NCBI RefSeq assembly: GCF_003612125.1
Contig: NZ_RAWI01000035.1
Location: forward strand, 1 to 41,594
Source of the DNA: Corallococcus praedator
Lineage (GTDB): Bacteria > Myxococcota > Myxococcia > Myxococcales > Myxococcaceae
Reading direction: 5' to 3'
Length of the DNA stretch: 41,594 bases
The stretch's first letter is position 1. Each line of letters begins with the position of its first letter. Positions 1 through 41,594 of the stretch are shown here, piece after piece. Both the position numbers and the translations under genes were made by a program. The notes below the pieces were generated by a model, which was not told the origin of the DNA, ran no database searches, and saw only the letters and a list, made by a program, of their open reading frames with translations.

Positions 1-2
1 CC

Positions 3-248
3 CCGCCGCCGCCTCCGGCGCGCCCCGCGCCCGCCAGCACGGCGCCGGCCACGGTGGTGTCCCGGCCCTCGGCTCCGGCCAGCAAGCCGCTGCCGCCGCC
101 GCCGCCCTCGGCGCCCACGTTCACCGCGCGCGCGCCCGAGCCGCCGCGCCCGCCACCCACTGAGCAGGCGAGCAGTGCTTCGGGACCCATGTCCCGCGTG
201 GTGGCCGCTGGCGCGAAGAAGAAGGTCGTGGTGAAGAAGTCCCGCTAG
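3..248 (+). CDS. C-terminal tail of a Pro/Ala-rich protein, possibly bactofilin BacP (partial, 5' end outside window)
   Basis: The frame is open from the window edge and ends at TAG 246-248. Only the last ~81 residues are present. They form a disordered tail rich in proline, alanine and serine (runs of five prolines) that ends in a basic patch, [14 protein letters not shown]. No folded domain is visible. The next gene looks like padC. In Myxococcus xanthus the bactofilin genes bacN, bacO and bacP lie directly before padC, and BacP carries a C-terminal extension beyond the bactofilin core. The tail and position therefore fit BacP, but this rests on gene order and not on recognisable bactofilin sequence. 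A GTG at 54 could give a short separate peptide; that is unlikely because the frame continues upstream with the same composition. Confidence 0.6.
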
Positions 249-260
249 AGCCCGCCCACC

Positions 261-282
261 GCGCCGCCGTTTCCGGCGGCGC
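261..282 (+). terminator. Intercistronic GC hairpin before padC-like gene
   Basis: A perfect 9-bp stem (GCGCCGCCG / CGGCGGCGC) with loop TTTC lies in the 61-bp gap between the partial gene and the padC-like gene. No T-tract follows, so it is more likely a transcript-stabilising or attenuating hairpin than a full terminator. Confidence 0.4.
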
Positions 283-309
283 GGGGGTGGAACAACCGGG
301 GGTGCCACC

Positions 310-1728
310 ATGGACGCCGAGCACAGGGCCGAGGGACAGGAAGGAATGCCGGGCACACCTGGGGAGAACGCGACGCCGTCCCAGCAGGAGGGCGCGTCCG
401 AAGCGTCCCCGCCGGAGCATGGCGAGGGCGTGGCAGGGACCTCGCACGCGCAGGGCGCGGGTGGGGAAGTCATTTCGGAAGGCGCCTCTCAGGCGGGAGC
501 GGGTGGCGACGCCGTGAGTGGAGCGCAAGCGGAAGCAAGCGATGGAGCAGCTGACGCCCCTGGGGCCCCGGTGGAAGCCGGCGGCGGCACGGTGGACGCG
601 TCCAGCGGTGGAACCGACGCGAGCACCGCGGCCGTGACGGGCTCCGAGTCCGGAACCGGCGGTGAGGCGACTGCCGCGGCCGCGACGAACCCGGATGCGG
701 GTGCGGCCTCCGGAGCCGGCGGCGATGGGGCCTCGACGAACCCCGAGGCAGGCACGGGCGGCGCGACGGAAGGTGCCTCCGCGACGAGCCCGGATGCGGG
801 TGCTTCCTCCGGAACGACTGGCGAAACGGGCGCTCCGTCCGAGGCCGGTACGGGCTCCGAAGCCTCCGCGGAACAGTCGGGCCCGGGCCGCTACGTGGAG
901 CTGCCGTCGGGCGGCGATGTGGCGGACGCCCCTGGCGAGCCGAAGGACGAGGCGCGCTCCGGCCCGGTGTCGGGCGTGGACGCAGCGCTCCTGAGCGCCG
1001 GCATCTGGGACGTGGCGAGCCGCGCGAGCCAGGAAGAAGCCCCCGGCCCGGATGGCGGTTCCGACAAAGCTGTGGCGACCCCGGACGAGGAGCCCCTCGC
1101 GGAGGCCGTGGAGCCCCGCGTGATGGGACAGGTGACGGCGATGGTGTTGCCGCTGGAGCGACTGGAGGAGGACACCACCTTCCGTCTGCGCGACGAAGGC
1201 GACGTGTCCGAGCTGGCCACGGACCTGGCGCGTCTGGGACAGCTGTTCCCGGTGGACGTGCGCCCGCGCGGCGAGGAGCGCTACCAGCTCATCTGCGGCT
1301 TCCGGCGCGTGGCGGCGCTGCGCTTCCTCAAGCGCGACCAGGTGCAGGTCCGCGTGCACGAGGAGCTGTCCGACGAGGACGCGCTGCTCTTGTCGCTGGC
1401 GGAGGCCATCCACGCCTCGCCGGTGGAGCACGACACGCTGGAGGCCAAGCGGGACTCGCTGGAGGCCGAAGGCCGGCTGACCGCGCCGGTGCGCGACATG
1501 CTGGAGAAGGCGCTCGCCACCGAGGAGACGCTGGCGCCGGAGGGCGTGGAAGAGGAGATCGACGCGGATGAGCTGGCGGCGGACGTCGCGCAGCGCATGG
1601 GCGCCCTCAACCAGGACCTGTCGCTGCTGGCGGACGTGTTCTCCTCGCTGGACGAATCCCGGCGCGCGGAGCTGCTGATGCAGGTCCGCTACTCGGCGGA
1701 GCTGGTGAAGTACCTGGAGGGTCTGTAG
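310..1728 (+). CDS. padC: PadC-like ParB/Srx-domain protein (bactofilin-ParA adaptor)
   Basis: 472 residues. Residues 1 to ~270 are low-complexity, rich in Ala/Gly/Ser/Thr/Glu, with imperfect repeats of the type [10 protein letters not shown] / [11 protein letters not shown] ParB/Srx-like domain follows at ~275-370. It contains the CTP-binding box equivalent [13 protein letters not shown] (GFRR at 330-333) and the acidic segment [14 protein letters not shown] charged C-terminal helical region (~371-472) replaces the helix-turn-helix of true ParB. This is the layout of M. xanthus PadC, which ties the ParA segregation ATPase to polar bactofilin filaments through a CTP-binding ParB/Srx domain. 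The lack of an obvious parS-binding HTH argues against canonical ParB. The ATG at 310 is preceded by a G-rich stretch. pyrE starts 3 bp after the stop, so the two are probably co-transcribed. The domain assignment is firm; the padC identity rests on architecture and neighbours. Confidence 0.75.
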
Positions 1729-1731
1729 GCC

Positions 1732-2298
1732 ATGGCGGAATCGCTGACTCGCGACCGCGCCCGGCTCCTGGAGGTGCTCACCCAGCGCTCCTTCGAGCGG
1801 CGGCGCGTGGTGCTCTCCTCCGGCAAGGAGTCGGACTTCTACATCGACTGCAAGCGCACGGCGCTGCTCGCCGAGGGCCACTACCTCATCGGCCGGCTGC
1901 TGCTGGAGGCCATCCGGCGCGACGCTCCGTCGGCGGTGGCCGCGGGTGGGCTGACGCTCGGCGCGGATCCGCTCGCGTCGGCGGTGAGCCTCACCAGCTT
2001 CCTGGAGGGCGCGCCGCTGCACGCCTTCATCGTGCGCAAGGAGCCCAAGGGCCACGGCACCGGCCAGTGGATTGAAGGTCTGGCCGCGCTGGGCCCCGGT
2101 GCGCCGGTGGCCATCGTGGAGGACGTGGTGACGACGGGCGCGTCCACGCTCAAGGCGATTGAGCGGGCGAAGCTGGAGGGCCTGACGGTGCTGGGCGCCT
2201 TCGCGCTGGTGGACCGGCTGGAAGGCGGACGCGAGGCCGTGGAGGCCTCCGGCCACCGCCTCACCACGTTGTTCACGCGCAAGGACTTCATCCCGTGA
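1732..2298 (+). CDS. pyrE: Orotate phosphoribosyltransferase
   Basis: 188 residues, usual length for bacterial PyrE. It converts orotate and PRPP to OMP in de novo pyrimidine synthesis (cytoplasm). The PRPP-binding signature AIVEDVVTTGAST is at ~127-139, and the catalytic-loop motif RKEPKGHGT is at ~102-110. The N-terminal stretch SGKESDFYIDCKR matches the orotate/PRPP site of the family. The ATG at 1732 follows the padC-like stop by 3 bp. The gene ends in GTGA, where the GTG at 2295 starts the next gene, so it sits within one transcription unit. No oddities were seen. Confidence 0.96.
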   Translation: MAESLTRDRARLLEVLTQRSFERRRVVLSSGKESDFYIDCKRTALLAEGHYLIGRLLLEAIRRDAPSAVAAGGLTLGADPLASAVSLTSFLEGAPLHAFIVRKEPKGHGTGQWIEGLAALGPGAPVAIVEDVVTTGASTLKAIERAKLEGLTVLGAFALVDRLEGGREAVEASGHRLTTLFTRKDFIP

Positions 2299-2924
2299 GA
2301 AGGCTGCTGGTGGCCGTGGTGCTGCTGGGCGTGCTGGGCGGTTGCGCCAACACGCCCCCCCTCGTCGGGGAGCCTGCTCCCACGCTGGATGATCCGAAGG
2401 CGGAGGCCGCGTACATGGCGGTGCTGGACCGGTACTCGGACCGCAAGGAGATCTACGACGGCTTCGACACGCGCATCTTCGCGGGGGCCACGCTGCAGAC
2501 GCCCGTCTTCCGCGACGCCCGCATCCGCCGCCGCGCGCTCTTCCAGACGCTGCCCGCGGCGAAGGTGGAGTCGCTGCTCGCCGAGGAACAGGCGGAGGCG
2601 GCGCAGTTCCACGAGTTCTTCCTGGGCGTGCACGTCAACGACTCGCGCTACGACGACTTCGCCAACCGCAACAGCATCTGGCGGATCGCGCTGGTGACGC
2701 CCGCGGGCGAGGTGACGCCCGTGGAGGTCCGCCGCATCGGCCGGGCGGACCTCAACGTGCGCGCCTACTACCCGTACACCACCCTCTTCTGGGTGGGCTA
2801 CCGCGTGCGCTTCCCGCTCACCTTCTCCGGAGGCCAGCCCGTCATCCCCGAAGGCACCGACCAGGTGATGCTGCGCGTGGCCTCGTCGCTGGGCAGCGCG
2901 GAGCTCAAGGTGAAGGCCCACTGA
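2295..2924 (+). CDS. Hypothetical lipoprotein
   Basis: 209 residues. The N-terminus MRRLLVAVVLLGVLGGC is a short basic/hydrophobic signal with lipobox LGGC, so Cys17 should be lipidated after signal peptidase II cleavage. The mature part has a helical N-half (residues ~35-115, DRYSDRKEIYDGFDTRIF...) and a mixed C-half with a conserved-looking stretch, GVHVNDSRYDDFANRNSIW. I do not recognise the family. The GTG start overlaps the pyrE stop by 4 nt (GTGA), indicating translational coupling. It is the last gene before a convergent minus-strand cluster. Function unknown; a cell-envelope location is the only supported statement. Confidence 0.85.
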   Translation: MRRLLVAVVLLGVLGGCANTPPLVGEPAPTLDDPKAEAAYMAVLDRYSDRKEIYDGFDTRIFAGATLQTPVFRDARIRRRALFQTLPAAKVESLLAEEQAEAAQFHEFFLGVHVNDSRYDDFANRNSIWRIALVTPAGEVTPVEVRRIGRADLNVRAYYPYTTLFWVGYRVRFPLTFSGGQPVIPEGTDQVMLRVASSLGSAELKVKAH

Positions 2925-2945
2925 ACGAAGCGGCGGCCCGCGGCC

Positions 2946-3548
2946 TCAGGTCTGCTGGCCGTCCTTGAGCCACTTCGACGTCACCGGCATGGTGGGCCCC
3001 GAAAGCAGGCGGTCCAGCAGCGCGTCCGGCGAAGGACTCACCGCGAAGGGCATCGCCTGGGTCTCCGGCACGAAGCCGGCCTCCACCATGCGCTGCACCA
3101 GCGCGAGCAGCGGCTGGAAGAAGCCATCCACGTCCAGAAGGCCCATGGGCTTGCGGTGCAGCCCCAGTTGGGCCCAGGTGACGATCTCGAACAGCTCGTC
3201 CAGGGTGCCGAAGCCGCCGGGCAGGGCAATGAAGGCGTCCGCGCGCTCGGCCATCAGCGCCTTGCGCGAGTGCATGGAGTCCACCCGGTGCATCTCCGTC
3301 AGGCGCGGGTGGCCCAGCTCCTTCGCGTCCATGAAGTGGGGCAGCACGCCCACGGCCTTGCCGCCGCCGGCGAGCACCGCGTCCGCCACCGCGCCCATCA
3401 ACCCCACGCTGGCGCCGCCGTAGACGAGCGTCAGCCCCCGCCTTGCCATCGCGGCGCCCAGCTTCGTGGCCGCGTCGCGGTACTCGGGACGCACGCCCGA
3501 GCGGGAACCGCAGAAGATGCAGACGCTGCGCACGTTGACTTCGGCCAT
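2946..3548 (-). CDS. LOG-family protein (TIGR00730; cytokinin-riboside-monophosphate phosphoribohydrolase type)
   Basis: 200 residues with a Rossmann-like fold. The family signature PGGFGTLDE is present, as is the upstream SMHSRKALM segment that supplies the conserved Arg/Lys of the nucleotide site. The N-terminus VCIFCGSRSG and LVYGGASVGLMGAVADAVL are also typical. LOG enzymes hydrolyse purine-nucleoside 5'-monophosphates (including cytokinin forms) to the free base and ribose 5-phosphate; the bacterial substrate is often unknown. The start codon lies 1 bp downstream of the rhomboid gene stop, so the two form an operon with nadB upstream. It converges on the lipoprotein gene with a 21-bp gap. 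Confidence 0.9.
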   Translation of the reverse strand: MAEVNVRSVCIFCGSRSGVRPEYRDAATKLGAAMARRGLTLVYGGASVGLMGAVADAVLAGGGKAVGVLPHFMDAKELGHPRLTEMHRVDSMHSRKALMAERADAFIALPGGFGTLDELFEIVTWAQLGLHRKPMGLLDVDGFFQPLLALVQRMVEAGFVPETQAMPFAVSPSPDALLDRLLSGPTMPVTSKWLKDGQQT

Positions 3549-3549
3549 G

Positions 3550-4311
3550 TCAGAAACCTCCGTGCCGTTCGGGGTGGGATGCGACCAGGGCCAGGGCCGC
3601 GGCGATGAACAGCAGCACGGGGATGGCGCGCGCGTAGAACTTCCGGCCCTGGCGCAGGGCCATGCCGCACGGCAGGCCGAAGACGAACCCGCCCAGGTGC
3701 CCTGCCCAGCTCACGCCGGGCAGCAGGCTGATGACCGCCACCTGCACCAGCCAGAAGTACAGGTCCTTGCGGCCCTGCTGCGTGGCGATGGGCAGCATCG
3801 CGCCGCCCCAGCCGAGAATCATGCCGGAGGCGCCCACCGTCACGATGTTGAAGTTGAAGAAGAGCGCGAACGCGGAGCCGCCCAGCGCGGTGACGAGCGA
3901 CAGCGCCAGGAACCGCAGACTGCCGATGCCGCGCTCCAGCGTCTGGCCCATCGTGAAGACGACGGACATGTTGAAGAACAGGTGCAGCGCGTTGCCGTGC
4001 TCGAACACCATGCCCAGCAGGCGCCAGTACTCGCCCGCGCGCACCGCCGGACCGAAGAGCGCCAGCGGCGGCAGGTGTCCCACCGGCGTCCCGTCCGGCC
4101 CCACCAGCGTCTGGCCCAGGGAGCGGCCCAGGAAGAACATCGCCACCGCGCCGGCCATCAGCGCGTAGCAGACGTACGGGCGGGGCAGGGCGACCCGCGG
4201 CCCCGGAGGCGGCGGGCCGTCACCATCGCGGTGGCCCTGCGTGGGCCCCGGTTCGTCGCCCAGGCCAGTGGGGCCCGGGAGCTCATTCTGCGTACGGCGC
4301 GGACTCGACAT
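3550..4311 (-). CDS. Rhomboid-family intramembrane serine protease
   Basis: 253 residues. A proline/glycine-rich cytoplasmic N-tail (1-42) is followed by six or more membrane helices. Rhomboid hallmarks are visible: the HGNALHLFFNM segment with the conserved His/Asn of TM2 (H110, N114), the catalytic serine in GASG (S162) and the catalytic histidine in WAGHLGG (H205). It cleaves membrane-protein substrates within or near the bilayer; the substrate cannot be told from sequence. The gene lies between nadB (6-bp gap) and the LOG gene (1-bp gap) on the same strand. All catalytic residues are intact, so it is probably active. Confidence 0.93.
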   Translation of the reverse strand: MSSPRRTQNELPGPTGLGDEPGPTQGHRDGDGPPPPGPRVALPRPYVCYALMAGAVAMFFLGRSLGQTLVGPDGTPVGHLPPLALFGPAVRAGEYWRLLGMVFEHGNALHLFFNMSVVFTMGQTLERGIGSLRFLALSLVTALGGSAFALFFNFNIVTVGASGMILGWGGAMLPIATQQGRKDLYFWLVQVAVISLLPGVSWAGHLGGFVFGLPCGMALRQGRKFYARAIPVLLFIAAALALVASHPERHGGF

Positions 4312-4317
4312 GGCGGC

Positions 4318-5907
4318 TCACAGCTCCCGGGACAGCACGGTGTCGCGCGTGCCCTGGTGCTCGTCGGTGTGGGGGTAGTCCAGGGTGTAGTGCAGGCCCC
4401 GGCTCTCCTTGCGACGGCTCGCGCAGTCCACGATGAGGTGCGCCACCTCCGCGATGTTGCGCAGCTCGATGACGTCGCGGGTCACCTTGAAGCGCCAGTA
4501 GTAGTCGCGGATCTCCTCGCGCAACAGCTCCAGCCGCCGGCGCGCGCGCATCAGCCGCTTGTCCGTGCGCACGATGCCGACGTAGTTCCACATCAGGCGG
4601 CGGATCTCATCCCAGTTGTGGGCCACAACGACGCGCTCGTCGGAGTCCACCGCGCTGCCGGAGTCCCATGCGGGCGGCTCCTCCCTGGAGTGCGTCAGCG
4701 AGGCGATCTCCTCCGCCGCCACCTTCACCGCGCGGTGGCCGAACACCAGGCCCTCCAGCAGCGAATTGGACGCGAGCCGGTTGGCGCCGTGCAGGCCCGT
4801 GGAGGACACCTCGCCAATGGCGTAGAGGCCCGGCACGTTGGTGCGCCCGTGCAGGTCCGTCACCACGCCGCCGCACTGGTAGTGCGCCGCGGGCACGACG
4901 GGGATGGGCTGCACGGCCATGTCGATGTTGAAGGCCTTGCACGTGGCGTAGATGTTGGGGAAGCGCTCGGTGACGTACGCGCGGCCCAAATGCGTCATGT
5001 CCAGGTAGACGCAGTCGTTGCCCGTGCGCTTCAGCTCCGCGTCGATGGCGCGCGCCACCACGTCGCGCGGCGCCAGGTCCCTCATGGGGTGGTAGCGCTC
5101 CATGAAGGCCTGCCCGTCCTTGAGCCGCAGCTTGCCGCCCTCGCCGCGCAGGGCCTCGCTGATGAGGAAGCTCTTGGCCTCCGGGTGGAACAGGCAGGTG
5201 GGGTGGAACTGGTAGAACTCCATGTTCGCCACGCGCGCGCCCGCGCGGTACGCCATGGCCACGCCGTCCCCCGTCGCGACGTCCGGGTTGGACGTGTACA
5301 GGTACACCTTGCCCGCCCCGCCGGTGGCCAGCACCGTCACCTTGGAGAGGAAGCGCTCGATGGCGCCGTCCTCCAGGAGCGCGTACACACCCACGCACCG
5401 GCTGGCGGAAGGCGAGTGCGGCTTCCTGTCCAGCATCAGGTCGATGGCGGCGGTGTTCTGGAAGAACGTGATGTTGGGGTGTTCGTCACACGCGGCCAGC
5501 ATCGCGCGCTGCACCTCGCGGCCGGTGATGTCGCCCGCGTGGATGACCCGGCGGGCGGAGTGGCCCCCCTCGCGCGTGAGGTCGAACTCGCCGCCGACCC
5601 GACGGTCGAACTCCGCGCCCAGGGCGACGAGCTGCCGCAGCCGCTCGGGGCCCTCGCGCACCGTGACCTCCACCGCGTCCCGGTGACACAGGCCCGCGCC
5701 CGCCACGAGGGTGTCCTCGATGTGGGCGTCGAACGTGTCGGTGGGGGCCAGCACGCCGGCGATGCCCCCCTGCGCGTAGGCGGTGTTGCCTTCGCCCCGC
5801 TCGCGCTTGGTGAGCACGGCGACGGTGCCATGCTGGGCCGCCTCCAGGGCGAACGACAGACCCGCCACGCCTCCGCCCAGGACCAGGAAATCAAACCGAT
5901 GGGGCAT
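4318..5907 (-). CDS. nadB: L-aspartate oxidase
   Basis: 529 residues from the ATG at 5907 (MPHRFDFLVLGGG), close to E. coli NadB. The frame continues upstream to 6063, but the extra 52 residues are not NadB-like and would cross the divergent promoter. It oxidises L-aspartate to iminoaspartate with FAD, the first step of de novo NAD synthesis. Visible motifs are the FAD dinucleotide site VLGGGVAGLS, the active-site segment GHSARRVIHAGDITG, YQFHPTCLF, and the C-terminal FAD contact STGLHGANRLASNSLLEG. The last ~90 residues form the helical domain seen in this family. nadA and nadC are not in the window. It is transcribed divergently from the lytic transglycosylase. Confidence 0.95.
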   Translation of the reverse strand: MPHRFDFLVLGGGVAGLSFALEAAQHGTVAVLTKRERGEGNTAYAQGGIAGVLAPTDTFDAHIEDTLVAGAGLCHRDAVEVTVREGPERLRQLVALGAEFDRRVGGEFDLTREGGHSARRVIHAGDITGREVQRAMLAACDEHPNITFFQNTAAIDLMLDRKPHSPSASRCVGVYALLEDGAIERFLSKVTVLATGGAGKVYLYTSNPDVATGDGVAMAYRAGARVANMEFYQFHPTCLFHPEAKSFLISEALRGEGGKLRLKDGQAFMERYHPMRDLAPRDVVARAIDAELKRTGNDCVYLDMTHLGRAYVTERFPNIYATCKAFNIDMAVQPIPVVPAAHYQCGGVVTDLHGRTNVPGLYAIGEVSSTGLHGANRLASNSLLEGLVFGHRAVKVAAEEIASLTHSREEPPAWDSGSAVDSDERVVVAHNWDEIRRLMWNYVGIVRTDKRLMRARRRLELLREEIRDYYWRFKVTRDVIELRNIAEVAHLIVDCASRRKESRGLHYTLDYPHTDEHQGTRDTVLSREL

Positions 5908-5953
5908 GGCGAACAGCCTTAATGGCGGTAAGTGCTGGAAACAAGGCGTTTTC

Positions 5954-5981
5954 TTGAGGACTTTCCGGCCGTTGTCTAAGG
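5954..5981 (+). promoter_or_regulatory. Possible sigma70-type promoter for the lytic transglycosylase
   Basis: The 88-bp divergent nadB/transglycosylase gap carries TTGAGG (5954-5959) and, 16 bp later, CTAAGG (5976-5981). The -35 is good but the -10 is weak. It is positioned ~15 bp before the ATG at 5996, so any leader would be very short. Confidence 0.3.
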
Positions 5982-5995
5982 TTTCGGCCGCCGCC

Positions 5996-6685
5996 ATGCG
6001 TGTCCTCACCGTCCTTCTTGCCCTGCTGACCCTCGCCCCCACGGCGTCGTTCGCCGACGGCATCTACAGCTACGTGGAGAAGGACGGGACGATCGTCTAC
6101 ACGAACGTGCCCCCGGCGGGCTCGCGCAAGGCGCGCAAGCTGGCCGGCACCTTCTCACCCGCGCCCGCCACCAGCGCTCCGGTGCGCGGCCGCGCACGCA
6201 CGCCGGAGGAGCTGGATCCGCACATCGCCAAGGCGGCGCTGCGCTACCGCATCCCGTCCGCGCTGGTGCGCGCCATCATGCACACGGAGAGCAACTTCAA
6301 CCCGAACGCGCTCAGCCACAAGGGCGCCAGCGGGCTGATGCAGCTCATGCCGGCCACCGCGACGGACATGTACGTGAAGGACATCTTCGACTCGAAGGAG
6401 AACATCGAGGGCGGCGTGCGCTACCTGCGCGTGCTGGCCAACATGTTCGACGGCGACATGGTGAAGATGGTCGCCGCCTACAACGCCGGGCCTGAGGCCG
6501 TGAAGAAGTACGGAGGCCAGGTGCCTCCGTACGCGGAGACCCAGGCGTACGTGCGCAAGGTCGTCCAGCTCTACTACCACTACAAGGAGCGCGAGCGGCT
6601 CGCCCAGGCCGAGGCCAGCAGCCGTGAGCCCACACCCGAGAATGACGACGCGCACGAAGGGGACGAAGGAGCCGGGCCCCGCTGA
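5996..6685 (+). CDS. Periplasmic lytic transglycosylase with N-terminal DUF4124
   Basis: 229 residues. The signal peptide MRVLTVLLALLTLAPTASFA is probably cleaved before DGIYSY. DUF4124 (GIYSYVEKDGTIVYTNVPP, ~22-40) is followed by a linker and a family-1 SLT domain (~72-210). The catalytic glutamate is E98 in MHTESNFNP, followed by the conserved GASGLMQLMPATA and AAYNAGPEAVKKYGG. It cleaves peptidoglycan glycan strands to 1,6-anhydro-MurNAc ends in the periplasm. The ATG at 5996 was chosen because it begins the signal peptide; the open frame upstream (from 5783) runs antisense through nadB. The 3' end overlaps the next gene, so the pair is co-transcribed. Confidence 0.93.
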   Translation: MRVLTVLLALLTLAPTASFADGIYSYVEKDGTIVYTNVPPAGSRKARKLAGTFSPAPATSAPVRGRARTPEELDPHIAKAALRYRIPSALVRAIMHTESNFNPNALSHKGASGLMQLMPATATDMYVKDIFDSKENIEGGVRYLRVLANMFDGDMVKMVAAYNAGPEAVKKYGGQVPPYAETQAYVRKVVQLYYHYKERERLAQAEASSREPTPENDDAHEGDEGAGPR

Positions 6686-8288
6686 CGAGGAGTTCCTGCA
6701 GCAGCTCTACCGTGGAAGCGAGCTGCTGGGCGCCGGCAAGGTCATTGAAGCGAAGGACTTCCTGGAGCGTGCGCACCAGCTCCAGCCGCGTCACGAGAAG
6801 GCCCAGAACCTGCTGGGCCTGACCTATTTCAAGCTGGGCCTCTTCGACCGCGCCGCGGACCTGTACGAAATGCTCGTGCGGGACAACCCGGTGGACCCCA
6901 CGTTGCGCGTCAACCTGGGGCTCGTCTACCTGAAGACGAACGCGCTCCAGCGCGCGGCGCGCGAGTTCGAGACCGCCACCGACCTGGCCCCGGATCACAA
7001 GAAGGCCCACAACTACCTGGGCCTGACCTTCGCCCAGATGGGCGAGTACGGCCGCGCGCGCGAGCACTTCCTGCTGTCCGGCAGCGATGCCATGGCGGAG
7101 AAGATGTCGCGCGCCATCGCTGGTGAAGGCTTCAGCCGCCCCGCCGCGCCCGCCCGTCCCCGCGACGCGGAAGGCGGCGAAGGGGAGGGCGCGTCCACCG
7201 CCTCCACCGGCTCCGGCGAGAACGACTGGGGCGCCCAGTTCGGCCTGGACGAAGCACCCCGGAAGACTCCCGCCACGGGCGCCCGGGAAAGCCGACCTCC
7301 CGTCGCGGCGACGCCGCCGCCGCGCCCCTCGGACGACGAGCTGCGCTTCGACGAGGACGAGGATCCAAGCCTCGCCGCCGGTTCAGCCGCCCCTGCCTCC
7401 GACTCCGACGATGAACAGGCCCGGGCGCTGGCCGCGACGACGGACGCGTTCGCCTCCGGGGAGGACGTGGAGGTCTCCGACGAGCTGCCCCCGACCCCGG
7501 TGTCGGAGGAGATTGAAGTCTCCGAGGAGCCTGTCACCACGTTCGAGGAGACCTCCGCCGCGCTGGCCGCGAGCGAGCCCCCCGCGCCGGTCCGCGCCGC
7601 GCCGTCCCCGGCCGCGAACACGAGCGGATCCGGACCCGGCGTGAACCCACCGGTGCTCACCGAGTGGGCGCCCACGGCGGTCCTGCCGGGTGCCTCCGCG
7701 ACCCAGCCCTTCGTGCAGGGGCCCGCGAGCGTCGCCGTGTCGGTGAGCGGGGAGCTGCTCACCCGTCTGGAGGGGCTCATCGCCGTGCAGGGACAGGTCA
7801 CCTTCCAGCCGGAGATGAAGCGCTTCCGGGGCCGGGCCACGGACAAGCCCTTCGGCGACGGCGTCCAGGCCATGGTGCGCGCCCGGGGTCAGGGCACGCT
7901 GCACCTGGAGCCGGCCGCCGGGCGGCAACTGGTGGCGATGGTGCTGGACGACGAATCCGTCTACCTGCGCGACGCGAGCGTCTTCGCCTTCGAGGAGCCG
8001 GTGGTGTTCGAGAACGGCCGCGTGCCGTCGGACCTGGCGCCGGACCTGGACCTCGTGCACCTGCGCGGGCAGGGGCGGGTGCTCTTGAGTCTGTCGGGGC
8101 CGCTGCGCTCGGTGCCGGTGACGATGGACGCGCCGGTGTCGGTGCCCCTGTCCCATCTGGTGGGCTGGCTGGGCAACCTCACTCCGCGTGTGGTGCCGCT
8201 GCTCCAGTCCGCTGGCGGGGAGACACTGCGCACGGCGGTGGAGCTGGGCGGTGAAGGTTTTGCCCTCATCGCACTCGGGGTCCGGTAG
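6642..8288 (+). CDS. TPR protein with C-terminal AIM24-like domain
   Basis: 548 residues from ATG 6642. GTG 6624 is an in-frame alternative adding six residues, and neither has a clear Shine-Dalgarno. TPR-like helical repeats occupy ~16-150 (AQNLLGLTYFKLGLFDRAADLYEM and LRVNLGLVYLKTN style units). A disordered acidic/Ala/Pro linker spans ~150-355. The C-terminal ~360-548 resembles the AIM24 family, a beta-rich domain seen in mitochondrial AIM24 and many bacterial proteins of unknown role, with pieces such as LLTRLEGLIAVQG and HLRGQGRVLLSLSG. It overlaps the transglycosylase gene by 44 nt. No signal peptide is visible, so it is probably cytoplasmic. The TPR call is strong, the AIM24 call moderate. 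Confidence 0.8.
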   Translation: MTTRTKGTKEPGPADEEFLQQLYRGSELLGAGKVIEAKDFLERAHQLQPRHEKAQNLLGLTYFKLGLFDRAADLYEMLVRDNPVDPTLRVNLGLVYLKTNALQRAAREFETATDLAPDHKKAHNYLGLTFAQMGEYGRAREHFLLSGSDAMAEKMSRAIAGEGFSRPAAPARPRDAEGGEGEGASTASTGSGENDWGAQFGLDEAPRKTPATGARESRPPVAATPPPRPSDDELRFDEDEDPSLAAGSAAPASDSDDEQARALAATTDAFASGEDVEVSDELPPTPVSEEIEVSEEPVTTFEETSAALAASEPPAPVRAAPSPAANTSGSGPGVNPPVLTEWAPTAVLPGASATQPFVQGPASVAVSVSGELLTRLEGLIAVQGQVTFQPEMKRFRGRATDKPFGDGVQAMVRARGQGTLHLEPAAGRQLVAMVLDDESVYLRDASVFAFEEPVVFENGRVPSDLAPDLDLVHLRGQGRVLLSLSGPLRSVPVTMDAPVSVPLSHLVGWLGNLTPRVVPLLQSAGGETLRTAVELGGEGFALIALGVR

Positions 8289-8299
8289 AAAGCGCGCCC

Positions 8300-8998
8300 A
8301 TGGCCTCCTCGGACCGAGCTCTCCGGAAGCAGAAGAAGCGTGAGGAGCGGGCCCGCAAGCGCGCCTCCCGCCGTCCCAGCATCCTGGTGCAGGAGTTCTG
8401 GAACCTGCCCAACATGCTCACGTTGGGGCGCATCCTCATCATCCCCCTGTTCGTCTGGCTCACCTACGACGCGGATCCGCTCCACTCGCTGCTCGCGGGG
8501 CTGGTGTTCGCGGTGGCCTCCATCACCGACGTGGTGGACGGCTACCTGGCGCGCAAGTGGAACCTCATCACCGTCGTGGGCAAGTTCATGGACCCGCTGG
8601 CGGACAAGCTCATCGCCATGGCCGCCCTGGTGATGATGGTCCGCCTGGGCCGCATCGCCGCCTGGGTCGTCATCGTGTTGCTGGCGCGCGAGTTCATCGT
8701 CAGCGGCCTGCGCACCATCGCGGCCAGCGAGGGCATGGTCATCGCCGCCGGCCAGGAGGGGAAGTGGAAGACGTCCCTTCAGCTCGTGGGGATCATCTCC
8801 CTGTGCGTCCACTACGTGCACCCGCTGGACCTGGGCTTCCAGACCGTCACGGTCGACTACAACCAGGTCGGCAAGGTGCTCGTCTACCTGTCGGGCGCGT
8901 TCTCCGTGTGGAGCGCCGTCGTCTACTTCCGCGCGTTCCTGGCCATGCTCGCCCGGAGGGGAGGCGCGGATCCGGAGGCGGATGCGAAAAGTGTTTGA
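8300..8998 (+). CDS. pgsA: CDP-diacylglycerol--glycerol-3-phosphate 3-phosphatidyltransferase
   Basis: 232 residues, longer than the ~180 typical because of a ~35-residue basic N-tail (RKQKKREERARKRASRR). It is an inner-membrane CDP-alcohol phosphatidyltransferase that makes phosphatidylglycerol phosphate. The family motif D-x2-DG-x2-AR-x8-G-x3-D-x3-D is intact: D77, D80-G81, A84-R85, G94, D98 and D102. Several membrane helices follow. The C-terminal ~30 residues are hydrophilic. It starts 11 bp after the TPR/AIM24 gene. Its stop codon overlaps the -35 of the downstream tRNA promoter. Confidence 0.92.
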   Translation: MASSDRALRKQKKREERARKRASRRPSILVQEFWNLPNMLTLGRILIIPLFVWLTYDADPLHSLLAGLVFAVASITDVVDGYLARKWNLITVVGKFMDPLADKLIAMAALVMMVRLGRIAAWVVIVLLAREFIVSGLRTIAASEGMVIAAGQEGKWKTSLQLVGIISLCVHYVHPLDLGFQTVTVDYNQVGKVLVYLSGAFSVWSAVVYFRAFLAMLARRGGADPEADAKSV

Positions 8999-9023
8999 CG
9001 GGTCCGAAGGCCCTCTGTATACC
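8995..9023 (+). promoter_or_regulatory. Sigma70 promoter of tRNA-Gly
   Basis: TTGACG (8995-9000), 17-bp spacer, TATACC (9018-9023). Both boxes are close to consensus and correctly spaced, ~60 bp before the mature tRNA 5' end. The -35 overlaps the pgsA stop codon. Confidence 0.65.
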
Positions 9024-9085
9024 CCATCTCACTTCCGGCGCGGCACCGCCCGACGGAAAGCAGCAAGCGGTACGGCAGTCCTGAT

Positions 9086-9160
9086 GCGGGAATAGCTCAG
9101 CGGTAGAGCATCGCCTTGCCAAGGCGAGGGTCGAGGGTTCAAATCCCTTTTCCCGCTCCA
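9086..9160 (+). tRNA. tRNA-Gly (anticodon GCC)
   Basis: The cloverleaf folds by eye. The acceptor stem is GCGGGAA/TTCCCGC, and the D-arm is GCTC-AGCGGTA-GAGC. The anticodon stem TCGCC/GGCGA has loop TTGCCAA (GCC), giving glycine. The T-arm is GAGGG-TTCAAAT-CCCTT, the discriminator is T, and CCA is encoded. It is a single gene with its own promoter and terminator, not part of a cluster. Confidence 0.97.
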
Positions 9161-9169
9161 AAAAATAAA

Positions 9170-9203
9170 GGCCCTCTGGGAAACCAGGGGGCCTTTTTCT
9201 TTT
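9170..9203 (+). terminator. Rho-independent terminator after tRNA-Gly
   Basis: A 10-bp stem GGCCCTCTGG / CCAGGGGGCC (one T-G pair) with GAAA tetraloop is followed by TTTTTCTTTT. It is also preceded by an A-tract (9161-9169). Confidence 0.93.
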
Positions 9204-9329
9204 CCAGGTGGTGCGCGCGCGAGGCCGGCGCGGCGCGATGCGGCGAGCGGCCGGACGGGCGTGTCCGCGAGCGCCCGGAAGTCCCGTTGCTCACCTCTTC
9301 CTCTTCGCATGATGTATGGATGGCCCTGC

Positions 9330-10109
9330 ATGCTTCGCAACCTGCGTGAGCTCTACCAATACCGGGGCCTCCTGCTCAGCCTGACCCAACGGGAGCTCAA
9401 GGCGCGGTACCGGAACTCGGTGCTCGGCTTCCTGTGGACGTTCCTCAACCCGATGCTGCAGATGGGCGTCTACTCCCTGCTCTTCACCGTCTACATGCGG
9501 CAGAAGATCGAGGGGTACACCTACTTCGTGTTCGTGGGGCTCCTGCCGTGGATCTGGTTCTCCACGTCCCTGGGGGCCGGGGCCAGCTCCATCAGTGATC
9601 GGCGCGACCTGCTCACCAAGGTGCGCTTTCCCGCGCAGGTGCTGCCGGCCACCGTGGTGGTGACCAACCTCTGCAACTACGTGCTGTCCCTGCCCCTGAT
9701 GATCGGGCTGGGGCTCATCCTGGGCTATGTGCCCACCTGGCACATCATCGCCTTCCCGGTGGTGCTGCTCACGCAGCTGAGCATGACGGTGGCGCTGGTC
9801 TACATCGTGTCCGCGTTGAACGTGACGTTCCGGGACCTGCAGCAGATCATCGCCAACCTCCTGACCATGTGGTTCTTCGTCACGCCCGTCTTCTACCGGG
9901 TGGACACGCTGCCGGACGCCGCGCAGGGCCCCCTCGTGCTGCTCAACCCGATGGCGGTGATGGTGACGTCCTACCAGTCCATCTTCTACGAGCACCGGCT
10001 TCCCAATCCAGGGCCGCTCCTCATGTGGATGGGCGTCTCCCTGGCGCTGCTCTGGGTGGCCGCCGGCATCTTCGAGCGTCGTCGCGAGGACTTCGCGGAG
10101 TTCATATGA
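9330..10109 (+). CDS. wzm: O-antigen/polysaccharide ABC transporter permease Wzm
   Basis: 259 residues from ATG 9330 (MLRNLRELYQYRGLLLSLTQ). ATGs at 9309 and 9312 are in frame but add an atypical segment. It is an ABC-2 type permease. The conserved N-terminal amphipathic stretch LTQRELKARYRNSVLGFLWTFLNPMLQM precedes about six membrane helices, and MWFFVTPVFYRVDTLP with a C-terminal hydrophobic pair ends the protein. With Wzt it forms the inner-membrane exporter for undecaprenyl-linked polysaccharide. It overlaps wzt by ATGA. In M. xanthus the wzm-wzt-wbgA (rfbABC) locus makes O-antigen and affects motility and development; the same role is inferred here. It begins just after the tRNA-Gly terminator. 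Confidence 0.92.
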   Translation: MLRNLRELYQYRGLLLSLTQRELKARYRNSVLGFLWTFLNPMLQMGVYSLLFTVYMRQKIEGYTYFVFVGLLPWIWFSTSLGAGASSISDRRDLLTKVRFPAQVLPATVVVTNLCNYVLSLPLMIGLGLILGYVPTWHIIAFPVVLLTQLSMTVALVYIVSALNVTFRDLQQIIANLLTMWFFVTPVFYRVDTLPDAAQGPLVLLNPMAVMVTSYQSIFYEHRLPNPGPLLMWMGVSLALLWVAAGIFERRREDFAEFI

Positions 10110-11416
10110 GCAGCGACATCGCGTCGCCGGACGCCATCGTGCTGCGGAACGTGGTGAAGCGCTTCCGCAAGAGCACCATCCGGCGCGAATACACGACCAT
10201 CAAGTCGGAGCTGATCCGCATGCTCCGGGGCAAGCGCGACGTGGACGGCAAGTCCATGATCGAAGCGCTCCGGGGCGTGGACCTCGTGGTGCCCCGCGGC
10301 AAGACGGTGGGCATCATCGGGCGCAACGGCTCCGGCAAGAGCACGCTGCTCAAGCTCATCTGCGGCATCTACACGCCGACGACGGGCACCATCGACATCC
10401 ACGGGCGCATCAGCGCGCTCCTGGATCTGGGCGCGGGCTTCCACCCGGACTTCTCCGGCCGGGAGAACATCCTCATCAACGGCATCATCCTGGGGATGAC
10501 GCGCGCGGAGGTGAAGGCCCGGATGGAGGAGATCATCACCTTCAGCGAGCTGGGTGACTTCATCGACGAGCCGGTGCGCACCTACTCCAGCGGCATGTAC
10601 ATGCGGCTGGCGTTCTCGGTGGCCACGCACGTGGAGCCGGACATCCTCATCATCGATGAGATCCTGGCCGTGGGCGACGAGCACTTCGGCAAGAAGAGCC
10701 TCGCGAAGATGACGGAGTTCAAGCGGGCCGGGAAGACCATCGTCATCGTCACCCACGACCTGGGGACGCTGGAGCGCTGGTGCGACCTGGGCGCGTGGAT
10801 CGACGCGGGCCGCATCCGTGAGTTCGGTCCTCCCGCGGAGGTCATCAAGAGCTACAAGCGCGCGGTGGCGCTGGCCGAGGAGCGGGGCATGGCGATGGAG
10901 TCGCCCGCGCTGGCGTCCGACGGCGGGGCCCTGCCTTCGCTCGCGGCGCCGTCCGCCGCGCCTTCGCCGCTGGAGGTGGACTCGGTGGGGCTGTTGCGCC
11001 GGGACGGCTCCGTGGCGGAGTGGGTGGACTCCGAGGACGGGGTGGAGCTGTGCGTGGGGTTCACCACGCGGACGCCTGCGCCTGGGCTGGGCTTCGGCCT
11101 GGAGCTGACGCGCGCGGACGGCGTGGTCGTCTACGGCACGGACACCTTCGTGGAGCGCGTGCCCTTTCGCGCGGAGACGCCGGGAAGCGGTTCGGTGCGC
11201 TTCGTCGTCGACCGGCTGGGGCTCACGGCGGGCCGCTATGCGTTCACGGTGACGGTGCGTGATGCGGCCGGGCAGGTGCTGCAGAAGCGCGAAGCGGCGT
11301 GTGCCTTCGAGGTCCGCTCCGGGGTCAAGGACGTGGGCGTCACGCGGCCGGTGCATCGCTGGGTGGTGGAGGGTGTCGGGGCGCGCGTGGCGCAGGTGCG
11401 AGACGTAGGCTCGTGA
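10106..11416 (+). CDS. wzt: O-antigen ABC transporter ATP-binding protein Wzt with C-terminal substrate-binding domain
   Basis: 436 residues. The nucleotide-binding domain (~8-250) has Walker A GRNGSGKST (72-80), signature YSSGM, Walker B ILIIDE and H-loop VIVTHD. A linker rich in Ala/Pro/Ser (~255-285) leads to a beta-sandwich C-terminal domain (~287-425, VDSVGLLRRDGSVAEWVDSE ...). This is the Wzt_C type that in E. coli O8/O9a binds the modified end of the finished glycan before export. Its presence suggests that the chain is made in the cytoplasm and that chain termination is recognised by the transporter. It overlaps wzm by ATGA and the next gene by GTGA. Confidence 0.94.
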   Translation: MSSDIASPDAIVLRNVVKRFRKSTIRREYTTIKSELIRMLRGKRDVDGKSMIEALRGVDLVVPRGKTVGIIGRNGSGKSTLLKLICGIYTPTTGTIDIHGRISALLDLGAGFHPDFSGRENILINGIILGMTRAEVKARMEEIITFSELGDFIDEPVRTYSSGMYMRLAFSVATHVEPDILIIDEILAVGDEHFGKKSLAKMTEFKRAGKTIVIVTHDLGTLERWCDLGAWIDAGRIREFGPPAEVIKSYKRAVALAEERGMAMESPALASDGGALPSLAAPSAAPSPLEVDSVGLLRRDGSVAEWVDSEDGVELCVGFTTRTPAPGLGFGLELTRADGVVVYGTDTFVERVPFRAETPGSGSVRFVVDRLGLTAGRYAFTVTVRDAAGQVLQKREAACAFEVRSGVKDVGVTRPVHRWVVEGVGARVAQVRDVGS

Positions 11417-12264
11417 GCGGGCGGGATGCGGCAGGCCGGGGGGAGCCGGGCATCTGGCTGGGCATCGTGCTGTACCGGAACCCGACGCAGGAGCTGGAGC
11501 GACTGTGGACGTCGCTCCAGTGGAACCGTGACGCCGTGGGGGCGCCTGGCTTCCGCGTGACGTGGCTGGACAACTCGCCGGACGACTCGCTGCGCACGGT
11601 GGTGACGCGGTTGGATGCGCGGGCGGACTACCGCTACTCCGGCCAGAACCTGGGCTTCGGCGGCGCGCACAACCGGCTGATGGCGGAAGCCTTCGGGACG
11701 CCCGGGGTGCGTCACTACATCTGCGTGAACCCGGACGGGGTGTTGCACCCGTACTGCGTGCGCGAGCTGGTCCACGCGGCGGACCGGATGCCGGACACCG
11801 GCCTGGTGGAGGCGCGGTTGTTCCCGGATGAACACCCCAAACCCTATGATCCGGTGACGGGGGAGACGCCGTGGTGCAGTGGCTGCGTGCTGCTCGTCAC
11901 GCGGAAGCTGCATGCCAGGGCGGGGGGCTTCGACGAGCGTTTCTTCATGTACTGCGAGGACGTGGACCTGTCGTGGCGGGCGCGGGCCCTGGGGCTGTCC
12001 GTCCGGGTGGCCCCGGCGGCGCGCGTGCACCACTACACCGTCACCCGGGAGGAGAGTCCGTTGCGCGAGCGGATGGTGCGCCGCAGCGCGGCCCTGCTGG
12101 GAGCGAAGTACGGGAACGCCACGTTCATGCGCGACCGCCTGCGGGAGTACTCCGCGCTGGGGGGCGAACCGTTCGCCGTGCCGGAGGTCGTGAACCCCGG
12201 GTGGCGCCTGTCGCGCATCGCCGAGTTCGGCCATCACCTCGAGTTCGCGAGGAGGCGCTGGTGA
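11413..12264 (+). CDS. GT2 glycosyltransferase (rhamnosyltransferase-like)
   Basis: 283 residues from GTG 11413 (GTGA overlap with wzt). It is a GT-A fold of the RfbF/rhamnosyl type. Visible segments are LGIVLYRNPTQELERL, VTWLDNSPDDS (start of the nucleotide-sugar site), NLGFGGAHNRLM, VNPDGVLHP (metal/nucleotide motif) and GGFDERFFMYCEDVDLSWRARALG, the hallmark of this subgroup. It would add a sugar, plausibly rhamnose given rfbBDAC downstream, to the growing chain on the cytoplasmic face. The acceptor cannot be predicted. The C-terminal ~60 residues are helical. It overlaps the next gene by GTGA. Confidence 0.88.
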   Translation: MSGRDAAGRGEPGIWLGIVLYRNPTQELERLWTSLQWNRDAVGAPGFRVTWLDNSPDDSLRTVVTRLDARADYRYSGQNLGFGGAHNRLMAEAFGTPGVRHYICVNPDGVLHPYCVRELVHAADRMPDTGLVEARLFPDEHPKPYDPVTGETPWCSGCVLLVTRKLHARAGGFDERFFMYCEDVDLSWRARALGLSVRVAPAARVHHYTVTREESPLRERMVRRSAALLGAKYGNATFMRDRLREYSALGGEPFAVPEVVNPGWRLSRIAEFGHHLEFARRRW

Positions 12265-13697
12265 ACGCCATGCCGGAGGAGGTCGCGACATCCGATGCGC
12301 CGGAGCGGCTGACCGCCTTCGTGCTGTCGCGCGTGCGGGCCGGGGCGGTGGTGTGCCTCGTGGGCGAGGCGAAGCCGCTGGCGGCGGCGCTGCGCGCCCA
12401 CGGGTGTGACGTGCGGGAGCAGCCCGGACCGGCGTGGACGCGACCCGAGGGCACCGAGCCGTCCCACGTGGTGCTCACCGGCGACGCCGTGTCGCACGTG
12501 CTGACGGGCGGGCTGGAGGTGCTGCGGCAGGAGGCGCCGCGTGCGGAGGTGCTGTTCCACCTGCGCAACGCGGGCTCGGCCCGTGCACTGCTGGAGACGT
12601 GGCTGGGCACCGCGCCCGTGCGTGCCGGCATCTCCGAGCAGGGGATGCTGCGGCGGCTGTCCGACGCGGGCTATCGCATCGCCCACCGGGAAGTGCTGCC
12701 TGGCGCGTCGGGTTCCACCGCGCTGGCGGCGGACGCCGAACAGGCCCTGCGGGCGTTGCTGGCCCAGCTCTCCGTGTCCACGCAGGTGGAGGAGGGGCTC
12801 TACGCCATCGTCCCGGAGGCGCCGGCGCGGGCGCTTGAACAGGGGCTGCTCAGCGTCGTGCTGTTGCATGACCCGCGCGCCTCCGCCGCGATGTTGGACG
12901 AAGCGCTCTTCGCGCTGGCGTGTCAGGAGCAGCAGCCGCTGGAACTCCTCCTCGCGGCGCCGGAAGACAGTGACCTGTCCGCCGCCGAGGCGTCGCTGGA
13001 GCGCTACGCGAAGCTGGGAACGTTCCAGCCGCGCGTGGTGCGCGCTCCGGCGGGCGACCTGTACGCGGCGGCGCTCCGTCAGGCCCGGGGCCAGTACCTG
13101 GCGCTGCTGGATGCGCGGTGCCTGGTGTATCCACGTCACTACGCGCACCTCGTCCAGGCGCTCCAGGGAAGCAGCGCGGCCTGGGCGGTGGCGCGGTCCT
13201 TCCGCACCGAGTGGGCGTCCAGCGCCGGGGCCATGCCGTACGTTCGCGCGAAGGTGCCGTTTCCGCTGGGGGAGCAGCTGGAGGTGCAGCACCTCACGCT
13301 TCACCCGGAGCTGGTCCATGTGCTGGTCATCGACCGGACGCGGATCGGTCCCTTCCCGCTGACCGGGGTGGGGCAGGGGGGAATCGGGGACCTGCCCGTG
13401 CGGCTGGGCGCGCTCTTCGTGCCGGTGTTCCTCGGCGGCATCGCCTCGTGTGAAGTGCGCGGGCCCTGCATGGCGCCGGGGGGCGGTGCGGCTTCCGCCT
13501 CGTCGGACCCCTGGCTGCTGCGCCGGGTGAGTGCCTGGACCGCTGCGGTCGTGCAGACCCGTGAAGAGGCCCTGCTGGCGCGTGAGTTCCGCCACCGGCT
13601 CGTGGATGGGGTGAATGCGCGCCTTCATTCCATCCCCTGGATCCACGACACGCTGCGGGCGCTGGCGGACCGGCTCAAGCTCGACCGCACTCCCTGA
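12261..13697 (+). CDS. Two-domain protein: degenerate methyltransferase-like plus degenerate GT2-like
   Basis: 478 residues from GTG 12261 (GTGA overlap). Residues ~15-150 follow the layout of a class I SAM methyltransferase (GAVVCLVGEAKPLAAALRAHGCDV; then VLTGDAVSHVLTG and ISEQGMLRRLSDAGYRI), but the Gly-rich SAM loop is missing. Residues ~195-400 follow a GT2 pattern (LLSVVLLHDPRASAAMLDEAL; then ARGQYLALLDARCLVYPRHYAHLV), but the acidic DxD-type motif reads DAR (284-286), and the usual VDDGS strand reads LAAPEDSD. Both domains therefore look catalytically impaired or strongly diverged. It is in frame, intact and coupled to its neighbours, so not an obvious pseudogene. A structural or scaffold role in the O-antigen assembly complex is possible; this is inference. 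Confidence 0.7.
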   Translation: MNAMPEEVATSDAPERLTAFVLSRVRAGAVVCLVGEAKPLAAALRAHGCDVREQPGPAWTRPEGTEPSHVVLTGDAVSHVLTGGLEVLRQEAPRAEVLFHLRNAGSARALLETWLGTAPVRAGISEQGMLRRLSDAGYRIAHREVLPGASGSTALAADAEQALRALLAQLSVSTQVEEGLYAIVPEAPARALEQGLLSVVLLHDPRASAAMLDEALFALACQEQQPLELLLAAPEDSDLSAAEASLERYAKLGTFQPRVVRAPAGDLYAAALRQARGQYLALLDARCLVYPRHYAHLVQALQGSSAAWAVARSFRTEWASSAGAMPYVRAKVPFPLGEQLEVQHLTLHPELVHVLVIDRTRIGPFPLTGVGQGGIGDLPVRLGALFVPVFLGGIASCEVRGPCMAPGGGAASASSDPWLLRRVSAWTAAVVQTREEALLAREFRHRLVDGVNARLHSIPWIHDTLRALADRLKLDRTP

Positions 13698-13704
13698 GCC
13701 GGCC

Positions 13705-15918
13705 ATGAACCACTCCACCCACAGTGGGGGGCTTCCGCCGCCGCTCGAGGCCTTCACGCAGGTGCTCGGCTTCGACGTGCCTCCGTCGCACCGGGCGCGT
13801 TGGGGCTCGGCCATCACCACCGCCAAGCGCCTGGGCACGGTGGGACTCGGGCCCGTGCAGCGGCTGTTGCTCTCGCGTCAGGTCCACTTCAACGCCCTGT
13901 TGGCCTCGCTGCTGCGGCAGCCGGAGCGGACGCTGCCGGAGCGTGCGCGGAGGGAGCTTGCTCCGCTCGCGGATCCCCTGCCGCTGGGCGTGAAGGCCGC
14001 GTGGCTGCCCGCGGCGCCGGGCCTGCGCGAACAACAGTCCTGGAACGGGGCCCTCGTGGCGTTGCTGTCCGGGCAGGACTGGCCCCTGCGGACCGACGGT
14101 GTGCGCGGGCCCCTGGATGCGCTGGATGCGCGCTGTGACGTGCTGGCGTCCCAGCCTCCAGGGACCGTGGGGCTTCCGTTGTGGCGCGAGGTGTGGCGGC
14201 GGCAGATTGGCTTCAACCATGCCTGTGTCCGGACCCTGCGACACATGCTCGGCGCGGCCCGGCCGGTCCTGGTGATGCCCGAGCCGGAGGCCTACGCGCG
14301 GGCTGCCCGCGAGCAGGAGGCGCGCGACGTCAGGGCCGCGACCACCGCGCTCGAAGGGCTGACGCGGCGTCCCCTCATCAGCCTCGTCACCCCGGCGTGG
14401 GAGACGCCGGTCGAGGTGCTCCAGGCGTGCATCGCTTCCGTGACGGCGCAGGTGTATCCGCACTGGGAGCTGTGCATCGTGGACGATGGTTCGCGTGGCG
14501 CGGGGGTCGCCGCGACGCTGCGACGGCTCGCGGCCGGGGATGCGCGCATCCGTTTCGAACGGCTGCCGGAGAACCAGGGCATCGCTCGCGCGACGAATGC
14601 CGCGCTGGCCATGGCCAGGGGAGAGTTCGTCGGTTTCCTCGACCATGACGACCTGCTGGCCCCGCATGCGCTGGCGGAGGTGGCGCTGCGTCTTGCGTCC
14701 GCTCCCGACACGGAGGTCCTCTACTCGGACGAGGACAAGGTGGATGCGGGGGGACAGCGCTTCGCGCCCTACCTGAAGCCGGAGTTGTCCCCGGAGCTGC
14801 TGCGCGCGGTGAACTACGTGTGTCACTTCCTGGTGGTGCGCACGTCGCTGCTCCGCGAGGTCGGCGGCATCCGGCCCGGCTTCGAGGGCGCGCAAGACCA
14901 TGAGTTGCTTCTGCGGCTGATGGAGCGCACGCGGCGCTTCGCCCACATTCCCAAGGTGCTCTACCACTGGCGCACGTTGCCGGGCTCCACCGCCACGGAT
15001 GCGAGCGCCAAGCCCGCCGCGTCCGAGGCAGGTCGCCGCGCAGTGACTGCGCACCTGGAGCGCGCGGGGGAGGCGGCGACGGTCGAGACTTCCGCGCCGG
15101 GGCTGTACCGGATCCGCCGCTCGATCGCCCATCGCCCCCGTGTGTCGGTGTTGTTGTCAGGTGAGAGCACCGAGGCAGGACTCGAATCGCTGCTCGCCCT
15201 GACGGACGGCTTGGAGGTGGAAGTGCTCGTGCCCGTCTTCGGGGGGCGCGAGCCGGGGGCCGCGGCGTCGGTCGCGTCCCCCGCGAAGGTCGTGCGCGTT
15301 CGCGTGGAGAGAACCCTGACGCCCGGGGCCGTGGCGAACCGACTCCTGCGCGCATCGAGTGGGGACCTCGTGCTGAGCCTGGACGCCGGCACGCTGCCGA
15401 CCGAACCGGGCTGGCTTGCCGAGCTGTCCTCACAGGCCCTGCGTCCCGACGTGGGCGTGGTGGGCGCGCGGATCCTCTCCCCTGAAGGGCACGTGCTGCA
15501 CGCGGGCCTGTGCTTCGGCTCGGAAGGTCGGCTGCTGCGGCCCTTCGCGGGGCTGCCGGATCCGTCGCTCCGGGACTTCGGCGGCTCGCACTGGCCCCGA
15601 GATCTGCTGGCCGTCTCCAGCGCCTGCGCGATGATCCGTCGCGACGTGCTGGAGTCCCTGGGCGGATGGGACGAGTCCTTCACGTCGGACGATGCCCGGG
15701 GCGCGGAGCTGTGCCTGCGCGTGGGCGCGCGAGGCCTTCGCGTGCTGTACACCCCCCACGCCCGGCTCGTGAGGACCCAGGCACGGAGCGATGGCGACGA
15801 CGCGCGGGATGCCCCCCGCTTGCGCGAGGCGTGGACGCGTCACCCGCGCACCCCCAGAGGTGATCCCTTTGGCCATCCGTGCCTCGAACCCTCGGATGCG
15901 GAAGGAACAGACCGATGA
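13705..15918 (+). CDS. Bimodular GT2 glycosyltransferase, RfbC/WbgA type
   Basis: 737 residues from ATG 13705. The N-terminal ~200 residues are helical and contain two copies of a RQ[VI]xFN motif (58-63 and 166-171). The first GT2 module (~222-440) has ISLVTPAWETPVEVL, YPHWELCIVDDGS, ENQGIARATNAAL, FVGFLDHDDLL (DHD at 313-315), VLYSDEDKVD and FEGAQDHELLLRLME. The second module (~505-730) retains SLDAGTLPTEPGWLAEL and GGWDESFTSDDARGAELCLR and is more diverged. Proteins with YPHWELCI and YSDEDK are typical of myxobacterial RfbC (WbgA), which is required for O-antigen. It probably adds one or two sugars of the repeat unit at the inner membrane. It overlaps the next gene by ATGA. Confidence 0.85.
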   Translation: MNHSTHSGGLPPPLEAFTQVLGFDVPPSHRARWGSAITTAKRLGTVGLGPVQRLLLSRQVHFNALLASLLRQPERTLPERARRELAPLADPLPLGVKAAWLPAAPGLREQQSWNGALVALLSGQDWPLRTDGVRGPLDALDARCDVLASQPPGTVGLPLWREVWRRQIGFNHACVRTLRHMLGAARPVLVMPEPEAYARAAREQEARDVRAATTALEGLTRRPLISLVTPAWETPVEVLQACIASVTAQVYPHWELCIVDDGSRGAGVAATLRRLAAGDARIRFERLPENQGIARATNAALAMARGEFVGFLDHDDLLAPHALAEVALRLASAPDTEVLYSDEDKVDAGGQRFAPYLKPELSPELLRAVNYVCHFLVVRTSLLREVGGIRPGFEGAQDHELLLRLMERTRRFAHIPKVLYHWRTLPGSTATDASAKPAASEAGRRAVTAHLERAGEAATVETSAPGLYRIRRSIAHRPRVSVLLSGESTEAGLESLLALTDGLEVEVLVPVFGGREPGAAASVASPAKVVRVRVERTLTPGAVANRLLRASSGDLVLSLDAGTLPTEPGWLAELSSQALRPDVGVVGARILSPEGHVLHAGLCFGSEGRLLRPFAGLPDPSLRDFGGSHWPRDLLAVSSACAMIRRDVLESLGGWDESFTSDDARGAELCLRVGARGLRVLYTPHARLVRTQARSDGDDARDAPRLREAWTRHPRTPRGDPFGHPCLEPSDAEGTDR

Positions 15919-18152
15919 GCGAAGTGCCTGAAGGCCGGCGCCGGAAGCTGGCCCGCCTGACGCGGGATGCGGCTCACGAAGTGCGCATGGGCGTGACGCG
16001 GCCCACCGTCCACCTGACACCTGAACCCGTCACGGGAGTGACCGCCGACAGCGGAGGCCCCTTCGAGTGGAACGCCGACGGCGCCGGGGCCCTCGTGGCC
16101 CTCACGGCCGACAGGCAACCGCTGCCCACGGGCTGGACACAGCTCTCCTTCCAGCTCCGCACCGAAGCCCCCGGCGCCGCCTCGCCCGTGCTCGTCGTGG
16201 ACACGGGCGTCGCGGGGGCCGAACAGAGCATCCGGCTGCCGTTGGATGCCCACGGTCGTGCTCGCGCCCTCGTGCGACTTCCAGACGCCGTGCACGCGCT
16301 GCGCCTGGGCCCGGTCAGCCACGCCACGCGCTTCCGCCTCACCGACGTCCGCGCCGTGCGCGTGGGCCGGACGGAGGCCGCGCTGCGCACGACCCTGCCC
16401 CTGGCCCTGCGACTCGTACGGGAGCCCCAGCGCATTCCCCAGGTGGCCCGTCGCTACCTGGGCGCCCTGCGCACCGGGGGACTCCAGGGCGTGGATGGGG
16501 TGCTGGGCCAGAAGTCCCAGGGCAGGCTGTCGCTCGAAAGCTACGACGACTGGGTGGCGCAGTACGACACGCTCACCGACGCGGACCGCGAGTCCCTGCG
16601 CCGCACGGCGGAGGCCCTGCCCTGGAAGCCCCGGGTGTCCGTGGTGATGCCCACCTACAACACGCCGGAGGTCTGGCTCCGGCGGGCCATCGACTCCGTG
16701 CGCGCGCAGCTCTATCCCCACTGGGAGCTGTGCATCGCGGACGACGCCTCCCGCCAGCCCCACGTGCGCGCCGTGCTGGAGGACTGCGCCCAGCGCGATG
16801 CCCGCATCCGCTTCGTCGTCCGGCCCACCAACGGTCACATCTCCGCGGCCTCCAACTCCGCGCTGGCGCTGGCCCAGGGCGAGTTCGTCGCGCTCTTCGA
16901 CCACGACGACGAACTCCCGGAGGACGCACTGCTCCGCGTGGCGGAAGCCCTCAACGCGCACCCCGACGCGGACATCGTCTACAGCGACGAGGACAAGATC
17001 GATCCGCGGGGCCGCCGGTTTGATCCGTACCTCAAGCCCGCGTTCAACCTGGACCTGTTCCGCACCCAGAACCTCATCAGCCACCTGGGCGTCTACCGCA
17101 CGGAGCGCGTGCGCGAGGTGGGCGGCTTCCGCGTCGGCTTCGAAGGCAGTCAGGACCACGACCTGGCCCTGCGCGTGATGGAGCGCACCACGCCCGAACG
17201 CATCCATCACGTCCCGCGCGTGCTCTACCACTGGCGCGCCATCCCCGGCTCCACGGCGCTGCACGCGGGGGAGAAGGACTACGCCAGCATCGCCGCGCGC
17301 AAGGCGCTCCAGGAGCACCTGGACCGCACGGAGCCCGGTGCGCGCATCGAGCCGGGGGCCAATGCCTCACTCCAACGCGTCCGCCATCCGTTGCCCACGC
17401 CCCGGCCCCGGGTGACCGCCATCCTCCAGGCCCGGACCCACGAAGCGGCCACGGCCCGTCTCCACGGATGGCGTGCCTCGGCGCAAGGGTGGGATGTGGA
17501 TTGGCGCGTGGCCTCCGGCGCTCACGAGCAGGCCTCCGCTTCCGCGAACGAGGCCGCGCGCGACGCCACGGGCGAGGTGCTGATCTTCGCCGACGCGGAC
17601 CTGTCCCCGGACAGCGAGGACTGGCTCGCGGAGCTGGTGTCGCAGGCGCTGCGGCCGGAGGTGGGCGCGGTGGGGGCGAAGCTGCTCGCGCCGGACGGCC
17701 GCGTCGAACACGCGGGCTTCGTGTTGGGCATGGGCGCGGACGGGGTCGCGGGCTGTCCGTACCGGGGCCTGCCTCGCGACGGCACCGGACACGTGGGCCG
17801 CGCGGCGGTGCAGCAGCGGGTGTCCGCGGTGAGCGCGGCGTGCCTCGCCGTGCGCCGGAGCAGCTTCGAGGCCGTGGGCGGCTTCGACGCCGGACACCTG
17901 CCCGGTGCCTGGCGCGACGTGGACCTGTGCCTGAGGCTGGCGGCCCGGGGCTTGTGGACGGTCTGGACGCCCCACGCCGAGCTGATGCGACAGCCGCCCG
18001 CGAGGGAGCCGGAGGTGGTCCCGTCCGCTGCCGCCGCCGCATTCAAGGCTCGGTGGAAGGACACTCTCGACAGCGATGCGTTTCACAGCCCCAATCACGC
18101 ACTGGGCACGGAGATGCTGCGCTTCGCGTGGCCTCCCCGCCCGCCGCGCTGA
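15915..18152 (+). CDS. Bimodular GT2 glycosyltransferase with N-terminal beta-rich domain, RfbC/WbgA type
   Basis: 745 residues from ATG 15915. Residues ~25-160 look like a beta-sandwich of unknown function (VHLTPEPVTGVTA, TQLSFQLRTEAPG, HATRFRLTDVRAVRVG). The segment YDDWVAQYDTLTDADRESLR leads into GT2 module 1 (~240-460): VSVVMPTYNTPEVWL, YPHWELCIADDAS, FVALFDHDDELP (DHD at 329-331), IVYSDEDKIDPRG and FEGSQDHDLALRVME. GT2 module 2 (~470-725) contains EVLIFADADLSPDSEDWLAEL and GGFDAGHLPGAWRDVDLCLRLAARG. It is paralogous to the preceding gene over both modules but has a different N-terminal domain. It is likely a cytoplasmic-face enzyme of O-antigen assembly. It ends the chain of overlapping genes that began at wzm. 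Confidence 0.86.
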   Translation: MSEVPEGRRRKLARLTRDAAHEVRMGVTRPTVHLTPEPVTGVTADSGGPFEWNADGAGALVALTADRQPLPTGWTQLSFQLRTEAPGAASPVLVVDTGVAGAEQSIRLPLDAHGRARALVRLPDAVHALRLGPVSHATRFRLTDVRAVRVGRTEAALRTTLPLALRLVREPQRIPQVARRYLGALRTGGLQGVDGVLGQKSQGRLSLESYDDWVAQYDTLTDADRESLRRTAEALPWKPRVSVVMPTYNTPEVWLRRAIDSVRAQLYPHWELCIADDASRQPHVRAVLEDCAQRDARIRFVVRPTNGHISAASNSALALAQGEFVALFDHDDELPEDALLRVAEALNAHPDADIVYSDEDKIDPRGRRFDPYLKPAFNLDLFRTQNLISHLGVYRTERVREVGGFRVGFEGSQDHDLALRVMERTTPERIHHVPRVLYHWRAIPGSTALHAGEKDYASIAARKALQEHLDRTEPGARIEPGANASLQRVRHPLPTPRPRVTAILQARTHEAATARLHGWRASAQGWDVDWRVASGAHEQASASANEAARDATGEVLIFADADLSPDSEDWLAELVSQALRPEVGAVGAKLLAPDGRVEHAGFVLGMGADGVAGCPYRGLPRDGTGHVGRAAVQQRVSAVSAACLAVRRSSFEAVGGFDAGHLPGAWRDVDLCLRLAARGLWTVWTPHAELMRQPPAREPEVVPSAAAAAFKARWKDTLDSDAFHSPNHALGTEMLRFAWPPRPPR

Positions 18153-18335
18153 CGGGCGGAAAGTCCAAACGGCAGGACGGGGACGGGGACGGAGGGGCTG
18201 TCTCCCCCCCTGGAGAGGAGGCGGCCTCCCGGCCTTGACGCTCTCCAGGGCAGATGACATGGAGGGACGTCCATCATCGGGCGGGCGCCTGTTCGAAGCC
18301 CCGCCACCGCGCCAACGCCTGGAGAGGGGGGCGTG

Positions 18336-18350
18336 CCCCGTGTATCGGGG
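18336..18350 (+). other. Short hairpin in leader of the 1199-residue gene
   Basis: CCCCG-TGTAT-CGGGG lies 28-42 bp before the ATG at 18378, in a 225-bp gap with no other gene. A TTGACG at 18235-18240 lacks a convincing -10. It could mask the leader or be chance in GC-rich DNA. Confidence 0.25.
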
Positions 18351-18377
18351 CCAGGCCTTCCTGACGCCAAGAACACC

Positions 18378-21300
18378 ATGCACCCACTGCTCAATCCCCT
18401 GGACCATCCCCTCAGCTTGACGGTGCCGAAGCGGCTTCTGGCCTCCTCCGCGTGGGTTGAACACGTCCCGTTCGCGATGTTCATCATCGACCTCGCGCGT
18501 CCCCGGACGTTCGTGGAGCTGGGGACGCACTCGGGCGTGTCCTATTGCGCGTTCTGCCAGGCCGTGGACACGCTGAAGCTGGAGACGAAGTGCCACGCGG
18601 TGGATACGTGGAAGGGGGATGCGCAAGCGGGCTTCTATGGGTCGGACGTGCTCGCCGACCTGCGCGCGCATCATGATCCGCTGTACGGCGGCTTCTCCCG
18701 CCTCAACGCGATGACCTTCTCCGAGGCGGCGGGCGCCTTCGCGGACGGCTCCATCGACCTGCTCCACATCGACGGCTGCCACACGTACGAGCAGGTGCGA
18801 GCGGACTTCGAGCAGTGGCTGCCCAAGATGAGCCGCTCAGGTGTCATCCTGTTTCACGACACCAACGTCCGGGAGCGCAACTTCGGCGTCTGGCGCTTGT
18901 GGGAAGAGCTGCGGGGGCGCCATCCCTCCTTCGAGTTCGACCACGGTCACGGCCTGGGCGTCCTGGCCGTGGGCCCGGATCAACCCGAGGGCGTGCGCGC
19001 CCTGGTGGAGGCGCGCGGCGAGGAGGCCGCCCGGCTCAAGGCCGCCTTCTTCGCGCTGGGCTCCCGGCTGTCGCTCCAGCTTCAGACCCAGCAGCTGATC
19101 GCGGAGCGGGACCGGCTGAGCCAGGAGCGCGACCAGCTCACCCAGACGCGCGACCAGCTCACCCAGACGCGCGATGAACTCTCCCAGCGCATCGACGCCA
19201 CCACCCGCCGCGCCGAGCAGCTCCAGGCCGACGTGGAGGCCGCCCGGCTCCGGGCCCGCGCGGATGCCATCGCCCTGAGCGCCCGCTCCGCGGAACTCGA
19301 CAAGCTGGAGAAGGCCCAGCGCGTGCTCCAGGTGGAGCTGGACCAGAAGGCGCACCGCGTCTCCGAACTGGATGCCCTGGCGTCCCAGCAGCGCTCGCAG
19401 CTGGCGCACATCAACGGCAGCCTCGGGTGGAAGCTCGTGAACCGCTACTGGGCGGCGCGCGAGCGCGTCCTGCCCCCCGGCACGCTTCGCGGGAAGGTCT
19501 ACCAGCGCGGCAAGCAGACGCTCCACAAGGTCGGCGCGAAGCTGGCGCGGTTGCCCAGGGCGGAGCAGCTCGCGCCCAGCCCCGCCGGGAGCACCGCCGT
19601 GGCCATCGCCCGGGCAGCGCGCCCCCAGCCGTGGACGGTGCCGCTGACGAAGGACTCCCGGTCCAGCATCGGGCGGCGCATCCTCATCATCGCGGAGCTG
19701 TCGCTCCCCCAGTGCAAGCGCTACCGCGTGGACCAGAAGGTGGAGATGTTCCGCCGGCTGGGCAACGAGGTCACCGTGCTGCGCTGGAACGACCACGCCG
19801 AATGCAAGACGGCGCTCCAGTTCCATGGCCTGGTCATCTTCTACCGGGTGCCGGCGTTCCCCGACGTCGTGGAGACGCTCGAAGAGGTGAAGCGTCTGGG
19901 GTTGCCCCACTTCTTCGAAGTCGATGACCTCATCTTCGACGTGGAGGAGTACCGCCGGAACAGCAACGTGCAGGGCCTTCCCAAGAAGGAGCGCGACCTG
20001 CTGCTGGACGGCGCGAAGCTCTATCGCAAGGCGCTCGGCATGTGCGAGCACGCCATCGCGAGCACGCCGACCATCGCGGAGGCCATGCGCAAGGTCGTCA
20101 CCGGCGACGTCTACGTCGTCGAGAACTGCCTGGACGAAGGCATCCTGGCGCTGTCCGAGGAGATGGAGCAGCGCCCGCCGACGGTGGACGCGGGCATGGT
20201 CACCATCGGCTATGGCAGCGGGACCCGGACGCACGACGCCGACTTCGCCGTCGCGTCGGACGCCATCCAGTCCGTGATGGAGCGCTACCCGAACGTGCGC
20301 CTGGCCATCCACGGCTTCCTGGAGCTGCCGGAGGGCTTCGAGCGCTTCTCCGACCGCGTCTTCCGCATTCCCTTCCTGGAGGCGGACGACTACCTGCGCG
20401 CCCTGGCCTCCTGGCAGATCAGCATCGCGCCCCTGGAGAAGACCCTCTTCAACGACGCCAAGAGCAACATCAAGTACATCGAGGCGTCGGTGTTCCGCGT
20501 GCCCACGGTGTGCTCGGGCGCGGGGCCGTTCCGGGAGATCGTCGAGAACGACAGCAACGGCTTCATCGCCACGACGAGCGCGGAGTGGGAGCGCGCGCTG
20601 TCGCGGCTGGTGGAGGACGCGGGCCTGCGCCAGCGGATGGGCGAGGCGGCGTACCGCAGCGTGATGGGCCGCTACCATCCCGCCGTGGTGGCCACCGAGC
20701 GGCTCCAGCCGGTGCTCAAGCACCTGCCTCCGCCGTCTCCCCCGCGCCTCAAGGTGCTGGAGGCGAACATCCTCTTCGCGCCGCTGAGCTTCGGCGGGGC
20801 CACCATCGTCGCGGAGCAGCTGGCGCACCGGCTCCATGACAACGGCTGTGACGTCACCGTCTTCACCGGCATCCTGGAGTCGCCGCTGTCGGCGTACTCG
20901 GTGGTGCGCTACGAGACCGGGGGCCTGCCCGTCATCGCCGCGCAGGTGCCGCACGGTGGCGACCGTGCGCTGGACTACGAGAACCCCCGCATGGGGGAGC
21001 TGTTCACCCAGGTGCTCAAGGCCGTGCGCCCGGACGTGGTGCACTTCCACTCCATCCAGATGCTGAGCGCCTCGCTCGCGACGGCGTGCCGGCAGGAGGG
21101 CATCCCCTACACCATCACCCTGCACGACGCGTGGTGGCTGTGCGAACGGCAGTTCATGGTTCGCGAGGACTCCACCTACTGCAACCAGAAGAGCATCGAC
21201 CTGCGCGTCTGCTCCAAGTGCGTGCCGGACTCGCGCTTCACCTTCAAGCGGACGTTCGCGCTGCGCAAGGTGCTGGATGGCGCGGCCCTGCTGCTCACGC

Positions 21301-21977
21301 CCAGCGAGTTCCAGCGCCAGCTCTACATCGCCAATGGCATCGCCCCGGACCGCATCAAGGTCAACAAGAACGGCGTCATCCTGCCGTCGCGCGAGCGCAC
21401 CCCCCGGCCGGAGAAGACCCCCGTGCGCTTCGCGTACCTGGGCGGCCGCGCGGTGCACAAGGGCTACTTCTGGCTCAAGGACATCCTCGAATCGATGCCC
21501 GAGGACCAGTACGTGCTGAAGATGACCGACATCCAGTTGCGCATGGGCTCCGCCTCCATCGACGCGAAGGAGTGGAAGGTGCCCGGCCGCGTGGAGGTCG
21601 TCCCGCCCTATGATCAGGACGGGCTGGATGCCTTCTTCGAAGGCGTCGACGTGCTGCTCATGCCCTCGCAGTGGAAGGAGAGCTTCGGTCTGGCGGTGCG
21701 GGAGGCCCTGGCCCGGGACGTGTGGGTGCTCGTCACGGCTTCGGGTGGCGTGGTCGAGGACGTCGTCGAAGGCGTCAATGGCAACATCGTGGAGATTGGC
21801 GACCGGGAAGGCTTCCGGCGGGCGCTCCGCGAGCTGCTGACGCATCCGGAGCGGCTTGCCCACCACCGCAATCCGCAGCGCGCCCAGGTGCGAGGCTACG
21901 AGACGCAGGCCACGGAGCTGCGGGACCTGCTCTCCGGAATCGCCCAGGCTCCCGTCCTGAAGCGGTCCGCCAGCTAG
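18378..21977 (+). CDS. Multidomain protein: SAM methyltransferase, coiled coil, two GT-B glycosyltransferase domains
   Basis: 1199 residues from ATG 18378; GTG 18333 would add 15 residues lacking family character. Residues ~30-200 are a class I methyltransferase (FVELGTHSGVSYCAF, AVDTWKGD, DLLHIDGCHTYEQV, GVILFHDTNVRERNFG). Residues ~214-345 form a coiled coil with exact heptads (RDQLTQT). The stretch INGSLGWKLVNRYW is typical of polysaccharide glycosyltransferases after such coils. The first GT-B domain (~432-790) contains FFEVDDLIFD and SNIKYIEASVFRVPTVCSG. The second (~797-1190) is GT4-like: FGGATIVAEQLAHRL, DVVHFHSIQM, TLHDAWWLCERQF, YLGGRAVHKGYFWL and SQWKESFGLAVREALAR. It probably both extends and methylates the O-antigen, possibly as the chain-end modifier recognised by the Wzt C-domain. 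It is the last plus-strand gene before a convergent pair. Confidence 0.88.
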   Translation: MHPLLNPLDHPLSLTVPKRLLASSAWVEHVPFAMFIIDLARPRTFVELGTHSGVSYCAFCQAVDTLKLETKCHAVDTWKGDAQAGFYGSDVLADLRAHHDPLYGGFSRLNAMTFSEAAGAFADGSIDLLHIDGCHTYEQVRADFEQWLPKMSRSGVILFHDTNVRERNFGVWRLWEELRGRHPSFEFDHGHGLGVLAVGPDQPEGVRALVEARGEEAARLKAAFFALGSRLSLQLQTQQLIAERDRLSQERDQLTQTRDQLTQTRDELSQRIDATTRRAEQLQADVEAARLRARADAIALSARSAELDKLEKAQRVLQVELDQKAHRVSELDALASQQRSQLAHINGSLGWKLVNRYWAARERVLPPGTLRGKVYQRGKQTLHKVGAKLARLPRAEQLAPSPAGSTAVAIARAARPQPWTVPLTKDSRSSIGRRILIIAELSLPQCKRYRVDQKVEMFRRLGNEVTVLRWNDHAECKTALQFHGLVIFYRVPAFPDVVETLEEVKRLGLPHFFEVDDLIFDVEEYRRNSNVQGLPKKERDLLLDGAKLYRKALGMCEHAIASTPTIAEAMRKVVTGDVYVVENCLDEGILALSEEMEQRPPTVDAGMVTIGYGSGTRTHDADFAVASDAIQSVMERYPNVRLAIHGFLELPEGFERFSDRVFRIPFLEADDYLRALASWQISIAPLEKTLFNDAKSNIKYIEASVFRVPTVCSGAGPFREIVENDSNGFIATTSAEWERALSRLVEDAGLRQRMGEAAYRSVMGRYHPAVVATERLQPVLKHLPPPSPPRLKVLEANILFAPLSFGGATIVAEQLAHRLHDNGCDVTVFTGILESPLSAYSVVRYETGGLPVIAAQVPHGGDRALDYENPRMGELFTQVLKAVRPDVVHFHSIQMLSASLATACRQEGIPYTITLHDAWWLCERQFMVREDSTYCNQKSIDLRVCSKCVPDSRFTFKRTFALRKVLDGAALLLTPSEFQRQLYIANGIAPDRIKVNKNGVILPSRERTPRPEKTPVRFAYLGGRAVHKGYFWLKDILESMPEDQYVLKMTDIQLRMGSASIDAKEWKVPGRVEVVPPYDQDGLDAFFEGVDVLLMPSQWKESFGLAVREALARDVWVLVTASGGVVEDVVEGVNGNIVEIGDREGFRRALRELLTHPERLAHHRNPQRAQVRGYETQATELRDLLSGIAQAPVLKRSAS
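19110..19193 (+). repeat. In-frame 21-bp tandem repeats encoding coiled-coil heptads
   Basis: Two identical 21-bp units (19131-19151 and 19152-19172, beginning GACCAGCTCACCCAGACG) are flanked by one degenerate unit on each side. They encode RDRLSQE-RDQLTQT-RDQLTQT-RDELSQR. Exact repeats in coding DNA allow coil length to change by slippage in heptad steps without a frameshift. Confidence 0.9.
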
Positions 21978-21991
21978 GCCACGACTCCGGC

Positions 21992-22021
21992 TTCCCTCCC
22001 AAGCTCATACACGGGAGGGAA
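21992..22021. terminator. Hairpin between convergent genes
   Basis: A perfect 9-bp inverted repeat, TTCCCTCCC / GGGAGGGAA, with a 12-nt loop lies 14 bp after the multidomain-protein stop and 46 bp before the stop of the minus-strand gene. There is no U-tract on either strand, but the position fits a bidirectional terminator. Confidence 0.5.
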
Positions 22022-22066
22022 AAGGTCCAGGCAAGCCTTCGAGTCCGTGTACCGGGCCCGCGTCGC

Positions 22067-22513
22067 TCAGGGCTTCTTGCGCTCGGCGGCCAGCTGCTCC
22101 AACTGCTTGTCCACCTCCTGGCGCCACAGGGCCTGCGTGCGCGCCTGGGTCCGCTGGTGCTCGTAGATGAGCGCGAGCGCGTCCAGGATGGACTCGTTGA
22201 ACTCCACCTGCCGCCGCAGCGCTTCGTTGATGAAGGGCTGGAACGCGAGCCGGAAGGCGCGCTTGGCCATCACGAGCGCGGGCCCCACCACGGGACGGTG
22301 GGAGGTGGGCGCGTCGGCGTAGCGACTGTCGCGCTTGCGCCGCGCACCCTCCAGGAAGTGCGGCCAGGCAGCGCTGGAGGCCGGCGCCAGGGTGGCGGTG
22401 AACCTGCTGCGCAGCGCGTCCACCTTCTCCGGCTCGGGGCGCGGCAGCCGGCGCAGGGCTTCGGCCACCGCCTCCGCGGTGGGGTGGGTGCTGATGAGGT
22501 CTTCAGCGCGCAT
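22067..22513 (-). CDS. Small helical protein of polysaccharide loci
   Basis: 148 residues. The N-half (EDLISTHPTAEAVAEALRRL) is helical. The core SHRPVVGPALVMAKRAFRLAFQP leads to RQVEFNESILDALALIYEHQ (RQVEFN at 101-106) and a C-terminal charged coil. Similar SHRPV...FN...L segments occur at the ends of methyltransferases and glycosyltransferases in O-antigen loci, and may be a membrane-surface or oligomerisation module. No catalytic motif is present. The ATG at 22513 overlaps the end of the upstream GT4 gene by 11 nt, so they are translated together. The exact role is unknown. Confidence 0.75.
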   Translation of the reverse strand: MRAEDLISTHPTAEAVAEALRRLPRPEPEKVDALRSRFTATLAPASSAAWPHFLEGARRKRDSRYADAPTSHRPVVGPALVMAKRAFRLAFQPFINEALRRQVEFNESILDALALIYEHQRTQARTQALWRQEVDKQLEQLAAERKKP

Positions 22514-24140
22514 GCGTGCGTCCTCCTGCGTCCAGCTCCCGGGCCAGGTCCCTCGCGAGCGCGTCCACGTCCGTGTCGGGCTTCAGCTCCTTCAGGCGCG
22601 GTCCCAGCAACCGCCGCACCCCCGCGTCCGGCGCGCGGCGGGCCTCCCAGACGCCCCAGGCGTGGGCCTGGACCTGGGCCGCCGTCCGCCGGGCCACTTC
22701 CTCCGCGCCCGCGAACAGCACGGGGCCGGTGGCGCAGCGCACGCCCGTCTCCAGGGAAGAGGACGCGGGCGCATCCGAGCTCGCGGGGGAGGTTGGTTCA
22801 TCCGGGGTGAAGTGCCACACCGGCGTGCCTTCACGTCGCTCCTCACGCGGCGCCAGTTGCAGCGGCATCACCCCGCGCCGCACCGTCCAGAGCCTCGCGC
22901 CGGGCATCCGGTCCACCACCGCGCGCGCCAAGCGGGACATGGGCGCGTCCGGCGCCGTGTCGAAGCCCGGGCACACCACCGTGGCGGCATCCGGCCCGGG
23001 CTTCGCTTGCACCGGAGAGCGGCCCTCCAGGAAGGGGGTCAGGGCCTCGTGCACCCGCCGGGCGACCGTCTGCTGGTCCAGCGGGGCCAGCCGGTCGCGC
23101 TGGGCGGCCACCACCTGCGCGCGCAGGGCCGCGTCGCGCTCCAGCACCGCGAGCAGCCCGGCCACCTCCACGGGGTCGTCCGACAGGGTGGTGAGGCCCG
23201 CGCCGCCCATCGTCTCCGGCACCGCCGCGGCGCCGTACGCCACCACCGGCACCCCCCGGTACATGGCCTCCAGCAGGGGCACGCCGAAGCCCTCGTGGCG
23301 GCTCATGGAGAGGTAGGCGGTCGCGGAGGCGAAGCACGCGGACAGCTGGGATGCGTCCACGCGTCCCAGGAAGACGACGCGCTCGGGGCCCAGCTGCTCG
23401 CGCAGGGCGATCACCGACGCGTCATAGGGCGTGCTGTTGGACAGCGTCCCCGCCACCAGCAGCCGGCTGCGCGGCTGGTACAGGCGCTGGTAGGCGGTGA
23501 AGACGCGCAGCACGTCCTCCAGGCGCTTGCTGGGCACGGTGCGGCCCACGAAGAGGATGTTCGCGCACCCATCCTCCACCTGCGCCCGGAGCGCCGGGTC
23601 CGGCGGCACGTCGAACGCGTTCCAGTCCACCGCGAAGGGCAGCACGGAGGCGTCGCGGTAGCCCGCGGCGGCCAGCTCCTCCGCGCTGAAGTGCGAGTAG
23701 GCCCAGGCGTGCGACACGTGGTCGCGCAGCGCCCGCAGCTCCTCGCGCGCCGCCGTGCAGCCTTGCGCCACGTGGCGGTCCACGCCCTCGAAGAACCGGG
23801 TGGGCGTGACGTTGTGGTACAGCAGCGCCTTGCGCCCCCGCGCCTTGGCGACCAGGGGGACGAGGCGCGACTCGAAGCTGTGGTGGATGAGCAGCGCGCT
23901 GTCGGAGCTGGCATCGCGCGGATAGTCCCGGGCGGGCCGCACCTGGTCGCGGCAGGCCTCGTCCCACTCATTCGCGTAGATTTCCGAGTCGAAGCCCCAG
24001 CCGCGCAGCAGGTCCCGCAGGTAGCGCACCTGATTGCCCACGGCGTCGCCCCAGGCCAGGTGCGACACCAGCTGGTGGACCCTCCCGACACTCCGGGAGG
24101 CGGTCCCTCGCTTGCTGTTCCAGAGGCTCACGTTGGCCAT
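22503..24140 (-). CDS. GT4-family glycosyltransferase with extra C-terminal domain
   Basis: 545 residues from ATG 24140; a GTG at 24158 is an in-frame alternative, and neither has a clear Shine-Dalgarno. GT-B fold: the N-terminal domain has VHQLVSHLAWGDAVGNQ and a LIHHSFESRLVPL acceptor-side segment. The C-terminal Rossmann domain has ANILFVGRTVPSKRLEDVL, then SRHEGFGVPLLEAMYRGVPVVAYG, which holds the E-x7-E motif of retaining GT4 enzymes. After ~400 comes a further ~140-residue part (PVLFAGAEEVARRTAAQ, LGPRLKELKPDTDVDALARDL) that I do not recognise. It probably adds a sugar to the same polysaccharide. It is transcribed divergently from rfbB and overlaps the helical protein gene. Confidence 0.87.
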   Translation of the reverse strand: MANVSLWNSKRGTASRSVGRVHQLVSHLAWGDAVGNQVRYLRDLLRGWGFDSEIYANEWDEACRDQVRPARDYPRDASSDSALLIHHSFESRLVPLVAKARGRKALLYHNVTPTRFFEGVDRHVAQGCTAAREELRALRDHVSHAWAYSHFSAEELAAAGYRDASVLPFAVDWNAFDVPPDPALRAQVEDGCANILFVGRTVPSKRLEDVLRVFTAYQRLYQPRSRLLVAGTLSNSTPYDASVIALREQLGPERVVFLGRVDASQLSACFASATAYLSMSRHEGFGVPLLEAMYRGVPVVAYGAAAVPETMGGAGLTTLSDDPVEVAGLLAVLERDAALRAQVVAAQRDRLAPLDQQTVARRVHEALTPFLEGRSPVQAKPGPDAATVVCPGFDTAPDAPMSRLARAVVDRMPGARLWTVRRGVMPLQLAPREERREGTPVWHFTPDEPTSPASSDAPASSSLETGVRCATGPVLFAGAEEVARRTAAQVQAHAWGVWEARRAPDAGVRRLLGPRLKELKPDTDVDALARDLARELDAGGRTHAR

Positions 24141-24188
24141 GGCGTTTACAACCGGCACGCACCGGGGACAAGTGGGCGCGGCCTTGCC

Positions 24189-24216
24189 TTGACGGGGCTC
24201 CCCTGCCTCCGATACG
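24189..24216 (+). promoter_or_regulatory. Probable promoter of the rfbBDAC operon
   Basis: TTGACG (24189-24194), 16-bp spacer, GATACG (24211-24216), ~40 bp before the rfbB ATG in the divergent intergenic region. The -35 is strong and the -10 partial. Confidence 0.45.
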
Positions 24217-24254
24217 GAGGGCGCTTTCTCCTGCGTCCGAGTGGTGGCTTGTCA

Positions 24255-25280
24255 ATGAACGTCCTGGTGACAGGGGGCTGCGGCTTCATCGGCTCCAATC
24301 TGGTGAAGTACCTGCGTCGCGAACGGCCTGACTGGAAGATCGTCAACCTCGACAAGCTCACCTACGCGGGCAACCTCGAGACGCTCGCCGACCTGGAGGG
24401 AGACCCGAAGCACGTCTTCGTCCGCGGCGACATCGGCAACCGTGAGCTGGTGGAGCACCTGATGGTGCAACATTCCATCGACGCGGTGATGCACCTGGCG
24501 GCGGAGAGCCACGTGGACCGCTCCATCCTGGGGCCGGAGATCTTCGTCACCACCAACGTCCTGGGGACCCAGCAGTTGCTGGAGGCCAGCCGGGCGCGGG
24601 GCGTGAAGCGCTTCCTGATGGTGTCCACCGACGAGGTGTACGGCTCGCTGGGGCCCACGGGCGCGTTCACCGAAAGCTCGCCCCTGCAGCCGTCCAGCCC
24701 GTACTCGGCGTCGAAGACGAGCTCCGACCTGGTCGCGCTGGCGTACCACCACACGTTCAAGATGGACGTGGTGGTGACGCGCTGCTCGAACAACTACGGC
24801 CGCTACCAGTTCCCGGAGAAGCTCATCCCGCTGATGGTGGTCAACGCGCTCCACGACAAGCCGCTGCCCGTCTATGGCGACGGCGCCAACGTGCGCGACT
24901 GGCTCCACGTGGAGGACCACTGCCAGGGCCTGCTGGTGGCGCTGGAGAAGGGCCGGGCCGGCGAGGTCTACAACATCGGCGGTGGCTCCGAGCGTCGCAA
25001 CATCGAGATCGTCAAGGGCATCCTGGGCCTGCTGGGCAAGCCCGAGTCCCTCATCCAGTACGTGGCGGACCGGCCCGGGCATGACCGGCGCTACGCCATC
25101 GACCCGACGAAGATCCGCACGGAGCTGGGCTGGAAGGCGCAGCAGACCTTCGAGCAGGGGCTGGCGGACACGGTGAAGTGGTACGTGGAGAACCGCGCCT
25201 GGTGGGAGCGGGTGACGAGCGGCGCCTACCGCCAGTACTTCGACACCCAGTACAAGGCCCGCCTCCAGGGGAAGGGCTAG
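24255..25280 (+). CDS. rfbB: dTDP-glucose 4,6-dehydratase
   Basis: 341 residues from ATG 24255. It is an extended SDR enzyme that converts dTDP-glucose to dTDP-4-keto-6-deoxyglucose, step 2 of dTDP-L-rhamnose synthesis. It has the NAD site GGCGFIGSN (7-15), the substrate strand STDEVYGSLG (catalytic Asp/Glu pair in 124-127), and catalytic Tyr150/Lys154 in YSASK. RCSNNYGRYQFPEKLIPLM and YGDGANVRDWLHVEDHC are near-invariant in RfbB. The long upstream open frame antisense to the GT4 gene is not part of it. It is first in rfbB-rfbD-rfbA-rfbC, with a 3-bp gap to rfbD. Confidence 0.97.
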   Translation: MNVLVTGGCGFIGSNLVKYLRRERPDWKIVNLDKLTYAGNLETLADLEGDPKHVFVRGDIGNRELVEHLMVQHSIDAVMHLAAESHVDRSILGPEIFVTTNVLGTQQLLEASRARGVKRFLMVSTDEVYGSLGPTGAFTESSPLQPSSPYSASKTSSDLVALAYHHTFKMDVVVTRCSNNYGRYQFPEKLIPLMVVNALHDKPLPVYGDGANVRDWLHVEDHCQGLLVALEKGRAGEVYNIGGGSERRNIEIVKGILGLLGKPESLIQYVADRPGHDRRYAIDPTKIRTELGWKAQQTFEQGLADTVKWYVENRAWWERVTSGAYRQYFDTQYKARLQGKG

Positions 25281-25283
25281 GCC

Positions 25284-26183
25284 ATGCGCTTGCTCGTCAC
25301 GGGGGCCAACGGCCTGGTGGGCAGCCGCGTCTGCGCGCTGCTGACCCAGCAGGGACACGACGTGGTGGGCCTGGGCCGCGGCCCCCGGCGCACCGGCGGG
25401 ACGCACCGCTACGTGGAGGTGGACCTCACGCGTGAGGCGGACGTGGCCCAGGCGCTCTCCGCGAGCGCGCCCGAGGTGATCATCCACCCTGCCTCCATGA
25501 CGGAAGTGGACGCGTGCGAGAAGGACCCCGAGGCCGCCTTCGCGGCGAACGTCACCGCCACGGCGGCGGTGGCCCGGGGCGCCCGGGCGGTGGGCGCGCA
25601 CCTGGTGCACGTGTCCACGGACTACGTGTTCGACGGGGACGCGGGCCCGTACGCGGAGGACGCGCTGCCCAACCCGAAGGGCGTGTACGCGCTCACCAAG
25701 CACATGGCGGAGCAGGCGGCGCGCACCTTCGTCCCGGGCTGCGCCATCGCGCGCACGGCGGTGGTGTACGGCTGGCCGGCGGCGGGCCGTCCCAACTTCG
25801 GCGCCTGGCTGGTGGGCGCGCTGGAGAAGGGGCAGCCGGTGAAGCTCTTCGAGGACCAGGTGGTGTCCCCGAGCTTCGCGGACAGCGTGGCCGCGATGCT
25901 GGCGGAGCTGGGCGTGCGGCGGCTGGGCGGGGTGTGGAACACCTGCGGTGGCACCGTCATCGACCGGGTGGGGTTTGGCCGGGCGCTGTGCGAGGTGTTC
26001 GGCTTCGACGCGTCGCTCATCACGCCCACGCGGATGGCGGACCTGAAGCTCGCGAGCCCCCGGCCGCTGCGCAGTGGCCTGACGACGGACAAGGTGCGCG
26101 ACCAACTGGAAGCAAAGCCGTTGGCGCTGGCCGAGTCGCTGGCGCGCTTCCACGCGGCGTGGAAGGCGAACCGTCCCGTTTGA
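25284..26183 (+). CDS. rfbD: dTDP-4-dehydrorhamnose reductase
   Basis: 299 residues from ATG 25284, with a purine-rich RBS (AGGGGAAGG) across the end of rfbB. It is an SDR reductase giving dTDP-L-rhamnose, the last step of the pathway. Motifs are [10 protein letters not shown] (NAD(P)H site), [33 protein letters not shown] and catalytic Tyr135/Lys139 in YALTK. Length and motifs are typical. It is followed by an 88-bp gap containing a GC-rich palindrome (GGCCGGCC) before rfbA. Confidence 0.93.
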
Positions 26184-26271
26184 TCATCCGCGCGTGGCGG
26201 CCGGCCGCGCGCATCCCTCCACGCGATCCGCCGGAATCCCGGGCCGGGTGCGTGGAACGCAAGGAGCATCC

Positions 26272-27153
26272 ATGAAGGGAATCGTTCTCGCCGGCGGCTC
26301 GGGCACGCGCCTGTATCCGCTGACGCGCGTGGTGAGCAAGCAGCTGTTGCCCGTCTACGACAAGCCGATGATCTACTACCCGGTGACGACGCTGATGCTG
26401 GCGGGCATCCGGGAGATCCTCATCATCTCCACGCCGCAGGACCTGCCGCGCTTTCGCGAACTGCTGGGGGACGGCGAGCAGTGGGGCGTGCGCTTCCAGT
26501 ACGCCGAGCAGCCGAAGCCGGAGGGGCTGGCGCAGGCCTTCGTCATCGGCCGCGACTTCGTGGGCAAGGACCCGGTGTCCCTCATCCTGGGCGACAACAT
26601 CTTCTACGGCCACGGCATGGGCGAACTCACGCAGCGCGCCTCGCGTCGCACGCATGGCGCGACGGTGTTCGGCTACTACGTGAAGGATCCGGAGCGCTAC
26701 GGCGTGGTGGAGCTCAACGCGCAGCACCAGGCGGTGAGCATCGAGGAGAAGCCGGCGAAGCCGAAGTCGCACTACGCCGTCACCGGGTTGTACTTCTACG
26801 ACAACCAGGTGGTGGACATCGCCGCCAACCTCAAGCCTGGCAAGCGCGGCGAGTATGAAATCACCGACGTGAACGCCGAGTACCTGCGGCGCGGGCAGCT
26901 CAACGTGGAGCTGATGGGCCGGGGCTACGCGTGGCTGGACACCGGCACGCACGAGTCGCTGATGCAGGCGTCCAACTACATCGAGATCATCGAGCGCCGT
27001 CAGGGCCTCAAGGTCGCGTGCCCGGAGGAGATCGCCTTCCGCATGGGCTACATCGACGACAAGCAGTTGGCGGCGCTGGCGGCGCCCATGCGCAAGAACG
27101 AGTACGGCCAGTACCTGTTGGATCTCATCGAGAACCGGGGAGCGGTGTCGTGA
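26272..27153 (+). CDS. rfbA: Glucose-1-phosphate thymidylyltransferase
   Basis: 293 residues from ATG 26272, with the clearest Shine-Dalgarno of the window (AAGGAG, 26261-26266). It makes dTDP-glucose from dTTP and glucose 1-phosphate, step 1 of dTDP-rhamnose synthesis and usually feedback-inhibited by the product. The nucleotidyltransferase loop [11 protein letters not shown] (8-18), [15 protein letters not shown], metal-binding D108 in [10 protein letters not shown] and [13 protein letters not shown] are all present. The strong RBS suggests this part of the operon is translated independently of rfbD. It overlaps rfbC by GTGA. Confidence 0.97.
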
Positions 27154-27695
27154 AGGTCACCCCCCTGGAGCTTCCCGAAGTCCTCCTGGTGGAGCCGAAG
27201 GTGTTCGGCGACGACCGGGGCTTCTTCCTCGAGTCGTACCACGCGAAGCGCTACGCGGACGCCGGCATCACCGGCCCCTTCGTGCAGGACAACCTGTCGC
27301 GCTCCGTGAAGGGCACCCTGCGGGGGCTGCACTTCCAGGAGCCGAACGCGCAGGGCAAGCTGGTGCAGTGCCTGTCCGGCGCGGTGTGGGACGTGGCGGT
27401 GGACGTGCGGCGCGGCTCGCCCACGTTCGGCCGCTGGGTGGCCGCGGAGCTGTCGTTCGAGAACAAGCGCCAGCTCTGGGTGCCTCCGGGCTTCGCGCAC
27501 GGCTTCTGCGTGCTCAGCGACTCCGCGGACTTCTTCTACAAGTGCACCGCGCTGTACTCGCCGGAGACCGAGCGGAGCGTGCACTGGAATGATCCCGACC
27601 TGGCCATCCCCTGGCCGGTGAGCGCGCCGCTGCTGTCCGGCAAGGATCAGCAGGCGCCCCGGCTGAAGGACGCCCCGGTCCTGCCCGTTTTCTGA
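27150..27695 (+). CDS. rfbC: dTDP-4-dehydrorhamnose 3,5-epimerase
   Basis: 181 residues from GTG 27150 (GTGA overlap with rfbA). It is a cupin epimerase that inverts C3 and C5 of dTDP-4-keto-6-deoxyglucose. Conserved segments are [30 protein letters not shown] (catalytic His61), [15 protein letters not shown] and [18 protein letters not shown]. Normal length. Do not confuse it with the M. xanthus O-antigen gene historically also named rfbC (wbgA), which is a glycosyltransferase. It completes the pathway set. Confidence 0.96.
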
Positions 27696-27754
27696 CGGTT
27701 GTCCGACGTCTGGAGCAGGCGGGCGGACGCGAAGTGGGGGCTTGCCATTCCGGT

Positions 27755-27781
27755 CTCCCTGCGCGGGCAGCAGGCAGGGAG
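27755..27781 (+). terminator. Hairpin downstream of rfbC
   Basis: An 8-bp stem CTCCCTGC / GCAGGGAG with an 11-nt loop lies 60 bp after rfbC, without a T-run. It may mark the end of the rhamnose operon. Confidence 0.35.
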
Positions 27782-27871
27782 GCGGGCGACTTCCGCGAGG
27801 AGGACGCCAGTCAGGGGATGGAATGCCCAATCTCCTCCGAGCAGTCGTGGCCACACCTCGGAGGAGGCAGC

Positions 27872-28933
27872 ATGGTTTTGCCCGGCAAGGGAATGAGCTG
27901 GAAGGAGTTCTTCAAGTCCCTCAAGGCCGAGTGGGGGCGGGACAACGTGGGCAACGTGGCGGGGGCGCTGACGTTCCAGGGCATCCTCGCGCTGTTCCCG
28001 TTCCTGCTGTTCCTCGTGTCGCTCGCGGGCGTGTTGATTGATCCGCATCAGGCGCAGCAGCTCGTCCAGGAGCTGTCGCGCGTGGCGCCGCAGGAGGTGA
28101 CGAAGATCCTGGGTGAGCGGCTGGAGGCGCTGGCGAACAGCAACCCGGTGGGGCTGTTGACCATTGGTGGCGTGGGCGCCATCTGGGCGGCGTCGGGCGG
28201 CATCGTGGCGCTGATGGAGGCGCTCAACACCGTCTACGGCGTGGAGGAGAAGCGCCCGTTCTGGAAGAAGCGCGGCATCGCGCTCCTGACGACGCTGGGC
28301 ACGGCGGTGACGGCGGTGCTGGCGGCCCTCGTCGCGGTCGTCACGCCGGCGGTGGCGAACAAGCTGGGTGAGCCGCTGAGCACCGTCATCATGTGGCTGC
28401 GCCTGCCGGTGGCGGGGCTCCTGATGATGTGCCTGTGGGCGTACCTGTACTACGCGCTGCCGGACGTGAAGCAGAAGTTCAAGTTCATCACGCCGGGCTC
28501 GGTGGTGGGCGTGCTCATCTGGGTGGCCGCGTCGTGGGCGTTCTCCATGTACGTGGCGAACTTCGGCTCGTACGACGTGAACTACGGCGCCATCGGTGGT
28601 GTCATCGTGCTCTTGCTGTGGATGTGGATCTCCTGCCAGGTCATCCTGCTGGGCGCGGAGATCAACGGCATCCTGGAGCACAAGTCGCCGGACGGTAAGT
28701 CGCCGGGTCAGCGCGATCCGGATGCGGCCGGCCCGAACGTGACGAAGACGGAGGCGGAGGAGAAGGGCGCGGACCTGCCTGGAGCCACGGACTTCCGTCC
28801 CAAGCCGCCGGTGCCGCCGTACACCACGGCGCCCGTGCCGCTGAGCAAGACGCCCCTGGCGGCGGCGGCGAAGGTGGCCGCGGGCGTGGGCCTGGGGGTG
28901 TTCCTGATGCGCCGCAAGTCTCCGGCGCGGTAG
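27872..28933 (+). CDS. YihY/virulence factor BrkB family membrane protein
   Basis: 353 residues from ATG 27872, preceded by RBS GAGGAGG (27861-27867). About six membrane helices occupy residues ~30-265 in the YihY/UPF0761 pattern: NVAGALTFQGILALFPFLLFLVSL at the N-terminus and YDVNYGAIGGVIVLLLWMWISCQVILLGAEIN at the end. A proline-rich cytoplasmic tail (~270-320) follows, then a final hydrophobic stretch near the C-terminus (KVAAGVGLGVFLMRRKSP). The molecular function is not settled; older names as ribonuclease BN are misassignments. It stands alone between the rhamnose operon and the minus-strand block. Confidence 0.9.
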   Translation: MVLPGKGMSWKEFFKSLKAEWGRDNVGNVAGALTFQGILALFPFLLFLVSLAGVLIDPHQAQQLVQELSRVAPQEVTKILGERLEALANSNPVGLLTIGGVGAIWAASGGIVALMEALNTVYGVEEKRPFWKKRGIALLTTLGTAVTAVLAALVAVVTPAVANKLGEPLSTVIMWLRLPVAGLLMMCLWAYLYYALPDVKQKFKFITPGSVVGVLIWVAASWAFSMYVANFGSYDVNYGAIGGVIVLLLWMWISCQVILLGAEINGILEHKSPDGKSPGQRDPDAAGPNVTKTEAEEKGADLPGATDFRPKPPVPPYTTAPVPLSKTPLAAAAKVAAGVGLGVFLMRRKSPAR

Positions 28934-28961
28934 CCGGCACGGACACGGGGCGTGACGACGG

Positions 28962-28991
28962 CGGGCGGTCTTCCTTGGGGAAGGCCGCCCG
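28962..28991. terminator. Bidirectional hairpin between convergent genes
   Basis: An 11-bp stem CGGGCGGTCTT / AAGGCCGCCCG (one T-G pair) with an 8-nt loop lies midway between the BrkB stop and the stop of the minus-strand P460 gene. Only a short T-rich stretch (CGTTT) follows on the plus strand. Confidence 0.6.
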
Positions 28992-28999
28992 TGGTCGTT

Positions 29000-29488
29000 T
29001 CAGGGCAGGGGCGTGGTGACGTAGTCCTTCCCGTCCGAATGACAGCCGTGGCAGGTGTCGTGGCCGCGGCCGTAGTAGTTGCTGTCGTAGTTCGGGCCGA
29101 AGCCCTCGTAGAAGATCCAGGTGTCCTTGCCGGCGCCGTCGGCGACCTTCACGTCCAGCGCGTGGCCCCGGAGGGTCTTCCCGTCCTTCTCGAACAGCTC
29201 CTTGACGAGGATGCTGCCCACGGGGTGTGTGGCATTGCCGTCGCGCAGCGAGCCCACGACGCGGTCGTTGAAGAAGACGCGGACCTTGCTGCCGTGGGGC
29301 GCGCGCGTTTCGTGGACGGTGGGCTCGGCGAGCCACGACTTGTAGCGGCCGGAGCGCACGAAGTCGGTGATGCCCTGTTCGGAGGTATCGAGTTCCTGGA
29401 CGACGCCCAGGCCCTCATCCACGGACGAGGAGGGGCCACAGGCGCTGGCGAGCAGCAGGAGGGACAGCAGCAGGGGGCGCGGGTGCAT
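29000..29488 (-). CDS. Cytochrome P460-like haem-binding lipoprotein
   Basis: 162 residues. The signal MHPRPLLLSLLLLASAC has lipobox ASAC (Cys17), so it is probably a membrane-anchored periplasmic lipoprotein. The C-terminus carries one haem c motif, CHGCH, in GRGHDTCHGCHSDGKDYV. The preceding segments KVRVFFNDRVVGSL, HPVGSILVKELFEKDGKTLRG and DTWIFYEGFGPNYDSNYY follow the layout of the cytochrome P460 / cytochrome c'-beta family. Such proteins handle NO, hydroxylamine or electron transfer; the substrate here is unknown. It lies 46 bp downstream of a Cys-rich lipoprotein gene on the same strand and may belong to its transcript. Confidence 0.82.
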   Translation of the reverse strand: MHPRPLLLSLLLLASACGPSSSVDEGLGVVQELDTSEQGITDFVRSGRYKSWLAEPTVHETRAPHGSKVRVFFNDRVVGSLRDGNATHPVGSILVKELFEKDGKTLRGHALDVKVADGAGKDTWIFYEGFGPNYDSNYYGRGHDTCHGCHSDGKDYVTTPLP

Positions 29489-29534
29489 TCCCTGCGTTAC
29501 GCCGGGGGGCCCGGGCGGGTTACGTGGGAGCGGC

Positions 29535-30164
29535 TCAATGTTCCGAATAGATGTGGGTGAGGCCGACTCTCAGGGCCGTCACGACCTCGGGGATGTCGAT
29601 CTCGAACCAGCCCCGGTTCAGGTCGGCGCGGGTGACTTGGTAGTAGACCGTGCCGAATTCGTCATCGAAGGAGAAGTCATCGACGTCGAAGATGGAGAGC
29701 TCGATAGGGTTCTTGAGGAGGTTGGACGACACCACTTGGCAGCTCCCCGCAGACCACCGGGGCTCCAGGCTCTGAACGGTCTCGGTGCGCGAGCGCTCGG
29801 AGGCGGAAGGGCAGCGCATCTCGACGACGACGTCCGGCGGCGAGCCATCCGGATCCCATTCCGGGTCCTCCTCGTCGAGCGGGTCGAAATCGAGAATGGA
29901 CGCCGCGAGGGGCTGCACCCGCGTGCGCATCACGCCCACGATGCAGGTCTGCTTTTGCAGGTGGCAGACCGAGCCCTCGGCACAGCCCTCACACGTGCCA
30001 CCCGTCCTGGGGCCGCAGGCATCATCCCCCAGGGAGCGGATGCACGTGTCGTCCGCCCCGCAGCACCCGTCCCGACAGTTGTCCGGGGTGCACTCCGAAG
30101 GCCCGCACGCGGAGAGGAGCAGCGCGCAGGTCAGGGCGAGTAGGAGGGACGCGGGTCTTCTCAT
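29535..30164 (-). CDS. Cys-rich, C2-like lipoprotein (copy 2)
   Basis: 209 residues from ATG 30164; the frame extends to 30260, but the signal peptide begins here. The signal MRRPASLLLALTCALLLSAC has lipobox LSAC. A compact Cys-rich region (~25-70) reads ECTPDNCRDGCCGADDTC ... CEGCAEGSVC, likely disulfide-bonded. The C-terminal ~100-205 resembles a C2 beta-sandwich: DGSPPDVVVEMRC, then LEPRWSAGSC in the place of the C2 NPxW strand, then LSIFDVDDFSFDDEFGTVYYQVTRADL, an acidic Ca-loop-like stretch. It is paralogous to the gene at 30400-31062, sharing DGSPPDVVVE and overall order. It is probably secreted to the outer envelope. Function unknown; the C2 assignment is by pattern only. Confidence 0.78.
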   Translation of the reverse strand: MRRPASLLLALTCALLLSACGPSECTPDNCRDGCCGADDTCIRSLGDDACGPRTGGTCEGCAEGSVCHLQKQTCIVGVMRTRVQPLAASILDFDPLDEEDPEWDPDGSPPDVVVEMRCPSASERSRTETVQSLEPRWSAGSCQVVSSNLLKNPIELSIFDVDDFSFDDEFGTVYYQVTRADLNRGWFEIDIPEVVTALRVGLTHIYSEH

Positions 30165-30399
30165 AAGGGCAGCGGCGAAATCTGGCAGACCTGGGGGAGT
30201 GGTATCAAACCACGCCCTGCGATGGCTGCATGCTGGCTCCCCACAGCGCGGTACAATCAAGGCTCATGGACGCCATTGACCGAGTGCTGGCTCGCGCTGG
30301 ACGGCCTTCTCCGCCGCGAACGGCTGGTGGGGAAGGGCTCCGAAAACACACGGCCCTCCGCATCCAGGAGCGATGGAACCCCCTGCCACAGGGCTCCGA
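30165..30399. other. 235-bp gap between the two paralogous lipoprotein genes
   Basis: No gene is supported here. The gap holds two small perfect hairpins: GTGGT-ATCAA-ACCAC (30199-30213), ~35 bp before the downstream gene's ATG and so operator-like; and CCCTG-CCA-CAGGG (30381-30393), just after the upstream stop and weakly terminator-like. No clear -35/-10 pair was found for the downstream gene. Confidence 0.4.
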
Positions 30400-31062
30400 C
30401 TATTCGGTCAGATAGGTGTCGAGCTGGAAGACCAGGGAGGTAACGGCCTCGGGAATCGCGACATCCACCGAGCGCCGGTCGAGGTCCGCTTGGGTCAGTT
30501 GATATTGGGCGACGGTGATCTCGTCGTCGAAGAACGCGTCGACATCAATGACCCTGAACTGGATGGGGGCCGCGAGGAGGTCCTGGGCGAGGACATCGCA
30601 GCCACCCTTGGTCCACTGAGGGGTCAGGCTCTCAATCTCTTCCGTGAGGGAGACCAGCGGCTCCGGCTGGGGGCAGGTCAACTCGACCACGACATCCGGG
30701 GGAGAGCCATCAAGGTCCCAGTCGCTGTCATCCGAAGGATCAAGAGCCGTGAGCGTAGCGCGAAGCGCCCTGAGCCGCGTTCGGATGACCGGGGTGATGC
30801 ACTCCTGCCTCGTCGGATGACACACCATTCCGGACGCGCATTTCGTGCAGACGCTTCCGTTGAGACCACACGCTTCGGCGCCCCGGGTCGTGATGCACTT
30901 GTTGGTCAAAGCATCACAACAGCCTGTGGTGCAATTTCCTGCGTTACAGACTTCGTCGAGGGGCGGCGGTTGTTCATCGACCGTAGGATCTTCAGCGGGT
31001 CCTGGGCAGCCAGTCACGAAGAGGAAGGACATCATGAAAACAAGGGAGAGGATTCGATTCAT
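30400..31062 (-). CDS. Cys-rich, C2-like lipoprotein (copy 1)
   Basis: 220 residues. The signal MNRILSLVFMMSFLFVTGC has lipobox VTGC (Cys19). Its order matches copy 2: an acidic/proline spacer, a Cys-rich region (CNAGNCTTGCCDALTNKC ... CTKCASGMVC, ~39-81), RTRLRALRATLTALDP, DGSPPDVVVELTC, LTPQWTKGGC and FRVIDVDAFFDDEITVAQYQLTQADL. The last parts resemble C2 strands with an acidic loop, so Ca2+ or lipid binding at the envelope is conceivable but unproven. It starts only 6 bp after the SIR2-like gene stop, which implies co-transcription with the upstream cassette. It has lower GC than the core genes. Confidence 0.8.
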   Translation of the reverse strand: MNRILSLVFMMSFLFVTGCPGPAEDPTVDEQPPPLDEVCNAGNCTTGCCDALTNKCITTRGAEACGLNGSVCTKCASGMVCHPTRQECITPVIRTRLRALRATLTALDPSDDSDWDLDGSPPDVVVELTCPQPEPLVSLTEEIESLTPQWTKGGCDVLAQDLLAAPIQFRVIDVDAFFDDEITVAQYQLTQADLDRRSVDVAIPEAVTSLVFQLDTYLTE

Positions 31063-31068
31063 GGAGGG

Positions 31069-32853
31069 CTACCGGGAACCGTTCAGATCAAGAAGAAGGA
31101 CGCGGGTTCCGTTGTCCTGACGCACTTCCGCGGTGGTCAGCCTGGCAACAGGAATGCTTACAGCTTGAGGTCGTTTATCACTTGGGCTTGGAACGAGTGC
31201 CACGCTCGTGGCTTGCTTCGAACGCAGGGTGGCTCTGCTCTGAGGGTCGACGTAGCCGACGAAGAAGAGTTCGTCGTTGGGGGTGCGATGCAGTTCGATG
31301 CCATCCCGGAGGCTACCGAAAAGCGGAGTCTTCGCATTGAACGAGGGAACGCTCTCCATTTGGACAAAGGCATACCGGCCTCGGGGGAGCTGATCCACGT
31401 GTGAAGCACGTTCCGCTGTCAATGCAACCGAGACCCGGTGCTGCTGTCGCAGGATGCTGATGGATTCGGCGGGCGCAGGGAAAGAGGTGAACACGGGTTT
31501 CTGCGGGTTGGGAATCGCATTTCTGGGCGGCGGCATATCCGTGCCGACCTCCCTGTGTTCATTGCTCTGGGTCACCAGCGCGAAGGCGCCAACGAACAGC
31601 GGAAGCGCCAGGACCGGCACGAGCCAGTTGGCAGTGGAGCGGTCCTTCTGGGGAGGTGACGACGCCTGATTGATGGCTGGTGAAACCGTGCTCGCAGGGG
31701 AAACGGCGATGACGGGGCCCGTTGGTGCCGGTTGCGTCGTGGCGGATTCAGGGCGCGGCGAATGGGGCGGACGAGGCCGGGTCGTTGACGCGTTGACAGG
31801 GGCCTGGGCCGGGTGTGAATCGCCAGTACCGCCAGCCCGTTGATCCGGGACTGTTGCACGCTTCGCGTCCAGGTCACCTTCACCGATGGCGGAAGGGGCT
31901 CCAGGCGTGTCGAAGTCCTCGCGGATTTTCGCGAAGAGTTCATGGCAGTTGATGCCACCATAGATGCGAAGCTGGTTACGGCCAGTCAGCTCTCTGATTT
32001 GGTTGAAGAGGTGCTTGTTTCTCGCTTCGACAACGACGGTTTCGCTGTCGTAGAAGGCCCAGAGGATGTCTACGTTCTGGTGGCGATCAGCTGCGATGGA
32101 TGAGAGCGTTTGGGTGAAGACATCGTCCCATCCGCCGTATCCAACGACAATCAGGGTGTGGGTGTTGAGGAGTCTGATGATGTCGGCCGTAACGCGCTTG
32201 CGTTCACGAGCGATTTCCATGGGGGTGTGGAGGGTTTCGCCGTTGAGCCAGTAACCATGGAGGTGAACGATGTGGGCGACATTGGGGGTTGAGAGCTTGG
32301 CTTGGCTGAATGGCTCATCCCGGTCGACCACAGTCCGGAGGAATTCCCCTTTTGCCATCTTCACGGATGCGGAGATGAGGGGATCAAAGTTCGTTGTCAG
32401 GACGGGGCCAAAGCGTTCGGGATGGTCCGCGAGGAGCTTGCCCAGATGGAGTGTCGCAGGGGGCAATGCCCAGCCGCTGAAGTCGTCATCGAGCTGTGCT
32501 TCCGTGAGTCCAGACTCATTCCGTGCGTTTGTTCGGGCTCTAAGGACCGCCTCGCGAATGACGGTATTGGCGATGCCTCTGTTGCTGCGATCCTGGAGGA
32601 ACTTCATTGCCCACTGATAGCGGTTGTTTTTGCCGGCCTTGAGTTCTGCGTCGAACTGCTCGAGGTGCTTGGCCGGAACGCGCTTTCGGATGAGTTCGAG
32701 CATCGCCTCCACCCCTGGAACCTGAGGGGCATCTTCCTTCGCCTGCGTGGAGAGCGGCGACCCAACGAGAAAAGCGATTTTCTTGTTGGGGGTGGATGCC
32801 TGCAAGGCGCTGCGAAGTGCGTCCAGTGGAGGAAGGGAGTTGTCAGAGGACAT
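31069..32853 (-). CDS. SIR2-like domain protein with transmembrane helix and C-terminal extracytoplasmic domain
   Basis: 594 residues. SIR2-like domain (~20-315): KIAFLVGSPLST (Rossmann start), VLTTNFDPLI (153-160), HIVHLHGYW (197-202 core) and LIVVGYGGWDD (236-244). These are the signatures of SIR2-like domains, which in Thoeris ThsA, DSR and other defence proteins degrade NAD+ upon phage sensing. A Pro/Ser/Thr-rich linker (~315-405) leads to one membrane helix (~410-428, WLVPVLALPLFVGAFALV) and a ~160-residue C-terminal part (RYAFVQMESVPSFNAKTPLFG, GTRVLLLDLNG) that I do not recognise; N-in/C-out topology would put it in the periplasm. It lies 39 bp after the GIY-YIG-like gene. GC content is clearly lower than its neighbours (one 60-base line counted at ~55%), suggesting transfer. 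NADase activity is inferred. Confidence 0.85.
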   Translation of the reverse strand: MSSDNSLPPLDALRSALQASTPNKKIAFLVGSPLSTQAKEDAPQVPGVEAMLELIRKRVPAKHLEQFDAELKAGKNNRYQWAMKFLQDRSNRGIANTVIREAVLRARTNARNESGLTEAQLDDDFSGWALPPATLHLGKLLADHPERFGPVLTTNFDPLISASVKMAKGEFLRTVVDRDEPFSQAKLSTPNVAHIVHLHGYWLNGETLHTPMEIARERKRVTADIIRLLNTHTLIVVGYGGWDDVFTQTLSSIAADRHQNVDILWAFYDSETVVVEARNKHLFNQIRELTGRNQLRIYGGINCHELFAKIREDFDTPGAPSAIGEGDLDAKRATVPDQRAGGTGDSHPAQAPVNASTTRPRPPHSPRPESATTQPAPTGPVIAVSPASTVSPAINQASSPPQKDRSTANWLVPVLALPLFVGAFALVTQSNEHREVGTDMPPPRNAIPNPQKPVFTSFPAPAESISILRQQHRVSVALTAERASHVDQLPRGRYAFVQMESVPSFNAKTPLFGSLRDGIELHRTPNDELFFVGYVDPQSRATLRSKQATSVALVPSPSDKRPQAVSIPVARLTTAEVRQDNGTRVLLLDLNGSR

Positions 32854-32892
32854 TGAACTGGAAGGGTATCAGACAGGTGCACTTTTCCGAGT

Positions 32893-34455
32893 TCACGCCG
32901 CCTGCGCTGCGGTGGCTCCGCGCTCCTCTTCTTGGAGCGCCAACGTCTTGCGGTACTCCGCCGCTTCCGCGAGCTGGGTCAATTCGAACTCTCCGTGGTG
33001 CTTGCGGACAGCCGCGGCGATCTCTTCCAGGCTGACGCGGAAGAACTCTTTGCGCTCGTTGATGCGATTGACGCGCCGGTCCGTGAAGGCGCGGTGCAGT
33101 GCGCTCTCCAGCGCGGGAGCATCCGAGGTCCGGATGATGGCATGCACGTCGAACTCGAAGGGGACGGAGGCGTCCCCCAATTCGTCGATGCGGTCCTGCG
33201 GCACCAGCCTTCGCGTCATCCCCAGCTTGTAGACGCCTTCCCCGAACGAGCCGATGTTGGAGATGACGTAGACGTGTCCCGTCCGCGTGAGCTGCGCCTG
33301 GGAGATGGCCCGCTGCTTCTCCATGTCCTCGGCCACCCGGCGCTCCAACTCCGCGATGCGTTCCTGCATCCGTTGCTGTTCGGGCCCCTTGGCTTTTTCG
33401 TAGTCCAGCCGGGCCCGGGCCAGGGCGTCCGCATCGCGTTTGGCTTCACGCTCCGCTTCCAGCTTCGCCTTCTCCAGCTCTCTCTGGGCGGCCTCTTCCT
33501 CCCGCATCTGCTCCCGGATGCGGCGCTGTTCGTCCCGCTCCTGTTGCACCTTCTCCGAGTACTCGTACGCCAGGAGCAACTCATCCCGCTTCAGCTTCAC
33601 GTACTTGCGCACGATGACGCACTGCTGGATCTCCGTGAGGCTGTTGATGGCCGCTGCCGCCTTCTCGAGGCGCGTCTCCATGGCCTTTACGTTCTTGTAC
33701 GTCACCTTCGCGATGCAGGCGTCCGCCTCGCCGTTGAAGGCGCGCAGCATCAGCTTCAGCGTCCGGTCCGTCTGCTTCCTGCCTTCCGCCTTGCTGCCGT
33801 TGACCTCCCATTCCAACGAGCACGTTGCCGCCTGCTTGTCCTTCAACATCTGCTTCTGGCCTTCGCGGAGCGTCTCCAGCCGGTCCTCGTATTCCTTCAC
33901 CGAGGAGAGGGCATACACGGGCTTGTAGAACCCGAAGGAGAGCAGGACGGCCTCCTCCTCCAACTGCTTCAGCTCCGCCTTCAATCGGCCGATTCCCGAT
34001 TCCAGTGCCGTGCGCTCCGTGTTCGCCTGGAGCCGCCGTGCCTCCGCTTCCGCCATGGCCCGTTTCGCGGCCTCCGTTGTCCGGGTGGCTTCGTCGCGAA
34101 TGCGTGTCAGCTCCGCCTTCGCCCGCGTCTGTTCCGCGGCGACGGCCTGCTCGACATCCGCCTTCGCCTTCGCAAGCTGTGTCTCCACCCGCCTCTGTTC
34201 CGCGGCCAGCGCACCGTCCGCCTCGCTCCGTGCGCGAGCCAGCTCCTCCTGGACGCGTTTCTTCTCTGACGCCATGGCCGCGTCCGCGTCCGTTCGCGAG
34301 CGCGTCAGTTCTTCAGCGACCCGGCGCCTCTCGGCTTCCAGGTCCAGGATGGGCTTGAACCGATCCTGCACGGCCTGGAGCTGAAGCCGGGTCCGGAACC
34401 ACAGTCCCACGAAGAGAAGGGTCAGCACTCCCAGCGAAATGGCAATGATTGACAT
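32893..34455 (-). CDS. Membrane-anchored coiled-coil DUF4041 / T5orf172 (GIY-YIG-like) protein
   Basis: 520 residues. An N-terminal membrane helix (IIAISLGVLTLLFVGLWF, ~3-20) precedes a long Ala/Glu/Arg coiled coil (~30-170). A DUF4041-like middle (~170-310: LLSFGFYKPVYALSSVKEYEDRL, CIVRKYVKLKRDELLLAYEYS-type helices) and a second coil (~300-390) follow. The C-terminal T5orf172/MUG113-type domain (~392-485) has GHVYVISNIGSFGEGVYKLGMTRR, DRIDELGDASVPFEFDVHAII and E450 in ALESALHRAF. That layout matches GIY-YIG-fold nucleases (first strand, KLGMT/R strand, catalytic Glu). Such proteins are common in phages and defence islands; activity is not established for most. It lies 33 bp after the helicase gene, on the same strand. 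Confidence 0.86.
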   Translation of the reverse strand: MSIIAISLGVLTLLFVGLWFRTRLQLQAVQDRFKPILDLEAERRRVAEELTRSRTDADAAMASEKKRVQEELARARSEADGALAAEQRRVETQLAKAKADVEQAVAAEQTRAKAELTRIRDEATRTTEAAKRAMAEAEARRLQANTERTALESGIGRLKAELKQLEEEAVLLSFGFYKPVYALSSVKEYEDRLETLREGQKQMLKDKQAATCSLEWEVNGSKAEGRKQTDRTLKLMLRAFNGEADACIAKVTYKNVKAMETRLEKAAAAINSLTEIQQCVIVRKYVKLKRDELLLAYEYSEKVQQERDEQRRIREQMREEEAAQRELEKAKLEAEREAKRDADALARARLDYEKAKGPEQQRMQERIAELERRVAEDMEKQRAISQAQLTRTGHVYVISNIGSFGEGVYKLGMTRRLVPQDRIDELGDASVPFEFDVHAIIRTSDAPALESALHRAFTDRRVNRINERKEFFRVSLEEIAAAVRKHHGEFELTQLAEAAEYRKTLALQEEERGATAAQAA

Positions 34456-34488
34456 GGGTGTCCCCCCACCGAAGCGGGAAAGTCTAGG

Positions 34489-37400
34489 TCAGGCACTCAG
34501 GGAACGCATCCGACCCTCGGCGGGCGGGTCGTCGCGGACCACCACGGGCAGCTCCGCCGCGTCCTCTTCCCGGAGCAGCGTGTCGATGCGTGCGATGATC
34601 CGCGCAACCTCTTCCGAGGGTGAGCGGAACCAATCCGTGGACCAGATGCGATGCAGCCGCCACCCCAGCCCCGTCAACACCTGGTCTCTCAGCCGGTCGC
34701 GATCCCTGGCGGATCGTGAGCTGTGATAGCGCGCACCGTCGCACTCCACGCCCAGGATGTAACGGCCGGGATGACGGGGATGCCGTATGGCCATGTCGAT
34801 GAAATAGCCCGCGACGCCCACCTGGGGCACGACCTCGTAGTGGTGTGCCGCGAGCGCTTTCGCCACCGCCACCTCGAAGTCCGAATCCGGCGGGCGTCCA
34901 CTGCCCACGCCGTGGGCCACGATGGCACCCTGGGCCTCCAACAGGTAACGCTGCAGGACGCGCATCCCCCGGGGACTGCTCTCCTGCACCTTGAGGTCCG
35001 TTGGGTCGAACGACGCGAACACCGTCAGCGCACACCGTGCCCGGGTGAAGAGCACGTTCAAGCGTCGGTAGCCGTCCGCCTGGTTGATGGGCCCGAAGTT
35101 CTTCCGGAAACGGTTCTCCCGATCGTTGCCGAACGTCACCGAGACGAAGATGGCGTCGCGCTCGTCGCCCTGGACGTTCTCCAGGTTCTTCACATCGAAG
35201 GGATTGGGCGTCTTCGCCCAGGACGCCAGGAAGGCCGCGAGCCGTGCATCCTTCTTCTCCTCCGCCAGCACGAGCGCGTCGATGAGTTCCCGCTGCTTCG
35301 AGTTCAGCGTGACGACCAGCAGGCTCTGGGTGGGGCGGGTGTGCGCATGCTGCCGCACGGCCTCCACCACCGCGCGGGCCTCGGGCTCGTTGCGATTGGA
35401 CTCATAGAGCCCGTCCTTCACCCGTTCAAAGCGCAGCCCCAACCCCTCCAGGTGCTGTCCGGGCGCGGGAAAGACGATGAGGTCTCCGTTGTAGAACTCC
35501 CGGTTGCTGAAGGAGATGAGCGCCGGGTGCCGGGAGCGGTAGTGCCAGCGCAGCATGCGCATGGGGAAGCGCCGCGCGGCGGCCACCAGGATGCTCTCCG
35601 ATTCATCCAGGAGGGACGGGCCCCGTGCCTCCTCGGGCTCAGTGGCTTCGTCACCCGTGTCGTCGTCGTCCCGTTCGAGCTGCGCGAAGAAGCTCGTGGG
35701 CGGAAGCTGCTCCGGGTCTCCAACCACCACCAGTTGGCTGCCCCGGGCGATGGCGCCCAGCGCGTCCTCCGGGCGGAGCTGGCTGGCCTCATCCATCACC
35801 ACCAGATCGAAACGCAGGTGCCCGGGTGGCAGGTATTGGGACACGGACTGCGGACCCATCATGAAACAGGGCATCAGCGCCTGGAGCGCGCTTCCCGCGC
35901 GTTGCACCAGCTCACGGATGGAGACGTGGCGCTGCTTCTTGCCCAACTCGTGCTGGATGAGCTGTACCTCCGTCAGGCCCGCCACCTTCTGCGAGTGCAC
36001 GCCCTGCGGCACCGGCCGACGGCTGAGCTGATGCGCCAGGTTCGGTCCCTGTTGCCCGATGAGCTGTGCATCCAGTCGCGCGAAGTCCTCCCGCTGCGCG
36101 GCGTGCACGGCGCCCGTGAACTGATCGAGCTCCGGCTGTTCCCTCAAGACGGACTCGGCGAGGGACCGGAAGAAGACAGCGTCGAAGGCGGCGAGCAGCT
36201 TCGTCGCCAGCGCAGGCCGGGAGTCGATCCGCGCCAGGAACGCGGCGGTGGAGCGCAGGCGGGTCACCGCGTGCCGGTGCCGCTGGTACGCGGCCCAGCC
36301 GGGAAGGGTGGTCGCGCGCTCCAGCGCCCTGTGCAGCCGCCGCACGGTGGCCGCGAGCGGTGACTCGGAGGCCGCGTCCTCCCAGGTTCCGGGCTCCATG
36401 TGTCCCAGTTCCTGCGCCCGTGCTGTCGCGTCACGGTAGTCCCGCAGGCGGGCTTCCACGTCGTGGCTCCGCGCCCCCAGGTCCGCGTGGCGACGCACCG
36501 TGTCCTCCCGCAGCAGCCAGCCCGCGAAGCCTTCGGGCAGGGGCGCCGCGAGCACGTCATCGACGTAGCGCGCGAGCGCCCGGGGGCCGGCCGTGAGCGT
36601 CTTCCTTCCCTGGTACTCCGTGCCCAGCAACGCGGACGCCGCCGCATGGTCCTTCAGTCGCTCCGCTGCCTCGCACGCCTCGCGCACGGTGCGCACCTGG
36701 GCCTGGAGCTGGACCAGGGGCAGTGAAGGCGGCGCATCCGCCCTGCGGGCCTGGTCCAGGACCTCTCCCAGGTGGACGCGGAGCGCACCCAGGCTGGCTT
36801 TCACCTGGGACACGGGTTCGGTGTTCCACGAGTTCTTCCGCAGGTGCATGCGCGTTGCGGCTTCCCGAACCGCGTCGCTCACGTTGCGGGCCTGGCTGTG
36901 CGCATCCCCCTGGGCCGAGGCCTTGGCGATCGCCTCGCGCCAGCGATTCGCGGGCAACTCCAGGGCCATGCGTGCCAGGGGCTCGACGCTGGTGCCCATG
37001 GGGCGCAGCAGCGCTTCCACCTTCCTCCAGACCTCCACCCACGAAAGGAGTCGATCGAAGCGCGTCGCGGTTCCCTGGAAGCGCTCGCCCAACAGCTCGC
37101 GCAGAGAGGCGTCCGCCTGGAAGCGCTCACGTGCCGCGTGATGCGCCAGCAGGTCGTTGTACCCGAGGATCAGCAAGGGCCGTGTCGGCCGCTGACCATG
37201 GGCCATGGCCTGGAAGTCACGCCGCGCGGAGCGCCACCCCCGCGACAGCCACGGGATGAACGGTGCGGTCGACACGGCGACGGCATGCGCCTTCAGCGTC
37301 TCCAGGGAGGGGACGAGCTCGGGCATGAAGCGGACGGCGAGGGCTCGCGCCTGTTCGTCCAGGTCGTCGCGGGTGCGCGCCGCGTTTCGCAGCAGCTCCT

Positions 37401-39672
37401 CCGCTGCTGGCGTCACCCAACGGGCATCGCGCCAGTCCAGGGCGCCGTCGTCCAGCCCCGCCATCGCATCCACGACCCGCGCGAGCGTCTGGATCATCGC
37501 GGGCGTCAAAGGCCCTTCGAGCCCCAACACGGGAGCGAGTCCTTCCGCGAACGCACGTCCCTGGTCGACCGCCGCCAGCGCGTGCTCCACCGCTTCACGG
37601 GCCCGCGCCACGGTGAGCAGCGGGGTGTCCGGGGTGAAGAGCCGCAGGCAGGTGTCCAGCAGCGCCTCCGCACCCTTCAGGGCCTCCGCGGTCAGGTCCT
37701 CGCGGGAGCGCCAAGCGGCCTCCAGACCTGCCCACTGCCGTTGCACCGACTCGATGGCATCCAGGAGCGAGCGCAAGGCGTCACGGTTCGCAGGCTCCAG
37801 GAGGGCGGATTTAAGGCCAGGACGAGGTGGCGTCGGGGGCTCGGGCAGCAGATGCACCGCGCTCACGAAGGCGTCCGCCGCGAGGGCGCTGTTCCGGAGG
37901 GCCATCCCCGTGAGGGGGGCCAGTGCCGCCAGGGACTGCTCCAGGCCCAGCGCGGCTTCCTTCCATGCGGTGGTCCGCTCAATGAGCGCCTGGCAATCCC
38001 CGGCGCTCAGGTTGGGATTCTTGATCCCGGACCAGGGATGCTCGGAGGGCAGGGGCGCGACGCGGAGGATGTCCTTGAACTGCGCCGCGAGTCCCCGGAG
38101 CGCTTCGCGCACTTCCTCCAGTGCCGTGGGGGACACGCTCGCGGCCGCCTCGATGCGCACGTCCTTGAGCGCAGCGACTTCATCCCCCAGCTCTGTTTCG
38201 GACCGGCTCACCCTCCAGAAGATGTCGTGCGGCGTCAGCTCCAGGCCTCCCTGGGCCGAGTGCAGTCGCTCGGTGTGCGCGCGCAGGACGCCAATGGCCT
38301 GCGTGACCTGGGCTCCCAGGGGTCCTGTCGCGACTGCCGTGGGCCGTTGTTTCAGCCGTCTGCGCAGGTCCTCCATGAACTGCTGCTTCTGGGTCTTGTG
38401 GCTGTGCAGCTCCAGGCAGAAGTCGCCCAGCCCCGCCTGCTGGAGTCGTCGGGAGACGACCTCCAGGGCCGCCATCTTCTGCGTGACGAACAGCACCGTC
38501 TTGCCCGCCGCCAGCGCCGCGCCGATGAGGTTGGTGATGGTCTGGGACTTCCCCGTGCCCGGGGGGCCCTGGACCACCAGACTCTCGCCCCGAAGCACGT
38601 CCACCAGCACGCTGTGTTGGCTGCTGTCCGCGTCCGTGATGAGCGGAGGGACCTCCGACGCGAGCGCAGGTGAGTCCAGGTCATAGACATCACTCCGGCG
38701 CTCAGCGATGGCGGGTGCGGCGCCGCCATTGGATTCCTTTTCCTGCCTGCCACCCAGCAGCGTCCGAACCTGGGGACTGGACAGCAGGGGGCTCGAATCG
38801 GGCCAGCGACCCGGCTCCAGATCCCGCCACATGAGCAGCCGTCCAAAGGACAGCAACGTCAGGGTGACCTGCCGCTCCAACCCCCACCCAGGACGCACGT
38901 TCGCCAGGAGCGTGTTCACCTTCGCGAAGTACGCCTCCAGTCCTTCGTCCGCATCGAACACGGGCAGCGCGATGCCGAACTCCTGCCGCAGCTTCTCCTG
39001 GAGCGTGAGGTTCAGCTCGATGGACTCTCCCTCGTTGTAGTCCACCTCGTAGGCGTGGACCTGCGTCTTCGCATCAGGCGCGTTGCGCCGGAGGCTGACC
39101 GGCATCAGCACCAGTGGCGCGCTGCGCGGCTTCTCGCGCGCGACATCCCCTGGCTCGTACCAGCGCAGGAATCCGAAGACGAGGTGGAGCAGGTTCGCCC
39201 CCGTCTCCTGGATGGCGGTCTGCGCGAGTCCCTGCAATTGACGCAGTTGGGACTCCAACTCCTCCGGAAAGTAGAGCGTCTGGACGTGGCGGTCCTGGTG
39301 CTTGCGCGAACCGGCTGCACCGTCCGTTGTGGCAAGCGGCAGCTCGAAGCGGGTGTCGATGCCCAGCCGTTCGGCCTCTTGGGTCGCCAGCCGTTGCCGG
39401 GACACGGGAGGCGCGACGGCCTCCATCGTGAGCACTCCGGGACGCGGCTCCTTCGCGGGAGCTTCGCGTTCGGGTTCAGGCACTGGCAGGAACGTGAGCG
39501 CGCGATGGTTGCTCAACCGCTCGAAGATGATGCCGGGAAGCTCATCCACCAGCCGCAGCGACGTCCGCACGGTATGCCGGAAGTGGAGGAGCCGATTGGA
39601 TGCACTCAGATCCAGGAGCCGCGTGCGCTGCCGTTCAAGCTCCTTCAGCAGGACCGGATCTTGCGGAGTCAT
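34489..39672 (-). CDS. Large SF1 helicase with N-terminal DUF4011 and C-terminal PD-(D/E)XK nuclease
   Basis: 1727 residues. The N-terminus is DUF4011-like (LLDLSASNRLLHFRHT, ~19-34). The SF1 motor has Walker A GPPGTGKSQ (369-377), a very long helical insertion (~460-1200), Walker B MDEAS (1293-1297), motif III VVGDPEQLPP (~1317), and motifs V/VI VQGDERDAIFVS (~1500) and RRLNVLFTRAR (~1536-1546). The C-terminal ~1600-1710 is a restriction-endonuclease fold of the REase_MTES_1575/DUF559 type: FEVAVAKALAAHHYEVVPQVGVAGYFID, then ECDGARYH. D1626, E1643 and D1645 form the likely D...E-x-D site. DUF4011 helicase-nucleases are found in defence islands and resemble Mokosh-type proteins. It is first in the minus-strand cassette. 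All key motifs are intact. Confidence 0.9.
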   Translation of the reverse strand: MTPQDPVLLKELERQRTRLLDLSASNRLLHFRHTVRTSLRLVDELPGIIFERLSNHRALTFLPVPEPEREAPAKEPRPGVLTMEAVAPPVSRQRLATQEAERLGIDTRFELPLATTDGAAGSRKHQDRHVQTLYFPEELESQLRQLQGLAQTAIQETGANLLHLVFGFLRWYEPGDVAREKPRSAPLVLMPVSLRRNAPDAKTQVHAYEVDYNEGESIELNLTLQEKLRQEFGIALPVFDADEGLEAYFAKVNTLLANVRPGWGLERQVTLTLLSFGRLLMWRDLEPGRWPDSSPLLSSPQVRTLLGGRQEKESNGGAAPAIAERRSDVYDLDSPALASEVPPLITDADSSQHSVLVDVLRGESLVVQGPPGTGKSQTITNLIGAALAAGKTVLFVTQKMAALEVVSRRLQQAGLGDFCLELHSHKTQKQQFMEDLRRRLKQRPTAVATGPLGAQVTQAIGVLRAHTERLHSAQGGLELTPHDIFWRVSRSETELGDEVAALKDVRIEAAASVSPTALEEVREALRGLAAQFKDILRVAPLPSEHPWSGIKNPNLSAGDCQALIERTTAWKEAALGLEQSLAALAPLTGMALRNSALAADAFVSAVHLLPEPPTPPRPGLKSALLEPANRDALRSLLDAIESVQRQWAGLEAAWRSREDLTAEALKGAEALLDTCLRLFTPDTPLLTVARAREAVEHALAAVDQGRAFAEGLAPVLGLEGPLTPAMIQTLARVVDAMAGLDDGALDWRDARWVTPAAEELLRNAARTRDDLDEQARALAVRFMPELVPSLETLKAHAVAVSTAPFIPWLSRGWRSARRDFQAMAHGQRPTRPLLILGYNDLLAHHAARERFQADASLRELLGERFQGTATRFDRLLSWVEVWRKVEALLRPMGTSVEPLARMALELPANRWREAIAKASAQGDAHSQARNVSDAVREAATRMHLRKNSWNTEPVSQVKASLGALRVHLGEVLDQARRADAPPSLPLVQLQAQVRTVREACEAAERLKDHAAASALLGTEYQGRKTLTAGPRALARYVDDVLAAPLPEGFAGWLLREDTVRRHADLGARSHDVEARLRDYRDATARAQELGHMEPGTWEDAASESPLAATVRRLHRALERATTLPGWAAYQRHRHAVTRLRSTAAFLARIDSRPALATKLLAAFDAVFFRSLAESVLREQPELDQFTGAVHAAQREDFARLDAQLIGQQGPNLAHQLSRRPVPQGVHSQKVAGLTEVQLIQHELGKKQRHVSIRELVQRAGSALQALMPCFMMGPQSVSQYLPPGHLRFDLVVMDEASQLRPEDALGAIARGSQLVVVGDPEQLPPTSFFAQLERDDDDTGDEATEPEEARGPSLLDESESILVAAARRFPMRMLRWHYRSRHPALISFSNREFYNGDLIVFPAPGQHLEGLGLRFERVKDGLYESNRNEPEARAVVEAVRQHAHTRPTQSLLVVTLNSKQRELIDALVLAEEKKDARLAAFLASWAKTPNPFDVKNLENVQGDERDAIFVSVTFGNDRENRFRKNFGPINQADGYRRLNVLFTRARCALTVFASFDPTDLKVQESSPRGMRVLQRYLLEAQGAIVAHGVGSGRPPDSDFEVAVAKALAAHHYEVVPQVGVAGYFIDMAIRHPRHPGRYILGVECDGARYHSSRSARDRDRLRDQVLTGLGWRLHRIWSTDWFRSPSEEVARIIARIDTLLREEDAAELPVVVRDDPPAEGRMRSLSA

Positions 39673-39791
39673 CGGTGCGTGCCCCTCCCCGGGTCGTCAC
39701 GCGAAGGGCGACCTGGCACGCAGTGTTCTGACGCTTTCTGCGGAGCGGGGGCATCCCCCGTGAGGGGTATGGACAACTCCAAATGGAATCG

Positions 39792-39821
39792 CCGCCTCGC
39801 TTCCGGAGGCTCCGGAGGCGG
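39792..39821 (-). terminator. Hairpin downstream of the ABC-F gene
   Basis: Nested inverted repeats, CCGCCT / AGGCGG enclosing CCGGA-GGC-TCCGG, lie 30 bp after the ABC-F stop and 120 bp before the helicase start. There is no clear U-tract. It may separate the housekeeping gene from the accessory cassette. A second small palindrome, CCCC-GTGA-GGGG, is at 39756-39767, closer to the helicase start. Confidence 0.35.
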
Positions 39822-39851
39822 GCGGCGATGGGGACTGCGCTTGCGCGTGGA

Positions 39852-41450
39852 CTACCGGCGCTTCATCGCCGCGTCCGCGTGCTTCTCGCGGAACTCGGAG
39901 TAGGGGCCGTTGAAGTCGAGCACTTCCTTGCCCGCCTCCAGGCTCCAGATGCGCGTGGCGACCTCGGAGATGAGCTCCTGGTCGTGCGTGACGACGATGA
40001 CCGTGCCCTCGAACTTCTGGAGGCCTTCGGCCAGCGCCGCGATGGACTCCAGGTCCAGGTGGTTCGTCGGCTCGTCCAGGATGAGCACGTTGTCCTGCAT
40101 GATCATCAGCTTCGACAGGAGCACGCGCACCGTCTCACCACCGGAGAGCGTGTCCGTGTTCTTCATCCGCTCTTCACCGGAGAACAGCATCCGGCCCAGC
40201 ACGCCGGAGATCTCCTCGTTCGTCAGCTTCTCGCTGATCTCCCGCAGGTAGCCGAAGCAGGTCGTGCCCTTGTAGATGACCCCGTGGTGGTCCTGCGGCA
40301 GGTAGCCCACCGACGCCTGATGGCCCCAGGTGATGGTGCCCGCGTCCGGCTCCGTCTTTCCGGCCAGCATCTTCACCAGCGTGGACTTGCCCACGGCGTT
40401 TCGGCCGATGACGCAGATGCGCTCGCCCTTGCAGACCAGGCCGGTGAACGGCTTGATGACCTGCACGCCGTCGTAGGACTTCTTCAGGCCCTCGAACATC
40501 AGCGTCTGCCGGCCGCTGACCACCTTCTGATCAAACCGGATGAAGGGCCGCGCGATGTTCGAGCGCTTCAGGTCCTCCGTCTTCAGCTTGTCGATCTGCT
40601 TGATGCGGCTCTGCACCTGCGAGGCGCGCGTGCCGGCGTGGAAGCGCGCCACGAAGTCCTGCAACTGGAGGATCTTCTTCTTCTTCTCCTCCGTCTCCGA
40701 CTCCACCCGGGTCCGCAGCTGCGACTTCTGACGGACCATGTCGTCGTAACCACCCGTGTACTGGATGATGGTCTCGTAATCGATGTCCGCGATGTGCGTG
40801 CAGATGGAGTTCAGGAAGTGCCGGTCGTGGCTGATGGTGATCAGCACGCCCTCGTACTGGTGGAGGAAGGTCTCCAGCCAGCGGATGGAATCGATGTCCA
40901 GGTTGTTCGTGGGCTCGTCGAGCAGCAGCCCGTCCGGCTTGCCGAACAGCGCCTGCGCGAGCAACACACGCAGCTTCAGGCCGCCCGTCAGCTGGCGCAT
41001 GGGCTCTTCGTGGAAGGCCTCGTCGATGCCAAGGCCCGCCAGGAGCGTGGCCGCGTCGCTCTCCGCGGAGTAGCCGTCCTCTTCCGCGATGACGCCTTCC
41101 AGCTCACCCAGCCGGTTGCCGTCCTCCTCGGTGATGTCGGACTTGGCGAGCAGCTTGTTCTTCTCATCCATCGCCGCCCACAGGTGGCGGTTGCCCATCA
41201 GCACCACGTCCAGGACGCGGTCGTTCTCGTAGCGGAAGTGGTCCTGGCGCAGGATGCCCAGCTTGCGCGGGCGGATGATGTCGCCCATGTCCTGCTCCTC
41301 GTCACCGGCGAGGATCTTCATGAAGGTGGACTTGCCGGCCCCGTTCGGACCGGTCAGGCCGTAGCGACGGCCCGGCGAGAAGGCGACGTTGACCTCCTCG
41401 AAAAGTTTCTTGGGCCCATAGGCCTTGGAGACGTTGATGACGTTGAACAT
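39852..41450 (-). CDS. ybiT: ABC-F family ATPase, YbiT type
   Basis: 532 residues from ATG 41450 (MFNVINVSKAYGPKKLFEEV), matching the ~530 of E. coli YbiT; the frame upstream to 41570 adds 40 atypical residues. It has two ABC domains and no membrane segments. Domain 1 has GPNGAGKST, LTGGLKLRVLLAQAL and LLLDEPTNNLD. The charged linker (RVESETEEKKKKILQLQDFVARF ...) is the P-site tRNA interaction motif region. Domain 2 has GRNAVGKST, LSGGETVRVLLSKL and LILDEPTNHLD. Note GGLK in place of GGQ/GGE in the first signature, as usual for this subgroup. ABC-F proteins act on the ribosome E site to relieve or regulate stalled translation. It is a conserved housekeeping gene that bounds the accessory block. 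Confidence 0.92.
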   Translation of the reverse strand: MFNVINVSKAYGPKKLFEEVNVAFSPGRRYGLTGPNGAGKSTFMKILAGDEEQDMGDIIRPRKLGILRQDHFRYENDRVLDVVLMGNRHLWAAMDEKNKLLAKSDITEEDGNRLGELEGVIAEEDGYSAESDAATLLAGLGIDEAFHEEPMRQLTGGLKLRVLLAQALFGKPDGLLLDEPTNNLDIDSIRWLETFLHQYEGVLITISHDRHFLNSICTHIADIDYETIIQYTGGYDDMVRQKSQLRTRVESETEEKKKKILQLQDFVARFHAGTRASQVQSRIKQIDKLKTEDLKRSNIARPFIRFDQKVVSGRQTLMFEGLKKSYDGVQVIKPFTGLVCKGERICVIGRNAVGKSTLVKMLAGKTEPDAGTITWGHQASVGYLPQDHHGVIYKGTTCFGYLREISEKLTNEEISGVLGRMLFSGEERMKNTDTLSGGETVRVLLSKLMIMQDNVLILDEPTNHLDLESIAALAEGLQKFEGTVIVVTHDQELISEVATRIWSLEAGKEVLDFNGPYSEFREKHADAAMKRR

Positions 41451-41594
41451 GGCGGCGGCTTGTAGCGGAAATGGCGCGTCCACCAAAGACGCGCGGTGAA
41501 TCGGGGCCCGGCGGCGTACCGGAGGACCCAATGTAACCGCCGGCACGCCCCGGAAATGCCGGCTTCCCACCCCGTTTCCAGGCCCCCCCTGGCC
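41451..41594. other. Upstream region of the ABC-F gene
   Basis: No gene is seen. On the minus strand, TTGGTG and TACAAG separated by 16 bp end ~13 bp before the ATG and could be a promoter giving a near-leaderless transcript; the match is weak. Confidence 0.25.

Follow-up and report, generated by a model that had tools for sequence, protein, structure and literature searches.

Herein, our findings lead us to lean, if slightly, toward reading the window (the whole 41,594-nucleotide stretch of Corallococcus praedator DNA that was analyzed, from a source assembly of 10.5 Mb) as a defense hotspot with two independent modules, the second of which would be an envelope-sensing abortive receptor with swappable nucleotide-depleting heads. 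Module A would comprise an Hhe-like helicase-nuclease and SNIPE. Module B would comprise a SIR2 protein with a transmembrane (TM) segment and a C-terminal domain (CTD), together with a Cys-rich C2 lipoprotein, as one transmembrane receptor-like unit. Judged by sequence, genes 1 and 2 are new members of known defense families and form a conserved pair. Genes 3 and 4 represent an apparently undescribed, modular two-gene family, which in the sampled genomes is restricted to this myxobacterial family.

The three minus-strand open reading frames of the preliminary description were recovered exactly, with gaps of 33 and 39 bp. Gene 1 (34489..39672) encodes a 1727-aa Hhe-like protein with DUF4011, an SF1 helicase and an MTES_1575 nuclease of the PD-(D/E)XK type, as assigned by Pfam, PADLOC, NCBIfam and alignment. 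Gene 2 (32893..34455) encodes a 520-aa homolog of SNIPE (PD-Lambda-1) with an N-terminal TM segment, a coiled coil, DUF4041 and a GIY-YIG domain carrying E450 (PADLOC, Pfam, TM scan). Gene 3 (31069..32853) encodes a 594-aa protein with a SIR2_2 NADase-like domain (residues ~1–310), a Pro-rich linker, a TM segment (~410–428) and the CTD (~449–594), based on Pfam, the TM scan and an AlphaFold model of the CTD. The domains attributed to the three genes were confirmed by Pfam (DUF4011 with SF1 AAA_11/12 and MTES_1575 REase; DUF4041 with T5orf172/MUG113; SIR2_2), and the TM scan found the predicted membrane segments as one hydrophobic stretch each in the SNIPE homolog and the SIR2 protein. The run had been taken to end at 31069, but it continues. 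The gene for the partner lipoprotein (30400..31062, minus strand, 220 aa) starts 6 bp past the SIR2 stop and co-travels with the SIR2 gene elsewhere; alignment, Foldseek and adjacency assign to its product a signal peptide, a lipobox (VTGC), a Cys-rich module and a C2 domain. Housekeeping genes had been placed on both sides of the cassette. This is correct for the side of the ABC-F ATPase (39852..41570, minus strand, NCBIfam), the conserved left flank of the variable locus, which is 93–99% identical in G001, G002, G005, G009, G011, G012 and G013. It is incorrect for the other side, where lipo1, a paralogous C2 lipoprotein outside the module, is located (29535..30260, minus strand, Pfam C2 3.6e-6). 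Lipo1 is conserved across the genus; it was ruled out as a cassette member because it lies 5–7 kb off in relatives (L024, L025, L113–L116) and also occurs without the cassette. A promoter scan of the window found none, and terminator-like sites were near shuffle level, every one on the plus strand.

The best PADLOC models for gene 1 were PDC-S37 (1234 bits) and Hhe (949 bits). Against the NCBIfam Hhe model (NF042953), it scored 1396 bits (1395.9), under the equivalog cutoff of 2000. Alignment with K. pneumoniae Hhe gave 594 identities over 1690 aligned residues (35%), collinear over the full length, and the motifs checked were kept, namely Walker A, Walker B, the later SF1 motifs and the ECDG nuclease motif. 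Gene 1 shares with Hhe the collinear arrangement of DUF4011, SF1 helicase and MTES_1575 nuclease, but among the PADLOC models it is closer to the candidate PDC-S37 than to Hhe. Its sequence marks it as Hhe-like, and we do not file it as Hhe proper. Assignment as Mokosh MkoA was rejected, with only 103 bits in PADLOC compared to 1234 for PDC-S37. Phage DNA is the expected target of this Hhe-like protein.

Gene 2 matches PADLOC PD-Lambda-1 at E = 1e-151 and carries DUF4041 (PF13250, 2.2e-20 in Pfam), with a single TM segment inside the first 70 residues (2–20, KD 2.33). PD-Lambda-1 was characterized in Nature in 2026 as SNIPE, a GIY-YIG nuclease of the E. coli inner membrane that acts alone and cleaves phage DNA while it is being injected; substitution of E414 abolished its defense (PMC13190303). 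In comparison with an E. coli DUF4041 protein, 201 residues of gene 2 are identical and E450 aligns with residue 414. These matches identify gene 2 as a SNIPE homolog and a member of a known system. By analogy, its product would be an inner-membrane protein that cuts phage DNA on injection. It shares with SNIPE the TM segment near the N-terminus, DUF4041 and the GIY-YIG domain with its catalytic Glu, but differs in its longer coiled coil and in the adjoining Hhe-like gene. The preliminary description had recognized no named system in this locus. A literature search found no paper on such a SIR2-TM-lipoprotein unit, but gene 2 is already named (SNIPE; PMC13190303), gene 1 is close to Hhe, and the true partner of the SIR2 gene is the overlooked lipoprotein. 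The view that all three genes belong to defense families stood, and conservation of the cassette was seen within the genus.

Conservation was followed in 16 genomes of the genus. Full-length Hhe was found in seven of them (G000, G001, G005, G008, G011, G012 and G013), and SNIPE adjoins it in all seven. The SIR2 protein and the lipoprotein are also present in five of these (G000, G001, G005, G008 and G012), the run in G005 spanning two contigs with the break within SNIPE. The same order was repeated in 5 of the 16 genomes, indicating that the arrangement is not due to chance. In a comparison aimed beyond the myxobacteria, Hhe and SNIPE shared no plasmid record among the best 60 matches of each, out of 329 and 183 records, respectively.

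Conserved order and short gaps in five genomes would suit the earlier proposal of one three-gene system, with phage DNA sensed or processed by the helicase-nuclease and with SNIPE and the SIR2 protein as membrane effectors. Other genomes argue against it. In G011, Hhe (92% identical) and SNIPE (96% identical) are present and the SIR2-lipoprotein pair is absent; G013 has only Hhe-SNIPE, and G047, from another genus, has Hhe-SNIPE without SIR2. Conversely, G055 carries the SIR2 protein and lipoprotein without Hhe or SNIPE, and neither was seen near the SIR2-lipoprotein pair of G122 and G126 in 14–15 kb stretches, as far as these were read. In G009 (L048, 9839–10109, minus strand), one internal deletion has left only about the first 58 and the last 35 codons of Hhe; the two remnants share a few bases, beyond which the frame is shifted, and the neighboring SNIPE is still open. 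E. coli SNIPE also defends alone (PMC13190303). Because the modules occur separately, a single three-gene system was rejected, and we consider helicase-nuclease sensing coupled to SIR2 execution highly improbable. Between the window and G008, dS (NG86) was 0.57–0.59 for Hhe and SNIPE and 0.85–1.19 for the SIR2 protein, the CTD and the lipoprotein, a contrast that would fit separate histories of the two modules and to which base composition may contribute.

The slot itself varies among relatives. A 275-aa gene with an HTH-like N-terminus and no PADLOC match (L113, 10636–11463, plus strand; L048, 7417–8244, minus strand) fills the SIR2-lipoprotein position after SNIPE in G011 and G009. Between the same ABC-F flank and lipo1, G002 carries an AAA ATPase that weakly resembles AriA/PtuA/Old-type models, and G003 has a PNP-domain protein ~8 kb upstream of lipo1. 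Since other defense-like genes fill the slot in sister species, the site behaves as a defense hotspot.

Searches with the CTD profile covered 145 genomes at the level of the order and 195 at that of the phylum. Among the 195, it was found in 14 genomes, only within this myxobacterial family, so the signal of horizontal spread is weak. The CTD is joined to three types of head: SIR2 (eight proteins), PNP nucleosidase (four; L082, L085, L086 and L087, PF01048 at 1.9e-14 to 6.6e-23) and a Lamassu-LmuA-like dehydrogenase (one; L063, LmuA match at 2.6e-92 with FAD/NAD Rossmann signatures). The PNP and LmuA heads score on PADLOC effector models. A further copy, L081, is truncated. The CTD tree does not group by head. 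The PNP protein of G112 and the LmuA-type protein of G058 form a pair (support 0.78), and the SIR2 protein of G055 sits among PNP proteins with weak support. This mixing makes at least two head swaps likely. As a side note, the G055 record (L003, BNCN01000021) is titled Comamonas sp. KCTC 72670, yet its family is that of the window and its genes are of myxobacterial type; the label is probably wrong.

In all 13 loci with a full-length CTD protein, a lipoprotein gene lies no more than 95 bp away; it follows the CTD gene in 11 and precedes it in two (L086 and L087), where the lipoproteins have two Cys-rich repeats. These secreted proteins combine a Cys-rich motif (C...CxxGCC...C...CG..G..C..C) with a C2-like domain. 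A clear lipobox was found in eight of these 13 proteins; the remaining five carry a comparable Cys-containing leader that either misses the pattern used or matches it at the wrong Cys. Genomes contain only one to three members of the lipoprotein family, and the adjacent copy is the sole one in five genomes. The chance product of this adjacency is ~1e-44 with ten genomes taken as independent, a value overstated owing to common descent; the adjacency is still far from chance. CTD and lipoprotein distances were correlated (Mantel r 0.93, 0 of 5000 permutations), with r of 0.87 when four of the five genus g1 copies were left out. In G120, where the SIR2 N-terminus is broken, no lipoprotein homolog is left in the genome.

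Such strict pairing, co-loss and co-divergence would also be expected of a toxin-inhibitor pair, in which the lipoprotein restrains the membrane SIR2 protein until its own loss or titration releases the enzyme. An outside inhibitor of a cytosolic enzyme must act via the CTD, though, so this explanation, which we rate as quite unlikely, largely merges with the receptor model.

Foldseek matched the C2 part of the lipoprotein to C2 domains (E 5e-6, probability 1.0). Although the alignments were shallow, AlphaFold modeled the CTD and the C2 domain with confidence. A model of a fused CTD-lipoprotein, obtained by in-frame read-through of the SIR2 stop, was confident for each domain but not for their arrangement, with a pTM of 0.46 and no interface. 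Orphan C2 lipoproteins occur next to housekeeping genes, and the lipoprotein could serve something other than phage sensing. Two neighbors of the lipoprotein gene are recorded here in their own right. In G001 (L024, 5097–6464, minus strand), a gene matching the PADLOC candidate PDC-M51A (1.3e-151) lies directly downstream of it. In G059 (L085, 3835–5850, minus strand), a different second SIR2 protein of 671 aa, with weak LmuA and ThsA matches, follows the lipoprotein of a PNP-headed module by ~7 bp.

The favored reading of module B as an envelope-sensing receptor can be stated as a sequence of steps. The CTD, which would lie outside the cytoplasm, and the lipoprotein would jointly respond to what happens at the envelope, for instance the adsorption of a phage, the injection of DNA or damage to the membrane. 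The C2 fold of the lipoprotein, a type that typically binds lipid and calcium, may mediate this sensing. The single TM helix would relay the signal into the cytosol, where the SIR2 domain would destroy NAD+ and stop the infected cell. The N-terminal enzyme is interchangeable (SIR2, PNP nucleosidase or LmuA-type dehydrogenase), with the TM-CTD/lipoprotein part kept. The topology is based on one hydrophobic segment, which is weak in G126 and G063, along with flanking charges and the lipobox. We infer the extracytoplasmic CTD, direct CTD-lipoprotein contact, the envelope trigger, NAD+ loss, the abortive outcome and the antiphage role.

The same receptor-like anatomy belongs to another explanation, in which module B is a myxobacterial device for self-recognition or antagonism. 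The lipoprotein and CTD would then read neighbor contact or outer-membrane exchange, and the head would kill on mismatch. Confinement to one family of social bacteria and the lipoprotein partner are consistent with this, as are an Imm52 gene ~0.2 kb upstream in G058 and the faster evolution of the CTD (dN/dS 0.35, compared to ~0.10 for the SIR2 domain, which is under purifying selection). However, the heads are those of antiphage systems, and the slot is shared with Hhe, SNIPE and AAA/PNP defense-like genes. We regard self-recognition as unlikely.

The active-site residues N155 and H199 of the SIR2 head are invariant among the eight homologs. The nearest SIR2 domains in other phyla (30–40% identity) are found at the N-terminus of ~1050-aa proteins. 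Most of these distant relatives, among those scanned, carry nSTAND_NTPase5, NB-ARC or related AAA domains with TPRs and are NLR-like STAND immune proteins. The window protein shares the SIR2 head with SIR2-STAND proteins (NLR-like, Avs-type) but differs in lacking a STAND NTPase (SIR2_2 alone in Pfam) and in having the TM segment and CTD, with an extra lipoprotein. SIR2, PNP and dehydrogenase-type domains are known to replace one another as effectors in Lamassu, CBASS/Detocs and NLR-like systems (PMC10952713, PMC10586767). The CTD family carries the same exchangeable heads as Lamassu LmuA and the CBASS/Detocs Cap17 PNP, but the window gene differs from these systems in having no SMC (LmuB), CD-NTase or two-component gene next to it, and in being membrane-anchored with a lipoprotein partner. 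Gene 3 was considered and rejected as Thoeris, since it has only SIR2_2 and no ThsA match and is flanked by SNIPE and the lipoprotein rather than a TIR ThsB. It was likewise rejected as Lamassu, as no SMC-like LmuB adjoins it and Pfam found no SMC domain in these two neighbors. No DSR or HerA model was among the PADLOC matches of the window, and the fold searches with the CTD turned up no relatives, of DSR or SIR2-HerA type or otherwise.

In the bacterial immune systems reviewed, SIR2 and PNP suicide enzymes are mostly tied to cytosolic sensors. Module B may, tentatively, define a new class of transmembrane immune receptor, with an extracytoplasmic CTD and C2 lipoprotein as the sensor, a swappable cytosolic nucleotide-destroying effector and sensing at the level of the envelope. 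If so, a fixed membrane-spanning sensor with an exchanged enzyme would resemble the layout of Toll-like receptors and would offer a simple two-gene system for studying the route from envelope damage or phage entry to cell death. Stacked with SNIPE, an entry-point defense, it would give one locus two entry-stage defenses. Module B also adds the CTD and its lipoprotein partner as search targets.

The window CTD had no Pfam, PHROGs or PDB family match, and its profile found nothing significant among PDB sequences. Fold searches reached a best E of 0.33 in PDB and 0.07 in BFVD (Foldseek) and a best Z of 3.4 with VIA, values that do not prove the fold new. With tblastn, the CTD had no match in phage records. 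A short TM-CTD protein of 192 aa (L027, G012:C1:6813000-6829000, 7725–8300, minus strand) is 34% identical to the window CTD (E 7.6e-18). This copy had no match in IMG/VR (tblastn) or PHROGs. Its surroundings are provirus-like and include genes for a GH19 endolysin and a terminase/ATPase-like protein (phrog_2666, 2.4e-5). The domain was either captured by the virus from module B or is itself derived from viruses of this kind.
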